64,000 bases of DNA from positions 434,001 through 498,000 of the forward strand of contig NZ_MSPP01000002.1 in NCBI RefSeq assembly GCF_002150005.2. Reading direction: 5' to 3'. The position numbers and the translations under genes were made by a program. The notes under the pieces are model-generated. The model worked only from the letters and a program-made list of their open reading frames with translations. It was not told the origin of the DNA and ran no database searches. The DNA comes from Marivivens niveibacter (GTDB taxonomy: Bacteria; Pseudomonadota; Alphaproteobacteria; Rhodobacterales; Rhodobacteraceae). Positions 1 to 64,000 of the stretch are shown here, one piece after another (the first letter of the stretch is position 1; each line of letters starts with the position of its first letter).

Positions 1-1151
1 AGGTCTTCGCCGCCTTTGGTGCCGCGCTGAACGCGTTCCCAGACTTCGGCGTCGTCAGGCGATCCGAACCCCATTGGGCCCTGAAAATGTTCGTGTAGGC
101 GCATACGCATTTGGTTGGCGGCCTCTGGTCCGCCGTCCATGCCTAGGGCGATGTGACGGATGTCGGTTTGTTCCACCGATTTCGGGGTCAGTACGCGCAA
201 GAAAGACAGCGAAAATGAAACGTTCGGGAATAGGTTCAGGTTGAACCCTGCACCACTGACCGCCCGCACGATTTTGCGCATTTGCTCGTCAGGATATCCG
301 TCATCCAGCAGTTGCTGCGCCAGATCGGCGAAACGTTCGGGGATCGGGTCATCCAGGTTTTCGTCCAGATCCAGCAGTTCGGGGATCATCAGCATAACCG
401 AATGGCCGTTGCCCAGATCTTCGACATAGCCGACGCCTTTGTCCAAGAAATCGAACAGCTCGCCCGTTTCGCCATCCAGTGTCTGCATAAAGCTTTTGTG
501 GACGATCGGGAAATGGTAGGCGTCGGTGGTGTTTTCCAGCTGCACTTTCCAGTTCATCGGAACGGAAAACTGGTGTTCTCCCAATACTTTGACAGGAAAA
601 CCGCCGCCCTGTTTCATGAACAGATCGATGTAGCGGCAGACGCCTTCGCCCAGAAAATCAACCAGCGGTTCGGCGTCTTCGTTGAAGGTCGCGAAAACCA
701 TTCCGTTGTAGGATTCGGTTCGTAGTTTCAGCAGGCCATGCTGCGTTTTGTCGAAATCATCGCCGTATTGTTCAGGATACGGCAGCGCGCGCAGGCTACC
801 GTCTAGGCCATAGCCCCAACCGTGGTACGGGCATTGGAAGGACGATGTTTTGCCCTTTTTGACTTCGCAGACGGTGGCGGCGCGGTGACGGCAGCGGTTC
901 ACCATACAGTGGATTTTGCCCTTGCGGTCGCGCACAACGATCACAGGTTCCAGACCGACGTTCGAAAGTTTGAACGATCCTTTGTCCGGGAATTCGCTGT
1001 CATGGGCGACAAAGACCCAAGTCTTTTTGAAAATCTTTTCCATCTCTTCGGCGAAAAGGTCAGGATCTTCGTACATCGAGGTCGCAACCTCGGCAGTGTT
1101 GGTGTTGTACAGCGCGTCTAGGTCGCTGAATTTTGGCATATCTAGTGACAT
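1..1151 (-). CDS. iacC: Aromatic ring-hydroxylating dioxygenase alpha subunit, IacC-like (3' end outside window)
   Basis: Large subunit of a Rieske non-heme iron oxygenase; it would insert O2 into an aromatic ring using electrons from a reductase not in this window. Reading leftward from the ATG at 1151 (MSLDMPKFSDLDALYN), the Rieske ligands CRHR and QCPYHGW are clear near residues 80-105, and the catalytic-iron segment TDAYHFPIVH follows around residue 200. The C-terminus runs off the window, so the gene is partial only by position. It starts 12 bp after the small iacB-like gene, in the order amidase, flavoprotein, small protein, oxygenase. That order fits the indole-3-acetate (iac) operon, where IacC is such an oxygenase. 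The family call is firm; the substrate is inferred from neighbours. Confidence 0.8.
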   Translation of the reverse strand, partial: MSLDMPKFSDLDALYNTNTAEVATSMYEDPDLFAEEMEKIFKKTWVFVAHDSEFPDKGSFKLSNVGLEPVIVVRDRKGKIHCMVNRCRHRAATVCEVKKGKTSSFQCPYHGWGYGLDGSLRALPYPEQYGDDFDKTQHGLLKLRTESYNGMVFATFNEDAEPLVDFLGEGVCRYIDLFMKQGGGFPVKVLGEHQFSVPMNWKVQLENTTDAYHFPIVHKSFMQTLDGETGELFDFLDKGVGYVEDLGNGHSVMLMIPELLDLDENLDDPIPERFADLAQQLLDDGYPDEQMRKIVRAVSGAGFNLNLFPNVSFSLSFLRVLTPKSVEQTDIRHIALGMDGGPEAANQMRMRLHEHFQGPMGFGSPDDAEVWERVQRGTKGGED

Positions 1152-1163
1152 GGTGTCGGCCCT

Positions 1164-1526
1164 TTACAGCTGTGGGATTTCTAAAGCGCGGCCCATGCGC
1201 GCTTCGACGGTCATGTATTTCCAAAGGCGGTCGTTGCCTTCGCCGACGACGATGGTGCGCAGCAGGTTGCAGGCGGCTTGGACGTCTTCGCGGGTGGGGA
1301 AATCGGCCATGATGTACCATGTGAACGGAAACCCGACGGACGCGCCCACAAAGGTCTGGTCGTCATCAAAGGTGCCAACGATCTCAACGCCGTCCATCTG
1401 GTCGATCTTGAACATCAATTCCTGCGTTGCTTTCCAAACAGGGCCGATCTGATCGAATGGCAGGCTGAAAAACGCAGCGTGGTTGTTAAAGCACAGCAGG
1501 GTGCGGATCGGTTTTGTCTCGCTCAT
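1164..1526 (-). CDS. iacB: Small IacB-like protein of indole-acetate cluster
   Basis: A 120-residue soluble protein without a signal peptide or membrane segment. Its alternating strands and helices (LLCFNNHAAFF, MDGVEIVGTFDDDQ, FTWYIMADFPTREDVQ) look like a ferredoxin-like alpha-beta fold of the dimeric-barrel type. It sits 39 bp after the acyl-CoA-dehydrogenase-like gene and 12 bp before the Rieske oxygenase, the place IacB takes in known iac operons. IacB's biochemical role is not firmly established to my knowledge. The assignment therefore rests mostly on size and position. The start at 1526 has an AGGA-type ribosome site about 8 bases upstream. Confidence 0.6.
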   Translation of the reverse strand: MSETKPIRTLLCFNNHAAFFSLPFDQIGPVWKATQELMFKIDQMDGVEIVGTFDDDQTFVGASVGFPFTWYIMADFPTREDVQAACNLLRTIVVGEGNDRLWKYMTVEARMGRALEIPQL

Positions 1527-1565
1527 CTGTTTTGTCCTGTTGTCTGAATTCTGAAATGAAATGGA

Positions 1566-2714
1566 TTAGGGGTAGCCGGGCATCGTGGGTTGGTTGAACA
1601 GTCCCGCACCCGCCGCAGGCCATGTGCCAGCACCCATGAATGCGTGCTGGGCAACGCAGGCGGCATCGATCATGCAGCGACCCAGCGGATGGCCCGTGGT
1701 CATCACGCCCGACCCGCCGATGTTGAATGCGATCCGTGCGGCCTCGGCCCCGTCGGCGGCGGCTTTGGTCGCGACAAGGCGCAGTTTCACGCGCATGTCG
1801 TGGCTGATGTCGCCAGTGGTCAGCAGTTCGTCCCAGCCCGCTTCGATCGTGTCGTAAAACGCGGCCTTGGCGCCCATCAGGATGCCTTGGGCCTTGGCGT
1901 AGCCTTCTTGGACGTAAGGACGGGCACCGGGGTTTGGTGCGCCTGTGATTGATGCGCGTTCGGTGCTGTCTTTCATGAAATCCAGCGCTTCGCGGGCGGT
2001 GCCCAATGCGACAACGGCTAGAACCTGCGCGGCCAATGCCATGGCGGGGAAACGGAAAATCGGATCATCCATCGACGACGGTGCGCCGCGTACAAATGTC
2101 CATTCTGGGGCAACCGTGACGTTATCAACCACCGCATCATGCGATCCAGTCGCGGCCAAGCCGATGGTATCCCATGTTTCGTCGACTGTGACCGACGATT
2201 TAGGCAGGACGGCGACGCGCGGCAGGGGTGTGTCGTCACCGTCAATTTTTATACCGCAGCCAACCAGCGATGCGCCCATGATGCCTGAACACCATGGCCA
2301 GCGGCCTTTGACCACGTAGCCTTTGTCGGTTTTTGCGGCCTGCTGCGGTGGGAACAATGCGCCCGCAAAAACCGTGTTTGGATCGGCGCCATAGATTGCG
2401 GCATAGGTGTCCGTTGGTAGCGCGGCCAGATATGTTGCCGATACCCCGAATGATGCGACCCAGCCCGTTGATGCGTCAGCTGCCGAGATGTCTTCAATCA
2501 GACGGCAGAAATCGGCAGGCGATTTTTCATCGCCACCAAATCGGGCGGGAACAAAGGCACGATAGGCCCCGATTTGCTGAAGTTGCTCAACCGTGTCCTG
2601 CGGTATGTGACGCAGGTTTGAAAACTCCGAACGGCGGGCACGGATAGATTCTAATACAGCGGAATATTCGCTAGTTTCTGACTGGCTTGTGGCCAATCTA
2701 GTGACTTTGTTCAT
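1566..2714 (-). CDS. iacA: Acyl-CoA dehydrogenase-like flavin monooxygenase, IacA-like
   Basis: A 382-residue protein with the fold of acyl-CoA dehydrogenases and group D flavin monooxygenases: an N-terminal helical part (residues 1-110), a middle beta domain with the signature KGRWPWCSGIMGA, and a C-terminal helical domain ending in NIGGSGVMTTGHPLGR. That tail is typical of hydroxylases of this fold such as IacA, which hydroxylates indole-3-acetate using reduced flavin supplied by a partner reductase. I start at the ATG at 2714 rather than the longer frame, because it overlaps the amidase stop (ATGA), indicating translational coupling. The flavin-reductase partner is not in this window. Alternative: a related hydroxylase for another aromatic compound. 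Confidence 0.72.
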   Translation of the reverse strand: MNKVTRLATSQSETSEYSAVLESIRARRSEFSNLRHIPQDTVEQLQQIGAYRAFVPARFGGDEKSPADFCRLIEDISAADASTGWVASFGVSATYLAALPTDTYAAIYGADPNTVFAGALFPPQQAAKTDKGYVVKGRWPWCSGIMGASLVGCGIKIDGDDTPLPRVAVLPKSSVTVDETWDTIGLAATGSHDAVVDNVTVAPEWTFVRGAPSSMDDPIFRFPAMALAAQVLAVVALGTAREALDFMKDSTERASITGAPNPGARPYVQEGYAKAQGILMGAKAAFYDTIEAGWDELLTTGDISHDMRVKLRLVATKAAADGAEAARIAFNIGGSGVMTTGHPLGRCMIDAACVAQHAFMGAGTWPAAGAGLFNQPTMPGYP

Positions 2715-3883
2715 TGTTCGAATTCCTTGATTAACGCGGGGCCGCGGAAATAGGGGGTGCAACCGACAAACCAATCGGCAATCGCACAAAGGTCTGCGTC
2801 TGCGCCTTTGCGGCCAACGATTTGCAGGCCGACAGGCAGGCCCGTGTTGGTGCGGGCGGGCAAGGTGATTGCGGGATGACCGCTAAGGTTAAAGGGACGC
2901 AAGAAACGGGTCAGCGGCAGGATTGTTGCCGGATCCAAAGCTTGGGTCAGGGTCGGCGGAATAACGGGCAGCGCAGGGGTGACGATGGCGTCATAGCGGG
3001 CCAGCAGCGCGTCCACTTCGTCAGTAAAGGTCGCGCGGATGTATTCAGCGGCATCGTATTGATCTTTGGTCACGCTGCGGGCCGCGATCAGCCGTGCGCG
3101 GACATCATCACCTAAAGGCGCATTTTCATCGATCAAATGTCCGAATTCTGCGGCCATTTCATAGGCGATGATCGTCATGCCTGCGTCGAAAGCCGCGCCC
3201 ATGTGAGGCAGCTGTTCGTAGGCCATGTCGGGGTAGGACTCCATCAACGAGATGACCAGCGGATCGCCGACTTCGCGGGTGAGGTCAGATTTGATGCGGG
3301 CCAGTTTTGGCGGATGTTTGATGGATGTGCGTTTGAAGGTGGGGTCAATCGTGGCCATGCCTGTCTGCAGCATGTTCATGTCGCGGGCAAAAACGCCGAC
3401 GCAATCCAACGTGCTGTTTACAGGTGTCAGGCCATCGCGGGATACGCGGCCAAAGGTCGGTTTGAATCCGAACACGCCGCAGCAGACCGCAGGTTGACGG
3501 ACCGAACCGCCTGTATCTGTGCCCACGGCGAAATCACACAGGCCCGATGCGACAGCGACCGCCGATCCTGACGATGACCCACCAGGGATGCGATCGGGCC
3601 AAATTGGATTGATGGGGGTGCCGAAATAGTCGTTCGCACCCGTCATGCCATAGGCCAGTTCGTGCATATTTGCCTTGCCGATAATGCGGCATCCTGCAGC
3701 GATCAGATTGTCAACAACTGTGGCGTTTTGTGCTGCGACCGGCCCCGTAGAAAAGGTTTCTGACCCTGCAGACGTGATATAGCCTGCGATGTCGATGCAG
3801 TCCTTGATGGCAACAGTCGGTCCGTCGCCTCCTAAGGAAAGAGGCTGGACCAACGCATTAAAGGCGTCGGTGTGGCGTGTCAT
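2711..3883 (-). CDS. iacH: Amidase signature family hydrolase, IacH-like
   Basis: A 390-residue amidase-signature enzyme. The Ser-cisSer-Lys triad is visible: Lys27 in TVAIKDCIDIAG, a cis-Ser in GGSSSGSAVAVASG (about 101-114), and the nucleophile Ser127 in GTDTGGSVRQPA. The family hydrolyses amide bonds; in iac clusters the amidase is thought to feed indole-acetamide-type conjugates into the pathway. It is the first gene of the left-pointing set, and its stop overlaps the start of the next gene. A TTGACG box and a perfect 15-bp palindrome lie about 50-75 bp upstream. The enzyme family is certain, while the exact amide substrate is inferred from the neighbours. Confidence 0.75.
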   Translation of the reverse strand: MTRHTDAFNALVQPLSLGGDGPTVAIKDCIDIAGYITSAGSETFSTGPVAAQNATVVDNLIAAGCRIIGKANMHELAYGMTGANDYFGTPINPIWPDRIPGGSSSGSAVAVASGLCDFAVGTDTGGSVRQPAVCCGVFGFKPTFGRVSRDGLTPVNSTLDCVGVFARDMNMLQTGMATIDPTFKRTSIKHPPKLARIKSDLTREVGDPLVISLMESYPDMAYEQLPHMGAAFDAGMTIIAYEMAAEFGHLIDENAPLGDDVRARLIAARSVTKDQYDAAEYIRATFTDEVDALLARYDAIVTPALPVIPPTLTQALDPATILPLTRFLRPFNLSGHPAITLPARTNTGLPVGLQIVGRKGADADLCAIADWFVGCTPYFRGPALIKEFEQ

Positions 3884-3935
3884 AGGTTTTCCGATTTCGT
3901 CTTTGCTGATTACAGCGGATATACAGTAACTTTCA

Positions 3936-3956
3936 CGTAAATAATTTACGCGTCAA
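3936..3956 (-). promoter_or_regulatory. Putative iac promoter -35 box with 6-3-6 palindromic operator
   Basis: The palindrome CGTAAATAATTTACG (3936-3950) is exact, with two 6-base arms and a 3-base spacer. It abuts a minus-strand TTGACG (3956-3951) that would serve as a -35 box for the amidase gene starting at 3883. An operator there would lie between -35 and -10, a place where MarR-type repressors such as IacR commonly act. No -10 element of good quality is evident. The rest of the 259-bp gap is AT-rich with no ORF. The regulator itself is not in the window. Confidence 0.4.
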
Positions 3957-4142
3957 TCACCGACAGTCGGAAAAATATGAAAACCGCAAAAACTGGAATA
4001 TTACCGCATTTATGTTATGCACATGTTGCAAATTGGCGTCTAAAAAATGTGCATCGCTGAGATTTCACCGATTTCAGCACGATTCGATGCGAGATCTGTG
4101 ATCCATTAAATCGGATTTTTAGGTGATTAATACCCTATTGGG

Positions 4143-4859
4143 TCACAGTAAAAGGGGCCAAATCAATGGCAGTGCCAGCGCGGTGACCAAGGCATTGAGG
4201 CCCATTGCCAGGCCTGAAAACGCCCCCGCGACCTCTCCGATCTGTAGGGCGCGCGCGGTGCCAACGCCGTGGGCGGCAGTACCGATGGCGAAACCTGCGG
4301 CCCGTTGATCAGTGACGCGCAGCAGCGATAATACCGCTGGTCCAATCGCCGCGCCTGTGATGCCAGTGCCCATCACAAAAACGACCGCAAGGGCGGGAAT
4401 CCCGTTCAGTTGTTCGGCAACTGCCATGGCAACAGGTGATGTCACGGATTTCGGCGCAGCAGAGGCAAGGATGTCTGCGGGCAAATCGAACCACCATAAC
4501 AACCCGACAGCAGATGCCATCCCCGCAAAGGATCCGATGCATAGACTGATAATAAGGGGCCATGCGGCCTCTTTCACGCGGTCCAACTGACGATACAGCG
4601 GAACAGCCAGCGAAACAGTCGCCGGGCCCAGTAGGAAATGGACGAACTGGGCGCCGTCGAAATAGGTTTCATAGCTGGTGTTGCTAAGGGTTAGGATCGT
4701 GATGATGACCACTACAGCGACCAAAACAGGGTTCAACAATGCAAAATTACCCGAAGCGCGAAATGCATACAGCGCCAGTTGATAGGCAACCAGTGTCAGT
4801 GTCAGGTGAAACAAAGGCGAGGCGCTAAGGTAGACCCAAACCTGAAATAAGTTATCCAT
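4143..4859 (-). CDS. lrgB: LrgB family protein
   Basis: A 238-residue inner-membrane protein with about seven hydrophobic segments and the family signatures APKSVTSPVAMAVAEQL and GTAAHGVGTARA. LrgB works with LrgA as a two-component membrane system; in Gram-positives it modulates murein hydrolase activity, and in plants and some bacteria the homologue transports glycolate or pyruvate. The start overlaps the lrgA stop by 8 bp, so the pair is co-translated. In an alphaproteobacterium I would favour small-organic-acid transport over autolysis control, but nothing in the sequence decides this. Confidence 0.9.
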   Translation of the reverse strand: MDNLFQVWVYLSASPLFHLTLTLVAYQLALYAFRASGNFALLNPVLVAVVVIITILTLSNTSYETYFDGAQFVHFLLGPATVSLAVPLYRQLDRVKEAAWPLIISLCIGSFAGMASAVGLLWWFDLPADILASAAPKSVTSPVAMAVAEQLNGIPALAVVFVMGTGITGAAIGPAVLSLLRVTDQRAAGFAIGTAAHGVGTARALQIGEVAGAFSGLAMGLNALVTALALPLIWPLLL

Positions 4860-5199
4860 CGCGGCGACCTTTCAGCAGCAGCTGAAGAACGACACCCGTT
4901 ACGCCAATCCCAACAATAGTGCTGACTAAGATAGACAGGCTAAAGGCAACCAGATGGGATGCCAAAAGCCCAAGGTAGACCATCACTCCAGTGGCCGCAG
5001 GCACGTAGAGCAATTGCATATGCCGCTGGAGCCCGTCCGTCACCTCGGCCAATTCGGCGGGGACGTGTCCGCGGATCACAAGGAACAGTAGCAACGCCAA
5101 TAATCCGGCGACCGGCCCTGGGATAGGTAATCCAAACGAGCCAATAAACAGTTCGCCAACCAATTGGCAGACGAAAATCAACGTCAGATACTTTAACAT
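4852..5199 (-). CDS. lrgA: CidA/LrgA family holin-like protein
   Basis: A 115-residue protein with four hydrophobic helices and the family signature GLPIPGPVAGLLALLL near residues 23-38, followed by the HMQLLYVPAATGVMVY region. It is the small membrane partner of LrgB, encoded directly downstream with an 8-bp overlap. The gene begins 51 bp after the end of trhO on the same strand and may be read through from it. Length and topology are normal for the family. Confidence 0.88.
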   Translation of the reverse strand: MLKYLTLIFVCQLVGELFIGSFGLPIPGPVAGLLALLLFLVIRGHVPAELAEVTDGLQRHMQLLYVPAATGVMVYLGLLASHLVAFSLSILVSTIVGIGVTGVVLQLLLKGRRDG

Positions 5200-5250
5200 T
5201 GCGCCCCCTTAACATGCCGCAATTCAGTTTGGCACGTTTGGGACGGCTAG

Positions 5251-6159
5251 TTAAAGATCAGCGCCCAAATGTTTTTCGCCGCGTTTTTTTGCCAGTTGGA
5301 TCTGTTTCTGGCGTTCGCGGAAACGGGCTTTGTCGGTGTCTGATGTTTTGTCGATGCACAGGTGGCAGGATACGCCTTCTTCCCATTCGGGGCGGTTCTT
5401 GTCCTCTGGCATGATCGGGTGACGGCATGCGTGGCACATTTCGTGCGGGCCTTCCTTTAGGCCGTGACCAACGGATACACGGCCGTCAAAAACGAAACAG
5501 TCGCCTTTCCACAGGCTTTCGTCCTCGGGGACTTCCTCCAGGTATTTCAGGATGCCGCCCTGCAGGTGGTACACTTCGTCGATGCCCTGCTGTTTGACAA
5601 AGTTCGTCGATTTTTCACAGCGGATGCCGCCCGTACAGAACATCGCGATGCGTTTGTTGTGGAAACGCTCTTTGTTTTCTTCCCACCATGCGGGGAATTC
5701 GCCAAAGGACTTGGTTTCGGGATCGATCGCGTTTTCAAACGTGCCGATGGCGTATTCGTAATCGTTGCGGGTGTCGATCACCACAACGTCGGGCGCGCTG
5801 ATCAATTCGTTCCAGTCTTTGGGTTCGACGTAGTGGCCCACGGCTGCGCGCGGATCAACGTCCGGCTGGCCCATGGTCACGATTTCCTTTTTCAGGCGCA
5901 CCTTCATTTTGCCGAAGGGCTGTTCGGACGCTGTCGACAGTTTCCAAACGATGTCGGAACATCCGGGCAATGCCTTGATATGCGCAAGCAGTTTGTCGAT
6001 CGCTGGGCCCTTACCCGCGACGGTGCCGTTGATGCCTTCTTTGGCCAGCAACAGGGATCCGGTGATCTCTTGCGATTTACACAAATCCAATAGCGGCCCG
6101 CGAATGGCTGCAGGGTCCGCAAACGGGGTGAAGTGATATAGAGCGCAAACTGTAAACAT
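5251..6159 (-). CDS. trhO: tRNA uridine(34) hydroxylase TrhO (YceA family)
   Basis: A 302-residue rhodanese-domain enzyme that makes 5-hydroxyuridine at tRNA wobble position 34 using O2. The N-terminal acylphosphatase-like part holds [14 protein letters not shown] (37-50). The rhodanese core carries catalytic Cys175 in CTGGIRCEK, and a C-terminal Cys-rich segment ([12 protein letters not shown]) is typical of the family. Length is standard. It is transcribed leftward toward lrgAB and is divergent from pncA. This is one of two U34-modifying rhodanese-type enzymes in the window, the other being mnmH. Confidence 0.93.
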
Positions 6160-6273
6160 GGTTTCCCCTTACGCCTGTCGAATAGATTCAGCAAGCGCGG
6201 CGAAATGTCATTGCCCGCGTTGACGGCGCAAAGAACCACGTTAGGGTCAAAACCAACCTGACAGGAGAGTGAG

Positions 6274-6876
6274 ATGACCAAATCCACAACCGCGCTGATC
6301 GTCATCGACGTGCAAAATGATTTCTGCCCCGGCGGTGCGCTGGCTGTGGCGGGCGGCGATGAAATCGTCGCGGGCATCAACGAAATTATGGACGATTTCG
6401 GCGCTGTTATCCTGACCCAAGACTGGCACCCAGCGGGCCATTCGTCATTCGCGTCCAGCCACGCGGGCAAATCCCCGATGGAGCTGATCGAAATGCCCTA
6501 CGGCCCCCAAGTGCTATGGCCTGATCACTGTGTTCAGGGCACCAAAGGCGCTGAATTCCACCCCGATCTGCGGATAGACGGCGATCTGATCATCCGCAAA
6601 GGGTTCAATCCTGCCATTGACAGCTATTCTGCGTTCTTTGAAAACGACCACACGACCCCAACAGGGCTGGACGGGTATTTGCGTACCCGTGGGATTACGG
6701 ACCTGACTCTGGTCGGTTTGGCGACTGATTTTTGCGTGAACTATTCCGCCGTGGATGCCGCCAAACTAGGTTATACCGTGACCGTCCGCACCGATCTGTG
6801 CCGAGGCATTGATTTCGACGGGTCGATGGTTGCGGCCATCGACGGAATGCGCGCCGCTGGCGTTGACGTTCAATAA
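6274..6876 (+). CDS. pncA: Nicotinamidase
   Basis: A 200-residue isochorismatase-fold hydrolase converting nicotinamide to nicotinate and ammonia in NAD salvage. The triad Asp12 (IDVQNDFCPGG), Lys109 (IIRKGFN) and Cys154 (LATDFCVNY) is complete, as are metal ligands Asp50 and His52 (TQDWHPAGH) and His85. A GGAGAG ribosome site precedes the ATG. A TTGACG at 6220 with TAGGGT 16 bases later could be its promoter. The product feeds pncB, which starts 38 bp downstream. Confidence 0.95.
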   Translation: MTKSTTALIVIDVQNDFCPGGALAVAGGDEIVAGINEIMDDFGAVILTQDWHPAGHSSFASSHAGKSPMELIEMPYGPQVLWPDHCVQGTKGAEFHPDLRIDGDLIIRKGFNPAIDSYSAFFENDHTTPTGLDGYLRTRGITDLTLVGLATDFCVNYSAVDAAKLGYTVTVRTDLCRGIDFDGSMVAAIDGMRAAGVDVQ

Positions 6877-6914
6877 CCTGATACACGGGCCGCAATCGGC
6901 ACAAGGAACGCACC

Positions 6915-8207
6915 ATGGTTGATATCGCGACCCGAGTTTGGAACCACAAATGGAAGATCGATCCGATCGTCCGGTCCTTGATCGATACTGATTTCTATAA
7001 ACTGCTGATGTGTCAGTCGGTGTTCCGCAACAAACGCGACACGCAGGTTACGTTCAGCCTGATCAACCGCGCCAAACACATCCGCCTTGCCGATATGATC
7101 GACGAAGGCGAATTGCGCGAACAGCTGGATCACGTGCGGTCCCTGTCGCTGACGCGCGGAGAATCCACGTGGCTGCGCGGGAACACGTTCTACGGAAAAC
7201 GCCAGATGTTCCGCCCCGATTTTATGGAGTGGTTCGAAAACCTGCGCTTGCCCGACTACCATCTGGAAAAACGAGACGGCCAATATGAACTGACCTTCGA
7301 AGGCACCTGGCCCGAGGTGATGCTCTGGGAAATCCCCGCCCTTGCCATCCTGATGGAGCTGCGGTCGCGCGCCGTGCTGAACACCATGGGGAAATTCGAA
7401 CTTCAGGTGCTATACGCCCGCGCGATGACCAAGCTGTGGGAAAAGGTGCAGTCCCTGCGAGAAATTCCCGACCTGAAACTGGCCGATTTTGGCACCCGCC
7501 GCCGCCATTCCTATCTGTGGCAGGATTTCTGCGTTCAGGCCCTGATCGAAGGGCTGGGCGATAAATTCACGGGCACGTCGAACTGCTCCATCGCCATGCA
7601 CCGCGACCTAGAGGCGATCGGCACAAACGCTCACGAACTGCCCATGGTCTATGCCGCGCTGGCCCGTGATGACGCCGCGCTGCGCAATGCGCCCTATGAC
7701 GTGCTGGCCGATTGGCAAGAAGAACACGATGGCAATCTGCGCATCATCTTACCCGACACCTACGGGACCAAGGGGTTTCTGGACGGCGCGCCCGATTGGC
7801 TGGCGGGCTGGACGGGCATCCGTATCGACAGCGGAGACCCCGCAACAGCCGCCGAAACCGCGATTCAGTGGTGGAAAGACCGGGGCGAAGACCCGACGCA
7901 AAAGCTCATTATCTTTTCGGATGGGCTGGACGTGCAGAAAATCCACGAACTATCGGATCAATTCCGAGGGCGCGTCCGCGCGTCATTCGGGTGGGGCACA
8001 ATGCTGACCAATGATTTCATCGGCCTGACCCCTAACGACGCGCTCGCCCCATTTAGTCTGGTCTGCAAAGCGGTGTCCGCCAACGGCCACCCCACCGTCA
8101 AACTCAGCGACAACCCCAACAAAGCCATGGGCCCCACAGACGAAGTCGCCCGTTATAAAAGCGTGTTCGGGGTAGGGGAGCAGGAAAAATTCGAAGTTAG
8201 GGTTTAG
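6915..8207 (+). CDS. pncB: Nicotinate phosphoribosyltransferase
   Basis: A 430-residue cytosolic enzyme joining nicotinate with PRPP to give nicotinate mononucleotide, the step after PncA. Signatures include LIDTDFYKLLMCQSVF near the N-terminus, the FGTRRRHSY segment with the conserved His, the phosphate-binding region GIRIDSGDPA, and GWGTMLTND. Length agrees with the bacterial PncB type. It follows pncA by 38 bp on the same strand and ends directly before a strong terminator, so the two form a short NAD-salvage operon. Confidence 0.96.
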   Translation: MVDIATRVWNHKWKIDPIVRSLIDTDFYKLLMCQSVFRNKRDTQVTFSLINRAKHIRLADMIDEGELREQLDHVRSLSLTRGESTWLRGNTFYGKRQMFRPDFMEWFENLRLPDYHLEKRDGQYELTFEGTWPEVMLWEIPALAILMELRSRAVLNTMGKFELQVLYARAMTKLWEKVQSLREIPDLKLADFGTRRRHSYLWQDFCVQALIEGLGDKFTGTSNCSIAMHRDLEAIGTNAHELPMVYAALARDDAALRNAPYDVLADWQEEHDGNLRIILPDTYGTKGFLDGAPDWLAGWTGIRIDSGDPATAAETAIQWWKDRGEDPTQKLIIFSDGLDVQKIHELSDQFRGRVRASFGWGTMLTNDFIGLTPNDALAPFSLVCKAVSANGHPTVKLSDNPNKAMGPTDEVARYKSVFGVGEQEKFEVRV

Positions 8208-8208
8208 T

Positions 8209-8258
8209 GCGAGAGCCGTAAGGCAGCTCTCGCGAAGTCGAACTATTTCGACTTTTTT
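8209..8258 (+). terminator. Double stem-loop terminator after pncB
   Basis: Two hairpins follow the pncB stop. The first is GCGAGAGC (8209-8216) with GCTCTCGC (8226-8233). The second is AAGTCGAA (8235-8242) with TTCGACTT (8247-8254), running into six T residues. The second overlaps the last codons of the convergent 39-residue gene. Confidence 0.8.
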
Positions 8259-8362
8259 ATGGTCTCAACAACATGAGTGCTTTTATGTTGTTGGGCTTTC
8301 TTTACCGTTGTGAAGCGGCCTGTTTTCGCACTTCTTCCAACCTTAAAAGTCTTTTTAGCCAT
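8243..8362 (-). CDS. Small basic protein, 39 residues, GRSAKTGRF motif
   Basis: A minus-strand ORF beginning MAKKTFKVGRSAKTGRF and ending THVVETIKKSK. It is preceded by AAGGAACG, a well-placed ribosome site, and ends inside the terminator hairpin shared with pncB. The pattern (KVGR.A.TGRF..VK.A, then T.VVE.IKK) resembles small alphaproteobacterial proteins that I recall sitting near toxin-antitoxin genes. No toxin partner is evident here: upstream there is only a 25-codon ORF. Function unknown. Confidence comes from the ribosome site and the recognisable sequence pattern. Confidence 0.6.
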   Translation of the reverse strand: MAKKTFKVGRSAKTGRFTTVKKAQQHKSTHVVETIKKSK

Positions 8363-8930
8363 CGGCGTTCCTTTCGAAAGGCGTTGCAAATGGCCAAGTT
8401 TTCCGACAGAATCTTAGTGCTACCGAAGATTGACGGGCAACTTGGCCTGTTGTTTTCACCACGAGGGCTAGTTCATAAGAGCTAGCCTTCTTGGCCTCTA
8501 TCGGTCCGACATTGCTGATCGGGGTGAAGCTGCCGTAGAGGTTTTACTAATAACTTCATATCGTTCCTTTCCGTGGATACCCTGAGTACATTTTCGTACG
8601 CCAGTGGGTTCACGGCATAAGCTTGAGACAAGATCTTAATTACGGCAAGGTTGTTTTTGGACTTATCGTCCCAAAAAGCACATCGGATTAATCACCCAAA
8701 TGTTCCTGTATTGTTCTGCGACTTTTGGGCGGCATTTATTTTGGTATCAATTTCAGGGCGTTAACTATCTGAGCGGGCAGAATACTGGCAGATATGCGTT
8801 TCTATGATGCCTGCTAAGCGCATCTCGACTCTGATGCGATTAACAATATGATGTGTTTGTTTCATCGCTATTTGCGATATTTTGTGTGCCCACCTGAAGT
8901 GTGATGCGAATCGATGATGGGCACGGCTGG
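8363..8930. other. 568-bp stretch without a convincing gene
   Basis: AT-richer than its surroundings. On the minus strand there is a 25-codon ORF (8559 to 8482, starting MKLLVKPLRQLHPDQ) with an excellent GGAAAGGAACG ribosome site, and an inverted repeat AGGGCTAG...CTAGCC around 8464-8486. Neither is enough to call a gene. The rest, 8570-8930, shows no ORF with a plausible ribosome site on either strand. It may hold the remains of a small mobile or toxin-antitoxin-like locus, or the promoter region of the 39-residue gene. Confidence 0.35.
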
Positions 8931-9341
8931 TCAGATTCCACGCCTTAACGCCTTAACCTCCCCCCGACGTTTCTTCTCGTCCAGACGTCTCCGCACCGAT
9001 CCTTTGGTCGGCTTAGTCGCGATGCGGCGTTTGGGGGTGTGGGTGGCTTTGGTGATCATTTCGGACAGGCGTTCGCGGGCGATCTCTCGGTTTCGGGCTT
9101 GGGACCGCGTGTCCTGAACAAACAGGACAATCGCGCCGTCGTTCGTCCATTTGCTGCCCGCGATGCGGCGTAGGCGGCGTTTAACAGGATCGGGTAGGAA
9201 CGGGCTGCGTTCGGCCTCAAACCGTAGCTCAACAGCCGTGGACACTTTGTTCACGTTCTGACCGCCCGGGCCAGAGGATCGCACGAACTGTTCCGTCAGT
9301 TCCCAATCCTGAATGGTTATCGTGTCCGTGACCTGCAACAT
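8931..9341 (-). CDS. arfB: Alternative ribosome-rescue factor ArfB (peptidyl-tRNA hydrolase)
   Basis: A 136-residue class-I release-factor homologue that frees stalled ribosomes by hydrolysing peptidyl-tRNA. The catalytic GGQ lies at residues 26-28 (SSGPGGQNVNK), and the basic C-terminal tail that enters the mRNA channel is present (KPTKGSVRRRLDEKKRR). I start at MLQVTDTITI, matching the family N-terminus; the frame stays open upstream to 9536 but that part does not resemble the family. An AAGGG ribosome site lies just before the start. A terminator-like hairpin ends only about 30 bases upstream, leaving no room for a separate promoter downstream of it. Confidence 0.93.
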   Translation of the reverse strand: MLQVTDTITIQDWELTEQFVRSSGPGGQNVNKVSTAVELRFEAERSPFLPDPVKRRLRRIAGSKWTNDGAIVLFVQDTRSQARNREIARERLSEMITKATHTPKRRIATKPTKGSVRRRLDEKKRRGEVKALRRGI

Positions 9342-9371
9342 GGCCCTTATGTATCGCGTTTGCGCCAAATT

Positions 9372-9545
9372 AAAAGGACCGCCGAGGCGATCGGCGATCC
9401 TTCGAAAGTTCAGGAGGTGGGTGTGGTTAGGAACGTCCCACCTGAGGTTTTGAGCCGTCCGAGGGGCTGCCCTAGACGATCGCCCCCCAAGCTGTCCCGA
9501 CACCATTCTCCAATACCTTTCTCGACACTGGATCACCTCCTTTCA
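9372..9545 (-). promoter_or_regulatory. arfB leader: perfect Shine-Dalgarno, 18-codon uORF, antiterminator/terminator
   Basis: Read on the minus strand. GAAAGGAGGTGATCCAG (9544-9528) is the full complement of the 16S rRNA 3' tail. Seven bases after GGAGG, a GTG at 9528 opens an 18-codon ORF ending in TAG at 9472. Next come a stem AGGTGGG/CCCACCT (9443-9437 with 9421-9415) and a 10-bp GC-rich hairpin (9400-9391 with 9385-9376, one G-U) followed by TTTT, all before the arfB start. The uORF end GGGGCGATCG (9486-9477) is complementary to CGATCGCCTC (9393-9384) in the terminator, an obvious antiterminator. This is the architecture of translation-coupled attenuation; function is inferred. Confidence 0.55.
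9472..9528 (-). CDS. Putative 18-residue leader peptide of arfB
   Basis: GTG-started ORF encoding VSRKVLENGVGTAWGAIV, preceded by the strongest possible Shine-Dalgarno sequence at ideal spacing. Its last codons (GGG GCG ATC GTC TAG) contain the segment able to pair with the downstream terminator. A ribosome finishing this ORF would therefore mask the antiterminator. I do not recognise the peptide. There is no run of one regulatory amino acid, so the sensed signal would be initiation or termination rather than a particular tRNA. Confidence 0.45.
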   Translation of the reverse strand: MSRKVLENGVGTAWGAIV

Positions 9546-9686
9546 ATGAGTTTCGCCTGTAAGTTAAGGGTGGCACAGATGTCGTGTTTGTCAAAACTTT
9601 TTCCACAAAGGATTGTGAAATTTTTCCGAAACTGCCGCAGAAATAGGCATGGTTTTTGCCAGAGTGTTACCCAAAAGGGCGCGAAA

Positions 9687-10526
9687 TCAGTCCAAAAGCC
9701 TATATTCGACGATCATGGTGGGCAAAAATGTCTGGCCGTTGTCCGACACCATGGTCAGGCGGGTTGCGCCTGTGTCGTCTTGCCAAACGGCGATGCCTTC
9801 GAGGTTAGAGTGGGTTCCAAAAGCGCTTTGCATGACGGTTTCGCCATTGCCGTTCATGTCGAACCTGCGAACACGGCTGCGAAATCCGATGCCCAGAAAA
9901 TCACGTTCTAGAACATATAGCAGGCCATCTGGCCCGAAATCCGCACCCGTGATCAGGAATGAATCCGTGCGCGGGATGACAAAGGCAATGTCCCAATCAG
10001 AGATGTAGCGATAGACGGGAAAAGGTTCATCGTATCTGCCCGACCGTTCGGGGATCGTGTAGATCGCGCCGTCGGGGCCGGTTGCCAGCGCTTCTAGCCC
10101 TGCGTTGGGTTGAAATGTCTGGAAGGCATCGAAAACCGGATTGGCCTGCGCTTCAGATGTGATCGATGGATAATACCAAACACGTCCCCAGTTTTCGAAA
10201 CTGACATGGAAGCCACCCTCTGGGGCAAAGGAAATGCCCTCGGCATCGGCTAGGCGATTTTTCAGTGGGTCGCCCGCGTCGTCCAAAAGTGCGGCTTGTT
10301 GCGCGATCGTCAGTCCCGTTATGCTGTCGCCTGCGCGGATAATGGTGCCTTCGAATGCGACACCGCGATCCGTGACCATGACAAAGGTTGCGCCATCATC
10401 GCGTAGATCAATGGCGGATAGTTCGGCTGTTTGTTCCAAAGGGATGGCTGTTTCCGATAGCAGAGCCGCGTCGGAAAAACAGGGTGCGGCCCAGATAAGG
10501 GCCGCAAGAGTTGTTAAAATACGCAT
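9687..10526 (-). CDS. Esterase-like activity of phytase family protein (secreted)
   Basis: A 279-residue protein with a clear Sec signal peptide (MRILTTLAALIWAAPCFSDA) and a beta-propeller-like body. Family markers are DGATFVMVTDRG (47-58), LADAEGISFAPEGGFHVSFE, NAGLEALATGPDGAIYTIPE and SNLEGIAVWQDD. Such proteins are periplasmic or extracellular, and the domain is named after a weak esterase activity found in phytase-like proteins. The true substrate is unknown. It lies 3 bp after mepA on the same strand and is probably co-transcribed with it. Confidence 0.82.
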   Translation of the reverse strand: MRILTTLAALIWAAPCFSDAALLSETAIPLEQTAELSAIDLRDDGATFVMVTDRGVAFEGTIIRAGDSITGLTIAQQAALLDDAGDPLKNRLADAEGISFAPEGGFHVSFENWGRVWYYPSITSEAQANPVFDAFQTFQPNAGLEALATGPDGAIYTIPERSGRYDEPFPVYRYISDWDIAFVIPRTDSFLITGADFGPDGLLYVLERDFLGIGFRSRVRRFDMNGNGETVMQSAFGTHSNLEGIAVWQDDTGATRLTMVSDNGQTFLPTMIVEYRLLD

Positions 10527-10529
10527 GTT

Positions 10530-11429
10530 TTATTGAGCAGCCACGGCCCCGCACTGCGCTGGTAGATCGGCCATAGTGAGCGGGCCGCGCGGCGTTGATG
10601 GAGTGGCGTTCGGGTTTGGTGGAGGTGGATTAAGGATACGATCAACCCAGCCTTGAGCTTCTTCACAGCCATCGCCAGGTGGGGGCGGGGCTTGATCAAC
10701 GCAGGTGGCATCGCCTTCGGGGCAGCTAAGTCGTACGTGGAAATGATAGTGGTGGCCCCACCATGGGCGAATTTTCCGTAGCCAGCTACGGTCGCCTGTG
10801 GCGCTATTGCACATCTCAACTTTGGCGCCAGGGAACACGAAAATGCGGGCGACACGGGGGTCGCTTGCTGCGGCGCGCAGCAAGGCTTCGTGCTGTGGGG
10901 TCCAATCGTCGTTGGTGAACGCACCGCTGGCGCGACGCATCGAAATCGACGAAATGTTTTCGCGTTCTGTTTCCGTCAAATCCAGTTGGTTCGGCGGTAG
11001 CATCCAGATGTCGACGTCCAGACCGATTTGGTGGCTGGCATGACCTGTCAACATTGGGCCGCCGCGTGGTTGGCTCATATCGCCAACGTAAAGGCCATCC
11101 CATCCGTCCAAGGTAGCGGCGAATTTACTGAGGTCTTCGATGAAATCGACCAGCTCTGGTTGGCCCCAGTTGCGGTTTCGGCTGAGGCGCATCGCTTGCC
11201 ATGTTGTGCCCGTTTCGGCCAACTGTTCTGCACCTGACTGACACCCGCGGGCGTAGGATCCGATTGCTTCGGATGGGCCATGGTTGGCTTCGGGGATATA
11301 GCCGAAAACATCTTTGGCGATGCGGGGGTCATTTATGGTCTGCGATGAAACCACGGATGCTGTTTGGCTTTCTGTTTTACATGCAGAAAGCGATAGTAAC
11401 GCAAGTACCAGTGCTAATGCGCGGACCAT
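10530..11429 (-). CDS. mepA: Penicillin-insensitive murein endopeptidase MepA
   Basis: A 299-residue LAS-type zinc metallopeptidase (family M74) that cuts D-alanyl-meso-diaminopimelyl cross-links in peptidoglycan. The zinc ligands are in GHASHQIGLDVDIW (His and Asp) and in WWGHHYHFHVRL. The N-terminus (LALLSLSACKT) has a lipobox with Cys17, so the enzyme is probably a lipoprotein, unlike the soluble E. coli MepA. The C-terminal third carries a Cys/Pro-rich tail. It overlaps the end of the upstream UMF1 transporter gene by 16 bp. Confidence 0.93.
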   Translation of the reverse strand: MVRALALVLALLSLSACKTESQTASVVSSQTINDPRIAKDVFGYIPEANHGPSEAIGSYARGCQSGAEQLAETGTTWQAMRLSRNRNWGQPELVDFIEDLSKFAATLDGWDGLYVGDMSQPRGGPMLTGHASHQIGLDVDIWMLPPNQLDLTETERENISSISMRRASGAFTNDDWTPQHEALLRAAASDPRVARIFVFPGAKVEMCNSATGDRSWLRKIRPWWGHHYHFHVRLSCPEGDATCVDQAPPPPGDGCEEAQGWVDRILNPPPPNPNATPSTPRGPLTMADLPAQCGAVAAQ

Positions 11430-12796
11430 TCTGCTCGATCTCCTTCGCTGTTAACCCAGCGTAGCATCAACATGCCCAAAAGGAAAAGCACGATCACCGG
11501 CACAAACCCAAGTTGTACGTTTCCGGTCAAATAGGTGACGATCCCAATCAGCATTGGTGCCAAAAATGCAGTGGCCTTACCCGTCAGTGCGAATAGGCCG
11601 AACGCTTCGGCAGGGCGGCTTGGGTCGGTGTGGCGCACCATCATAGAGCGCGACGACGCATATAGTGCGCCGCCTGCCCCGCCGATTGCGGACCCGCAAA
11701 TCAGGAAAATGATATCAGGTAGGTTTGACCCTGGTGCCAAAGCGATTGGGCCGATGTGTTCGCGGTTCATGGACACGATAACGATACAGACCAGTACAAG
11801 GACTGAAACGGTCGTTTTGATGACTGGTTTGGGACCAATTTTCTGATCAAAGCGCCCGCCGATATATGTCGCAATGGCGGCAGTGATTGCACCGATAATA
11901 CCAAAGATGCCGACTTGCATCGTTTCCCAATCCAGCACCAGCGTCGCGTAGACGCCGCCAAAGGCATACAGCGCATTTAGCGCGTCGCGGTACAGCATGG
12001 ATCCCAAAAGAAAGCTCGACAGGCTGCGGCTGTCCAAGACACCTTTGATCGTTGATTTCAGATCGCGGAATACCACAACTAAATTAACGCGGCGGGTCGG
12101 CGCATCGCGTTTATCACGAACCCACAGGAAAAACGGGATCATGAAAACGGCGTACCAGATGGCGATAAACGGTCCCACAGCGCGCGTGCCCTCGTTTTGA
12201 GAGGCATCCAGAAGGCCGAACGCTGGCTCCAGCTCTAGCAGCATTGTTTTGCCGTTCGTATCGACAAAGAACAGCAACAGAATGAATAGCGATAGAACGC
12301 CGCCCCAATAGCCGAAGGCGGCGCCTGATCCTGAAATGCGGCCAACCTCTTTGTCGTTGCCAAGGGACGGTAGGATGGCATTCGTAAAGTTCAGCGCAGA
12401 TTCAGCGGCAAAGAAACCGACGTAGAAAATGACCAGTGTAAACGCCAGTCGTGATCCATCAGGTGTCAGGCCCCATAACATCCATGTCGCGACGACATAA
12501 ATGACCGAAAAGAACGCGATCCATGGGATTTTTCGGCCCGATAAATCCGCCCAAGCGCCCAATATCGGGGCGGTGATCGCAATGACTAGACCCGCAACAG
12601 ATTGCCCCAGCGACCACATCGATTGTGCGTTTGCTTTGGCCTGATCAATCGGCGCGCCGCTGTTTAGGAAATAATCCGTGGCAACAGCTGCAAAGTAGGG
12701 GCCGAAAATGAACGTCAGGCCTAGCGTGTAGATGGGCTGCGATGCCCAATCAAAGGCCATCCATCCCCAAATGCGTTTCTTTTGTACCGATGCCAT
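11414..12796 (-). CDS. MFS transporter, UMF1 (Atg22-like) family
   Basis: A 460-residue inner-membrane protein with about twelve hydrophobic segments. The opening GWMAFDWASQPIYTLGLTF and the ILPSLGNDKEVGRISGSGAAFGYWGG stretch are hallmarks of the UMF1/Atg22-like branch of the major facilitator superfamily. In yeast the relative exports amino acids from the vacuole; bacterial substrates are mostly unknown. It overlaps mepA by 16 bp, suggesting co-expression with murein endopeptidase. A role in peptide or muropeptide traffic is possible but unproven. Confidence 0.9.
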   Translation of the reverse strand: MASVQKKRIWGWMAFDWASQPIYTLGLTFIFGPYFAAVATDYFLNSGAPIDQAKANAQSMWSLGQSVAGLVIAITAPILGAWADLSGRKIPWIAFFSVIYVVATWMLWGLTPDGSRLAFTLVIFYVGFFAAESALNFTNAILPSLGNDKEVGRISGSGAAFGYWGGVLSLFILLLFFVDTNGKTMLLELEPAFGLLDASQNEGTRAVGPFIAIWYAVFMIPFFLWVRDKRDAPTRRVNLVVVFRDLKSTIKGVLDSRSLSSFLLGSMLYRDALNALYAFGGVYATLVLDWETMQVGIFGIIGAITAAIATYIGGRFDQKIGPKPVIKTTVSVLVLVCIVIVSMNREHIGPIALAPGSNLPDIIFLICGSAIGGAGGALYASSRSMMVRHTDPSRPAEAFGLFALTGKATAFLAPMLIGIVTYLTGNVQLGFVPVIVLFLLGMLMLRWVNSEGDRAEWSAH

Positions 12797-12871
12797 GACG
12801 TCCTCCTGCCTTGCAGGGGTTAGATCATCGAACGGTCAAATCTGGCAAGTGGTTGATTATGCGAAAATCAT

Positions 12872-13408
12872 TTAGTCTTGCATCGGGGGCCATGGGCGTT
12901 GCGTTTCTGCCGCGCTCCATGCTGCGATCCAGTCAGGCATGTCAGGCGATGGGCCGGTATGTCCCATTTCGGCGGCAACCAAAGCAGGATTGACGATGCC
13001 GTTCTTGTCCGTCAGCGCGGCGCGGATCAAAACGTGGCTGGCGCATTCGCCGTTCCTTTTCCACATGCTTTGTTCCAGATACATAAATTTGTCGTCCCAG
13101 CACACAGCGCGGGTTTTCATTGTGAATCGATCAAACAGTCGGATGCGGCGGCGATAGCGCGGGCATGATCCGGCAACAGTCAGGCCCCAGCCTTTCTTTT
13201 TCAGGACGTCCAATAATTCAGAGGACTGACCCAAAACCATCCGTCCGATATCGTACAAAGTCAGCGTACGGCCGTTATTCAGTTCCCAAAAGATATCCAA
13301 ATCCCACGGCCAGCAGATGTGATGCGTTTCCATGATATCCCCGAAATTCGGCTTTGGATCGTTGCGGTGCAAAAACATCTGATAAAGAATGCGGGGTAGC
13401 GGATACAT
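12872..13408 (-). CDS. Acyl-CoA thioesterase-like (hotdog fold) protein
   Basis: A 178-residue protein starting MYPLPRILYQMFLHRND, with the hotdog-fold signature ICWPWDLDIFWELNNGRTLTLYDIGR (here the Asp-Asn pair of 4HBT-type thioesterases, DLDIFWELNNGR) and a WDDKFMYLEQSMW strand. It resembles the THEM6/YbgC-like group of broad acyl-CoA thioesterases. An AGGTTGG ribosome site supports the start at 13408; an in-frame ATG at 13447 is a weaker alternative. It is divergent from yggT. Substrate unknown. Confidence 0.75.
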   Translation of the reverse strand: MYPLPRILYQMFLHRNDPKPNFGDIMETHHICWPWDLDIFWELNNGRTLTLYDIGRMVLGQSSELLDVLKKKGWGLTVAGSCPRYRRRIRLFDRFTMKTRAVCWDDKFMYLEQSMWKRNGECASHVLIRAALTDKNGIVNPALVAAEMGHTGPSPDMPDWIAAWSAAETQRPWPPMQD

Positions 13409-13537
13409 GGTGCCAACCTGTGAATTAGAATGCGGGTAACGTGACATGCCGCGCGGCCGCGTCAATCGAAACGTGACGGCAGGGGATTGTCGAAAGCGCT
13501 CTGTGCTATTACCTGAGGGCCAACGAAAGGAATCCAG

Positions 13538-13825
13538 ATGACTTCGATCTTTCAAATTCTGCTGATGCTGCTTGGCGTTGCGCAATTCATCATCTTTGCC
13601 CACTTCATCATGAGCTGGCTGATCAGTTTTCAGGTGCTGAACATTCGCCAGCCGCTGGTCGCCCAAATCTGGTACGGCCTAGAGCGTATTCTTGAGCCCA
13701 TCTATCGCCCGCTGCGGAATATTCTGCCGAATATGGGCGGGCTGGATCTGTCGCCACTTGTGGCATTGCTGGGTATTCAGGCGATCGAAATCATCCTGCG
13801 CAACAACGCTGGATTGTTTTACTAA
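13538..13825 (+). CDS. YggT family membrane protein
   Basis: A 95-residue protein with two hydrophobic blocks (residues 5-28 and 62-90) joined by the conserved segment YGLERILEPIYRPLRNILP, diagnostic for YggT. Members are small inner-membrane proteins linked to osmotic tolerance and, in some bacteria, to division-related gene neighbourhoods. The exact role is unknown. GAAAGGA lies just before the ATG. It stands 128 bp before recQ, the usual neighbour in Rhodobacteraceae. Confidence 0.9.
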   Translation: MTSIFQILLMLLGVAQFIIFAHFIMSWLISFQVLNIRQPLVAQIWYGLERILEPIYRPLRNILPNMGGLDLSPLVALLGIQAIEIILRNNAGLFY

Positions 13826-13953
13826 TTTCACCCACTGATCGTCGGCGTTCTTGGCCCGATATTTGATGCGCAATGAGGCATGTGGGGTTGCTGCGGCGGC
13901 CCCCTTGTGATTCTTATGGGGCAATAAAAACAACCCTACAGGCACAGTTCCGC

Positions 13954-15987
13954 ATGAGCGCTGACACGCTATTACGCGATGTATTTGGATTCGACGGTTT
14001 CCGCCCCGGTCAGGGTGAAATCGTGGATGCGGTCGTTGCGGGGCGAAATACGCTGGCCATTATGCCGACAGGCGGCGGTAAATCGCTGTGTTACCAGCTG
14101 CCTGCGTTGGTTCGCCCGGGCGTAACGGTTGTTATTTCCCCGCTGATTGCCCTGATGCGCGATCAGGTGCGCGGTCTGCGCGAAGCAGGGGTCGAGGCCG
14201 GCGCGCTGACATCCGGCAATACTCAAGAAGAAAATGACGCTGTTTGGCAGGCCATCGAAGAAGGCCGACTAAAGCTGCTGTATATGGCGCCTGAACGTCT
14301 GGCATCGGGCGGTGTTCCGCAAATGCTGCGCCGCATTGGCGTTAGCATGATCGCGGTGGACGAAGCACACTGCGTCAGCCAATGGGGCCATGATTTCCGT
14401 CCTGATTACCTGCGCATCGGTGAATTGCGCCGCGCGTTGGATGTGCCTTTGGCGGCGTTTACCGCCACGGCAGACGCCGAAACCCGCGCTGAAATCGTTG
14501 AAAAACTGTTTGGCGGGGATGCCCCTGTCGAATTCCTGCGTGGTTTTGATCGCCCGAATATCCATCTGGCCTTTGCTGTGAAAAACCAGCCGCGCCAGCA
14601 GATCCTTGGTTTTGCCAAAGAACGGCAGGGGCAGTCGGGCATTGTTTATTGCGGCACCCGTGCGAAAACGGAATCCATTGCCGCCGCGCTGCGCGATGCG
14701 GGTCATGTCGCCTGCCATTACCACGGCGGGATGGAGGCCGATGACCGCCGCGACGTCGAAGCCCGTTTCCAGCGCGAGGATGGTTTGATCGTCGTTGCGA
14801 CCGTGGCGTTTGGTATGGGCATCGACAAACCCGATATCCGCTGGGTGGCCCACGCCGATCTGCCTAAATCGATCGAAGCCTATTATCAGGAAATCGGCCG
14901 CGCTGGGCGTGATGGGGCGCCTGCGGAAACGCTGACTCTGTTTGGACCTGATGACATCCGTTACCGCCGCCAGCAAATCGACGAAGGATTAGCCCCGCCC
15001 GAGCGCCGCATGGCGGATCACGCGCGACTAAATGCGCTGCTGGGTCTGTGCGAGGCGCTGGATTGTCGCCGCAGCACTTTGCTGAATTACTTTGGCGAAA
15101 CGGGCACGCCCTGCGGCCACTGTGATCTATGCGACAAACCCGCTGATGTGTTCGACGGGACGACACCGGTGCGTATGGCGTTGTCGGCGGCGTTGCGTAC
15201 GGGCGAAAGTTACGGCGCGGGGCATCTGATCGAAATTCTGGTCGGGTCGGACATCGACCGGATCAAAGAACGCGGTCACGATGCGCTGCCCACCTATGGA
15301 GTGGGGAAGGACTATAGCCGCCGCGAATGGCAGGCGATTTTCCGTCAGATGATGGGGCATGATTTGCTGCGCCCCGATCCAGAACGCCACGGTGGTCTGC
15401 GCATGACCGAAAAAGCGCGGCCGATCCTGCGCGGCGAAGATACGATCAAACTGCGCCGCGACACGATCAAAGCGGCCAAAACCGGCAACAAAATCAAAAT
15501 GCTGGTCAGCGAAGACGACGCGCCGCTGCTGTCCGCTCTCAAGGCGAAACGCCGTGCATTGGCCGAAGCTGCCAGCGTGCCAGCCTATATCATTTTCAAC
15601 GATTCAACGCTGATCGAAATGGCGCAAAAACGTCCGCGTAACTTGGATGATATGGCTGCGATCAGCGGTGTCGGGGCTAAGAAGTTACAAAGCTACGGCG
15701 ACGCATTCCTGACCGTCATCGCGGGTGAGGCCGAACAACTTCACCCCGCGCGTCGCAAAATGGCAGGCCGCGCCGAAGGGTCAATTTACGATCAATTATT
15801 GGCCGTTCAAGCGGACCTGAGCCGCGGCGAAGACGGCACAGGTAAACCGATGACCTGCAGCGCATCGCTATTGGCGAAAGTCGCTAAAATGCGCCCCAAC
15901 GATATGGGATCAATGCAGCGCGTTTTGGGTGACCGATATGCGGAACGATTTGGCGCTGCGTTTTTGGATGTGATTGGCAACGCTTAA
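13954..15987 (+). CDS. recQ: ATP-dependent DNA helicase RecQ
   Basis: A 677-residue 3'-5' DNA helicase for recombination and fork repair. Walker A is MPTGGGKSLCYQ (Lys43), the DEAH box is VDEAHCVSQWGHDFRPDY, motif VI lies in EIGRAGRDG, the RQC zinc site is CEALDCRR...CGHCDLC, and the HRDC domain is near 525-600. I place the start at MSADTLLRDVFGF, where similarity begins; the frame extends 27 codons upstream. The stop overlaps that of the convergent kinase gene in a TTAA. The final 70 residues form an extra acidic/basic tail. Confidence 0.96.
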   Translation: MSADTLLRDVFGFDGFRPGQGEIVDAVVAGRNTLAIMPTGGGKSLCYQLPALVRPGVTVVISPLIALMRDQVRGLREAGVEAGALTSGNTQEENDAVWQAIEEGRLKLLYMAPERLASGGVPQMLRRIGVSMIAVDEAHCVSQWGHDFRPDYLRIGELRRALDVPLAAFTATADAETRAEIVEKLFGGDAPVEFLRGFDRPNIHLAFAVKNQPRQQILGFAKERQGQSGIVYCGTRAKTESIAAALRDAGHVACHYHGGMEADDRRDVEARFQREDGLIVVATVAFGMGIDKPDIRWVAHADLPKSIEAYYQEIGRAGRDGAPAETLTLFGPDDIRYRRQQIDEGLAPPERRMADHARLNALLGLCEALDCRRSTLLNYFGETGTPCGHCDLCDKPADVFDGTTPVRMALSAALRTGESYGAGHLIEILVGSDIDRIKERGHDALPTYGVGKDYSRREWQAIFRQMMGHDLLRPDPERHGGLRMTEKARPILRGEDTIKLRRDTIKAAKTGNKIKMLVSEDDAPLLSALKAKRRALAEAASVPAYIIFNDSTLIEMAQKRPRNLDDMAAISGVGAKKLQSYGDAFLTVIAGEAEQLHPARRKMAGRAEGSIYDQLLAVQADLSRGEDGTGKPMTCSASLLAKVAKMRPNDMGSMQRVLGDRYAERFGAAFLDVIGNA

Positions 15988-17429
15988 GCGCGTTGGATCG
16001 TGATCTGCGCCCGTAAACCGCGCCGCCCGCGAATAAATTCCAACGTCCCGCCATGTTGCTCTGCGACAGCTTCGACAATGGTAAGGCCTAATCCGTAACC
16101 ATTTACCGATCCTACGTTTGAACCGCGTTGAAACGGGGCGGTCAAAACGGCCATGTCGTCAGGGCCGAACGTGCCTTCGTCTTCGACGATGATCGTTGCG
16201 GTTTGGCTATCCGCGATCAGCCCAACGTGGGCGCGGCGGCCGTATTTCAGCGCATTATCAATCAGGTTCGTGATTGCGCGTTGCAGCGACACCATGCGCA
16301 CCGTGGCCAGCATTTTCTGGGCATCCGGCATATGCGCCATCATGGGGCGTGCAGCAAATACTGAATGGCCTGCTTCGATCTGGGCAGGGGGCTGATCCAT
16401 CAGCGTGACCGGTTTGTCCATATCTTGATAGTCATCGACGATGGATTGAACCAGTGATGACAATGACACTTTGCGTGGTTCTTCGGCGGACATTTCAGAC
16501 CGCGTATAAGTCAGTACGCTTTCGATCATGCCCGTCATGTGGTCAATGTCGTGTTCCAGTTTGGAACGCAAATCATGATCAGGGATCAACGCTGCGCGCA
16601 GCCTCAGCCGCGTTGCCGGGGTGCCCAAATCATGACTAACGCCTGATAAAACAACGGCTCGATGCGATAGCTGCGCCCGTTCTACAGCAAGATAGCTGTT
16701 CACCGCATCCACCATATCGCGCAATTCCATCGGGCCTTCGGTTTGATAGGCTTCGGGCCCGCCCAAACGGCGGCGATTGCGCAGCGCGGCGGCAAAACGT
16801 CCGAAAGTCGCGGTCGTATCAACGACCAGCGTGTATAAGATCGCCATGCCTAGCATCGCAATGCCGACTGCGATCAGTCGCAAATCCTTGGGCGCGGTTT
16901 GGCATCCCCATAATTCGGTACCATCAATCTTGTACCACGACCTGTTGCCATAAAACGCGTAGATGATGGGTTCGCTGCAATAGCTGGCCAACATGCGCGT
17001 GATTTCTGCCATTTTTTGCGGAGCGGTGGCATAGGGGCTGCTGGCGATGGCCGCTGCGCTATATTGCAGGTCGCCCGACACAATAGCGAGAGTAAGGATC
17101 TCTCCGGTAAAGCTGTCCCCTGAGTTGGCAAGGATCGACGCATTGGTCACAAATGTTGGCTGCGGCGCATCGGGCATGCGTGCGAATTGGCCCAGATCTG
17201 CCAATGCGTTTTCCGCATCTGACAGCGGTGTAATTGTTACCCCTTTGGGCGTAGACCGTTGTTCGCGCAGCGCCTCGTAAACTGCAAATCCAGCCTCGTA
17301 GGCGGTTATGAGATGGTTTTGCCACGCCCGTTGTGAATGGTTCCACAACGCGGCGGCGCTCAGCCCGCAAATAAAGGCGGCCAACATCCAGATCAGCGCA
17401 AGCGACCGCAAAGGCAGTGAGCGCAGCAT
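15984..17429 (-). CDS. Sensor histidine kinase, GtrS-like
   Basis: A 481-residue inner-membrane kinase. TM1 spans residues 10-30, the periplasmic sensor domain about 31-183, TM2 about 184-206, then a HAMP-like linker, the HisKA domain with His266 (SGVSHDLGTPATR) and a C-terminal ATPase domain (N box NLIDNALKYG, G2 box NGYGLGLTIVEA). It shares a 1-bp stop-start overlap with the response regulator gene and lies beside a sugar ABC transporter. This matches the GltR-GtrS pair next to gtsABCD in Pseudomonas in arrangement and protein length. The ligand, probably a hexose or its acid, is inferred. Confidence 0.88.
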   Translation of the reverse strand: MLRSLPLRSLALIWMLAAFICGLSAAALWNHSQRAWQNHLITAYEAGFAVYEALREQRSTPKGVTITPLSDAENALADLGQFARMPDAPQPTFVTNASILANSGDSFTGEILTLAIVSGDLQYSAAAIASSPYATAPQKMAEITRMLASYCSEPIIYAFYGNRSWYKIDGTELWGCQTAPKDLRLIAVGIAMLGMAILYTLVVDTTATFGRFAAALRNRRRLGGPEAYQTEGPMELRDMVDAVNSYLAVERAQLSHRAVVLSGVSHDLGTPATRLRLRAALIPDHDLRSKLEHDIDHMTGMIESVLTYTRSEMSAEEPRKVSLSSLVQSIVDDYQDMDKPVTLMDQPPAQIEAGHSVFAARPMMAHMPDAQKMLATVRMVSLQRAITNLIDNALKYGRRAHVGLIADSQTATIIVEDEGTFGPDDMAVLTAPFQRGSNVGSVNGYGLGLTIVEAVAEQHGGTLEFIRGRRGLRAQITIQRA

Positions 17430-18166
17430 CAGGTATCCTCGACGGTGACGTCGACGGAGAGGACATAACCAACACCGCGTTCAGTGCGCAGCATACGCGG
17501 GTCTTTTGGTGTCTTTTCGATCTTAGCACGTAGGCGACCCACCAACACGTCAATCGCGCGTCCCGTTGCCTCGGGCGAGGCATCGCCAGAGGCCGTGACA
17601 TCCAAAGCCGCTGCGATTTCTTCGCGGGTAAGCGGGATGTGGGGGTTCGCCAGTAGAACGTTCAGCAAAGCGGTTTCGCGGCGTGAAAGGGCCACTTGAA
17701 ATCCGTCAGGGGAAATCACTTCGTCTTTTTTGGCGTTATAGGTCCACCCACCGAAATGGAACGTGCGGGTTTTCCGGCGATACGCCAGCGACGGTGTGCG
17801 TTGCGCGCGTTGCAGGACAGCGCGAACGCGGGCCAGTAATAGCTGCGGGTTAAAAGGTTTCGCGATGTAATCATCTGCGCCAACCTCGTATCCAGCCATG
17901 CGTTGATGATCTGCGGATAAGGCAGATACCAGAATAATGGGAATATCTTGTTCGCGGCGCAGGTTGGCGCAAATCTCTACGCCGTTTTCGTTGCCCAACA
18001 TCACGTCCAACAGGATCAGGTCGATCCGTCCGTTTTCAAGGTGCGTCAGGATTTCGTCTTCGGATTGCGCGGGCAGCGCAATAAACCCATTCTGCCGCAA
18101 AAACTGCGTCATCATTTGGCGCATATCCGCATCGTCATCGACGACCAGCAGTCGGGGTATTGTCAT
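17429..18166 (-). CDS. OmpR-family response regulator, GltR-like
   Basis: A 245-residue regulator with a receiver domain (acidic pocket LLVVDDDADMR, phospho-acceptor Asp54 in LILLDVMLGNENG, Lys in AKPFNP) and a C-terminal winged helix (RRETALLNVLLANPH ... RAIDVLVGRLRAKIEK, RTERGVGY). It is the partner of the kinase that follows with a 1-bp overlap. Divergent transcription from the sugar ABC operon, and four phased 7-base repeats in the shared 210-bp gap, suggest it controls that operon and itself. Confidence 0.9.
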   Translation of the reverse strand: MTIPRLLVVDDDADMRQMMTQFLRQNGFIALPAQSEDEILTHLENGRIDLILLDVMLGNENGVEICANLRREQDIPIILVSALSADHQRMAGYEVGADDYIAKPFNPQLLLARVRAVLQRAQRTPSLAYRRKTRTFHFGGWTYNAKKDEVISPDGFQVALSRRETALLNVLLANPHIPLTREEIAAALDVTASGDASPEATGRAIDVLVGRLRAKIEKTPKDPRMLRTERGVGYVLSVDVTVEDT

Positions 18167-18203
18167 CCTTGGCTCTCCTCAGGCGCACCTTGGATACGTG
18201 CTT

Positions 18204-18250
18204 TGTAACACTCTGCAACAAAATCAATGGCAACGTAACAGCGTGTAACA
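18204..18250. promoter_or_regulatory. Four phased TGTAACA-type repeats, putative response-regulator site
   Basis: TGTAACA (18204-18210), TGCAACA (18214-18220), CGTAACA (18234-18240) and TGTAACA (18244-18250) all start at exact multiples of 10 bp; only the middle slot (18224) is degenerate. Head-to-tail heptamers one helical turn apart are the classic footprint of OmpR/PhoB-family dimers. The array sits 38-84 bp upstream of the response regulator start and 127-173 bp upstream of the substrate-binding protein start. Confidence 0.6.
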
Positions 18251-18376
18251 AATTGCGTATATTTCGGTATGCATAAGGCGCAAACCCGCCGTTTCAGTGT
18301 TGAAAGGGCTGCGCGCAATTCGCCATGATCTGCGGCACCACTGCCTGATAGTTGGGCAGAATCATGGGAGGAAAAC

Positions 18377-19621
18377 ATGAAAAAATTCACATTCGCGGCA
18401 GCTTCTGCCGTAGCAATCGTCGCATCGGGCGCTGCATTCGCTGAACCACAGGCAGAAGTTCTGCACTGGTGGACGTCGGGCGGCGAAGCGAAGTCCGTAG
18501 CTGTTCTGCAAGAAGAATTCGCTGCAAACGGCGGCACCTGGACCGACATGCCTGTAGCAGGCGGCGGCGGCGACGCTGCGATGACCGCACTGCGCGCACG
18601 TGTTCTGTCGGGCAACGCACCGACCGCTGTTCAGCTGAAAGGCCCAGCGATCCAAGAATGGTACGAAGAAGGCGTTCTGGCTGACATTTCGGCAGTTGCC
18701 GAAGCAGAAAACTGGGCGAACCTGCTGCCCGCATCGATCGCAGCGCACATGCAGTGCGAAGGCAGCTGGTGTGCAGCACCTGTTAACGTACACCGCGTTG
18801 ACTGGATCTGGGCAAACGCTGACATCCTAGAAGCCAACGGCATCGAAATGCCAACCACTTGGGACGAATTCAACGCAGCAGCAGAAAAACTGCAGGCGGC
18901 TGGCATCACCCCACTGGCACACGGTGGCCAGGCTTGGCAGGACGCAACCGTATTCGAAACCGTTGTTCTGGGCGTAGGTGGTCCTGAATTCTTCCACAAA
19001 GCGCTGGTTGAACTGGATCAGGACGCGCTGACTTCGGACACGATGGTTGCTGTATTCGACCAGATGCGCACCATGCGCGGCTATGTCGACGACAACTTCT
19101 CGGGTCGTGACTGGAACCTGGCAACTGCAATGGTCATGAACGGCGAAGCGGCGTTCCAGATCATGGGTGACTGGGCCAAAGGCGAATTCATGGCTGCTGG
19201 CAAAGTTCCAGGCGAAGATTTCCTATGCGCATCGACCCCAGGTGACGGTTACCTGTACAACGTAGACAGCTTTGCGATGTTCGACGTTGACGGTGACGAC
19301 AAAGTTGCTGGTCAGGCTCTGCTGGCAGAACTGATCATGGGCCCGAACTTCCAAGAGGTTTTCAACCTGAACAAAGGTTCGATCCCAGCACGTACCGACG
19401 TTGATCTGGCTGCATTCGACGTGTGCGCGCACACTTCGGCAGAAGACATGTCGGGCACGTCCGAGCGCGGTTCGCTGCTGCCATCCTATGCACACGGCAT
19501 GGCGCTGCGCGGCGCACAATCGGGCGCAATCACTGATGTTGTGACTGCACACTTCAACTCTGACATGTCGTCGGCTGACGCTGTTCAGATGCTGGCAGAC
19601 GCTGTCGCAAACTCGATGTAA
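18377..19621 (+). CDS. Sugar ABC transporter substrate-binding protein, GtsA-like
   Basis: A 414-residue periplasmic protein with signal peptide (MKKFTFAAASAVAIVASGAAFA) and the mature start EPQAEVLHWWTSGGEAK, characteristic of the glucose/mannose-binding family 1 proteins (GtsA, AglE-like). It delivers hexose to the GtsBCD complex encoded just downstream. GGGAGG gives a strong ribosome site. Codon choice is noticeably biased (many GCA/GCT, GTT, CGT), as expected for an abundant binding protein. A terminator-like hairpin directly after the stop would favour higher levels of this subunit than of the permease. Confidence 0.9.
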   Translation: MKKFTFAAASAVAIVASGAAFAEPQAEVLHWWTSGGEAKSVAVLQEEFAANGGTWTDMPVAGGGGDAAMTALRARVLSGNAPTAVQLKGPAIQEWYEEGVLADISAVAEAENWANLLPASIAAHMQCEGSWCAAPVNVHRVDWIWANADILEANGIEMPTTWDEFNAAAEKLQAAGITPLAHGGQAWQDATVFETVVLGVGGPEFFHKALVELDQDALTSDTMVAVFDQMRTMRGYVDDNFSGRDWNLATAMVMNGEAAFQIMGDWAKGEFMAAGKVPGEDFLCASTPGDGYLYNVDSFAMFDVDGDDKVAGQALLAELIMGPNFQEVFNLNKGSIPARTDVDLAAFDVCAHTSAEDMSGTSERGSLLPSYAHGMALRGAQSGAITDVVTAHFNSDMSSADAVQMLADAVANSM

Positions 19622-19637
19622 TCCATCCCTCCCTAAT

Positions 19638-19667
19638 CCCGCCCGGCGTCATGCTGGGCGGGGTTTT
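19638..19667 (+). terminator. Intra-operon stem-loop between binding protein and permease genes
   Basis: CCCGCCCGGC (19638-19647) pairs with GCTGGGCGGG (19653-19662, one G-U), then TTTT follows. Being between the binding-protein gene and the permease genes, it likely acts as a partial terminator and as a 3' stabiliser of the binding-protein mRNA. Confidence 0.75.
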
Positions 19668-19686
19668 CTATTAACGGAGACACCCC

Positions 19687-20562
19687 ATGTCAGAATGGCT
19701 TGAACGCCATGTCCCCAAGGTGGTGCTGGCCCCGTCCTTTGTGGCGATCCTCTTTTTCGTATATGGCTTTATCGCATGGACAGCGTGGGTTTCGCTGACC
19801 CGTTCGCGCCTAATGCCGAAATACGACATCGAAGGTTTCATCCAGTACGAACGCCTGTTTGCTGCGCCGCGTTGGGACACGGCCATGAACAACCTGTTCA
19901 TTTTTGGTACCCTTTTCATCGTTATCTCGATGATCCTAGGCCTTTTGTTGGCGATCCTTCTGGATCAAAAAATCCGCACCGAAGGCGTGATCCGCACCAT
20001 CTATCTGTACCCGATGGCGCTATCGATGATCGTAACCGGTACCGCATGGAAGTGGATCCTGAACCCAGGCCTAGGCATCGAAGCCATGGTGCGCGGCTGG
20101 GGTTACGAAGATTTCAAATTCGATTGGCTCGTGAATAGCGATTTGGCCATCTACACCGTTGTTATTGCGGGTGTTTGGCAGTCGTCCGGTTTTGTTATGG
20201 CGCTGTTCCTTGCAGGTCTGCGTTCCGTAGACGGCGAAATCATCAAAGCGGCCCAAGTCGACGGCATTCCAACATGGCGCATCTATTCGGCGATCATCAT
20301 TCCGTCGATGGCTCCGATTTTCTTGTCCGCGTTCATCGTGCTGTCGCACCTTGCGATCAAATCGTTCGATCTGGTTATCGCGCTGACGGGCGGCGGACCA
20401 GGTTACGCGACTGACCTGCCTGCGACTTACATGTACGCAATGGCGTTTTCGCGCGGTGACATCGGTCAGGCGGCATCCTCGGCCATGATCATGATGGCTG
20501 TCGTGTTCGCGATTGTTGTGCCTTACCTGTATTCCGAGCTGAGGGCGGCGAAAAATGACTGA
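19687..20562 (+). CDS. Sugar ABC transporter permease, GtsB-like
   Basis: A 291-residue inner-membrane permease with six hydrophobic segments and the EAA loop EIIKAAQVDGIPTWRIYSAI (about 184-203) that contacts the ATPase. It belongs to the MalF-type half of carbohydrate uptake transporters. The start follows ACGGAGACACCCC. The gene overlaps the next permease gene by 8 bp. Together with the binding protein, second permease and MalK-type ATPase it forms the complete importer. Confidence 0.9.
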   Translation: MSEWLERHVPKVVLAPSFVAILFFVYGFIAWTAWVSLTRSRLMPKYDIEGFIQYERLFAAPRWDTAMNNLFIFGTLFIVISMILGLLLAILLDQKIRTEGVIRTIYLYPMALSMIVTGTAWKWILNPGLGIEAMVRGWGYEDFKFDWLVNSDLAIYTVVIAGVWQSSGFVMALFLAGLRSVDGEIIKAAQVDGIPTWRIYSAIIIPSMAPIFLSAFIVLSHLAIKSFDLVIALTGGGPGYATDLPATYMYAMAFSRGDIGQAASSAMIMMAVVFAIVVPYLYSELRAAKND

Positions 20563-21445
20563 TATGACTGTCACCAACGCCCGCAGTGGCGGGCTGAGCA
20601 AGATCGCTCTGCGCTGGATCCTGTACATCCTGCTAGGCATCTTTGCGCTGTATTACCTGATGCCGCTTTTCGTGATGTTGACCACATCGCTGAAAAGCTT
20701 GGACGAAATCCGCACTGGTTCGCTGGTGGCCCTACCGCGCGATGTCACGTTTGACGCGTGGCGCACCGCATGGTCGGGCGCATGTACCGGCATCCAGTGC
20801 GAAGGCCTCCAGCCTTATTTCTGGAACTCGGTTCTGATTGCGGTGCCAGCGGTTATGATTTCCACCCTATTGGGTGCGATGAACGGCTATGTCGTTGCAC
20901 AATGGAGATTCAAAGGCGCAAACATCATCTTTTCGCTGATGCTGTTCGGTTGCTTTATCCCGTTTCAGGTTGTTCTGCTGCCGATGGCAACCACGCTGGG
21001 CAAACTGGGCCTTGCGGGTACCATCCCGGGGCTGATTTTCGTGCACGTGGTTTATGGTTTGGGCTTTACCACCCTTTTCTTCCGCAACTACTACGTCACG
21101 ATCCCACAGGAATTGGTCAAAGCGGCCAAAGTCGACGGCGCGGGATTCTTCCGCATCTTCTGGTCGATCTTTCTGCCACTGTCGCTGCCGATCATCGTTG
21201 TGACCGTCATTTGGCAGTTCACACAGATCTGGAACGACTTCTTGTTCGGCGTTTCGTTCTCTCAGGCGGGGACGCAGCCGATCACCGTGGCCCTGAACAA
21301 TATCGTTAACTCCACCACGGGCGTGAAAGAATACAACGTCGATATGGCCGCTGCCATCATCGCCGCTCTTCCTACGCTTCTCGTTTACGTCGTGGCTGGC
21401 AAATACTTCATCCGCGGTCTGACCGCTGGTTCCGTAAAAGGATAA
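20555..21445 (+). CDS. Sugar ABC transporter permease, GtsC-like
   Basis: A 296-residue MalG-type permease with six hydrophobic segments and the EAA motif ELVKAAKVDGAGFFRIFWSI. It pairs with the preceding permease, with which it overlaps by 8 bp, to form the membrane channel. The periplasmic loop SGACTGIQCEGLQPYFWNS near residues 72-90 has two Cys, typical of GtsC/glucose-type permeases. The ATPase gene begins 5 bp after its stop. Confidence 0.9.
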   Translation: MTDMTVTNARSGGLSKIALRWILYILLGIFALYYLMPLFVMLTTSLKSLDEIRTGSLVALPRDVTFDAWRTAWSGACTGIQCEGLQPYFWNSVLIAVPAVMISTLLGAMNGYVVAQWRFKGANIIFSLMLFGCFIPFQVVLLPMATTLGKLGLAGTIPGLIFVHVVYGLGFTTLFFRNYYVTIPQELVKAAKVDGAGFFRIFWSIFLPLSLPIIVVTVIWQFTQIWNDFLFGVSFSQAGTQPITVALNNIVNSTTGVKEYNVDMAAAIIAALPTLLVYVVAGKYFIRGLTAGSVKG

Positions 21446-21450
21446 TCCCG

Positions 21451-22548
21451 ATGGCTCCTATTCTGGATATCAAAAACCTGAAAAAGAATTACGGTTCGAC
21501 CGAAATTCTGAAAGACATCAACGTGTCGATCGAGCCGGGCGACTTCCTGGTGCTGGTTGGCCCATCGGGCTGCGGTAAATCCACCCTGCTGAACTGTATC
21601 GCAGGTCTGGAACCGATCACCGGCGGATCGATTAGCATCGCAGGTCAGGACATGACCGAGGTGTCGCCAAAGGACCGCAACATCGCAATGGTGTTCCAGT
21701 CCTACGCGCTATACCCGACCATGTCGGTTGCCAAAAACATCACTTTTGGCATGAAAGTGCGCGGTGTGGATCAAGCGACCCAAGACAAAAAACTGCAAGA
21801 AGTCGCAGCGCAGTTGCAGATCGAACAGCTGCTGAACCGTCGTCCGGGTCAGTTGTCGGGCGGTCAGCGTCAGCGTGTTGCCATGGGCCGCGCATTGGTT
21901 CGTGACCCTGCGCTGTTCCTGTTCGACGAACCTTTGTCCAACCTAGACGCCAAACTGCGCGTCGAAATGCGGACCGAGATCAAGAAACTGCACCAGAACC
22001 TGAACGCGTCGATGGTTTACGTGACCCACGACCAGATCGAAGCGATGACTCTGGCGACCAAGATCGTTGTGATGAAAGGCGGCGTGATCCAGCAAATCGG
22101 ATCGCCTGCGGAAATCTACAACCGTCCTGCAAACCTGTTCGTAGCTGATTTCATGGGCTCGCCTGCGATGAACCTGATCCCTGCGAAAACCCGTGCAAAC
22201 GGCGGCGCGACCGAAATCGTGATCGACCGTCCAGCGGCAGAGCCTTTGGTTCTGAAAGACACGCAGAACGCCAATTTGCCTGCGGACGTAATTCTGGGCC
22301 TGCGCCCCGAAGACATTGCCGAGGCTGGCTATCGTTCGGGCGACAACGTTCAGACGGCAGACTGCATGGTCGAAATGGTCGAACCTGCGGGCGCGGATAC
22401 CTATGTTGTGTCGCACTTGGGCGGCAAACAGGTCACTGCACGCCTGCACGCAGAAACCACCGCAACGCCGGGCGCAGCACTGCCAATGGCGTTCGACCTT
22501 AGCAAAGTCAGCTATTTCGCCCCAGAAACCGGTGCGCGACTGAACTGA
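21451..22548 (+). CDS. Sugar ABC transporter ATP-binding protein, GtsD/UgpC-like
   Basis: A 365-residue MalK-type ATPase: Walker A GPSGCGKSTLLN (about 39-50), signature LSGGQRQRVAMGRAL, Walker B ALFLFDEPLSNLDA, H-loop VTHDQIEAM, and a C-terminal TOBE/OB regulatory domain (LGLRPEDIAEAG). It energises uptake by the two permeases before it. The stop is followed within 25 bp by a strong terminator, closing the operon. Confidence 0.92.
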   Translation: MAPILDIKNLKKNYGSTEILKDINVSIEPGDFLVLVGPSGCGKSTLLNCIAGLEPITGGSISIAGQDMTEVSPKDRNIAMVFQSYALYPTMSVAKNITFGMKVRGVDQATQDKKLQEVAAQLQIEQLLNRRPGQLSGGQRQRVAMGRALVRDPALFLFDEPLSNLDAKLRVEMRTEIKKLHQNLNASMVYVTHDQIEAMTLATKIVVMKGGVIQQIGSPAEIYNRPANLFVADFMGSPAMNLIPAKTRANGGATEIVIDRPAAEPLVLKDTQNANLPADVILGLRPEDIAEAGYRSGDNVQTADCMVEMVEPAGADTYVVSHLGGKQVTARLHAETTATPGAALPMAFDLSKVSYFAPETGARLN

Positions 22549-22572
22549 TTTCCGCTTTTGTGCGTAATGATA

Positions 22573-22606
22573 GGGCAGGGTCTATTGATCCTGCCCTTTT
22601 GTTTTT
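22573..22606 (+). terminator. Terminator closing the sugar ABC operon
   Basis: GGGCAGG (22573-22579) pairs with CCTGCCC (22590-22596) and is followed by TTTTGTTTTT. It lies 24 bp after the ATPase stop and 44 bp before yaaA. Confidence 0.88.
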
Positions 22607-22649
22607 GGACCCGAATGCTAGGTTCTGCGCGGAAGTAAGGAGATCAGGA

Positions 22650-23429
22650 ATGCTAATCGTCGTATCGCCCGCAAAATCGTTGGATTTGTCGCCTGTTGAC
22701 ATCGAAACCACCGACATCATGTTCCCCAAAGAGGCGCTAAGCCTTGCCAAAACCGCGCGGAACCTGACGCTGGGCGATCTAAAATCCCTGATGTCCATTT
22801 CCGACAATCTGGCAAAATTGAACCGCGATCGGTTCAAGGCCTACACCGAAACGCCAGATGCTGACGCGGTTAAGGCGGCCGTCTACGCCTTCGACGGCGA
22901 TACCTACAAAGGGTTAGAGGCAAAAACGCTGGACGAAGACGACATCAAGTGGGCCCAAGACCACCTGCGCATTCTGTCGGGCATGTACGGCCTGCTGCGC
23001 CCGCTCGACGCGATGCAGCCCTACCGATTGGAAATGGGCAGCAAACTGAAAACCCGCCGCGGTAAAAATCTGTACGAATACTGGGGCGATCAGATTGCCA
23101 AGACCCTGAATACCGAAGCCGAGGCGATTGGCACCGACATTCTGGTCAACTGCGCGAGCCAAGAATATTTCCACGCCGCAGACACCAAGGCGCTGAAACT
23201 GCGCGTGATCACGCCGCAGTTCTATGAAATCAAAGACGGCAAAGCGAAAATCGTCAGCTTTTTCGCCAAACGTGCGCGCGGTGCGATGGCCCGCTACATC
23301 ATTGAAAACCGCCTGACCGATGCCGAAGCGATCAAAGGCTTTGCCACGGGCGGCTATGCCTATGACGCGGACCTGTCGGATGGTGACACTTGGGCCTTTA
23401 GCCGCGCGTATCCAGATACCAAGGATTGA
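22650..23429 (+). CDS. yaaA: Peroxide stress protein YaaA
   Basis: A 259-residue member of the YaaA/DUF328 family, which lowers free iron and limits oxidative DNA damage after peroxide in E. coli and binds DNA. Family markers: MLIVVSPAKSLDL at the N-terminus, LSGMYGLLRPLDAMQPYRLEMG, NCASQEYFHA and FFAKRARGAMARYI. The start at 22650 has AAGGAGATCAGGA upstream; the frame runs 30 codons further 5' through the terminator and is not used. The next ABC gene starts 3 bp after the stop. Confidence 0.93.
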   Translation: MLIVVSPAKSLDLSPVDIETTDIMFPKEALSLAKTARNLTLGDLKSLMSISDNLAKLNRDRFKAYTETPDADAVKAAVYAFDGDTYKGLEAKTLDEDDIKWAQDHLRILSGMYGLLRPLDAMQPYRLEMGSKLKTRRGKNLYEYWGDQIAKTLNTEAEAIGTDILVNCASQEYFHAADTKALKLRVITPQFYEIKDGKAKIVSFFAKRARGAMARYIIENRLTDAEAIKGFATGGYAYDADLSDGDTWAFSRAYPDTKD

Positions 23430-23432
23430 TAG

Positions 23433-24086
23433 ATGCTGTCGGTCCGTGATCTGCGCAAATCATATGCCTTAGGTGGGCAGACGTTGCAGATTTTGCAGGG
23501 CGTGTCGTTTGATCTGGCCGCTGGCGAAACGCTGGCACTGACGGGCGAATCCGGCAGCGGCAAAAGCACGATCCTGCATTTGGTCGGCGGACTGGATCGC
23601 CCTGACGCCGGGCAGGTTGTGATCGACGGACGTGATATTGGCGCGATGTCCGATAAACAGCAGGCGCAATTGCGGCGAACAACGCTGGGCATTGTGTTTC
23701 AGCAATTCAACCTGATCCCATCATTGACGGTGGCCGATAACATTGCGTTTCAGGCGCGATTGGCGAGGCGCCACGACCCCAGCTATGCGGCAGATCTGGC
23801 ATCAGAAATGGGGTTAGCTGATCAACTGACAAAGTACCCAGAACAACTGTCTGGGGGTCAGCAACAGCGTGTTGCAATCGCGCGTTCTTTGGCGGCAAAG
23901 CCGAAAATCATTTTGGCGGATGAGCCGACAGGAAATTTGGATGAAACCAGTGCCGACGCCGTGATGGCAGTCATGAACCAGTTGGTTCGTGAAACGGGCA
24001 CTGCGATGTTGATGGTGACCCATTCCGAAAAGATCGCGCATGCGATGGACCGTCGTCTGCACTTGAGCCATGGGCAGGTGGCATGA
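23433..24086 (+). CDS. ABC transporter ATP-binding protein (LolD/MacB type), AttE-like
   Basis: A 217-residue ATPase: Walker A TGESGSGKSTILH, signature LSGGQQQRVAIARSL, Walker B IILADEPTGNLDE, H-loop MVTHSEKIAHAMD. It belongs to the type VII (MacB/LolD) group that works with FtsX-like permeases on lipids, lipoproteins or peptides rather than importing nutrients. It overlaps the permease gene by 4 bp (ATGA). With the permease and the AttH-like protein it reproduces the attE-F/G-H arrangement known from Agrobacterium. Confidence 0.88.
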   Translation: MLSVRDLRKSYALGGQTLQILQGVSFDLAAGETLALTGESGSGKSTILHLVGGLDRPDAGQVVIDGRDIGAMSDKQQAQLRRTTLGIVFQQFNLIPSLTVADNIAFQARLARRHDPSYAADLASEMGLADQLTKYPEQLSGGQQQRVAIARSLAAKPKIILADEPTGNLDETSADAVMAVMNQLVRETGTAMLMVTHSEKIAHAMDRRLHLSHGQVA

Positions 24087-26437
24087 CCCGTGCGATCTGG
24101 TCGGCGGTCCTAAGCCACTGGCGGCGTATGCCGCTGCAGTTGTTTACGCTTGTTATGGGGTTGGCCTTGGCCACCGCGCTGTGGTCGGGCGTTCAGGCCA
24201 TTAACGCCGAAGCACGGGCAAGCTATGCGGCGGCGTCGGATGAACTGACAGGGGGATTTGATCGGATCGAACGGGCCGATGGTGGTTCCATATCAGTCGA
24301 CACCTTTGTTGCGTTACGGCGCGCTGGTTGGTTGGTATCGCCAGTCATTGTTGCGGACCTGGATGGCACCCAAGTGGCGGGAATAGACGTCCTGACAATG
24401 CCAGATTTTGTTCTGGATGATAGCCAGTCAGTCACGCCCAGTACCCCAACTTTATGGGTTGCGGAAAATGTGAAAATTACGTCGAAAACCGTAACTACCG
24501 TTGTTGACGCTGATCTACCGCCCGGTACGGCGGTCGGTGATATAGGTGTTGTTTCTGACCTGACGGGCGCCGATATTTCCTACCTGGTTGTGAACCCAGT
24601 TCAGCCTCTGTTTCAAGAAAAATTAGACTCTATTTCGCCTGAACTCGTGATTCTTGAGGCAAGCGGTGAGACTGATATCGCACAGTTGACTGATAGCTTT
24701 CACCTGAATCTGACCGCCTTTGGACTGCTATCGTTCGTTGTTGGGATATTTATCGTGCATGGTGCGGTTGGTTTGATCTTTGAACAACGGCGGCCGTTGG
24801 TCCGGACCCTGCGGTCAGTTGGGGCACCGTTAGGTCAGATTATCACCGTGATGGCGTTAGAACTGTTGGTGATCGCGATTTTGGCGGGCGCAATTGGTGT
24901 GATCCTTGGCTATTTTATTGCGTCTGCCTTGTTGCCTGATGTCGCGGCGACGCTGCGTGGTCTTTACGGGGCAGAGGTTGGCGGCACGCTGACCTTGCGC
25001 CCGATATGGTGGATCAGCGGGTTGGGTATCGCCGTCGTGGGGGCAATGATAGCCTCGATCAGGGCTTTGTTATCGATTGCACGTATGCCGATCCTGAAAA
25101 TTGCCCAACCCCGCAGTTGGGCGATGCAGTCGGGGCGGGGGCAGGTTGTTTTATCTGTGATCGGCATCGGGTTGATCGCCGCGGCTGGGATACTGTCACT
25201 ATTTGCGACGGGATTGTTGGCAGGCTTTGCAATTTTGGCGGCACTTTTGATTGGTGCCGCGTCATTGGTCCCTGTCGTTTGGACGCTATTTCTAGCGGGT
25301 ACTGAACGATCTGCGTCTGGCCCTATTGCCAAATGGTTCTGGGCCGATACGCGCCAGCAAATGCCGGGATTATCGCTCGCGTTGGCCGCATTAATGTTGG
25401 CGATGGCCGCAAATATCGGTGTGTCGACCATGGTTGGTTCTTTCCGCAACACGTTTCAGGGTTTTCTGGATCAGCGGCTGGCGTCCGAAGTTTATATAGA
25501 CACTAAATCAGCCGAACAGGGCCAAAATTTTGTTGATTGGGCAGCGGGCCGTGTTGATGCAATCCTTCCGATTGATAAGGCGGACGTGAACATCAGCGGG
25601 ATTCCAACAGAGCTGTATGGTCCTGTGGCGCACCAGACTTATCGTGATCATTGGGCGTTCTTATCTGCAAAGCAGGACGCGTGGGAAACGATCCATGCGG
25701 GCGATGGCGCAGCTATTAACGAACAACTGTCATATCGCGGCGGATATAAGGTTGGTGACGTGATTGTGGTCGCTGGGGTCGCGTTACCGGTTGTTGGCGT
25801 CTATGGGGACTACGGAAACCCTATCGGACAAGTGATTATCGGACGCGACCTTTTCTTACAGGCCTATCCCGATAGCGCGGCAACTTCGTTTGGTATCCGT
25901 ATCGCGCCCGAGCGGATGTCAGAGTTTATGGCCGAAGCGCGGGAAGAATTCGGTTTATCTGGTCAAGACGTCATCGATCAAAACGCGTTGAAAGCCTATT
26001 CAATGGAGGTTTTTGAAAGAACCTTTACCGTCACCGCATCGCTAAACGTTCTGACGTTGGGCGTTGCTGGCTTTGCGATCCTGATGTCGTTGTTGACCTT
26101 GGCGGGCATGCGATTGCCGCAATTGGCACCTGTCTGGGCGATTGGATTGGACAGGCGCCAATTGGGCTGGATCGAATTGGCCCGCGCTGTGATTTTGGCC
26201 ATCGGAACGGCCGTCATTGCACTGCCTGTCGGGTTAGCGTTGGCTTGGGTGCTTTTGGCCGTTGTGAATGTGGCCGCCTTTGGATGGCGTTTGCCGATGC
26301 AGGTTTTCCCGGTGGATTACGCAGTGTTGGGGATCCAAGCTGTTGTCGCAGCGATCATCGCAGCGATTTGGCCCGCCGTGCGGATCGCGCGCATGCCCCC
26401 TGCTGATCTAACAAAGGTATTCGCAAATGAACGTTAA
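24083..26437 (+). CDS. ABC transporter permease, FtsX-like (double FtsX)
   Basis: A 784-residue membrane protein: one N-terminal helix (residues 14-33), a periplasmic domain to about 210, four helices in two FtsX-like blocks (about 212-340, then 365-420 and 640-775) and a second periplasmic domain (about 450-625). This is the LolCE/MacB-like mechanotransmission topology with a duplicated core. It overlaps both neighbours (4 bp and 11 bp), so subunits are made together. The cargo is unknown; pairing with an AttH-like periplasmic protein suggests lipid or carotenoid-like hydrophobic molecules. Confidence 0.85.
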   Translation: MTRAIWSAVLSHWRRMPLQLFTLVMGLALATALWSGVQAINAEARASYAAASDELTGGFDRIERADGGSISVDTFVALRRAGWLVSPVIVADLDGTQVAGIDVLTMPDFVLDDSQSVTPSTPTLWVAENVKITSKTVTTVVDADLPPGTAVGDIGVVSDLTGADISYLVVNPVQPLFQEKLDSISPELVILEASGETDIAQLTDSFHLNLTAFGLLSFVVGIFIVHGAVGLIFEQRRPLVRTLRSVGAPLGQIITVMALELLVIAILAGAIGVILGYFIASALLPDVAATLRGLYGAEVGGTLTLRPIWWISGLGIAVVGAMIASIRALLSIARMPILKIAQPRSWAMQSGRGQVVLSVIGIGLIAAAGILSLFATGLLAGFAILAALLIGAASLVPVVWTLFLAGTERSASGPIAKWFWADTRQQMPGLSLALAALMLAMAANIGVSTMVGSFRNTFQGFLDQRLASEVYIDTKSAEQGQNFVDWAAGRVDAILPIDKADVNISGIPTELYGPVAHQTYRDHWAFLSAKQDAWETIHAGDGAAINEQLSYRGGYKVGDVIVVAGVALPVVGVYGDYGNPIGQVIIGRDLFLQAYPDSAATSFGIRIAPERMSEFMAEAREEFGLSGQDVIDQNALKAYSMEVFERTFTVTASLNVLTLGVAGFAILMSLLTLAGMRLPQLAPVWAIGLDRRQLGWIELARAVILAIGTAVIALPVGLALAWVLLAVVNVAAFGWRLPMQVFPVDYAVLGIQAVVAAIIAAIWPAVRIARMPPADLTKVFANER

Positions 26438-27443
26438 AGCGATCGTGCTGTGCATTTTGCCGATGTGTGCAATGGCTCAGGGGTTTGCTGGGCTGGGTGA
26501 AACGGTGGATGGGTTCGCGGTTCCGACCGCGGGATATCAATTCATGTTTCCCGAGGATCACGGCGCGCATCCTGAATTTCGGATCGAATGGTGGTATGTC
26601 ACAGCCAATCTTACGGGCCCTGACGGGACGCAATACGGCGCGCAATGGACAGTGTTTCGGAACGCGTTAGAGCCTGAAATGGGCACTGGATGGGGCGCGC
26701 CCCAGATTTGGCTGGGGCACGCGGCCCTAACCACCCCGACCGATCATTATTATGCAGAACGGTTTGGCAGGTCCGGCATAGGTCAGGCGGGTGCCAAAGA
26801 TACCTCGCTGGATGTATGGATCGACGAATGGGAACTGACGGACAACCATATGACCGCGCAAGGCGCAGATTGGGCCTATCACCTAGATCTGCAATTCGAC
26901 GGTCCATTAGTTTTCCACGGCGACAACGGCCTGTCGGTCAAATCCTCGGCTGGTCAGGCGTCCTATTATTATTCGCAGCCATATATCCGTGTTTCAGGTT
27001 CTATATTCGTCGATGGCGCTGAAATCCCTGTGATGGGTCAGGCGTGGATGGACCGTGAATGGTCGTCGCAACCGCTGGCCTCTGATCAGTCTGGCTGGGA
27101 TTGGTTTTCTTTGTCTTTCGATACGGGCGACAAATTGATGGGGTTCCAGTTGCGCGGGACGGATACCTATACATCAGCCAGTTGGATCAGTGCGGACGGA
27201 GGCGTAACGGCTTACTCAGATGGCGCGTTTTTAGCCGAACCAATAACGGTACATGAAACCGCAGGCGTAACTTTGCCGGTGGAATGGCGCGTGACCTTGC
27301 CCTTGCAAGGGGTAGATGTAATCGTAAACGCAATTAATCCAGATGCTTATCTGCCCGTATCTGTTCCCTATTGGGAAGGCCCCGTCACGGTGACCGGATC
27401 ACACGGCGGCGTTGGGTATCTGGAAATGACAGGTTACGATTAG
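26427..27443 (+). CDS. Lipocalin-like AttH/CrtC family protein
   Basis: A 338-residue secreted protein: signal peptide MNVKAIVLCILPMCAMAQ, then the AttH/CrtC signatures FPEDHGAHPEFRIEWWYVTA, GHAALTTPTDHYYAERF, MGQAWMDREWSSQ and GWDWFSLSFDTG. The fold is a pair of lipocalin-like barrels that hold hydrophobic ligands. CrtC is hydroxyneurosporene synthase, but the adjacency to an ABC exporter fits AttH instead. It overlaps the permease gene by 11 bp, and selD follows 12 bp later. Confidence 0.88.
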   Translation: MNVKAIVLCILPMCAMAQGFAGLGETVDGFAVPTAGYQFMFPEDHGAHPEFRIEWWYVTANLTGPDGTQYGAQWTVFRNALEPEMGTGWGAPQIWLGHAALTTPTDHYYAERFGRSGIGQAGAKDTSLDVWIDEWELTDNHMTAQGADWAYHLDLQFDGPLVFHGDNGLSVKSSAGQASYYYSQPYIRVSGSIFVDGAEIPVMGQAWMDREWSSQPLASDQSGWDWFSLSFDTGDKLMGFQLRGTDTYTSASWISADGGVTAYSDGAFLAEPITVHETAGVTLPVEWRVTLPLQGVDVIVNAINPDAYLPVSVPYWEGPVTVTGSHGGVGYLEMTGYD

Positions 27444-27455
27444 AAAGACGCGTTG

Positions 27456-29624
27456 ATGCAAAACGATATTCCAGTGACCCGCGATTTGGTTTTGATCGGG
27501 GGCGGACATGCACATGCACTGGTGTTGCGTATGTGGGGGATGAAACCCGTGCCGGGTGTCCGTGTTACGGTCATTAACCCCGGCCCGACCGCGCCATACA
27601 CAGGCATGTTGCCAGGTTTCGTAGCAGGTCACTACACGCGTGATGATCTGGACATTGATCTGGTGAAATTGGCCCGTTTCGCGGGCGCGCGGATCATTAT
27701 GGCCAAAGCGACGGGTATCGACATCGAGGCGCGAAAAATCGCGATCGAGGGGCGTCCAGCGATCAACTATGACATCGCGTCGATCGATATCGGGATCACA
27801 ACAGATATGCCCGACATCGACGGTTTCGCCAAATACGCTGTACCGGCCAAGCCCCTGGATACCTTTGCCCAGCGGTGGGATGCCTATCGTGGTAGCACAT
27901 CAAATCCCAAGGTTGCAGTAATAGGAGGAGGCGTCGGCGGGATTGAATTGTCGATGGCAATGGCCCATGCGCTTCGCGACAAAGACGCGACGGTGTCGAT
28001 CATTGATCGTAGCGATATCGCAGGTGAATTCGATGAAAAACCTCGGGGTATGTTGCGGCGTGAATTGGCCGAACTAGGCATTCAGATGTACGACAACGCG
28101 TCTGTGCGGTCTGTTCACGAAGATGGTGTAAAGCTGGAAAATGGTGATCAGATCGATGCCGATTTTGTTGTCGGCGTTGCTGGGGCCCGTGCGCATGGGT
28201 GGCTATCAACAACAGGGTTAGAACATCAAGACGGCTACCTGACGGTATCTGAAACCCTGCAGACCAGTGATTTGAATGTCTTTGCTGTCGGCGATTGTGC
28301 CAATCTGGTCTACGATCCACGGCCAAAGGCAGGGGTCTATGCGGTTCGCGCTGCGCCGATTTTATATCACAACCTGTCTGTCGCCTTGCGCGGGAATACG
28401 TTGTCGCCGCAGATGAAACCGTTCAATCCGCAAAAGGATTACCTCAAGCTTATTTCACTGGGTGAGCAAGCAGCGCTGGGCGAAAAATTCGGACGGATCA
28501 TCAAAGGTGGCTGGGTGTGGAAATGGAAAAACCACATTGATCGAACCTTTATGCGCAAATTCTATGAATTACCCCAGATGGGGGCACCGAAAATTCCTCG
28601 AAACGCCGCCCAAGGTGTGGCCGAGGCATTGGGTTATCAGCCAATGTGTGGCGGTTGCGGATCCAAAGTTGGGCGCGCTGCATTAGGTGACGCGCTGGAT
28701 GCCCTGCCCGCGCCGACCCGCGCCGATGTATCGTTTCTATCGGGTGATGATGCTGCCGTGATCAAGGTCGGGAATGCGACACAAGTGATGAGTACGGATC
28801 ACCTGCGTAGTTTTATAGAAGACCCCTATGACATGGCGCGGATTGCGGCGGTTCATGCGTTGGGCGATGTCTGGGCTATGGGTGGTGATCCACAGGCCAT
28901 GACCATGACGGTGATCCTGCCACGCCTATCGTCTGAATTGCAGCAACGCATGTTGTCCGAAATCGTCGCTGGGGCGTCTACGGTGGCCAAAGCAGCCGGA
29001 GCAGAAATCATTGGCGGGCATAGCTCAGTCGGGGCAGAACTGACCATCGGGTTTACCGTTACCGGCCTATGCGATGGCGATCCGATCACACTAAAGGGCG
29101 CCCATGCGGGCGATGCGATCATTTTGACCAAGCCTATTGGGACTGGCGTCATCATGGCTGCGGATATGCAGCGCAAAGCACGCGGTGCTGACGTTACCGC
29201 GGCCCTGTCGCAAATGGCCGAACCGCAAGGCATGGCATCTCGTATCTTGCGCGATCATGCCCGCGCTATGACTGATTTGACCGGCTTTGGCATCGCGGGC
29301 CATCTGTCAGGTATGTGCGATCATTCAGGTGTCGGGGCAGAGATCAAAACAGACTCTGTTCCGTTGTTAGATGGTGCATTTGAATTGGCAGAAAACGGGG
29401 TCAAATCCAGCCTCTGGAATGAAAATCGGGCTGGTGTAGAGTCTGTTTTTGGCAAACAAGGCCCTGTTTTCGATCTGTTGTTTGATCCCCAAACAGCGGG
29501 CGGTCTAATGGCTGCCGTACGCGGGGATCAGGCCGAAGAGATTCAGAAAAAGCTATGGCTATGCGGCCATCACGCCTCGATCATTGGGCATTTCACCGAA
29601 AGCCCAGGGATCAAAGTGATTTGA
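27456..29624 (+). CDS. selD: Selenide, water dikinase SelD fused to FAD-dependent oxidoreductase
   Basis: A 722-residue two-domain enzyme. Residues 1-380 are an NDH2/sulfide-quinone-reductase-like flavoprotein (LVLIGGGHAHALV, KVAVIGGGVGGIE, VFAVGDCANLVYDP). Residues 395-722 are SelD, which makes selenophosphate from selenide and ATP, with catalytic Cys in MCGGCGSKVG (a Cys, not Sec), GDDAAV, STDHLRS and AVHALGDVWAMGG. The oxidoreductase part probably handles the redox state of selenium or sulfur; that is inference. The ATG at 27456 is preferred over the adjacent TTG. Its 3' end overlaps that of mnmH by 14 bp. Confidence 0.93.
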   Translation: MQNDIPVTRDLVLIGGGHAHALVLRMWGMKPVPGVRVTVINPGPTAPYTGMLPGFVAGHYTRDDLDIDLVKLARFAGARIIMAKATGIDIEARKIAIEGRPAINYDIASIDIGITTDMPDIDGFAKYAVPAKPLDTFAQRWDAYRGSTSNPKVAVIGGGVGGIELSMAMAHALRDKDATVSIIDRSDIAGEFDEKPRGMLRRELAELGIQMYDNASVRSVHEDGVKLENGDQIDADFVVGVAGARAHGWLSTTGLEHQDGYLTVSETLQTSDLNVFAVGDCANLVYDPRPKAGVYAVRAAPILYHNLSVALRGNTLSPQMKPFNPQKDYLKLISLGEQAALGEKFGRIIKGGWVWKWKNHIDRTFMRKFYELPQMGAPKIPRNAAQGVAEALGYQPMCGGCGSKVGRAALGDALDALPAPTRADVSFLSGDDAAVIKVGNATQVMSTDHLRSFIEDPYDMARIAAVHALGDVWAMGGDPQAMTMTVILPRLSSELQQRMLSEIVAGASTVAKAAGAEIIGGHSSVGAELTIGFTVTGLCDGDPITLKGAHAGDAIILTKPIGTGVIMAADMQRKARGADVTAALSQMAEPQGMASRILRDHARAMTDLTGFGIAGHLSGMCDHSGVGAEIKTDSVPLLDGAFELAENGVKSSLWNENRAGVESVFGKQGPVFDLLFDPQTAGGLMAAVRGDQAEEIQKKLWLCGHHASIIGHFTESPGIKVI

Positions 29625-30663
29625 TGATATCAGCCAGTTGTGTTGCAGCGGCGGCCTGACCGGTCTCAGTCAGGTCCGAGGGTTCGATTGTATGCAACAC
29701 CGTTGGCGTGTGAACCGCACGGGATTTGGCATAGGACGGATCGTAATGATCTTGCATCAGTGCGGCGGCAAACCCGTGCATGTCACCATCCGCGAACAGT
29801 TGTTCCCATTTGTCCACGGTCGCATGGCTGCGGTGCTGGCGTAGGGGCTGTAGCCGAGCCATCAGGCGGTCCGCGTCATTTGACAGATCATGATACGCAC
29901 CAGCCAGATAACGCGCACGTTCGTCCAGGGGCGCACCGATATCAATGCGGGGCGCGGCGCACATAGCGGACCACAGGCTGGGCGGGATGTTGATTTTGCC
30001 GATCTTGCTGCTTTCGGCTTCGATCACGACAGGGCGGGTCGGGTCCATGCGGGCCAAGGCGCAGGCGATCGTCGATTCAAACGCTTTTTGATCGGGCTGT
30101 CCGCCTACCATGCCGCCTAACATTGATCCGCGGTGCTGTGCTGCGCCCTCTAGGTCTAGAATTTGGATTCCATGGGCGGGTAGGCGTTTCAGAATATCCG
30201 TTTTCGCGGTGCCCGTGTTGCCGTCCAGTAGGACAACGCGGTGCGGCAGCGGTTTTTCGTGCAGGTCTTGAAACACGAAACGGCGATAGGTGCGATAGCC
30301 GCCTGCTATGGTATCTGCCCGCCACCCGATTTGTTTCAGGATGATCGCAACCGACCCAGACCGCTGCCCGCCGCGCCAGCAATAGACCAAAGGTTTCCAC
30401 CCGCCGTCTTTGTCCGCCAATGCGGTTTCCAGATGATGGGCCACATTGCGCGACACGATTGCTGCGCCGATTTTGCGGGCGTCAAAGGGGCTGACCTGTT
30501 TGTAGATCGTGCCGACCTTGGCGCGTTCTTCGTTCGACATCGCGGGCAAGCTGATCGCGTCTGGTACGTGGTCTTCGGCGTATTCAGCGGGCGATCTGAC
30601 GTCGATCACGGTATCAAACCCGTGCGACATCAGATCAGATAGCGATGTAAACTCAATCGGCAT
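29611..30663 (-). CDS. mnmH: tRNA 2-selenouridine synthase MnmH (SelU)
   Basis: A 350-residue enzyme that replaces sulfur of 2-thiouridine-34 in tRNA by selenium from selenophosphate, through a geranylated intermediate. The N-terminal rhodanese domain has the key Cys95 in YCWRGGQRSGS, and the C-terminal P-loop domain has LLDGNTGTAKTDIL. It converges on selD with a 14-bp overlap and lies 10 bp after the metallophosphoesterase gene. No selA, selB or Sec-tRNA gene is seen here, so the visible selenium use is tRNA modification. Confidence 0.95.
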   Translation of the reverse strand: MPIEFTSLSDLMSHGFDTVIDVRSPAEYAEDHVPDAISLPAMSNEERAKVGTIYKQVSPFDARKIGAAIVSRNVAHHLETALADKDGGWKPLVYCWRGGQRSGSVAIILKQIGWRADTIAGGYRTYRRFVFQDLHEKPLPHRVVLLDGNTGTAKTDILKRLPAHGIQILDLEGAAQHRGSMLGGMVGGQPDQKAFESTIACALARMDPTRPVVIEAESSKIGKINIPPSLWSAMCAAPRIDIGAPLDERARYLAGAYHDLSNDADRLMARLQPLRQHRSHATVDKWEQLFADGDMHGFAAALMQDHYDPSYAKSRAVHTPTVLHTIEPSDLTETGQAAAATQLADIIKSL

Positions 30664-30673
30664 TGTGCGCCTC

Positions 30674-31387
30674 TTAGGACGCGGGCAATAGCGCCTGTCG
30701 TCCGGTTTCGGTCAGGATATAGCAGTCTTTGCCATCAAATACCGCAGGAACGATGGGGCGACCATAGCCTGCACCTGTATCCAGATCGACGCGGTTGCCG
30801 AAATGGGTGGGTTCGTCCAGTGCAGTGTGCCCATGAACGATCAGTTTAAAGTGCGGATCGGTGTAATCCAGATACCCGTCACGGATCCAAATTAGGTCGT
30901 CTTCGTCCTGATCTTGCATGGCGACGTTGGGTTTGATGCCTGCGTGCACAAACAGCAGATCGTCGCTTTCAAACCACAGATCGCGGGACGACAGAAACTC
31001 CATATGTTCGGTTGGTACGGCTGCTTTTGCCAGTTCCAGAACATTCTCCGCATCAGGATCAACGCCATAGGACGCCAGCGTTTCCCGTCCGCCCAGCGAT
31101 GGGTTCAGCCATCCTTTGCCCGATAGAATGCGTTCGTCGTGTTCGATGCCCTGGGTCACATAGCGCACAAACATACGGTCGTGGTTGCCGCGCAGCACGG
31201 TCCAGTTTTTGCCCGCAGCAACGCCGTCGATTAGTTTTTGGACAACCGCGCGGCTATCTGGCCCGCGGTCGGTGTAATCGCCCAGAAAAACGATATGAGC
31301 GTCAGGGCCGCCGTCTGCGTCAATCATCGCCAGCGCTTTATCCATCTGTTCAATTTGGCCGTGGATGTCGCCAATCGCGTAAATCAT
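30674..31387 (-). CDS. Metallophosphoesterase, PrpA/ApaH-like serine-threonine phosphatase family
   Basis: A 237-residue cytosolic phosphatase with all metal-binding blocks: GDIHGQIEQM (residues 6-15), GDYTDRGPDS, LRGNHDRM, VHAGI and IVHGHT. The closest groups are bacterial serine/threonine phosphatase 1 (PrpA) and symmetric diadenosine tetraphosphatase; the short insert favours the former, but I cannot decide. Its stop is 10 bp before mnmH on the same strand. Confidence 0.87.
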   Translation of the reverse strand: MIYAIGDIHGQIEQMDKALAMIDADGGPDAHIVFLGDYTDRGPDSRAVVQKLIDGVAAGKNWTVLRGNHDRMFVRYVTQGIEHDERILSGKGWLNPSLGGRETLASYGVDPDAENVLELAKAAVPTEHMEFLSSRDLWFESDDLLFVHAGIKPNVAMQDQDEDDLIWIRDGYLDYTDPHFKLIVHGHTALDEPTHFGNRVDLDTGAGYGRPIVPAVFDGKDCYILTETGRQALLPAS

Positions 31388-31454
31388 ATGGGTCTTTCAA
31401 ATGTCTTTGGTTTAAAACCTATGCCAATAGTGTTCCCTGTCACGGGAAAAAACA

Positions 31455-31482
31455 AAAGGGGGCGGAAAACCGCCCCCTTTAA
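31455..31482 (-). terminator. serA terminator
   Basis: AAAGGGGGCGG (31455-31465) pairs with CCGCCCCCTTT (31470-31480). On the minus strand the hairpin is followed by TTTTGTTTTTT. It lies 21 bp after the serA stop and also shields the phosphatase gene beyond it. Confidence 0.85.
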
Positions 31483-31502
31483 TTCATCTGAACCTGTGTG
31501 CC

Positions 31503-33098
31503 TTAGGCAATATCAAAGGTCAGCGGTTTAACCTGCTTGAAGCGGCCAGTTGCTGCCAGCGCGTCCAAGGTCGCTTGGCTCAGTGCATCGTCAACATACA
31601 GCAGAGCGATCGCTTCGCCGCGGGCTTCGGAACGGCCCAGGGTAAAGTTTGCGATGTTCACGCCATTGTCGCCCAGAACCGAACCCAGGGTACCGATGAT
31701 GCCTGGAACGTCTTCGTTCGTGGTGTACAGCATGTTTTCTCCAACTTCGGCGTCCACGTTGATGCCTTTGATCTGGATGAAACGTGGTTTGCCGTCCGAG
31801 AATACGGTGCCTGCAACCGAACGTTCTTTGGCTTCGGTGACGACAGTCACTTTGATGTAGCCTTCGAATGCGCCCGACTGGTCCTGAGTGGTGGTCGAGA
31901 TTTTCACACCGCGTTCTTTTGCGATCACTGGTGCGGACACGACGTTCACGTCAGGGTTGCCCTTTTTCATGATGCCAGCAACCACAGCCGAGGTCAGAGC
32001 AGCCAAGTTCATGTCCTGAACTTCACCATCGTACAGGATGTTGATCGCTTTGATCGGCTCGTCGGTCATCTGACCGATGAAGTTACCCAAGTGAGTTGAC
32101 AGTTTCACCCATGGGCCCATGACTTTGGCTTCTTCTGCGGTCACGGATGGGGTGTTCAGTGCGTTCGAAACAGCGCCGGTCAGCAGGTAATCCGCCATCT
32201 GTTCTGCAACTTGCAGCGCCACGTTTTCCTGTGCTTCGGTGGTTGCTGCGCCCAAGTGTGGGGTACAAACAACGTTCGGCAGGTTGAACAGTGGGTTTTC
32301 GGTTGCTGGCTCTTCCGAGAATACGTCGAAAGCAGCGCCGGCAACGTGGCCCGATTTCAGGGCTTCGGCCAGTGCAACTTCGTCTACCAGACCGCCGCGT
32401 GCACAGTTGATGATGCGAACGCCTTTTTTGGTTTTCGCGATGTTTTCAGCCGACAGGATGTTGCGGGTGGAATCGGTCAGTGGAACGTGCAGCGTGATGA
32501 AATCAGCGCGTGTCAGCAGCTCTTCCAGTTCGACTTTTTCTACGCCGATTTTGTCTGCGCGTTCTTCGGACAGGAATGGATCGTATGCAACGACCTTCAT
32601 TTTCAGGCCCTGAGCGCGGTCGATCACGATGGAACCGATGTTACCTGCACCAATAACGCCCAGCGTTTTGCCGGTCAGTTCAACACCCATGAATTTCGAC
32701 TTTTCCCATTTGCCAGCGTGGGTGGATGCCGACGCTTCTGGGATCTGACGTGCAACAGCGAACATCATGGCGATCGCGTGTTCAGCGGTGGTGATCATGT
32801 TGCCGAACGGCGTGTTCATGACAATGACGCCTTTTTTCGAAGCGGCTTCTTTGTCGATGTTATCGGTGCCGATACCAGCGCGGCCGATGACCTTTAGGTT
32901 GGTCGCAGCAGCGATGATTTTGTCGGTCGCTTTGGTTGCCGAACGGATCGCCAGACCGTCGTACTGGTCGATAACAGCCAGCAGAGCGTCTTTGTCTTTG
33001 CCCAGTTCAGGGCGGAAATCCACGTCGATGCCGCGATCTTTAAAGATCTGCACAGCTGCGTTGGACAGTTTATCGGAAATCAGAACTTTGGGGGCCAT
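31503..33098 (-). CDS. serA: D-3-phosphoglycerate dehydrogenase
   Basis: A 531-residue long-type SerA, first enzyme of serine synthesis. The NAD site is GVIGAGNIGSIVIDRA, the catalytic residues lie in NCARGGLVDE and TPHLGAAT, then comes an intervening allosteric-substrate domain and a C-terminal ACT domain (GTLGSVLGDNGVNIANFTLG) that usually senses serine. It is 75 bp downstream of serC on the same strand. GGAGCC is the ribosome site. Confidence 0.97.
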   Translation of the reverse strand: MAPKVLISDKLSNAAVQIFKDRGIDVDFRPELGKDKDALLAVIDQYDGLAIRSATKATDKIIAAATNLKVIGRAGIGTDNIDKEAASKKGVIVMNTPFGNMITTAEHAIAMMFAVARQIPEASASTHAGKWEKSKFMGVELTGKTLGVIGAGNIGSIVIDRAQGLKMKVVAYDPFLSEERADKIGVEKVELEELLTRADFITLHVPLTDSTRNILSAENIAKTKKGVRIINCARGGLVDEVALAEALKSGHVAGAAFDVFSEEPATENPLFNLPNVVCTPHLGAATTEAQENVALQVAEQMADYLLTGAVSNALNTPSVTAEEAKVMGPWVKLSTHLGNFIGQMTDEPIKAINILYDGEVQDMNLAALTSAVVAGIMKKGNPDVNVVSAPVIAKERGVKISTTTQDQSGAFEGYIKVTVVTEAKERSVAGTVFSDGKPRFIQIKGINVDAEVGENMLYTTNEDVPGIIGTLGSVLGDNGVNIANFTLGRSEARGEAIALLYVDDALSQATLDALAATGRFKQVKPLTFDIA

Positions 33099-33173
33099 GA
33101 TGGGCTCCTTCCACAGTAGATAAGGATAGGGGGAATAGGCGCGGGGATGGGCCCGCGCCCGAAATAAGATCGA

Positions 33174-34319
33174 TTAGGCTTGCGCTTCGATTTCAGCGTT
33201 GAACGCGTATTCCAGCCAAGGCAGCATTGCGTTGATGTCAGCGGTTTCAACCGTTGCACCAGCCCAGATGCGCAGACCAGCAGGCGCGTCACGATATGCA
33301 CCGATGTCCAGCGCGATGCCTTCTTTTTCCAGACGCTTTGCAACAGCTTTGGCGAATGCAGCGCCGTCTTTGATGCGATCGTCGGTGAATTTCAGGCAAA
33401 CCGAAGTGTTCGAACGGGTCGCTGGGTCAACAGCCAGGTTGTCGATCCAGTCGCGGGTTTCGCAGAAATCGAAAATCGCCTGAGCGTTGGCATTCGCACG
33501 CGCGAACAGACCTTGCAGACCGCCAACTTCTTTGGCCCAATCTAGCGCGACCAGATAATCCTCAACCGCCAACATCGAAGGCGTGTTGATGGTTTCACCG
33601 CGGAAGATACCGTCGATCAGTTTGCCGCCTTTGGTCAGGCGGAAGATTTTTGGCAGTGGCCATGCTGGGGTGTAGTTTTCCAGACGCTCAACTGCGCGTG
33701 GGGACAGGATCAGCATACCGTGTGCTGCTTCGCCGCCCATAACTTTCTGCCAAGAGAAGGTTACGACATCCAGTTTGTCCCAAGCCAGATCCTGTGCAAA
33801 CGCAGCCGAGGTCGCGTCACAGATGGTCAGACCAGCGCGGTCCGCAGGGATGAAATCGCCGTTCGGGACGCGCACGCCCGAAGTGGTGCCGTTCCACGTG
33901 AACACAACGTCGTTGTCAAAGTTCACTTTGGTGAAATCAACGATTTCGCCGTATTCAGCGGTGTGAACGTTGGCTTCGATTTTCAGCTGTTTCACAACGT
34001 CGGTGACCCAGCCAGCGCCGAACGATTCCCAAGCAACCATTTCAGCAGGACGTTCGCCCAGCAGCGACCACATAGCCATTTCAACCGCGCCGGTGTCGGA
34101 CGCAGGAACGATGCCGATGTGATAGTCAGCAGGGATGCCCAGAATTTCACGAGTGTTTTCGATGGCTGCTTTCAGCTTTTCTTTGCCGACAGCTGCACGG
34201 TGCGAGCGGCCCAAAGGCGCATCAGCCAGCTTGTCCAACGAAAATGTAGGGATTTTGGCGCATGGGCCAGAAGAAAAACGCGGATTGGCCGGACGCGTTG
34301 CCGGAGCTTCGATAGCCAT
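33174..34319 (-). CDS. serC: Phosphoserine aminotransferase
   Basis: A 381-residue PLP enzyme of the alphaproteobacterial SerC type, making 3-phosphoserine from 3-phosphohydroxypyruvate and glutamate. Markers: [13 protein letters not shown] at the start, [12 protein letters not shown], the PLP-lysine in [17 protein letters not shown], and [12 protein letters not shown] at the end. I start at [10 protein letters not shown]; the upstream frame overlaps a structured leader. serA follows, giving a serC-serA operon, and serB is divergent. Confidence 0.96.
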
Positions 34320-34371
34320 AGGTGTTACCCTCTCAGATATATGCCCTACGTTGGGGTAGGGTGTCCCACCG
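34320..34371 (-). promoter_or_regulatory. serC leader RNA, structured 5' UTR
   Basis: On the minus strand CCCTAC/GTAGGG (34361-34356 with 34349-34344) forms a hairpin. An alternative nested pairing, GGTG..ACCC (34370-34359) with GGGT..CACC (34330-34321), would bury the ribosome site GAGAGGG before the serC start. The two folds share bases, so they exclude each other. A conserved serC RNA motif has been described upstream of serC in Rhodobacterales; position and sequence style agree, but I cannot align it here. Confidence 0.55.
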
Positions 34372-34541
34372 CCTGACATAAGGCCCAGATGCTGCGCCTG
34401 CAATAGGGAAAATGACGTCATTTCCCGACAAGGTGTCGCATTTGAACCAGCAGCGACCACTGTCGGAAACATCAGGGCGCTTGGCAGGGGAAACGCGATG
34501 TGCGAAACGGGGCGAAACCGCACAATTTTTCGGAGCCGACA

Positions 34542-35417
34542 ATGTTCACCGTCAGCCTTTTGACCGCCGCATCGAACCCAACCCTAGAGTCAGCCATGGT
34601 TGATGCGCTGCGCAACGCATGGGGTGGCGGCGATGCGACCGTGTTGTCGACAGGAGAGGCCGCCGAATTCGAAGTGCAGACCAAACCGTCCAATTTTTGG
34701 GATGTTTGGAACGACCTTCAGGCGCAAAAGATCGATCTGGTGATCCAGCCATCCGCGAACCGCCGCAAAAAGATGCTGCTGGCCGATATGGACAGCACGA
34801 TGATCCAGCAAGAATGCATCGACGAACTGGCGGCAGAGGCGGGCGTTGGCGAACGCGTGGCTGACATCACCAAACGTGCGATGAACGGCGAATTGGATTT
34901 CAACGGCGCATTGGAAGAACGCGTTGGCCTGCTGGCGGGTCTGGACGAAACGGTCATTGAAAAGGTGCTGAACGAACGCATCACCCACATGCCAGGCGGC
35001 CGCGAATTGGTGCAAACGATGAAAGCCAACGGCGGTTATGCTGCGCTGGTATCGGGCGGCTTCACCGCGTTTACCGCGCGCATCGCGTCGGAATTGGGGT
35101 TCGATACCAACCGCGCGAACACTCTGATCGCTGAAAACGGCAAGCTAACGGGCAAGGTTGGGTACCCAATTCTGGGCCGCGAAGCCAAGGTTCAAGCACT
35201 AGAAGAAATCACCACCGAACTGGGTATTTCCGAATCCGACGTGATCGCGGTGGGTGATGGTGCGAACGATCTGGGCATGTTGGGTCGCGCAGGGGCAGGC
35301 GTTGCGCTGCACGCGAAACCCAGTGTTCAGGCAGAATGCGATATCCGCGTGAACCACTGTGATCTATCGGCTCTGTTGTTCCTACAAGGCTACGCCCGCG
35401 AAGATTTCGTGTCCTAA
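34542..35417 (+). CDS. serB: Phosphoserine phosphatase
   Basis: A 291-residue HAD phosphatase, last step of serine synthesis. The nucleophile motif is [19 protein letters not shown], with SGGFTAF and [10 protein letters not shown] as motifs II and IV; residues 1-80 are an ACT-like N-terminal domain. I start at [11 protein letters not shown] after CGGAG. It is divergent from serC-serA with a 222-bp gap, so all three pathway genes are together. The next gene begins immediately after its TAA. Confidence 0.96.
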
Positions 35418-36179
35418 ATGATCGAAGTCTCGGTCGAGGTTCTGATTCTACTGACCAGTGCGGCTGTGATCGCGGGTTTTGTTGATTCCATCGCAGGCGG
35501 TGGCGGTTTGATCACGGTGCCTGCGCTGATGATCGCAGGCATCCCGCCCGTCGCTGCATTGGCCACGAACAAAGTGCAGGGCCTATTTGGCGCGGGCATG
35601 GCCGCATTCAGCTATGCGCGGCACGGCCATGTGGATCTGAAAAAACAAATGCCAGCGGCGCTTATGTCCTTTGCTGCGTCGATCGCTGGTGCATTGCTGG
35701 CCAGCCACCTACCCACCGATGTCATCCGTTTGGGCCTGCCTGTTCTGCTGATCGCTGTTGCGCTGTTTTTCGCATTCCGACCCGGTTTGAATGACCTTGA
35801 CCGCCAGCAGCGCATCACGATGGGCGTGTTTATCCTGACCTTTGTGCCGCTGATTGGGTTCTATGACGGCCTGCTGGGGCCAGGAACGGGCGCGTTTTTC
35901 ATGATCGGGTTCGTCGCGCTGGCGGGTTATGGCGTGCTCAAGGCGACGGCGCATACCAAACTGTTGAACTTTGCATCGAACGTTGGCGCCACGCTGGCCT
36001 TTGCGCTGGTGGCAAAACCGTTGTGGATCACGGGATTATGCATGGGTGCGGGGCAAATGTTGGGCGCTTATTTGGGGTCGAAACTGGCGATGCGCGTTGG
36101 GTCCAAAGGCATTAAACCTGTGCTGGTCGTCGCCTCGACTGCGATGGCGATCAAATTAATTTGGGATGCTTTGCCCTGA
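35418..36179 (+). CDS. TSUP family transporter (TauE/SafE)
   Basis: A 253-residue membrane protein with about eight hydrophobic helices and the family motif FVDSIAGGGGLITVPAL (residues 16-32), repeated weakly as DGLLGPGTGAFFMIGF. Members export sulfite, sulfoacetate or other sulfonate-related anions. Its ATG directly abuts the serB stop, so it must be co-translated with serB. A link between serine and sulfur export (for example cysteine or sulfonate metabolism) is possible but not shown. Confidence 0.88.
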   Translation: MIEVSVEVLILLTSAAVIAGFVDSIAGGGGLITVPALMIAGIPPVAALATNKVQGLFGAGMAAFSYARHGHVDLKKQMPAALMSFAASIAGALLASHLPTDVIRLGLPVLLIAVALFFAFRPGLNDLDRQQRITMGVFILTFVPLIGFYDGLLGPGTGAFFMIGFVALAGYGVLKATAHTKLLNFASNVGATLAFALVAKPLWITGLCMGAGQMLGAYLGSKLAMRVGSKGIKPVLVVASTAMAIKLIWDALP

Positions 36180-36334
36180 TTTTGGCAAAAAACCGCACAT
36201 AACGTCCAAGTTATTTGGTGTTTCCCAAACTAGGCGTTTATTGGTATGGCTAATTTATCGGGTACATCCGCCTCGAATATCGCCGTCAGAGCGTTAGGGG
36301 CAAAGAGGCAAAAGACAGCTTGGAGGCTGCAGAC

Positions 36335-36862
36335 ATGATTTCGTCTTTGATGCGTAGCGTTGGTTTGGTTGTGGCGCTGGGAACGGCAACGGTTGCCGCG
36401 GCCCAAGATTCGAACAACCGCGTGGCTGCAAACACAGACTGGAGCGTTTTCGAAGGTACCGATCCGCGTGAATGCTGGATCGTTTCGGCTCCGAAAGAAA
36501 CGGTAAACACCCGCGATGGCAACGTGGTTGCTGTGCGCCGCGGTGACATCCTGCTTTATGTTTTCTTCCGTCCGGCATCGGGTGTTGCTGGTCAGGTGGC
36601 CTTTACGGGTGGATATCCCTTTGCATCTGACAGCACCGTAAATTTGGAAATCGGCGGCACCAATTTCGACCTATATGTTCAGGATGAATATGCATGGCCC
36701 GCCGATGCGGCCGCCGATGCGGCAATCGTTGCTGCGATGAAAGCAGGCGCAAATGCGACCCTGACCGCACGTTCATCGCGTGGCACCGTGACCCGCGATA
36801 CATTTTCCCTGCTGGGCTTTACCGCGTCCTTGGACGAGGCACAGCGCCGCTGCGCAGGCTAA
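36335..36862 (+). CDS. Invasion-associated locus B (IalB) family periplasmic protein
   Basis: A 175-residue protein with signal peptide (MISSLMRSVGLVVALGTATVAAAQ) and a small beta-rich body of the IalB family (DWSVFEGTDPRECWIVSAP, SDSTVNLEIGGTNFDLY, ARSSRGTVTRDTFSLLGF, two Cys). These periplasmic proteins are common in Rhodobacteraceae and have no settled function outside Bartonella. The ATG at 36335 has TTGGAGG at good spacing. It stands alone between TSUP and rlmN. Confidence 0.85.
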   Translation: MISSLMRSVGLVVALGTATVAAAQDSNNRVAANTDWSVFEGTDPRECWIVSAPKETVNTRDGNVVAVRRGDILLYVFFRPASGVAGQVAFTGGYPFASDSTVNLEIGGTNFDLYVQDEYAWPADAAADAAIVAAMKAGANATLTARSSRGTVTRDTFSLLGFTASLDEAQRRCAG

Positions 36863-36896
36863 GACCGGCGCCAGTCGCGCCGTTTTGAATAACTTA

Positions 36897-36925
36897 GGGG
36901 CGGAATTCTTTTGAATTCTGCCCCG
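36897..36925. terminator. Stem-loop between ialB-like gene and rlmN
   Basis: GGGGCGGAATTC (36897-36908) faces GAATTCTGCCCC (36913-36924), a long hairpin with one mismatch. No T-run follows on the plus strand, so termination strength is uncertain. Confidence 0.5.
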
Positions 36926-36967
36926 AATCCTATATGAGCACCGCTTATCCGAAAATTCGAGGCCGCC

Positions 36968-38155
36968 ATGACTGCCACCGCTCCGATTACCCAAGACGTT
37001 ATGACCATCCCGCGCAAAGCGGCTGATGGCGCGAAAAATTTGGCCGGTATGACCCGTGACCAAATGCGCGAGGCATTGGCCGAAGCAGGCACGCCAGAAA
37101 AACAGCTGAAAATGCGCGTCAATCAGCTGTGGCAGTGGGTTTATCACTGGGGCGTCACCGATTTCGACGTGATGACCAACCTGTCCAAAGATTTCCGCAA
37201 AATGCTGTCGGAAAATTTTGTGATCGAACGCCCTGAGTTGGTCACCAAACTGGTGTCCGAAGACGGCACGCGCAAATATCTGGTCCGCATCGCTGGCGGT
37301 CACGAAGTTGAAATCGTCTATATCCCCGAAGAGGGCCGCGGCACCCTATGTGTGTCGTCGCAGGTGGGCTGTACCCTGACCTGTTCGTTCTGCCACACGG
37401 GCACCCAGAAACTGGTGCGCAACCTGACCGCGTCGGAAATCGTCGGTCAGATCATGCTGGCGCGCGACGATTTGGATGAATGGCCCGAACCAGGTACTGG
37501 TACGGGCGACGATGGCCCCCGTTTGCTGTCGAACATCGTTTTGATGGGCATGGGCGAACCGCTGTACAATTTCGAAAACGTGCGCGACGCGATGAAAATC
37601 GCGATGGATGGCGAAGGCATCGCATTGGGCCGCCGCCGTATCACCCTGTCGACCTCGGGTGTTGTGCCTGAAATCGCCCGCACCGCCGAAGAAATCGGGT
37701 GCCTGCTGGCCGTATCGTTCCACGCCACCACCGACGAAGTGCGCGATGTTCTGGTTCCTGTGAACAAAAAATGGAACATCGAAAAACTGCTAGAGGCGCT
37801 GCGCGAATATCCAAAGGCGACAAATTCGGAACGTATCACCTTTGAATATGTGATGCTGAAAGACGTGAACGACACCGACGAAGACGCGCATCGTTTGGTC
37901 AAACTGCTGGACGGTATTCCGGCCAAGGTAAACCTGATCCCATTCAACGAATGGCCCGGTGCGCCGTATCAGCGTTCGTCGAACAACCGTATCCGCGCTT
38001 TTGCGACGATCCTGATGCAGGCGGGCTATGCCTCGCCGATCCGTACTCCGCGTGGCGAAGACATCATGGCCGCCTGCGGTCAGTTGAAATCCGCGACCGA
38101 ACGCGCTCGTAAATCACGCGCTCAGATCGCGGCAGAGGCTGGCATTCAAAGCTGA
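36968..38155 (+). CDS. rlmN: Dual-specificity RNA methyltransferase RlmN
   Basis: A 395-residue radical-SAM enzyme that methylates C2 of A2503 in 23S rRNA and A37 in some tRNAs. The Fe-S cluster motif is [11 protein letters not shown] (about 131-141), the SAM-binding GMGEPL is near 190, and the catalytic C-terminal Cys is in MAACGQLKS. The C-terminal end overlaps the convergent gluconokinase gene by 10 bp. Length and motifs are standard. Confidence 0.96.
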
Positions 38156-38622
38156 TACAGCGCTGATTTCACCATATTTTCGATAGAGTCAGAGGCGTCC
38201 ACGACAATGGGCGCCTCGTCCTTTTCTGGCTCTTCCAATGTGGCCAATTGGCTGTCCAGTAGGCTGGGCGGCATATAGTGATCTGTACGCGCCTCCATCC
38301 GTGCGCGGATCGTTTCGGCGTCCACCTTTGGGTACACGAAGACCACGTCAGGCGCATAGACGCGCAGCAGCTTGCGATAGCTGCGTTTCAGGGCCGAACA
38401 GGCCAGAACGATCGGATCATTTCCAGCCAACTCTGCCCCGCAGGCCTGCAACCACGGCCAACGCATATCATCGTCCAGCGATTTCCCCGCAGCCATATGC
38501 GCAACGTTTTCAGGCGGATGCAGCCTGTCGCCTTCGACAAAGACCGCCCCTAGGGCATCCGCCATCGCCGCGCCCAGGGTCGATTTGCCCGACCCTGAAA
38601 CGCCCATCACGACGATACGCAT
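38146..38622 (-). CDS. gntK: Gluconokinase
   Basis: A 158-residue P-loop kinase phosphorylating gluconate to 6-phosphogluconate, the entry to the Entner-Doudoroff pathway. Walker A is [14 protein letters not shown] (residues 6-19), followed by the GntK markers [15 protein letters not shown] and CSALKRSYR. Start at MRIVVMG overlaps the upstream LOG-family stop (TAATG). It fits functionally with the sugar transporter at 18-22 kb. The frame extends upstream inside the neighbouring gene and is not used. Confidence 0.93.
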
Positions 38623-39470
38623 TAGCGCCCCGGAATAGCGTCGCGGGTTTCGCCAGCATGAGCCCAGTTTTTCAATGCATCGATCGCCTCTTCGGCGGTG
38701 TCGACGAATCGGAACAGGTCCAGATCTTCGGCGGAAATTGTGCCCGCGTCGGACAGAGCGTCCCAGTTTACGATTTTTTGCCAGAATTCTTTGCCGAACA
38801 GCAAGAACGGGACCTGCTCCATGCGGCCTGTCTGAATTAGGGTCAGGGCTTCGAACATTTCGTCCAAGGTGCCAAATCCGCCTGGAAAGACACAGATCGC
38901 TTTGGCGCGCATTAGGAAATGCATTTTGCGGATCGCAAAGTAGTGGAAATTGAAACACAGCTCTGGTGTGACGTATTCGTTCGGGGCCTGTTCGTGCGGT
39001 AGAACGATGTTCAGGCCGATCGATTTGCCGCCTGCGTCCACGGCGCCGCGGTTGCCTGCCTCCATCACGCCGGGGCCGCCGCCGGTGACGATCACGTTTT
39101 CACGTCCGCCAGACTTTAGCGACTCTTCGGTCATCAGGCGGGCAAAGGTGCGGGCCTCTTCGTAAAAGGCCGACAAATCAGCAAGTGTCTGAGTTCGCGC
39201 GGTTTCTTTTTTGTCCGGTGCAGGAATACGCGCGCCGCCGAACATGACGATGGTGCTGTCGATGCCTTCGTCGTCCATGTCCAATTCGGGTTTCAGCAGT
39301 TCCAGCTGCAACCGAACGGGGCGCAATTCTTCGCGGCATAGGAAATCATTATCGGCAAAGGCCAAACGGTACGTCGGGGACCGCGTTTGTGCCGTGTCTG
39401 GTACATCACCCACGGCTTTGCGGTCTTGCCCGCTGTTGCGTAGTGGGTGGCGGCGGTGGTCTTCGGTCAT
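38622..39470 (-). CDS. TIGR00730 / LOG family Rossmann-fold protein
   Basis: A 282-residue protein of the long LOG type. Core motifs: [16 protein letters not shown] (nucleotide-binding) and [14 protein letters not shown] (the PGGxGTxxE motif). LOG proteins release free cytokinin-type bases or hydrolyse purine nucleoside monophosphates to base and ribose-5-phosphate. The N-terminal 70 residues are an extra charged region seen in the alphaproteobacterial subgroup. It overlaps gntK by 1 bp and is divergent from dapD by 88 bp. Confidence 0.88.
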
Positions 39471-39558
39471 CTACTCGTCCCGTTTGTTGCTCTTTGCTGG
39501 GGAAACAGTTTATATCCCCGCAACCGTCTACAAAGCACAGATAACACCAAGAGGCCAC

Positions 39559-40386
39559 ATGTCGAACGCTCAGCTAGAAGCCGCAATCGAATCCGCGTGG
39601 GAAGCCCGCGACACCATCACCCCAGCTACCACTGGCGAAACCCGCGAAGCGATCGAAGATACGCTGAACGCGCTGGACAGCGGCTCTCTGCGCGTTGCTG
39701 AAAAACTGGAAAACGGCGACTGGCACGTAAACCAGTGGGCAAAGAAAGCTGTCCTGCTGGGGTTCCGCATCAAAGATATGGAACTGCAATCCGGCGGCCC
39801 ACAGGATCACAGCTGGTGGGACAAGGTCGACAGCAAATTCAAAGGCTGGGGCGCTGACGAATTCAAAACCGCTGGGTTCCGCGCTGTACCTAACGCTGTT
39901 GTGCGCAAATCCGCGTTCATCGGCAAAGGCGTTGTTCTGATGCCATCCTTTGTGAACTTGGGCGCATTCGTTGACGAAGGTACCATGGTCGACACTTGGG
40001 CGACCGTTGGATCCTGCGCACAGATCGGTAAGAACGTTCACCTGTCGGGCGGCGTTGGCATCGGCGGCGTTCTGGAACCTATGCAGGCTGGCCCAACCAT
40101 CATCGAAGACAACTGTTTCATCGGCGCCCGTTCCGAAGTTGTCGAAGGCTGTATCGTTCGCGAAGGTTCGGTTCTGGGCATGGGCGTTTACATCGGCCAG
40201 TCGACCAAAATCGTTGACCGCGAAACCGGCGAAGTCATGTACGGCGAAGTCCCACCATATTCGGTGGTCGTTTCCGGTTCGATGCCATCGAAGAACGGTA
40301 TCAACCTGTACTGCGCGGTTATCGTGAAACGCGTGGACGAAAAAACCCGTTCGAAAACCGGCATCAACGAACTGTTGCGCGACTAA
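39559..40386 (+). CDS. dapD: 2,3,4,5-tetrahydropyridine-2,6-dicarboxylate N-succinyltransferase
   Basis: A 275-residue trimeric enzyme of the succinylase route to diaminopimelate and lysine. The left-handed beta-helix hexapeptides are plain ([53 protein letters not shown]). The start at MSNAQLEAA follows GAGGCC. The following step enzyme, dapE, and asd are also in this window, though not adjacent. Confidence 0.97.
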
Positions 40387-40387
40387 G

Positions 40388-40520
40388 AAAAAAACCCGCA
40401 GGTTTTGGGGAACCTGCGGGGGAATAAGTAGGTCACGGATGGACGGAAGTGTGTCCGTGACCGCTGAAAGACTGAAGCGACATGACAGGATCCATTCAAA
40501 CAACAACAACCACGAATGGA
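40388..40520 (-). ncRNA. Candidate minus-strand small RNA with three stem-loops
   Basis: Read leftward: hairpin TCCATTC/GAATGGA (40520-40514 with 40497-40491) with a GTTGTTGTTGTTT-rich loop, hairpin GGTCACGGA/TCCGTGACC (40462-40454 with 40439-40431), then CCCGCAGGTT/AACCTGCGGG (40420-40411 with 40404-40395) and seven T residues. The last is a textbook terminator in the minus orientation only; on the plus strand no T-run follows. No minus-strand protein gene lies between it and 40656, so a small RNA antisense to the dapD 3' region is the simplest reading. Its 5' end is unknown. Confidence 0.5.
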
Positions 40521-40527
40521 GCGCATC

Positions 40528-40611
40528 ATGTCTCGACCCCTTAACCATACGTTGAATGACACGGCAAAGGCGATTGCCCAAAAGTGCAAAGCCGTGGTCG
40601 CATTCGTATAG
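40528..40611 (+). CDS. Tiny ORF, 27 residues, unknown
   Basis: ATG at 40528 after AATGGAGCGCATC opens a 27-codon frame (MSRPLNHTLNDTAKAIAQKC, then KAVVAFV). The ribosome site is good and the peptide is amphipathic. It might be a leader peptide for the gene at 40663, or chance. No family recognised. Confidence 0.3.
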   Translation: MSRPLNHTLNDTAKAIAQKCKAVVAFV

Positions 40612-40662
40612 GGTGTCGAAAGTTTACACCGCACTACGCGGTCGCAGTGCAAGGAAATGACC

Positions 40663-41028
40663 ATGGCAAAAAAAGACAGTAAGCAACAGGTCTACACATT
40701 GGTCGTACAGGTCGGCCGCAAGGATGGCGATGGTTTGCCAGAGGAAAGCACTGGGGCGGCGCTAATGTGCTATGCCAGCGGCGTGGACGAAGCAGAAGCC
40801 GTCCGCGAAACCGTTGCAATTCTTAAACAAGCTGAGCTGAACCCGCTGGATGTCACGGGTTATGGAAACCTGTCTGATCGAGAGGCAGCAGGCCACGAAA
40901 TCGATGATGACGAACGCGAATTGATGGATCGTGCGCTGGACGAAAACAGTGTTATCGTCGCGCAGATGACGCCATTTTTTGGTGACGAAAACTTGCGTGA
41001 CATCGAAGGCGAAGTACCTAACGCCTGA
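40663..41028 (+). CDS. Conserved hypothetical protein, 121 residues
   Basis: A soluble acidic protein starting MAKKDSKQQVYTLVVQVGRK, with a strand-rich N-terminal half and a helical, acidic C-terminal half (DREAAGHEIDDDERELMDRALDE). I do not recognise a named domain. The helix VDEAEAVRETVAILKQAELNP after a strand resembles small alpha-beta regulators. The second ATG (40663) is chosen since AAGGA stands 7 bases before it; the first ATG at 40657 is too close. It converges on the channel gene with 5 bp between stops. Confidence 0.65.
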   Translation: MAKKDSKQQVYTLVVQVGRKDGDGLPEESTGAALMCYASGVDEAEAVRETVAILKQAELNPLDVTGYGNLSDREAAGHEIDDDERELMDRALDENSVIVAQMTPFFGDENLRDIEGEVPNA

Positions 41029-41033
41029 TCTAA

Positions 41034-42083
41034 TTACTGTTGCCCGAACCAGTCGCGATAAATGGCATCATAGGTGCCGTTTTCGCGCAGGGTTAGCAAG
41101 CTGCGGTTGATTTGTTCGCGCAGCGCGCTGCCCGATGGCATGATGATCCCATAGTTTTCAGGCACAAGGTTGTTTCCAACCAATTTGAAATCGCCGGCTC
41201 CGCGTGTCTGTGCGTACCACGCCAGGATCGGAGCGTCGAACACCACAGCGTCCAGTTCGCCGTTTTCCAGCGCCAAATACATCGAATCCAACTGGTCGTA
41301 ACGGATGGCGGTCACCTCGCGGCGGTCCAAAAATTGATCTGCTGTCGATCCTTCAATCGTGCCAACGCGTTTTTCGTACAGATCATTCACGCCTGTGATT
41401 TTCGACTGGATCGCCTCGACTGTCATGACAGTTGTGATTTGCGCCACGAAAATCGACACAATGAACAAGGAAGACACGACCAAAACCACAGCGAACATGC
41501 GGCCCAAAATCGTGCGAGGCATGCGTTCTTCGAAGCCGCCATTGACGACCAGATTCAGCGCCCACCAAAATGATGGGAAAGCAGCCTCTTTAAAGGTGCC
41601 TTGGAAATAGGGCTGCGCTTTGCGTTCCAGCAACCACATGACAGCGCCGCCGCCAAACAAAAGACCGATTGCGGCGGCAACGGCGATCAGCACATCACGA
41701 GAAAAGATAGCTGACCAAACCGATCCACTCGTGTTATCGACAGGGGCTAGAATGCGTATCCCTGATTGGAAAACGGGTTGAGAGAAATCCATGATTTCTT
41801 CGCGGGATGCTGTGATCGAAATGTTGGCGATGGCGGCATCAACTTCGCTGTTTTCGACCGCAGACAACATTTCGCCAAAACTGTCGACGCGGCGAAATTC
41901 AGTTTCTGCCCCCAGTTCAGCGGCAATGGCATTCCACAGCTCGATCGAAAAACCCGTGTCGCCGCCGTCGCCATCGGGCATGGAAAACGGTGGACGCGTT
42001 ACTGTAGACACAGTCAGAGTTTCAGCGAATGCCGGTTGGCATAGCAAACCGATCAGCACAAAGATGCCACGTAGAAGTTTCAT
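41034..42083 (-). CDS. Prokaryotic ionotropic glutamate receptor-like channel
   Basis: A 349-residue protein laid out like GluR0: signal peptide (1-20), first lobe of an amino-acid-binding domain (21-115, with the carboxylate-binding Arg94 in ITASREEIMDFSQP), TM1 (130-152), a re-entrant pore segment (168-187), TM2 (194-218), then the second lobe (225-349, ligand Asp283 in AVVFDAPILAWY). The binding domain thus lies outside, split by a pore. The pore reads FWWALNLVVNGGFEERMP where K+ channels have TVGYGD, so the canonical potassium filter is absent. Ligand-gated ion flux is inferred. Confidence 0.8.
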   Translation of the reverse strand: MKLLRGIFVLIGLLCQPAFAETLTVSTVTRPPFSMPDGDGGDTGFSIELWNAIAAELGAETEFRRVDSFGEMLSAVENSEVDAAIANISITASREEIMDFSQPVFQSGIRILAPVDNTSGSVWSAIFSRDVLIAVAAAIGLLFGGGAVMWLLERKAQPYFQGTFKEAAFPSFWWALNLVVNGGFEERMPRTILGRMFAVVLVVSSLFIVSIFVAQITTVMTVEAIQSKITGVNDLYEKRVGTIEGSTADQFLDRREVTAIRYDQLDSMYLALENGELDAVVFDAPILAWYAQTRGAGDFKLVGNNLVPENYGIIMPSGSALREQINRSLLTLRENGTYDAIYRDWFGQQ

Positions 42084-42145
42084 AAATGTGTCCCCGATAT
42101 CGATAAGCGTCGCGATACCTGTCTTTCAGGCGACACGCAACAAAG

Positions 42146-43225
42146 TTACCTAAACGGAATGAGTAAGGCCTCGAAATTACGAAGGTGAGGCATATCCAGA
42201 CTGGTCGAGTTTGGCAAAAGTTCGATGGGCACATCGCGCAAAATTCCTGCACGAATGACCTCGGGGTTTGCGCGGAAATGAGCAGGGTTCAGCGTCGGTG
42301 CACGCACGCCTGATAGCGATATGACATCGTGTTGATCCAGAAGCAGGTGAAAATAGGTCACAACATCGTTGCGGGTATCGACGACGATTTCGCTGTCGTC
42401 GACCAAATGACCGATTTCCGCCAGCACGTGTTCTTGATTGAATAGATATTCGATTTTTGAACCAGCTAGTTCGATCTGCTGCGTTGCCCCAAACCCAATA
42501 TTAGTCGTTGCACCATAAAACGGCGCGCGGATGACCCGCGGCGCAAACCGTCCGCGTGCAGGTAACGATTGTTCCACCACATGCAGGACTTGCGCCCGGC
42601 CACCGTTGGCCGTGTGAATTGACGTGCCAGGTTTGATGTCTTTGACCTTCTGGGGGCCGCTGGTTGTTTCGATGATCGCATCGCCTGACAAACTGGCAGG
42701 CAACCCAACAGGTTCGATCGTATTCGCCATTGCGCAAAACTGCGTGGTGGGCCCCAGTCGCGTATGCGCGGATTTGGTAAACATACGGTCGGAATCCAGT
42801 ACCGATAGTGGCATTGGACCCTGTAGGTCAGTGGAAAATTCGTCTCCGGCACAGCTGCGCGCGGCCAACATGCCGGTGCGGTTTTGGCTGTCCCACGTAT
42901 ACCAGATCGTCGCCGCACCTTTGTGCGTCGCCAAAGATGTCGGTAGTGCATAAGCAACCGTAGATGGCCCCATAGACATCATCAGGTGCAAGGTACCGTC
43001 ATCGTCGATGGCGATCCGAAACGAACTATGCCACGGGGCCGATGCCGCATAGCGGAATAGGTTTTGCCGCACGTGATCGGGGTCTATCGAACATTCGATG
43101 ACAATCGTGCCACGCGTAAAAAGTGAATTCGCCTTAAGCTGTAGGGGACCGTTGTGCGGGGCGTCTAACCCCCGCGGAGCAAACCGGCCAATGCCGTGTC
43201 TATCCCGCAGGCCGATCCACGCCAT
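42146..43225 (-). CDS. Hint-domain protein with N-terminal LamG-like region
   Basis: A 359-residue protein. The N-terminal half (about 20-165) has concanavalin/LamG-like strands (IDDDGTLHLMMSMGP, ATIWYTWDSQNRTGM). The C-terminal half is a Hint_2-type domain (KVKDIKPGTSIHTANGG, LFNQEHVLAEIG, YFHLLLDQHDVI). The first residue of the Hint motif is Ser178 (SLSGDAIIET) where the neighbour has Cys. The gene starts inside the stop of the larger Hint gene (TAATG). Probable surface or secreted protein in the Roseobacter Hint group; function unknown. Confidence 0.72.
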   Translation of the reverse strand: MAWIGLRDRHGIGRFAPRGLDAPHNGPLQLKANSLFTRGTIVIECSIDPDHVRQNLFRYAASAPWHSSFRIAIDDDGTLHLMMSMGPSTVAYALPTSLATHKGAATIWYTWDSQNRTGMLAARSCAGDEFSTDLQGPMPLSVLDSDRMFTKSAHTRLGPTTQFCAMANTIEPVGLPASLSGDAIIETTSGPQKVKDIKPGTSIHTANGGRAQVLHVVEQSLPARGRFAPRVIRAPFYGATTNIGFGATQQIELAGSKIEYLFNQEHVLAEIGHLVDDSEIVVDTRNDVVTYFHLLLDQHDVISLSGVRAPTLNPAHFRANPEVIRAGILRDVPIELLPNSTSLDMPHLRNFEALLIPFR

Positions 43226-44805
43226 TACGCGATCCCTGCCAACAATTGCGCTTCGTAGGATTTTAGCGAAAGCCGTGCAGACGGTCCGTATCCCAACCCA
43301 GTTTCGGGTGACAATTCCGGGAACAGCGTACAGATTTCGTCCAGCACCTCTTTTTCAAAGCAGTCTTTGGTCTGGGGGCCGGGGTGAAAGCTTTCGGTGG
43401 CTAGGCCTTCGGAAAAGACGACTTGGTGCGAATCAAACAGGATGTGGTGATAGGTCACCGTTCCGCCCGAAACAGGCCGAACCGTCAGATCGTTAATCAA
43501 ATCTTTGGCTTTGACTAGAACCTCGTCTTCGCCAAACAAAAGGTCCGCTTTGGTGTCTTTTAGCAAAACGCGGTGCTGCGGGGATACCATCAGGCGTTCG
43601 TGATCGCCCAAGGCACCTTTATCAATCACGATCGGGGCTAGGTTGCCCGTCGCAGGGACAGTGCGGCTGCCAACCCACCGCAGCGGCTGTGGTCCATCGT
43701 CTAGCGTCACGACCCAATCGCCTGGTTCCAAATCTTCGACAGGGATCATGCCGCGCACAGTTTCGATCCGCGTTCCTGCAACGAAACAGGGGATAACGTC
43801 CAAATTGACGATGCCGGTCGAAACCGCAATTTCATTGCCGTTTTCGAAAGAGGATGCCTGATACGTGAAAGCCACATCTTCGGCATTGGCATCTGCATCG
43901 ACAGTGATCGTTCCGTCGGCGTTCAGCGTTACAACTTGCCCTGTTGATAAGGTAACAGTGCTACCTGCTGTAACATCCTGGCCGTTGATCTGCGTAATTT
44001 GCAGTGTACCAGTTGTCTGATTGGTATCGTTAGCCAGTAGGTCAAACGTTTTGCTGCCGCCAATGAACATGGATTCATCGTCAAGTTCGGCAATCAAATA
44101 TGTTTGGCCGGAATTCGCGGCGATCAAAAGATTGGAGTCGTAAGAGGCGTCGCTCACATCGGCGATGCCGATGCGGATCGTGTTCACTTCGCCCGAGTTG
44201 ACGGGCATGTTCAGCGTCAGGGTGACCGTAAACCCGTCCATTTCGGTGTTGTACTGGTCACTTGTGTTGTCGATGTACAGGTTCTCTTGGCTCGTGCCGT
44301 TTACGTTCGACACAGACGTAGACCCGTCACCAACGGTGATCGGAACATGTTCGCCGTTTACCCATACGCCAACCACATCGTTGAAAACCGATCCTGCGTA
44401 TTCCGGATATTCATCCGAGCTGAACACAAAGCTCAGCGTCATGACATCACCGTCTGGGATAAATGATGCATCGATCCACGACGCATCATAAGTCGATGTG
44501 CCCGCGACTTCGTTGAAATCCGCGTTGTTATTGACGCCGCTAGTGTTGGTTGTTGTGTTGTTCGATACGTTCGACTGCCAACGGTTGTTGGTCGTGAATG
44601 AGGCGGCATCACCTGTGGACAGGATCACGCCCGTGTCGGACGGAGTCACCCCGCCTGTGCGGTCACCATCCGTATAGATCGCCGAAGAGTCGTTATCTCC
44701 GGTGTACGATGCCGATACAACTGTGACGCCATCGCCGAAAATGGTTTCGGCTATCTCCATCGCAGATGCATTGGTATCGTAGCCTATCTCGCGTCCACGT
44801 ACCAT
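43225..44805 (-). CDS. Choice-of-anchor L / Hint domain protein
   Basis: A 526-residue protein. Residues 15-230 match the choice-of-anchor L type (VILSTGDAASF, FVFSSDEYPEYAGSVFND, FTVTLTLNMPVNSGEVN), about 240-335 are a cadherin-like linker, and Cys340 opens a Hint domain (CFVAGTRIETVRGMIPVEDL, LMVSPQHRVLLK, YHHILFDSHQVV). Hint domains can cleave or rearrange the chain at Cys1. There is no classical signal peptide, so type I-like export is possible. GAGG lies 8 bases before the ATG. It is co-translated with the following Hint gene. Confidence 0.82.
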   Translation of the reverse strand: MVRGREIGYDTNASAMEIAETIFGDGVTVVSASYTGDNDSSAIYTDGDRTGGVTPSDTGVILSTGDAASFTTNNRWQSNVSNNTTTNTSGVNNNADFNEVAGTSTYDASWIDASFIPDGDVMTLSFVFSSDEYPEYAGSVFNDVVGVWVNGEHVPITVGDGSTSVSNVNGTSQENLYIDNTSDQYNTEMDGFTVTLTLNMPVNSGEVNTIRIGIADVSDASYDSNLLIAANSGQTYLIAELDDESMFIGGSKTFDLLANDTNQTTGTLQITQINGQDVTAGSTVTLSTGQVVTLNADGTITVDADANAEDVAFTYQASSFENGNEIAVSTGIVNLDVIPCFVAGTRIETVRGMIPVEDLEPGDWVVTLDDGPQPLRWVGSRTVPATGNLAPIVIDKGALGDHERLMVSPQHRVLLKDTKADLLFGEDEVLVKAKDLINDLTVRPVSGGTVTYHHILFDSHQVVFSEGLATESFHPGPQTKDCFEKEVLDEICTLFPELSPETGLGYGPSARLSLKSYEAQLLAGIA

Positions 44806-44895
44806 TTTTATGCCTCAGCCCCAGCCAAGGTCAGCGCAGATTCGGTCGGTCTTTGCCGACTTCACTATATATTGTGGCTATTCCTGCTCGCCACG

Positions 44896-44909
44896 GACCA
44901 TATATGGTC
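44896..44909. promoter_or_regulatory. Perfect 14-bp palindrome upstream of Hint operon
   Basis: GACCATATATGGTC is fully self-complementary. It lies 91 bp upstream of the Hint gene start and 172 bp before dapE, in a 275-bp divergent gap without an ORF. It is a candidate dimeric regulator site; the regulator is unknown. Confidence 0.35.
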
Positions 44910-44992
44910 TGCCCTGCCTCGGGTCATTCTTATGGGTATAGGTTATGATCCGTTTGGTAAATTTGTTAACCTTTTTGGGCGCTTGGCTGTCC

Positions 44993-45023
44993 ATGTGGCG
45001 AAACTGTGTTCAAATCGCCACAT
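44993..45023. promoter_or_regulatory. 8-bp inverted repeat upstream of dapE
   Basis: ATGTGGCG (44993-45000) and CGCCACAT (45016-45023) flank 15 bases, ending 57 bp before the dapE start. It could be an operator or a leader hairpin. Confidence 0.3.
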
Positions 45024-45080
45024 TGTGATTGATTGCATCAGAGCGGCGGCTTGGGTACGGCTAAGTCAAAGGAGACAACC

Positions 45081-46235
45081 ATGACCCCTATCGATCCCGT
45101 TGATTTGACCGCCCGTTTGGTGCGCTGCAATTCTGTGACGCCAGCCGAAGGCGGGGCGCTGGTTTTGTTGCAAAACGAACTAGAGGCCGCAGGTTTTGAA
45201 TGCACCCGCGTCGACCGCGAAGGAATCGCCAATCTATACGCGCGCTGGGGTCGCAAGGGCGCGAACCGCACGTTCGGGTTCAACGGACACACCGATGTTG
45301 TGCCTGTCGGGAACATCGATGACTGGACGACTGACCCATTCGGGGCCGAAATTAAAGACGGCATTATGTACGGGCGCGGCACAACCGATATGAAATCGGG
45401 CGTCGCGGCGTTTGTAGCGGCAGCGATCGACCATGTGCGCGAAACGCCCCCCGATGGCGCGATTGCGATTGCTATCACTGGCGACGAAGAGGCGGACGCT
45501 GAACACGGCACCATCGCGTTGCTGGACTGGATGGACGAACAGGGCGAGGCGATGTCGGTCTGTCTGGTCGGCGAACCGACGTGCCCTAATGAAATGGGCG
45601 AAATGATGAAAATCGGTCGTCGCGGGTCCATCACCGCGTGGTTCACGATCACGGGTGTTCAGGGACACGCGGCCTATCCGCATCGCGCCAATAACCCGCT
45701 GCCTGCGATGGCGCGATTGGTGGATCGTATGTCCAGCCATGAATTGGATCAGGGTACTGATCATTTCGATGCCTCCACGCTGGCCTTTGTGACGGTGGAT
45801 ACGGGCAACCCCGCGACCAATGTCATTCCGGCCGAGGTAAAAGCGACCGTGAACATCCGTTTTAACGATCTGCATACGGGCGCATCACTGGAACAATGGA
45901 TCCACGATCAGGCTGATACTGTCGCACAGGCATTCGGTCTGCAAATCGCGGTCAAAGTGAAATGTTCCGGCGAAAGCTTTGTCACGCCCCCGGGCGAATT
46001 GTCTGATCTGGTCGCGAAATCCGTTCAGGCGGTGACAGGTCGCACGCCTGAATTGTCGACCTCGGGCGGCACATCGGATGCGCGGTTTGTGAAAAATCAC
46101 TGCCCCGTTGTGGAATTCGGTCTGGTTGGCAAAACCATGCACCAAGTCGACGAACGGGTAGAGGTCGAACAGATCAATCAGCTGAAAACCATCTATTCGC
46201 GCGTTTTGGCCGATTATTTCGATAATCAGGCGTAA
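45081..46235 (+). CDS. dapE: Succinyl-diaminopimelate desuccinylase
   Basis: A 384-residue di-zinc M20 peptidase-like enzyme releasing LL-diaminopimelate. Metal and catalytic blocks: [10 protein letters not shown] (with His and Asp), [22 protein letters not shown] (catalytic Glu), and [13 protein letters not shown]. Start at [13 protein letters not shown] after AAAGGAGACAACC; an upstream in-frame GTG/ATG extension is unneeded. RNase R follows after 44 bp. Confidence 0.96.
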
Positions 46236-46279
46236 TTTTCCACCGTGCGCTTTGCCCTGCCAAATGGTAGGGCAAAGGT

Positions 46280-48538
46280 ATGACTCGTATCCCGTCCAAA
46301 GAGGAAATCCTTGAATGGATTTCCCAGAACCCGACCCTCGCCACGAAACGCGATATTGCCAAAGCCTTTGGGATCAAAGGCTCTGCGCGGATCGATTTGA
46401 AACGCGTGCTGCGCGAAATGGAATCCGACGGGACGCTGAACAAACGCAAATCATCCCGCGCTGACCGCGAAGGCCTGCCGCCCGTGGGCGTATTGCAGAT
46501 CGTTGACCCTGATCACAACGGTGATCTGTGGTGCCGCGCGATTGAATGGCGGGGCAAAGGCAACGCGCCGCGCATCCTGTTGATCCAACGCGATAGCGAT
46601 CCAGCCGTTGCGCCGGGCGACCGTATCTTGGGCAAACTGACCCAAGCGAACGGCGAAGATTACGATTACACCGCACGTATCATCCGCCAGATCGGTCATA
46701 ACCCGCAGCGTATCGTTGGTATTTTCCGCCAAGGCCACGAAGGCGGGCGGATCATGCCGATCGACAAAAAGAACGACAAACAATGGATCGTGCCCGCAGG
46801 CGCGGTGCATGGCGCCAAAGACGGTGAATTGGTCGAGGCAGAACAATCTGGCTCCAAAGGCCGCATGGGCCTGCCCAAGGCGCGTATCGTCGAACGTCTG
46901 GGCGATCCAACCGCGCCCAAGGCCGTTAGCCTGATCGCTATTCATCAGCACGGCATTCCAGATGCGTTTCCCGATGACGTGATCAAAGAGGCGGACGCCG
47001 CCAAACCTGCTGGGCTAAAGGGGCGCACTGATCTGCGCGACCTGCCGCTGCTGACCATCGACCCCGCTGATGCCCGCGACCGCGACGATGCGGTTCTGGC
47101 CATCCCAGATGAGGACCCGAAAAACAAAGGCGGGTTCCTGCTGTGGGTCGCGATTGCCGATGTTGCGCATTACGTTCGCCCGAATTCCGCACTGGACCGC
47201 GAGGCGCGTAAACGCGGCAACTCTAGCTATTTCCCTGACCGCGTTGTGCCGATGCTGCCCGACCGTCTGTCGGGCGATCTGTGTTCCCTGCACGAAGACG
47301 TCCCGCGCGCCTGTATGGCGGTCGAGATGAAGATCGACGCCCAAGGCAACAAGATCAGCCACCGTTTCGTGCGCGGCCTGTTGAAATCTATCGCATCGCT
47401 TGCGTACGAAGATGTGCAGGCGGCCATGGACGGCAATCCGGACGAACGCACCGAACCCCTGCTGGAGCCGATCCTGAAGCCGCTATATGGCGCATACGAG
47501 GCGCTGAAACGTGCCCGCGCGGTACGTCAGCCGCTGGAATTGGACCTGCCCGAACGTCAGATCGTGTTAAACGACGAAGGCGAGGTGACATCGGTCGCGT
47601 TCAAAGAACGGTTTGACGCCCACAAACTGATCGAAGAGTTCATGGTCCTGGCCAACGTCGCTGCGGCCGAGGAACTGATCAAACACAAAATGCCTCTGCT
47701 GTTCCGCGTTCACGAAGAACCCAGTCAGGAAAAACTGGAATCTCTGCGCGAGGTCGCACAGGCCAGCGGTCTGAATTTGGCCAAAGGTCAGGTGCTGCAG
47801 ACCCGTCACCTGAACCAACTGCTGAAACAGGCCGCGAATTCGGACCAGTCCGAACTGATCAACATGTCCACGCTGCGGTCGATGACGCAGGCCTATTACA
47901 ATCCTGAAAATTTTGGCCACTTTGGTCTGGCGCTGCGCAACTACGCGCATTTCACATCGCCTATTCGTCGTTATTCCGACCTGATCGTTCACCGCGCGCT
48001 GATCAAGGCGCATGGGTTTGGCGACGACGGTCTGTCGGACTGGGATATTGAAATGCTAGAGGCGACCGGCAAGCAGATCTCTGATACCGAACGCCGTTCT
48101 ATGCTGGCCGAACGTGACACGACTGACCGTTATCTGGCGGCGTTCATGTCGGACCGCGTTGGCACCGAACTGGCGGGCCGTATCAGCGGCGTTCAGAAAT
48201 TCGGCGTGTTCGTGAAACTGGACGAAACGGGCGCAGATGTGATGGTGCCGATCCGGTCGCTGGGGTCGGAATTTTTCCACTTTGACGCAGACGCGATGGA
48301 GCTGTTCGGAGAAAAGTCGGGCACCGTGGTGCGCGTCGGTCAACGCGTGACGCTGAAGCTGACCGAAGCGGCCCCAGTGACAGGCGGCATGGTTGGCGAA
48401 ATCGTCACGATTGACGACCGCGCCATGCCCAAAGGCGGACGCGGCGGAAAACGCGGCCCTGCACCACGTCGCAAGGCGGCAAGTTTTAAAAAGAAAGCCG
48501 CGAAAACAGCCCGCAAGGTCAAGCGGACCCGCAAATAA
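46280..48538 (+). CDS. rnr: Ribonuclease R
   Basis: A 752-residue 3'-5' exoribonuclease able to digest structured RNA. Domain order: N-terminal winged helix (KEEILEWISQNPTLATKRDI), cold-shock domains, RNB catalytic core with DPADARDRDDAVLAI (metal Asp cluster) and NSSYFPDRVVPMLPDRLSG, S1 domain (AGRISGVQKFGVFVKLDETG), and a Lys/Arg-rich tail (KKKAAKTARKVKRTRK). The stop abuts that of the convergent rppH. Confidence 0.96.
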   Translation: MTRIPSKEEILEWISQNPTLATKRDIAKAFGIKGSARIDLKRVLREMESDGTLNKRKSSRADREGLPPVGVLQIVDPDHNGDLWCRAIEWRGKGNAPRILLIQRDSDPAVAPGDRILGKLTQANGEDYDYTARIIRQIGHNPQRIVGIFRQGHEGGRIMPIDKKNDKQWIVPAGAVHGAKDGELVEAEQSGSKGRMGLPKARIVERLGDPTAPKAVSLIAIHQHGIPDAFPDDVIKEADAAKPAGLKGRTDLRDLPLLTIDPADARDRDDAVLAIPDEDPKNKGGFLLWVAIADVAHYVRPNSALDREARKRGNSSYFPDRVVPMLPDRLSGDLCSLHEDVPRACMAVEMKIDAQGNKISHRFVRGLLKSIASLAYEDVQAAMDGNPDERTEPLLEPILKPLYGAYEALKRARAVRQPLELDLPERQIVLNDEGEVTSVAFKERFDAHKLIEEFMVLANVAAAEELIKHKMPLLFRVHEEPSQEKLESLREVAQASGLNLAKGQVLQTRHLNQLLKQAANSDQSELINMSTLRSMTQAYYNPENFGHFGLALRNYAHFTSPIRRYSDLIVHRALIKAHGFGDDGLSDWDIEMLEATGKQISDTERRSMLAERDTTDRYLAAFMSDRVGTELAGRISGVQKFGVFVKLDETGADVMVPIRSLGSEFFHFDADAMELFGEKSGTVVRVGQRVTLKLTEAAPVTGGMVGEIVTIDDRAMPKGGRGGKRGPAPRRKAASFKKKAAKTARKVKRTRK

Positions 48539-49021
48539 TCAGATTTGCGGGCCTAGTTCGGCCATGACCTGTTCGTAAACCGCGCGTTTGAATGGAACGA
48601 TCGCGCCGACTACATCGGCGGGGTCGATCCATTTCCATGCGGTGAATTCAGGATGTTCGGTTTGGATGTTGATTTGATCGTCGGTCCCGTTGAACCGCAG
48701 CAGGAACCATTTCTGTTCCTGACCTTTGTAGCGGCCTTTCCAGATGTGCGGCACCACGTCGTGGGGCAGGTCATAGGCGACCCAGCCTTTGGTTTCACCG
48801 CCAACGGTCACCAAATCAGGCGACACACCGATTTCTTCGCCCAATTCGCGTAGGGCAGCCTCGCGGGGCTCTTCGCCTTTGTCGATGCCGCCTTGGGGCA
48901 TTTGCCACGCATCGGTGTCGCGGTCATTGCGCTGGCCGACGAACACTTTGCCCTCTTTGTTAACCAGCATAACGCCAACACAAGGACGATAAGGGAGTTT
49001 GGCGATATCTTCGGGAGTCAT
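48539..49021 (-). CDS. rppH: RNA pyrophosphohydrolase
   Basis: A 160-residue Nudix enzyme that removes 5' pyrophosphate from mRNA and starts RNase E-dependent decay. The Nudix box [20 protein letters not shown] (residues 40-59, then IGV) is intact, and the [20 protein letters not shown] start is typical of RppH. I start at [11 protein letters not shown] (49021), one base after the stop of the preceding membrane-protein gene. In relatives it normally follows ctpA directly. Confidence 0.94.
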
Positions 49022-49022
49022 T

Positions 49023-49640
49023 TTAGTCCGGCGTATGTTTTTTAGGGGCAAATAGATCGATCATCATCAAGATGACCACGGCCAAACTAGCATAGGCAAG
49101 CGGGCGACCGAAAGGCATGTAAATTCTGAACGAAAGTGCGCCGTAGAACAAAGCGAGTGCCAGAGGGATGACCCAAACAAACCTTGCTGGAACGACTAAA
49201 GACAAACCCAAAGAAAACATAATGGTAGGGAAAGGATTTGTGCCAAAGTATGCAAGTTCATTGATTTGGCGGCCTTGCTCGAGCCCCAAAATAACGTAGC
49301 CCACCAAACCGAACACCATCATCAGAGAGCCTGATATGCGCCGTGCTGTGTTGCCGGAATATTCTGGTTTGCTGATCGCCATGATGATGGCTTGGGCCGT
49401 GAAGATCAGCAAATTCACGTAAGCCATATAGTGGTAGCTGCCAAAGAACAGCCCAAAGAAAACGATACCGACCATCAACCAGCTGGTTGCAGCGATGTAA
49501 TATGAAATCCTGTACATATCCAAAAGCGACGCAATCAAGGCGATCAGGCCAAGCGCGGTAAATACCAACGGCAAAGGCCAAATCACTTCGTGGTAAAGAT
49601 CCATCCGTTCGCGGATAAGCGCAAGAAGTTCGTTATCCAT
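49023..49640 (-). CDS. DUF6064-like multi-pass membrane protein
   Basis: A 205-residue protein with about seven hydrophobic helices, opening [22 protein letters not shown] and ending in a charged tail ([10 protein letters not shown]). It resembles the DUF6064 family of unknown function. AAAGGAG is placed well before the ATG at 49640; an alternative ATG at 49670 lies on the other arm of a 10-bp inverted repeat. It is inserted between ctpA and rppH, whose adjacency is usual, and it abuts rppH by one base. Confidence 0.75.
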
Positions 49641-49670
49641 GGTGTCTACTCCTTTCGGTATAGACACCAT
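49639..49670 (-). promoter_or_regulatory. Inverted repeat spanning the ribosome site of the DUF6064 gene
   Basis: ATGGTGTCTA (49639-49648) and TAGACACCAT (49661-49670) are exact complements around a 12-base loop. In the mRNA the loop displays CGAAAGGAG and the 3' arm ends in the AT of the start codon, so folding would control translation. It could equally be a DNA operator. Confidence 0.45.
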
Positions 49671-49706
49671 GAATGACGTTAAGAATTTTTCAACCGTCTA
49701 AACTGA

Positions 49707-51038
49707 TCAGTTTTGGGAACCGAGTGCGCCCAATCCGCGCAGAATGTCGATTGCATAGGCCAGTTGATAATCTTCCTCACGAAGGGCGGCTGTCGCTTCG
49801 GCGCGGGCTGCGTCTTCTTCGATTTGGCGGATTTCATCTTCGGTCAGACTATCGTTGTCCAAGGCGCCGCGCAGGTCGGCTTCGGAGCGGAATACGAAAC
49901 CGTCTTCTTCGGTTTCTTCTTCATTCCGCGGGATTGGCTGTTCGACGATGATGTCTGGCTGAATGCCCAGTGCCTGAATCGAACGACCCGATGGGGTGTA
50001 ATAACGGGCCGTCGTCAGGCGCATCGCGCCGTCGCCTCGCAATGGCATCACGGTCTGGACCGATCCTTTACCAAAGGATTTGGTGCCAACGACAATGGCG
50101 CGGCGGTGATCTTGCAAGGCGCCCGCAACGATTTCCGATGCCGATGCCGACCCGCCGTTGATCAGGACAACAACGGGCATGCCGCCAGTAATATCGCCTT
50201 CTTCGGCGTTATAACGATCTGCGTCTGATGTGTTGCGACCACGGGTCGACACGATTTCACCGGCATTCAGGAAAGCGTCGGATACATAGATCGCTTGGTT
50301 CAGCAAACCGCCAGGATTGTTGCGCAGGTCCAGAATGACACCATCAACGTTTTCAACGCCGCCAGCCTCTTCGACTTGTTCTTGATAGCCCGCGACCAGA
50401 TCGCTGATGGTTTGATCGCTAAATGTTGCGATACGCAGAACGACAGCGTCGCCTTCGGTACGGGCGCGGACGGCGGCCAGTTTGATGGTGTCACGGATAA
50501 TCGACACGTCGAATGGTTCGGTTTCGCCTTCGCGCACGATGGTCACGATGATTTCCGACCCGACGGGGCCGCGCATCAGATCGACTGCGTCATCTAGCGT
50601 CAGACCCAGCAGGCTTTCGCCGTCTACATGGGTGATGTAATCGCCTGCCAGAACGCCCGCCGCATCCGCTGGCGTGCCGTCCATTGGCGATACAACTTTG
50701 ATCCAACCTTCTTCTTGGGTGACTTCGATACCCAAGCCGCCAAATTCGCCTGACGTCTGAATGCGCATATCGGCGGCATCATCAGGAGATAGATAGCTAG
50801 AGTGCGGATCCAAAGAGGTCAGCATGCCGTCAATCGCGGCTTCGATCAGCGCGGCCTCGTCAACGGGTTCGACGTATTGGGCGCGGATGCGTTCAAAGAT
50901 GTCACCGAACAAATCTAGCTGTTCATAGACCGATGTATTCTTTTCCGCCTCTTGTGCGATCAAGGGGCCTGCAAACTGGGTCGTGGCTAGAATGCCCAGA
51001 ACGGTGCCAGTTGCAGCGGCAATTGCAAATTTCTTCAT
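49707..51038 (-). CDS. ctpA: Carboxy-terminal processing protease (S41)
   Basis: A 443-residue periplasmic serine protease: signal anchor (MKKFAIAAATGTVLGILATT), PDZ domain (about 90-170, GGLGIEVTQEEGWIKVVSPM), and the S41 catalytic core with Ser in GGSASASEIVAGAL and Lys in GTKSFGKGSVQ. The acidic C-terminal 70 residues are an alphaproteobacterial extension. ATG 51038 has AGG at -6; an alternative ATG at 51050 overlaps the envC stop (ATGA). It probably acts with EnvC on murein-hydrolase control. Confidence 0.94.
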   Translation of the reverse strand: MKKFAIAAATGTVLGILATTQFAGPLIAQEAEKNTSVYEQLDLFGDIFERIRAQYVEPVDEAALIEAAIDGMLTSLDPHSSYLSPDDAADMRIQTSGEFGGLGIEVTQEEGWIKVVSPMDGTPADAAGVLAGDYITHVDGESLLGLTLDDAVDLMRGPVGSEIIVTIVREGETEPFDVSIIRDTIKLAAVRARTEGDAVVLRIATFSDQTISDLVAGYQEQVEEAGGVENVDGVILDLRNNPGGLLNQAIYVSDAFLNAGEIVSTRGRNTSDADRYNAEEGDITGGMPVVVLINGGSASASEIVAGALQDHRRAIVVGTKSFGKGSVQTVMPLRGDGAMRLTTARYYTPSGRSIQALGIQPDIIVEQPIPRNEEETEEDGFVFRSEADLRGALDNDSLTEDEIRQIEEDAARAEATAALREEDYQLAYAIDILRGLGALGSQN

Positions 51039-51046
51039 GTCGTACC

Positions 51047-52168
51047 TCATTCGATCGCGAACCATAGTGCGGGGTCTACCGGAGCTTGCCCTTCTCGCAC
51101 CTCGAGATAAAGGGTCTCGGTGGCAGTTAGGCCCGCTCCGTTCTGCATTTCTGTCAAAATCTCATCAACTAATGGTGAGTCGCCGCCCATCATGCCAATT
51201 GGCGACCCTGCGGGTAGAATTTCACCGACATTGCCGAATACCTCGGCCAGTCCCGCATAAATGAATAAAACGTCTGCTGCGGGTTCTAGGATGACAACGT
51301 TCCCGTAATCTAACAATGGGCCTCGAAATCGTAACGTGGCCGCCACTGGCGTCGTTACAATCACGCGTGGGCGGGCCGCAATCAACAAACCGGGACGAGA
51401 AATGCCAGCTAGGTCTTCTTCGTTGAAACCGCGCAAAACCCGCCCTTGAACGGGTAGAGGTAATTCCCCGCGTTTGGACAGTGCATCGGGTGACGAAATG
51501 TCCAATTCGGTTCCAATGGTATCGTTCAACCCACTGGCAAAAGCATCCAAGGTTTCGGCGGATGCGATCAGCAAGGCCGTTTGAATGTCATCTTCGGTAA
51601 ATCGCTGTGGCAGGTCGGTGCGGTCGGAAATCGCAGCGCTGAGTGCGGCGCGTGCGGATTGTGCGCCATTCAGGCCCTTGGTCAGGGTATCGGCAGCGTT
51701 ATTTTGCAAATCGCGCAGGAATGCGACCTCTTCCAACTGGGCGCGCAGGGCGACGACTTCGTCCTGTAGGGCAGGGGTAACATCGGCCAAAATCATGCCC
51801 GACCGGGCGGTGCCCGTGGGCCCTGTCGGGTGCAGCAGCAATACTGGCGACGGTGCGCGTCCCATCGACTGTAAAACGCCCAACAACTGCGCGATTTCGT
51901 CGGATTTCGCGTTCAGCTCCAGCTCTAATGCTTCTTGCCGAACGGCGGCGCGGCGCAGACCTTCGCGCAGGGCGATCAGGCCTTCCTCATAGGCTTTAAC
52001 GGTTTCAGTCAGCGCGGTGACGCGGTCGCGGGCACTGCTGGCATTTTGCAGCTGGATGCTGGCGTCTTCGATCCGTTGAGCTGCATTCACCGCAGCCTCG
52101 CCTGGGCTGGTCTGGGCCAACGCAGTGCTGGCCCAAATCAAGGATATGAACGCAAAAGCGCGGATCAT
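51047..52168 (-). CDS. envC: Murein hydrolase activator EnvC-like protein
   Basis: A 373-residue periplasmic protein: signal peptide (MIRAFAFISLIWASTALA), two long coiled-coil stretches (about 25-100 and 145-200), and a C-terminal LytM/M23 domain (about 245-373). The M23 metal residues are missing (FIYAGL replaces the HxH region, and RPGLLIAARPRVIV lacks the HxxxD). It is thus a non-catalytic activator like E. coli EnvC, which switches on amidases at the septum. It overlaps gpmI by 4 bp and precedes ctpA. Confidence 0.92.
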   Translation of the reverse strand: MIRAFAFISLIWASTALAQTSPGEAAVNAAQRIEDASIQLQNASSARDRVTALTETVKAYEEGLIALREGLRRAAVRQEALELELNAKSDEIAQLLGVLQSMGRAPSPVLLLHPTGPTGTARSGMILADVTPALQDEVVALRAQLEEVAFLRDLQNNAADTLTKGLNGAQSARAALSAAISDRTDLPQRFTEDDIQTALLIASAETLDAFASGLNDTIGTELDISSPDALSKRGELPLPVQGRVLRGFNEEDLAGISRPGLLIAARPRVIVTTPVAATLRFRGPLLDYGNVVILEPAADVLFIYAGLAEVFGNVGEILPAGSPIGMMGGDSPLVDEILTEMQNGAGLTATETLYLEVREGQAPVDPALWFAIE

Positions 52169-53688
52169 TTGGTGATCAGGCTTTCGCCGGTCATTTCGGC
52201 TGGTTTGTCTAGGCCCATCAGATCCAGAATGGTCGGGGCCAGATCGGCCAAACGGCCGTTGCGCAGGGAAATGCCAGCAGGGCCGCCGAACACAGCGACA
52301 GGGACCAGATTGGTGGTGTGCGCGGTATGCGCGCCGCCCGTTTCAGGATCGACCATCATTTCGCAGTTGCCGTGATCTGCGGTGATAACCATCGCGCCGC
52401 CTGCTTTTTCCAGTGCGGCGACGACTTGGGTTAGGCCCTGATCGACGGCTTCGCAGGCTTTGATAACCGCATTCAGGTCGCCAGTGTGGCCCACCATGTC
52501 GGGGTTCGCATAGTTGGTGACGATCAGGTCGTAGCCTTTTTCGATCGCTTCGACGAATTTTTCGGTCACCTCTGCCGCCGACATTTCGGGCTGCAGGTCA
52601 TAGGTGGCGACCTTTGGCGATTTCGGCATGTAGCGGTCTTCGCCTTCTTCGGGGGCTTCTTTGCCGCCGTTCAGGAAGAACGTCACATGTGGGTATTTTT
52701 CGGTTTCGGCCAGACGGAACTGGGTTTTGCCCTGCTTCGCGACCCAAGCGCCCAACGTGTTTTCGATTTTCCGTTTCGGGAAAACGATGTCGTACCATTG
52801 GTTATGGGCGTCCGAATATTGGACCATGCCCAATAGCGCGGCAAACGGAGGCATCGCGCCACGATCGAATTCAGCAAACTCAGGGTTGCCCAATGCAGCC
52901 AGAATTTCGCGAGCGCGGTCTGCGCGGAAATTCAGGCAGAACAGGCCGTCGCCGTCTGCAACGCCAGCGTAATCGCCGATAACGGTGGCTTTGATGAATT
53001 CGTCCAGTTCGTCACGGTCATAACCAACGGCAACTGCATCGATCGCGGTGTCTGCGGTGAAATCAGCCTTGGCCGTTGCGATGGCGTCATAGGCGGTGGA
53101 CACACGTTCCCAACGGTTATCACGGTCCAGCGCATAATAGCGGCCCGTGACCGTACCGATCTTTACGCCTTCTGGAAGGCGCGCCACCAGATCAGCCATA
53201 TAGGTATCTGCCGATTTCGGCGCGACATCGCGGCCATCGGTGATTGCGTGCAGTACAACAGGAACGCCAGCGTCGGTCATAACCTTGGCCGCTGCCAGAA
53301 CGTGTTCGATGTGACCATGCACGCCGCCGTCGGAAATCACGCCCAACAGATGCGCGCGGCCACCTGTTTCTTTCATCTTTGCGATGAATTTCACGATGGC
53401 ATCGGTTTTGCCGAAACTGCCGTCTTCGATTGCCAGATCGATCTGGCCCAGATCCATCGCCACAACGCGGCCCGCGCCTATGTTTGTGTGGCCAACCTCG
53501 GAATTGCCCATCTGTCCGCTAGGTAGACCCACGTCGGGGCCGTGGGTAATCAGCTCTGCCGTTGGGCATTCTGACATGATGCGGTCAAAAGTTGGGGTAT
53601 TCGCCAGCGCAGGGCCGTTCGCAGAGGTATCTGCGTTTTTGCCCCAGCCATCCAGAATGCACAAAACAACGGGTTTAGGTTGGCTCAT
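52165..53688 (-). CDS. gpmI: 2,3-bisphosphoglycerate-independent phosphoglycerate mutase
   Basis: A 507-residue di-manganese alkaline-phosphatase-fold enzyme interconverting 3- and 2-phosphoglycerate. The catalytic Ser lies in GQMGNSEVGHTNIGAGR (about 58-74). Metal motifs are the N-terminal CILDGWG and the C-terminal YANPDMVGHTG and ITADHGNCEMM. It leads the gpmI-envC-ctpA string, overlapping envC by 4 bp (ATGA), an arrangement common in alphaproteobacteria. Confidence 0.97.
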   Translation of the reverse strand: MSQPKPVVLCILDGWGKNADTSANGPALANTPTFDRIMSECPTAELITHGPDVGLPSGQMGNSEVGHTNIGAGRVVAMDLGQIDLAIEDGSFGKTDAIVKFIAKMKETGGRAHLLGVISDGGVHGHIEHVLAAAKVMTDAGVPVVLHAITDGRDVAPKSADTYMADLVARLPEGVKIGTVTGRYYALDRDNRWERVSTAYDAIATAKADFTADTAIDAVAVGYDRDELDEFIKATVIGDYAGVADGDGLFCLNFRADRAREILAALGNPEFAEFDRGAMPPFAALLGMVQYSDAHNQWYDIVFPKRKIENTLGAWVAKQGKTQFRLAETEKYPHVTFFLNGGKEAPEEGEDRYMPKSPKVATYDLQPEMSAAEVTEKFVEAIEKGYDLIVTNYANPDMVGHTGDLNAVIKACEAVDQGLTQVVAALEKAGGAMVITADHGNCEMMVDPETGGAHTAHTTNLVPVAVFGGPAGISLRNGRLADLAPTILDLMGLDKPAEMTGESLITK

Positions 53689-53772
53689 GGTCTGCTCCTC
53701 TTTGTCGTCATCTACTTAACGATGACCGCGCGGCAGGAACAGCCCCACAAACCCAAATGGTGCGAAAATCCG

Positions 53773-54750
53773 CTACCCCGCGCCGATTAAGGCACCTGCT
53801 GCGAAAACCAACGCACCGCCCAGAACGACTTGGAACGTGGCGCGCAGGAATGGGGTCTGCATATAGCGGTTTTGAATCCAGACGATGGCCCACAATTCGA
53901 CGAACACGACAAAGAACGCAATGATTGTTGCGGTCCAGAAATGCGGGATCAAATAGGGCAACGCATGACCCAAACCGCCCAAGGCCGTCATGACGCCCGC
54001 CGCGATGCCGCGTTTAAAGGGCGATCCGCGGCCCGACAGTTGCCCGTCGTCTGATGCGGCTTCGGTAAAGCCCATGGAAATGCCCGCGCCGATGGATGCG
54101 GCCAGACCAACAAGGAACGTTGTATGCGGGTCTTGGGTCGCAAAGGCGGTCGCGAAAATGGGGGCCAGTGTAGACACGGACCCATCCATGAGGCCCGCCA
54201 ATCCCGGTTGCACCCAAGTCAGCAGGAACTGGCGGTGTGCGGTGTCGGCCTCGGTATCTTTGGCGTCATCGCTTAGGTGCGTTTCGGTCAGGTCTTCGGC
54301 GGTATTGGCGTGGGATGCTTCGGCTGCGGCCAGATCGCCCAGTAATTTGCGCGTGCCCGCGTCCGACGTTTTCTGGGCTGCGGCCAGATAAAACCGTTCG
54401 GCGTCCTGTTCCATCGCGGTGGCTTCGGTGCGGATGCGGTCGATGCCCAGATTTTCGATCAGCCAAACAGGGGATCGATTGTAATACCCCGCCACATGTT
54501 CGCGGCGGATCAACGGGATCACATCGCCAAAACGGCGGCTGTGTTCGTCGATCAGGCGCTGTCGGTGTGTGTCTTCTTCGGCGGCCATGCCGTCAAACAC
54601 AGCAGCAGTCGAGGGATAATCAGTGCGCAGACGTTCGGCGTACATACGATAAATGCGTGCGTCGTCTTCTTCGGACGATATCGCAAGAGCAAGTATTTCC
54701 TGCTCGCTTAGGTCTGAAAAACGGCGTTTGGAAGAGAGTTGTGGCAACAT
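53773..54750 (-). CDS. mbfA: Membrane-bound ferritin / VIT1-type iron exporter MbfA
   Basis: A 325-residue fusion: an N-terminal erythrin/ferritin-like diiron domain (1-160, with AISSEEDDARIYRMYAE and AAEEDTHRQRLIDEH as Glu/His ligands) and a C-terminal VIT1/CCC1 membrane domain (about 170-325, PGLAGLMDGSVSTLAPIFA). In rhizobia MbfA exports iron and protects against iron and peroxide stress, under Irr control. An AT-rich dyad directly upstream would suit such control. It is divergent from a TetR-type gene. Confidence 0.93.
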   Translation of the reverse strand: MLPQLSSKRRFSDLSEQEILALAISSEEDDARIYRMYAERLRTDYPSTAAVFDGMAAEEDTHRQRLIDEHSRRFGDVIPLIRREHVAGYYNRSPVWLIENLGIDRIRTEATAMEQDAERFYLAAAQKTSDAGTRKLLGDLAAAEASHANTAEDLTETHLSDDAKDTEADTAHRQFLLTWVQPGLAGLMDGSVSTLAPIFATAFATQDPHTTFLVGLAASIGAGISMGFTEAASDDGQLSGRGSPFKRGIAAGVMTALGGLGHALPYLIPHFWTATIIAFFVVFVELWAIVWIQNRYMQTPFLRATFQVVLGGALVFAAGALIGAG

Positions 54751-54759
54751 GGTCGGGCC

Positions 54760-54777
54760 TTTCTAATCATTTACAAA
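54760..54777 (-). promoter_or_regulatory. AT-rich imperfect dyad upstream of mbfA, possible iron-control element
   Basis: TTTCTAATCATTTACAAA (plus strand) has TTT..AA..ATT..AAA symmetry, similar in style to the Irr-binding iron control element. It starts 10 bp before the mbfA start codon, where a bound repressor would block transcription. The match is imperfect (about 6 of 9 arm positions). Confidence 0.35.
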
Positions 54778-54835
54778 TTATGGCCGTAATCTGGGGTTGC
54801 AATGGGAACCTGATCTGTCGCGTCAAAAAGAACGC

Positions 54836-54885
54836 TTCACACGACTAAATGTGAATTTTGACACGCAAAAAGGTTTATCTATAAT
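54836..54885 (+). promoter_or_regulatory. Consensus sigma-70 promoter with upstream dyad for tetR gene
   Basis: TTGACA (54858-54863), a 16-bp spacer and TATAAT (54880-54885) form a full-consensus promoter ending 25 bp before the tetR ATG. Immediately upstream is the dyad TTCACACGACTAAATGTGAA (54836-54855), with exact 6-base arms. It is a good candidate operator for the TetR protein, lying between tetR and mbfA. Confidence 0.65.
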
Positions 54886-54910
54886 CAAGTTCTAATTGAA
54901 CGGAGTCGAC

Positions 54911-55528
54911 ATGGCAGACGGTGATAGCACGATCAAACGCGGACGTAAGTTTGATCAGGTTCTGGCAGGCGCACAACAGATTTTCCTGAAAGATGGATTT
55001 GATGGCGCTAGCGTGGATGACATTGCCAAAGCGGCTGGCGTGTCCAAAGCGACCCTATACAGTTATTTTCCCGACAAACGCCTATTGTTTATGGAAGTCG
55101 CGCGTCGCGAATGCGAGGCCCAAGCTGATGCAGCCGAAGCTTTGGTAGATACGTCCCTTCCTTTGCGCGATATATTGATGTTGGCTGGGCGCAGTATTGT
55201 CGGTGCGATGAGCCGACAGTTCAACATTCGCATGTATCGGATGTGTGTCGCCGAATCCGAACGTTTCCCGCAGGTTGGTGAATTGTTTTACGAATTCGGC
55301 CCCGCATTGGTGCGCGAACGGATTGGTTTTTTTCTGCGGATGTTCACGGAAAACGGGCAGCTAAAGATTGAAGATTTCGATCTGGCATCAGATCAATTTC
55401 TACAGCTATGCCGCGTCGACCTGATGGATCGGTCGCTTTTTAAATTGGAAACAGATTTTTCGGCGACTGATGTCGACTACGTTGTGAATAACGCGGTCGA
55501 AATGTTTTTGGCGCGCTACGCCGCCTGA
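54911..55528 (+). CDS. TetR/AcrR family transcriptional regulator
   Basis: A 205-residue regulator. The N-terminal helix-turn-helix is clear (GASVDDIAKAAGVSKATLYS, then YFPDKRLLF). The C-terminal ligand domain is of the AefR-like type (MYRMCVAESERFPQVGELFYEFG). The ATG at 54911 follows ACGGAG. It is divergent from mbfA and convergent with the formaldehyde dehydrogenase gene, separated from the latter by a bidirectional terminator. Targets are unknown; its own promoter region carries a suitable dyad. Confidence 0.9.
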   Translation: MADGDSTIKRGRKFDQVLAGAQQIFLKDGFDGASVDDIAKAAGVSKATLYSYFPDKRLLFMEVARRECEAQADAAEALVDTSLPLRDILMLAGRSIVGAMSRQFNIRMYRMCVAESERFPQVGELFYEFGPALVRERIGFFLRMFTENGQLKIEDFDLASDQFLQLCRVDLMDRSLFKLETDFSATDVDYVVNNAVEMFLARYAA

Positions 55529-55561
55529 AATTAGGCCCCCGCATGTCGCAGGGGCCTAATT
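55529..55561. terminator. Bidirectional terminator between tetR and frmA
   Basis: AATTAGGCCCC (55529-55539) and GGGGCCTAATT (55551-55561) form an 11-bp perfect stem between two convergent genes whose stops are 36 bp apart. A/T ends serve both directions. Confidence 0.75.
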
Positions 55562-55564
55562 CAA

Positions 55565-56695
55565 TTAGTACAGAACAACCGAACGAATGGATTCGCCTGA
55601 ATGCATCAGGTCGAAGGCTTCGTTGATTTTTTCCAATGGCATGGTGTGGGTGATCATCGGATCGATTTCGATCTTGCCGTCCATGTACCAGTCTACAAAT
55701 TTAGGCACGTCGGTGCGGCCCTTGGCGCCGCCGAATGCCGTGCCTTTCCAAACACGGCCAGTGACCAGTTGGAATGGGCGGGTGCTGATTTCGGCGCCAG
55801 CAGGTGCGACACCGATAATGACCGACACACCCCATCCCCGGTGCGAACATTCTAGCGCATCACGCATGACCTTTACGTTGCCAGTCGCGTCGAACGAATA
55901 ATCCACGCCGCCAATCTGATCCGCGCCGATTTTGGTCAGGTTCACGATCTCTTCGACAACTGTACCGCTGATTTTCGACGGGTTGACGAAATGGGTCATG
56001 CCGAATTTGCGCGCCATTTCTTCTTTGTCGTCGTTCAGATCAACGCCGATGATCATGTCAGCGCCAGCCATGCGCAGACCCTGAATCACGTTCAAACCGA
56101 TGCCGCCCAGACCGAACACCGCAGCGGTCGATCCGATTTCAACGCCAGCGGTGTTGATCACAGCGCCAATGCCTGTGGTCACGCCGCAACCGATGTAACA
56201 GATTTTGTCGAACGGCGCGTCGTCACGCACCTTTGCCAGAGCGATTTCAGGCATCACAGTGTGGTTCGCAAAGGTCGAACAGCCCATGTAGTGATAGATC
56301 GGGGTGCCATCCAGCATCGAAAAACGAGTGGTGCCATCCGGCATCAGACCTTGACCTTGGGTGTTGCGGATCGCGGTACACAGGTTGGTTTTACCCGATA
56401 GGCAGGACGGGCATTCGCGGCATTCTGGCGTGTACAGAGGAATGACATGGTCACCTGGTTTCAGCGTGGTGACTCCTTCGCCGACTTCCAGAACAATTCC
56501 TGCGCCTTCGTGACCCAAGATTGATGGAAACAGACCTTCGGGGTCTGCGCCGGAACGGGTGAATTCGTCGGTGTGACAAACGCCAGTCGCTTTAACTTCG
56601 ATTAGGACTTCACCCGCTTTGGGGCCTTCTAGGTTGACCTCCATAATCTCGAGCGGTTTGCCAGCCTCGACGGCGACGGCTGCTTTGGTGCGCAT
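55565..56695 (-). CDS. frmA: S-(hydroxymethyl)glutathione dehydrogenase / class III alcohol dehydrogenase
   Basis: A 376-residue zinc enzyme oxidising the glutathione adduct of formaldehyde to S-formylglutathione; it also reduces S-nitrosoglutathione. Catalytic zinc: [19 protein letters not shown] and the GCGVTTG Cys. Structural zinc: [18 protein letters not shown] site: [12 protein letters not shown]. Start at [12 protein letters not shown], with AGGGAGGAA at good spacing; the frame extends 23 codons upstream without support. No S-formylglutathione hydrolase gene lies next to it here. Confidence 0.96.
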
Positions 56696-56832
56696 AACAA
56701 AATTCCTCCCTAAATAATTGGGTGCAGGTTGGACCAAGGTCGTATTCATTGCAACTAAACTCACACGTGTTTGACCTGTCTTTTTAATCGCGGCACTCTG
56801 GGGGCTGAATGCGGCGAATAGGATGAATTAAA

Positions 56833-57120
56833 ATGACACAAACCCGCTGGATTATTGCATTTTTTGCGCTGGGCTTGGCGGGCTGTTTGAAATCGGCACC
56901 AGAGCTTGCGCGGCTGCCTGAGGTGGGGGCTGATACTTGCCAAGGCGCACAATACGCCGGTTTGCTGGATCAGGATCAGACAGCGCTAGAACGGGTTTTG
57001 ATCATGCGCCAGATCCGCATCATCCGCCCTGGTGACATGGTCACAATGGATTATCGGGCCGAACGCATCAATTTTGCGATCGGTGAACAGGGACAAATTT
57101 CGCGGATTTATTGTGGTTAA
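56833..57120 (+). CDS. I78 family peptidase inhibitor lipoprotein
   Basis: A 95-residue protein with signal peptide and lipobox (FALGLAGC, Cys18) and the I78 signature: DTCQGAQYAGLLDQ, then IRIIRPGDMVTMDYRAERIN, ending RIYCG. The family inhibits serine proteases such as subtilisin types. Two Cys probably form a disulfide. It lies between divergent frmA and a hairpin at 57123. Confidence 0.88.
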   Translation: MTQTRWIIAFFALGLAGCLKSAPELARLPEVGADTCQGAQYAGLLDQDQTALERVLIMRQIRIIRPGDMVTMDYRAERINFAIGEQGQISRIYCG

Positions 57121-57122
57121 GT

Positions 57123-57155
57123 GATAGCTCCACGCTGCTATGACGTGGAGCTATC
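57123..57155. terminator. Perfect 12-bp stem-loop after I78 gene
   Basis: GATAGCTCCACG (57123-57134) and CGTGGAGCTATC (57144-57155) enclose nine bases, two bases after the I78 stop. No T-run follows, so it may act as an mRNA-end stabiliser or Rho-linked site. The remaining gap to 57342 holds no clear gene. Confidence 0.6.
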
Positions 57156-57342
57156 CTTAACTTCAAGGCTGCCTGACGCACTGGGTGGGGGCAATAACAA
57201 CGCCAGTCAATAACACCTTGTGGTTTCACCATGACCGCAGGCTGGGGCGGTATCCCGACTGTGGCGGGGCAATTCATCGGTGATTTTGGGGCAAAACAAA
57301 GGCGCTATTGATTTGTGATCCGTTTCGCGCACATCATTAGGT

Positions 57343-57681
57343 ATGACAGCTTATACAACGACGCCATTTCCGCGCCCTGATGAAAAGGTTGCGTTTCACC
57401 GGACAGAGTTGAACGTGATCATGGGCCTATATGGCCGCTACGTCGCCGCTGGCGAATGGCGCGATTATGGTATTTCCAGCCTAAAGGACGCTGCCATCTT
57501 TGCAGCCTTTAAACGCACGGCAGAAAATCCGCAGTTCCGTATCGAAAAGCGCCCAAAGTTGCGTATGAGGCAGGGTCAATATGCGGTGATTGGCGCTGAA
57601 GGTCAGGTTCTGAAACGGGGCAATGACCTGCGTCAGGTGCTAACGGTTTTGGAACGCAAGCTGATCCGTATCGTCGATTAG
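57343..57681 (+). CDS. DUF2794 domain protein
   Basis: A 112-residue protein spanning the DUF2794 domain: VAFHRTELNVIMGLYGRYVA, GEWRDYGISSLKDAAIFAAF, and a basic C-terminal part (RIEKRPKLRMRQGQYAVI). The family is nearly confined to alphaproteobacteria and has no known function. Its stop shares bases with that of the convergent NlpC/P60 gene. Confidence 0.88.
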   Translation: MTAYTTTPFPRPDEKVAFHRTELNVIMGLYGRYVAAGEWRDYGISSLKDAAIFAAFKRTAENPQFRIEKRPKLRMRQGQYAVIGAEGQVLKRGNDLRQVLTVLERKLIRIVD

Positions 57682-58484
57682 GGCCGCCGATGGTGGGTCG
57701 GTTGGCCCATACGGTTAAATCCGATTTCTATGGTTTCTACCGTAACTGCCATGTGGTGCGCATTGGCGTGGACAATGCGCGTTTGATCCACTGCCATCGC
57801 CACATGACCGGGCCAGAAAAACAGATCACCCGATTGTGTTGGCGTGTCAGGGGGCAGCAAAGTGCCAACCTCATCCCGCTGCATATCGCTGTCGCCGGGG
57901 CAGTCGATCCCGCAGCCCTGCAGCGCCATTTGCACCAGTCCGGAACAGTCAATTCCATCAGCAGAATTGCCGCCCCACAGGTAGGGTACACCAACAAATT
58001 TCAGAGCCTGTTGGGATGGATTAGTGTCTAATTTATCAATTTCACCCAGCATCTGTTCAGGCACGAAACCAAGCGGCGTTTTGGCCATTTTGTTATCAAT
58101 TCCGAACACGGTCAGTTGCGCCCCGTAACTGATGCGGCACAGGTCGGGTGATTTGATATCGGGGTCACGAAATGCGTGGGTTGCAGTCACCGCGACGCGA
58201 TGCGTTGCTTGCCATGCAGGTGACAGTTGAGTTTGTTTCAAATAGCCGACGTAGCCATCCCGTAGGGATTGAACGAAATGCATCGACCCGATTGTGTCGT
58301 ACACCCTGACGGGGGTTCCCGCGATCAACTGGCGGTCCCTTTTGCCGTCTGGGGTATCCAGCAGGTCAGCAACCGGCACGGACACCCACGCGGGCGACCC
58401 GTCGGAATAATGCTCTGCCGCGACCACGCCTTTTAGTTCGGTCGCGGCGACCCGTCCGTTCGCGGCTGTTCGGCGACGATCCAT
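57678..58484 (-). CDS. NlpC/P60 family peptidoglycan hydrolase with SH3 domains
   Basis: A 268-residue cysteine hydrolase cutting within peptidoglycan stem peptides. Bacterial SH3-like domains occupy about 25-140 (WVSVPVADLLDTPDG, DGYVGYLKQTQL). The catalytic domain has Cys in SADGIDCSGLVQMAL and His in WPGHVAMAVD. No signal peptide is evident from the start at MDRRRTAANG, which overlaps the aminopeptidase stop (TAATG). It may act on recycled or imported peptides (a gamma-D-glutamyl-diamino acid endopeptidase role is likely). Confidence 0.9.
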   Translation of the reverse strand: MDRRRTAANGRVAATELKGVVAAEHYSDGSPAWVSVPVADLLDTPDGKRDRQLIAGTPVRVYDTIGSMHFVQSLRDGYVGYLKQTQLSPAWQATHRVAVTATHAFRDPDIKSPDLCRISYGAQLTVFGIDNKMAKTPLGFVPEQMLGEIDKLDTNPSQQALKFVGVPYLWGGNSADGIDCSGLVQMALQGCGIDCPGDSDMQRDEVGTLLPPDTPTQSGDLFFWPGHVAMAVDQTRIVHANAHHMAVTVETIEIGFNRMGQPTHHRRP

Positions 58485-59851
58485 TATATCGACAGGATGT
58501 TTGGTAGCGCGTGCAGCAGTGCGCGGGCACCTTGACCTGCACCGCCTTTGGGACGGGCTGGTGCGGCGCTGGGTTGCCATCCGTAAATGTCAAAATGGGC
58601 ATAGGGCGCGTCCGCAAAACGGCGAAGGAATAGCGCTGCGGTAATCGATCCAGCCATGCCGCCAGATGGCGCGTTATCCAAATTAGCGATCCCTGGTTCG
58701 ATCATTGATTCATAGGGCGCGTGGAACGGCATACGCCAGACCGGATCGGTACCTTTGATCGCGCCTGATTGAATGGCGGCGGCGATGTCATCATCGTCGA
58801 CGTAAAACGGCGCTAGGTCTGGACCCACGGCCACACGCGCCGCCCCCGTTAGGGTCGCCATGGATATCATAAGGTCTGGGTTATCTTCGCTGCCATAGGC
58901 CAGCGCGTCGGCCAGAACCAAACGACCTTCGGCGTCTGTGTTGTTGATTTCGACCGTTAGGCCTTTGCGGCTGGTCAGAATGTCTTGGGGGCGGAAGGCG
59001 GACCCGTCGATTGAATTTTCGACAGCTGGGATCAGAACGCGCAGCTGAACAGGCATCTGGGTTGCCATGATCATATGGGCCAATCCCAAAACGGTTGCTG
59101 CGCCGCCCATATCTTTTTTCATCAGGCCCATAGACCCACCCGGTTTGATATTCAAACCACCGGTGTCGAAACACACGCCTTTGCCGACCAGTGTCAGTTT
59201 TGGCCCTGACCCACCCCATTTAATGTCGATCAGGCGCGGTGCGCGCGATGATGCGCGGCCCACTGCATGGATCATGGGAAAGTTTTCATCCAGCAGTGTG
59301 TTGCCCGATATGACATGGATTGTTGCGTTATGTGTATCTGCCAATGCGCGCGCCGCATTTTCCAATTCCTCGGGGCCCATATCAGACGCGGGTGTATTGA
59401 TCAGGTCGCGCGTTAGGAATTCACCGCTGACCATCGCCTCCAGCAACACATCATCAATGCCTTCTGGCGTTTTTAGGGTCGCTGCCATTGGCGATTGTAT
59501 GCGGTAGCGGTCAAACCGATACGATTCCAAACGCCACGCTAGGGCAGCTTCGAACAGGGCATCGCCGCTTAGGCCCTGTAGCTGGTATTCACCTTTGGGC
59601 AGTTTGGCTGCGGCAGAGGCGATTTGAAACCGTTGCCGTTGGGCGGATTCAGGTGATCCTGCGCCTAATAGGGCCATGGAAATATTCCCATTCGCATCGG
59701 GCACCGTAACGCAGTCGCCCGATTTACCGCTGAAACCTTGGGTCATGGCCCATCGCGCCGCCATAGGCGGCAAGTTTTCCGCAATTTGAGGCCAGTCAGT
59801 TTGATGAATAACGCGTGCGGGAATGGCAGTGTTTTGGGTGGTTTCGGTCAT
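58484..59851 (-). CDS. Leucyl aminopeptidase family protein (M17)
   Basis: A 455-residue di-zinc aminopeptidase. Core signatures: LVGKGVCFDTGGLNIKPG (with catalytic Lys), NSIDGSAFRPQD, INNTDAEGRLVLADAL and the MATLTGAARVA loop. The N-terminal domain is short, as in the PepB-like alphaproteobacterial subgroup. It is translationally coupled with the downstream NlpC/P60 hydrolase, a pairing that suggests sequential breakdown of murein-derived or other peptides. Confidence 0.92.
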   Translation of the reverse strand: MTETTQNTAIPARVIHQTDWPQIAENLPPMAARWAMTQGFSGKSGDCVTVPDANGNISMALLGAGSPESAQRQRFQIASAAAKLPKGEYQLQGLSGDALFEAALAWRLESYRFDRYRIQSPMAATLKTPEGIDDVLLEAMVSGEFLTRDLINTPASDMGPEELENAARALADTHNATIHVISGNTLLDENFPMIHAVGRASSRAPRLIDIKWGGSGPKLTLVGKGVCFDTGGLNIKPGGSMGLMKKDMGGAATVLGLAHMIMATQMPVQLRVLIPAVENSIDGSAFRPQDILTSRKGLTVEINNTDAEGRLVLADALAYGSEDNPDLMISMATLTGAARVAVGPDLAPFYVDDDDIAAAIQSGAIKGTDPVWRMPFHAPYESMIEPGIANLDNAPSGGMAGSITAALFLRRFADAPYAHFDIYGWQPSAAPARPKGGAGQGARALLHALPNILSI

Positions 59852-59913
59852 GGTGGCCTCTGTTCATTTGCCAACACACTAGCCTGCTTGTTCCGCGCCG
59901 CAAGGTGGTCAGA

Positions 59914-60315
59914 TCAGTCAAACTGTTCCAGTTCATCATGCGCACGGGCAACCAATCGCTGACATCGCGCGATCAATGCAGCGACCGCGGTGCCGTCCAC
60001 GACCTCGGCGCAGCGCGCAATATGCGTCGCGACAAAAGCAATTTCAGGCAACGACAGCCTGTCGGCAACGTCGCTAATATGTGTTGCAATCGGCGGGATG
60101 CGGGAAAAATCACATTCATTGAAATGCCTAGAAATATCGGCAACATCACCTTCGATCAGTTGGATCAATGTCAAGGCGGTCCGGCCGGTCGGCATGGGGT
60201 TTAGGCTGCAGTTGATGGCAAAGTGATCCACCTGTGGCCCCACGGGCGGCGATAAACGGATGATCGCGCTTTGACGGTGGATCGGGTCCAATTTTTGGGG
60301 CTGTAAATCTGTCAT
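59914..60315 (-). CDS. Hypothetical protein, 132 residues, helical
   Basis: Starts MTDLQPQKLDPIHRQSAIIR. The first 50 residues are strand-like; the remainder is a helical bundle (TALTLIQLIEGDVADISRHF, ALIARCQRLVARAHDEL) with the look of an Hpt-type four-helix domain, though I see no clear phospho-acceptor motif. It lies 62 bp after the aminopeptidase on the same strand's upstream side and is divergent from carbonic anhydrase by 110 bp. Function unknown. Confidence 0.6.
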   Translation of the reverse strand: MTDLQPQKLDPIHRQSAIIRLSPPVGPQVDHFAINCSLNPMPTGRTALTLIQLIEGDVADISRHFNECDFSRIPPIATHISDVADRLSLPEIAFVATHIARCAEVVDGTAVAALIARCQRLVARAHDELEQFD

Positions 60316-60425
60316 GCCAGCACGATACGGGTCGACTGCTAGCGATATGTTTATGCGAAATACAATTATCTCTCGAAATTTGGGTAAATTGGCTCTATCT
60401 GTTCGCGAGTTTATCGAGAGGAGAC

Positions 60426-61076
60426 ATGATGAAAGCCGCACGTCCGTTGCCCGAATATCTCGTTCGCCGCTATCAGGGGTGGAAAGCCACGACCTATTCC
60501 GACAACCGGGCGTGGTATCGTACCTTGGCCGCAGAAGGTCAGCACCCGCGCGCCATGGTGATTTCCTGCTGCGATAGCCGCGTTCATGTCACATCAATCT
60601 TTGGTGCGGATTCGGGTGAGTTTTTCATCCACCGCAACATTGCAAACCTTGTCCCGCCATATAACCCAGATGGCGACCACCACGGTACATCCGCAGCGTT
60701 GGAATACGCTGTAACGGCCCTGAAGGTCGCGCATGTTATTGTTCTGGGCCATTCGTCCTGCGGCGGTGTTGCTGGTTGCAACGCCATGTGCAGCGGCCAA
60801 GCACCTGAACTGGAAAGCAAAACATCGTTCGTTGGGACTTGGCTGAATATCCTACGCCCAGGTTACGAACGCGTTGCAGATTTGCCTGACGACAAACGTG
60901 TTGCCGCACTAGAAAAAGAGGCGGTTCTGGTCAGCCTAGAAAACCTTGCGTCTTTTCCGTTCGTCAAAGAGGCGATGGACAAAGGCACGCTCAGCATTCA
61001 CGGCCTTTGGAATAACATCGGCGAAGGTACATTGGATATGTATGACGCGGACGAAGGCAAATTCGTTCAAATCTAA
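60426..61076 (+). CDS. Beta-class carbonic anhydrase
   Basis: A 216-residue zinc enzyme interconverting CO2 and bicarbonate. Zinc ligands: Cys49 with Asp50 and Arg52 (SCCDSRV), His109 and Cys112 (GHSSCGGVAG). The N-terminal helix (PLPEYLVRRYQGWKATTYSD) is usual in the alphaproteobacterial type. Two successive ATGs exist; GAGAGGAG fits the second (60429) slightly better. It ends 8 bp before a strong terminator. Confidence 0.94.
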   Translation: MMKAARPLPEYLVRRYQGWKATTYSDNRAWYRTLAAEGQHPRAMVISCCDSRVHVTSIFGADSGEFFIHRNIANLVPPYNPDGDHHGTSAALEYAVTALKVAHVIVLGHSSCGGVAGCNAMCSGQAPELESKTSFVGTWLNILRPGYERVADLPDDKRVAALEKEAVLVSLENLASFPFVKEAMDKGTLSIHGLWNNIGEGTLDMYDADEGKFVQI

Positions 61077-61084
61077 AAAATAGA

Positions 61085-61115
61085 AAAAGGGACGGCGAAA
61101 ATTGCCGTCCCTTTT
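61085..61115. terminator. Bidirectional terminator after carbonic anhydrase
   Basis: AAAAGGGACGGC (61085-61096) pairs with GCCGTCCCTTTT (61104-61115). A/T tails fit both directions, serving carbonic anhydrase and the minus-strand small ORF that stops at 61149. Confidence 0.88.
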
Positions 61116-61148
61116 CCGTTCAACGTGAGTGGCGTTGTAACTGAATTT

Positions 61149-61259
61149 CTATGCCGCCAGTTGCAGACGGTGTGTGGCAGTACGGCGCGACAAACCGCGA
61201 CGATAACGACCCAAAAGAGCAGCGCGACGGCCCAAGCGGGCTTTGGTTGCAAGACACAT
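61149..61259 (-). CDS. Tiny very basic protein, 36 residues
   Basis: MCLATKARLGRRAALLGRYR continues GLSRRTATHRLQLAA: nearly one third Arg/Lys. AAGGA stands 9 bases before the ATG, and a terminator follows 34 bp after the stop, which together support a real gene. The opening xxTKARxGR is shared with the ORF at 61775-61909. Family unknown; nucleic-acid or ribosome binding would fit the charge. Confidence 0.45.
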   Translation of the reverse strand: MCLATKARLGRRAALLGRYRRGLSRRTATHRLQLAA

Positions 61260-61270
61260 GTTGCCGGTCC

Positions 61271-61432
61271 TTATTGCGGGGGCCACCTATGATGCGATTC
61301 CAACTCTTTTGCGAACAGTTGGCAAATCTCGTCACGGGTTACCCGTTTTTGTTTTTTGGCCCAACGTCGTGCTGGCCGTTTTGTTTCGGACGCTTTGCGC
61401 CACCAAGCTACAATGGTCATGGACACATCCAT
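61271..61432 (-). CDS. Small basic protein, 53 residues
   Basis: MDVSMTIVAWWRKASETKRP, then an Arg/Lys-rich middle and an amphipathic end (VTRDEICQLFAKELESHH). An internal ATG (61420, MTIVAWW) is an equal candidate start. It ends 11 bp before the 36-residue ORF, so both may be one transcript. No family recognised. Confidence 0.4.
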   Translation of the reverse strand: MDVSMTIVAWWRKASETKRPARRWAKKQKRVTRDEICQLFAKELESHHRWPPQ

Positions 61433-61774
61433 TCCAATGGGCCTTCGGGGGCAAGGCGAGTTTCTGTTATGTCCTTCCGGTTGTCGGTGCCTTTGTGGAT
61501 TGGGACACAAAAGCACCGAACCGAGGAAGGTTAGTCGAGCTAATCTAGGAACCGGTGGATTGGGACACCTGCTCCGTGTCTTTACACTACCTGAACGTGA
61601 TTGATTTAATCACCTGCCCGCATGAAGAGTTTTGGCATCTTGGCGTATGGTGACCCTATCCTTTGGTATGTTTGTGCTACCGTGAAATGCGGATAGGGCA
61701 GGTTTAGTGAGCCAAGTTTTGCACGGTTTACCTGCGTCCCACGATAGATATCGGCCTGTTCAGGTGCAGTAGAA
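61433..61774. other. Gap with a 14-bp direct repeat, no clear gene
   Basis: GTGGATTGGGACAC occurs at 61495-61508 and again at 61555-61568, exactly 60 bp apart. A minus-strand frame (61851-61606, GTG start) is open but has no ribosome site and overlaps the 44-residue ORF in another frame. It may be the decayed or frameshifted tail of that ORF. Nothing else is evident. Confidence 0.3.
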
Positions 61775-61909
61775 TCAGAATTTTGGTTGGTCAGGGCGCG
61801 GACGGCGGCGTTGGCCAAACGAGTCGCTAAAAATGTTGGCTTCTTTTTCACGTACGCCTGAAACTGCGGAAACGCGTCCTTTGCGGGCTTTGGTCATCAG
61901 ATTGTGCAT
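61775..61909 (-). CDS. Tiny basic ORF, 44 residues
   Basis: Opens MHNLMTKARKGRVSAVSGVR and ends FGQRRRPRPDQPKF. CGAAAGGAACGGAACC precedes the ATG, a very good ribosome site. Its first dozen residues match the 36-residue ORF at 61149-61259, including an identical 12-base stretch ACCAAAGCCCGC. Possibly a paralogous pair. Function unknown. Confidence 0.4.
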   Translation of the reverse strand: MHNLMTKARKGRVSAVSGVREKEANIFSDSFGQRRRPRPDQPKF

Positions 61910-61925
61910 GGTTCCGTTCCTTTCG

Positions 61926-62078
61926 TTAGCAGTGTTGTGGGCATTGCACGGCAGCTGTGCGAAATGCCGGGTCAAAGGTAGAGGCTCCAAAGTTTCGTCG
62001 TTCAGCGGCGCGGTGTCGAATTCGATCGGTTAAAACCGAAACCGGTTTTGGCGATGTACGATTTGAAATTTTGTTCAT
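61926..62078 (-). CDS. Small basic ORF, 50 residues
   Basis: Opens MNKISNRTSPKPVSVLTDRI and ends in FRTAAVQCPQHC. AAGGGGTAGAAAG gives a proper ribosome site, and the next ORF starts 16 bp after its stop. It shows no recognised domain. A different frame over the same DNA is also open for 35 codons, so coding is uncertain. Confidence 0.3.
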   Translation of the reverse strand: MNKISNRTSPKPVSVLTDRIRHRAAERRNFGASTFDPAFRTAAVQCPQHC

Positions 62079-62412
62079 CTTTCTACCCCTTAGGTGTAGG
62101 CGGATTACGCCCAATGCCACATAGCTGGCATTTTCGCTGCAGGTTGATACGACCCCCGTCTCATCAAGCTCTGCAAAAACAGTGTAGCGCGGAGCTGGGC
62201 GGTGTATTTATCGATTAAAGGATGGTTTGGGATCGCTTTGGGCCTGCGACAGACCCTTTCGGATAGTTTTTGACACTACGTCAGATGGTAAAAAATGTTC
62301 TATCGAGGCCTAAAATGGCGAACGTTTTTGTCGGGGGTGCATTTAGAAGCGGCCAAAAGGGAATCGTTTTGACATCGATTCTATGCCTTTGATGTTTGTC
62401 GCAGCGTTACAA
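62079..62412. other. Non-coding gap upstream of small ORFs
   Basis: No ORF with a ribosome site. A short inverted repeat AATGCCA/TGGCATT (62113-62132) with four T residues is present. The rest probably holds the promoter for the small ORFs; no consensus promoter stands out. Confidence 0.3.
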
Positions 62413-62445
62413 ACAAAAAAGGCCAACCCGCATAGGTTGGCCTTT
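62413..62445 (-). terminator. asd terminator
   Basis: AAAGGCCAACC (62418-62428) pairs with GGTTGGCCTTT (62435-62445). On the minus strand it is followed by TTTTTTG. It lies 21 bp after the asd stop. Confidence 0.88.
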
Positions 62446-62466
62446 GTAAACTTATGGTTAGGTCGA

Positions 62467-63489
62467 TCAGCCTTTTTTCAGGCAGCGCTGACCCAGAACC
62501 TCGGCGATCTGAACAGCGTTCAGTGCTGCGCCTTTGCGCAGGTTGTCCGAAACGCACCACAGGTTGATACCGTTTTCGACAGTCACGTCTTGACGGATGC
62601 GGCTGATAAAGGTCGCGTAATCGCCAACGCATTCGATCGGGGTTACGTAGCCGCCGTTTTCGCGTTTATCGATCACCATGATACCTGGTGCTTCGCGCAG
62701 AATGTCGCGGGCTTCGTCTTCGTCCAGGAAATCTTCGAATTCGATGTTGATCGATTCCGAGTGGCCGACGAATACAGGAACGCGAACGCAGGTTGCCGTA
62801 ACCTTGATCGACGGATCGACGATCTTTTTGGTTTCGGTGATCATTTTCCATTCTTCTTTGGTGTCGCCGCTGTCCATAAAGACGTCGATGTGCGGGATCA
62901 CGTTGAATGCGATCTGTTTTGGATAGACGTTTGGTGCTTTTTCCTGACCTGGCACATACATGCCTTTGGTCTGATCCCATAGTTCGTCGATAGCTTCTTT
63001 GCCGGAACCGGAAACCGACTGATAGGTCGATACAACAACGCGTTTGATTTTCGCGCGGTCGTGCAGCGGTTTCAGGGCAACAACCATCTGTGCGGTCGAA
63101 CAGTTCGGGTTCGCGATGATGTTTTTCTTTGTGTAACCGTCAACGGCTTCGGCGTTCACTTCTGGAACGATCAGCGGCACGTCTGGGTCATAGCGGTATA
63201 GCGACGAGTTATCGATCACCACGCAGCCAGCTTTGGCAGCGATTGGAGCGTATTTTTTTGTCGCGTCTGAACCGACAGCGAACAGGGCCATATCCCAGCC
63301 CGAAAAATCGAACGTATCCAGATCTTCGGTCTTTAGGGTTTTGTCGCCAAAGCTGACTTCGGTACCTAGCGATTTACGGCTGGCCAGCACAGCGATCTTT
63401 TCGACCGGAAACTCGCGTTCAGCGAGGATGTTCAGCATTTCGCGGCCCACGTTGCCCGTGGCACCAACGACGACGACATTGTAGCCCAT
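62467..63489 (-). CDS. asd: Aspartate-semialdehyde dehydrogenase
   Basis: A 340-residue NADPH enzyme producing aspartate semialdehyde for lysine, threonine and methionine synthesis. NADP site GATGNVGREMLNIL (residues 9-22), active-site Cys in NPNCSTAQMVVALKPLHD, and the substrate-binding segments SGSGKEAIDEL and VRVPVFVGHSESI. Start at MGYNVVVVGATG after GGAGAAGCCA. It supplies the pathway served by dapD and dapE elsewhere in the window. Confidence 0.97.
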   Translation of the reverse strand: MGYNVVVVGATGNVGREMLNILAEREFPVEKIAVLASRKSLGTEVSFGDKTLKTEDLDTFDFSGWDMALFAVGSDATKKYAPIAAKAGCVVIDNSSLYRYDPDVPLIVPEVNAEAVDGYTKKNIIANPNCSTAQMVVALKPLHDRAKIKRVVVSTYQSVSGSGKEAIDELWDQTKGMYVPGQEKAPNVYPKQIAFNVIPHIDVFMDSGDTKEEWKMITETKKIVDPSIKVTATCVRVPVFVGHSESINIEFEDFLDEDEARDILREAPGIMVIDKRENGGYVTPIECVGDYATFISRIRQDVTVENGINLWCVSDNLRKGAALNAVQIAEVLGQRCLKKG

Positions 63490-63571
63490 TGGCTTCTCCT
63501 TCGGTTTGACGGAGCGGGCTATAGACCCAAAGGGCCCCAAGGGAAAGGGGGCAGGGGCTACCCACCTTATT

Positions 63572-64000
63572 TTATTGCGCTTGGGAGGCGTTTTCGCGCT
63601 GATTTACCGTGTTTTCCCAAGCCTCTTTGGAAATGGTGTAACATTTCCAGTCTTCGGGTGGGGTGCCCATCAGGCCCAACGACGCGTCATAGCGCCAAAC
63701 TGCGCCCAATTTGCCCGTGCCTTTTTGTGATCGTATATTGGATGGCGCGATGTGGAACCAGACCTCGTCATAGGTTTTGAATGCGTGTTCCAGCATCAGG
63801 CGTTTGAACGCATAATTGGTGTCACCGCCCCAGAATTTGCAGTCGATAAACGTATAGCCGATGCTGATGCTGTTTTCGACGTCGGGCGCAGGGTAATAGC
63901 GCGAACAGCCGATCACCGTGCCTGCATCATTGCGCAGAACAACGGTTTGTTTGCTGGACAGGTTATCGTCGAAATAGCGATCGAAATTGGGTCGTTGGTG
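63572..64000 (-). CDS. GNAT family N-acetyltransferase (N-terminus outside window)
   Basis: The C-terminal 142 residues of a GNAT acetyltransferase of the ribosomal-protein (RimJ/RimL-like) type: VVLRNDAGTVIGCSRYY, SIGYTFIDCKFWGGDTNY, AFKRLMLEHAFKTYDEVWFH, then RSQKGTGKLGAVW. This strand pattern and the Arg-Ser-Gln-Lys-Gly pocket (usually RS...LEKLG) bind acetyl-CoA. The reading frame is open to the window end. It lies 82 bp upstream of asd on the same strand. Confidence 0.85.
   Translation of the reverse strand, partial: HQRPNFDRYFDDNLSSKQTVVLRNDAGTVIGCSRYYPAPDVENSISIGYTFIDCKFWGGDTNYAFKRLMLEHAFKTYDEVWFHIAPSNIRSQKGTGKLGAVWRYDASLGLMGTPPEDWKCYTISKEAWENTVNQRENASQAQ

Follow-up and report, generated by a model that had tools for sequence, protein, structure and literature searches.

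A CC2171-like RNA with an 18-codon reading frame and a predicted self-locked Shine-Dalgarno sequence upstream of arfB in Rhodobacteraceae

Features upstream of arfB in Marivivens niveibacter

The window, by which we mean the whole stretch of 64,000 nucleotides analysed here, comes from Marivivens niveibacter, a member of the alphaproteobacterial family Rhodobacteraceae, and all coordinates are window positions. Its minus strand carries arfB (8931-9341, ATG at 9341), which encodes a ribosome-rescue factor and whose identity is certain (NF006718, 182.7 bits against a cut-off of 100; also PF00472). The preceding stretch of the same strand had been described in a first-pass annotation as a transcription attenuator of arfB, and the parts from which that description was built are in place. 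The extended Shine-Dalgarno (SD) sequence GAAAGGAGGTGATCCAG (9544-9528) complements 17 nt of the 16S tail GGCTGGATCACCTCCTTTCT, in agreement with the 16-17 bases first noted. This tail was found in one of 31 genomes searched, a member of the same family, and the 17-nt figure relies on it because a search of the window's own assembly returned no 16S. The SD is followed by the expected open reading frame (ORF) of 18 codons, MSRKVLENGVGTAWGAIV, which runs from a GTG start at 9528 to a TAG at 9474-9472 and has a rare AGA as its third codon. An intrinsic terminator of -17.1 kcal/mol, composed of a hairpin (9400-9376) and TTTT (9375-9372), lies 30 nt before the arfB ATG, as had been reported. Between the ORF and this hairpin is a C-rich segment, CCCACCTCC.

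Upstream of the SD, TTGACA (9594-9589), 16 nt and CACCCT (9572-9567), the -10 element being assigned by eye, were read from the sequence as a putative promoter, from which the RNA is expected to start near 9560. Among 117 family loci, 85 have the motif TTGNC between -75 and -35 relative to the SD, compared with 25 in an interval further upstream. A phytase-like esterase gene (9687-10526, minus strand) lies directly upstream of the RNA, in the place that a transporter gene usually takes in the family. Elsewhere in the window a serC leader (RF00517) is found at 34320-34371 on the minus strand (62.5 bits, cut-off 35). Other Rfam models also matched the leader of arfB, at E-values of 0.7 to 4.8 that we attribute to chance.

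Distribution of the RNA and its short reading frame

We scanned 149 genomes of the family, from 148 genera, for the SD-and-start pattern. It is present in 117 of them, and the 117 loci kept are the 119 pattern sites minus two spurious second sites (in G391 and G190). One record with the Rhodobacteraceae form of the RNA is titled as an Exiguobacterium profundum MAG chromosome (CP059262.1) and is probably mislabelled.

The RNA has relatives beyond the family. The covariance model of the Caulobacter RNA CC2171 (RF01867) matches a 401-nt piece of the window over its full length (1-159 of 159) with 34.8 bits and an E-value of 6.9e-6 (genome-wide, 1.2e-5), below the gathering score of 75 bits. In the alignment the SD, the start codon and the terminator are in register; the model's inner arms are passed over and given only as lengths. 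When RF01867 was searched in 240 alphaproteobacterial genomes, 56 matched at an E-value of 0.01 or less and seven scored above the cut-off; of 14 control genomes, Caulobacter vibrioides and Deinobacterium chartae gave matches, and one of these matches exceeded the cut-off. All 30 loci examined from across the class carry AAAGGAGGTG ahead of a short ORF, which starts with ATG, GTG or, in one case, TTG. A covariance model built for Rhodobacteraceae (R1) finds these 30 loci weakly, with a best E-value of 4.6e-5 and most above 0.01.

By sequence comparison, we thus take the window RNA to be a distant homologue of CC2171, a homology that is well supported, whereas formal membership of RF01867 is not. 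The two share the 5' part GAAAGGAGGUGAUCCAGUGUC, the terminator and a predicted long-range helix that joins the start of the ORF to sequence just ahead of the terminator; they differ in the inner arms and in the place of a mimic of the 16S tail (described below). CC2171 is listed by Rfam as an sRNA gene. It is named in the Rfam 15 paper and in a survey of Mesorhizobium huakuii, there as MH_s33, and the passages of these two sources that name the RNA make no mention of an ORF or a locked SD. At one class locus (L054, 1455-1526, minus strand) a weak match to RF02603, the Brucella sRNA CII26 (30.1 bits, cut-off 218), overlaps the 3' end of the CC2171-like RNA, so the two families may overlap.

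The length of the ORF is strongly maintained. Of the 117 Rhodobacteraceae loci, 107 have an ORF of exactly 18 codons, as do 13 of 16 diverged copies that R1 detects upstream of arfB. Codon 19 is TGA in 55, TAG in 41, TAA in 11 and something else in 10 of the 117 loci. From base frequencies TGG would be expected there 21 times; it is never observed, and the lowest count in 10,000 permutations is 12, the genomes counted being related and hence not independent events. We conclude that the length of the ORF and its stop codon are under selection, which suggests that it is translated.

The peptide sequence, by comparison, is not tightly conserved. In 23 sequences the three codon positions show similar variability (0.66, 0.71 and 0.72 bits for the first, second and third), and in the peptides of the family a core MSR..LE.GVGT is frequent while the C-terminus varies freely. 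The third codon is AGA in 100 of the 117 loci (9520-9522, minus strand, in the window), a codon used 0.4 times per 1000 across 47 long reading frames in this DNA. The codon is part of a structured region, which leaves a role in translation no more than a possibility; its near fixation could be explained by structure or by tRNA sensing.

Predicted helices around the Shine-Dalgarno sequence

The leader of the window folds with -76.2 kcal/mol, compared with -62.1 kcal/mol for shuffled sequences (z -3.3). RNAalifold applied to the sequence alignment gave a weak consensus, and structures were therefore taken from pair probabilities averaged across 116 sequences of the family. The most probable helix (H0, 0.73-0.84) pairs the SD, at 9540-9534 in the window, with CACCTCC at 9419-9413, a mimic of the 16S tail, and may be extended by CTTTC at 9408-9404. 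The start codon is enclosed in a hairpin (H1, 9532-9524 with 9517-9509; 0.64-0.77), and an arm with the stop codon in its 5' strand (P2/P3, approximately 9492-9441) reaches 0.2-0.5 at each of several registers. The terminator is also among the helices obtained in this way. A further helix, P1, joins TCGAGA in codons 2-3 (9525-9520) to TTTCGA (9407-9402), at the base of the terminator.

Covariation was counted on a structure-based alignment, A2. Of the 117 loci, 100 were searched for it (17 of L168-L185 were left out); 99 matched, L114 being the exception, and the alignment contains a stray second row of L101. In A2, 84.7% of the cells pair, and 673 cells show changes on both sides, compared with 251 +- 18 after shuffling, a count inflated by the relatedness of the genomes and by fitting to the model. 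Sliding the partners by one to three columns leaves 158 or fewer such cells. In a separate count, one helix of the P2/P3 arm had double changes in 13 of 23 pairs; in A2, 59.7 to 89.9% of the cells of the individual helices of this arm are paired. In H1, with 93.9% of cells paired, double changes affect three of nine pairs.

Since the SD hardly varies, H0 cannot display covariation, and the lock was tested by shuffles. The complement of the SD in the rest of the RNA is better than in dinucleotide shuffles both in the family (mean z -1.84 +- 0.11, n = 116) and in the RNAs of the class (-1.32 +- 0.26, n = 27), and is individually significant in 55 of 116 and 12 of 27, respectively. Upstream DNA used as a control gave -0.18 +- 0.08 for the family, slightly below zero, and 0.08 +- 0.20 for the class. 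The commonest partners of the SD in the family are anti-SD-like segments, CNCCTCC or CATCTCC. In one RNA that scores over the RF01867 cut-off (L037) the mimic reads CCTGGATCGTCGCCTCC and closely resembles the 16S tail itself. In the window, the ORF with its stop codon and the SD complement within the RNA are the features that go beyond chance.

P1, considered here as the pairing of the ORF start (codons 2-6) with the sequence that leads into the terminator, shows covariation across the class (27 RNAs, z -6.3, 0 of 1000 permutations). It is nearly invariant in the family and does not covary there when the family is taken as a whole (z -1.0, 176 of 1000 permutations), but it does covary in the 23 divergent family members (4 of 1000 permutations). 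The terminator looked for in this test was not found in L056, L062 and L065. Together, these analyses suggest a predicted and partly covarying structure in which the SD would be locked by a mimic of the 16S tail within the same RNA while the start of the ORF pairs with the base of the terminator.

Relation to arfB and possible modes of action

Within the family the RNA is often a neighbour of arfB. The gene lies directly downstream on the same strand in 92 of the 117 pattern-bearing genomes, 178-419 nt from the SD. Among the genomes that have arfB and lack the strict pattern, a diverged form of the RNA precedes arfB in 16 of 23 (two of 25, G379 and G025, were left out); a further, seventeenth match consists of 42 nt resembling a terminator. 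A lenient script, run without a control, found a terminator hairpin with a T-run in 116 of the 117 loci and none in L113. The median gap between hairpin and arfB start is 50 nt, and of 90 gaps measured 42 do not exceed 45 nt; the 90 are the adjacent cases other than L113 and L127, with the arfB starts picked by script. Such short gaps leave little room for a separate arfB promoter, so that read-through of the terminator is the likely route to arfB there.

The association is not general, however. Outside the family, arfB lies within 5 kb of the RNA in one of 33 genomes that hold both, and there it is divergent; in this count four weak second RF01867 places (E-values above 0.0009) are omitted, and neighbours may escape because many assemblies are fragmented and they may lie on other contigs. 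In a genome from outside the family (G063, contig C131, 5037-5538) about 90 nt separate an SD-pattern site from arfB, which is divergent, at a place where RF01867 gave no match. No gene family of 80 amino acids or more within 1.5 kb of the 30 class loci is common to more than two of them.

Inside the family, the gene upstream is the more constant neighbour. A Vut_1 / queuosine precursor transporter gene (PF02592, TIGR00697) precedes the RNA in 106 of the 117 loci, including 21 of the 25 in genomes where arfB is not directly adjacent. Among the matches listed for a long, clade-biased pattern (at least 120 loci), the transporter is present in 108 of 109 with room upstream and arfB in 64 of 101 with room downstream; in 28 of these 101, again among the matches listed, arfB is absent from the available downstream stretch of 916 to 7896 nt. 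Nor was arfB found in the 8 kb around the RNA in Paracoccus denitrificans DSM 413 and Rhodobacter viridis. Several of the 25 genomes without adjacent arfB have it 738 to 7562 nt further along the same strand. The linkage of RNA and transporter may be explained by the position of the RNA promoter at the end of the transporter gene. Adjacency of arfB was considered as proof of function and rejected, given the closer link with the transporter. Where arfB is not adjacent, 22 of 25 genomes still have an ORF of 18 codons, as do 85 of the 92 in which it is, and the terminators are equally strong (-21.2 and -19.9 kcal/mol, respectively). We conclude that the RNA, often but not always beside arfB, is probably not simply a switch of that gene.

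The reading that we favour, and regard as somewhat probable, is that the RNA is a standalone CC2171-like gene with its own predicted promoter and terminator, that it is gated by ribosomes, and that in Rhodobacteraceae arfB is probably reached by read-through. The common adjacency of arfB (92/117 and 16/23) counts against its standalone nature and could mean a link in cis. Given the predicted self-locked SD, gating by ribosomes would be the most economical mechanism. The free RNA would close, with the mimic on the SD, the hairpin around the start codon and the start of the ORF on the base of the terminator. On binding, a 30S subunit would displace the mimic from the SD by means of the real 16S tail, and a ribosome translating as far as the fixed stop would then unfold the P2/P3 arm and release the C-rich anti-SD segment. 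Ribosome availability would in this way be reported or used by the RNA. In Rhodobacteraceae, where the RNA lies in a conserved block of transporter, RNA and usually arfB, the latter is probably reached by read-through of the terminator, at least across short gaps.

The attenuator first proposed for this locus, in which translation of the ORF decides between terminator and antiterminator and couples arfB to ribosome supply, appears unlikely. Its conserved ORF with a selected stop, its terminator, the little room left for another promoter and the frequency of arfB as the next gene all stand, and a working precedent exists in the duf1127_1 upstream ORF of Sinorhizobium (discussed below; PMC12218461). 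Its specific antiterminator and its specificity for arfB, by comparison, were not borne out. The proposed 10-bp complementarity (9486-9477 with 9393-9384) exists but is chance-like, as 71 of 1000 mononucleotide shuffles of ORF and terminator give an equal or longer one. The longest uninterrupted helix reaches 10 bp in the window only (1/116), with nine in one and eight in three other sequences, and in 195 of 1000 permutations the pairing is as good as between the true partners. Across Rhodobacteraceae, then, the short ORF is conserved and this antiterminator helix is not. A scan of 28 upstream segments in 106 sequences of 18-codon form, extending to about 123 nt and stopping short of the part between there and the terminator, gave none that clearly covaries with the terminator arm; the largest value, -0.43 +- 0.17 kcal/mol before any correction for the 28 segments, was that of a segment at the ORF start (position 25). 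Another candidate, GGCAGCCC, was rejected because it pairs with its own arm at -11.5 but with the arms of other species at -11.6, without covariation.

Moreover, the ORF and the strength of the terminator are maintained where arfB is not adjacent, and 32 of the 33 genomes of other families hold no arfB within 5 kb. A search of the open-access literature, and thus weak evidence, found no paper on arfB attenuation in alphaproteobacteria, and for arfB in Rhodobacter it returned only papers that are unrelated by their titles and the beginnings of their abstracts. Thus, comparison corrects a reading that was attractive from a single genome: as an arfB attenuator, the RNA would at best be a lineage-specific use. 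A different attenuation mechanism, for example a kinetic or Rho-assisted one, may operate.

An ordinary trans-acting sRNA, whose segment CCACCTCC would bind the SDs of target mRNAs while the ORF is incidental or the RNA dual-function, seems quite improbable to us. The occurrence of the gene away from arfB, with a terminator, and the anti-SD-like character of the commonest SD partners agree with it, but the length and stop of the ORF are selected and the anti-SD segment is predicted to pair with the RNA's own SD. That the locus is a small-protein gene with the peptide as its product is very unlikely, as the strong SD, the fixed length and the frequent core are set against codon positions that vary alike, a C-terminus free to vary and diverged copies of which 13 of 16 hold 18 codons, several with quite different sequences.

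As an extension of the favoured reading, we tentatively raise the possibility of a ribosome sensor present throughout the class, in which the mimic inside the RNA would compete with free 30S subunits for the SD, translation of an ORF of fixed length would unlock the anti-SD, and which in Rhodobacteraceae would have been placed before a rescue gene. If this is true, a family listed by Rfam as an sRNA gene becomes a translated, self-locking ribosome-binding element. To our knowledge, bacteria have few known sensors that respond directly to free 30S subunits.

Several known systems invite comparison. Ribosome-mediated attenuators of the Trp type combine a leader ORF with an intrinsic terminator. 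The window RNA has both, but no conserved antiterminator was found in the segments scanned, and its ORF has no run of codons for the same amino acid. In Escherichia coli, arfA is also a rescue-factor gene controlled by translation status, through trans-translation acting on a truncated nonstop arfA mRNA; there, as far as the part of the source consulted goes, no leader ORF is involved and the protein is a different one (PMC8012679). A likeness of design is seen in the leader of Sinorhizobium meliloti duf1127_1, where a short upstream ORF exerts control, the ribosome-binding site is masked by pairing with C-rich codons of its own leader, and a sensor of ribosome availability has been proposed. 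According to the part of the source consulted, that leader has no intrinsic terminator, is presumed to be Rho-dependent and serves another gene (PMC12218461). By analogy, duf1127_1 shows that such a design can work in the class.
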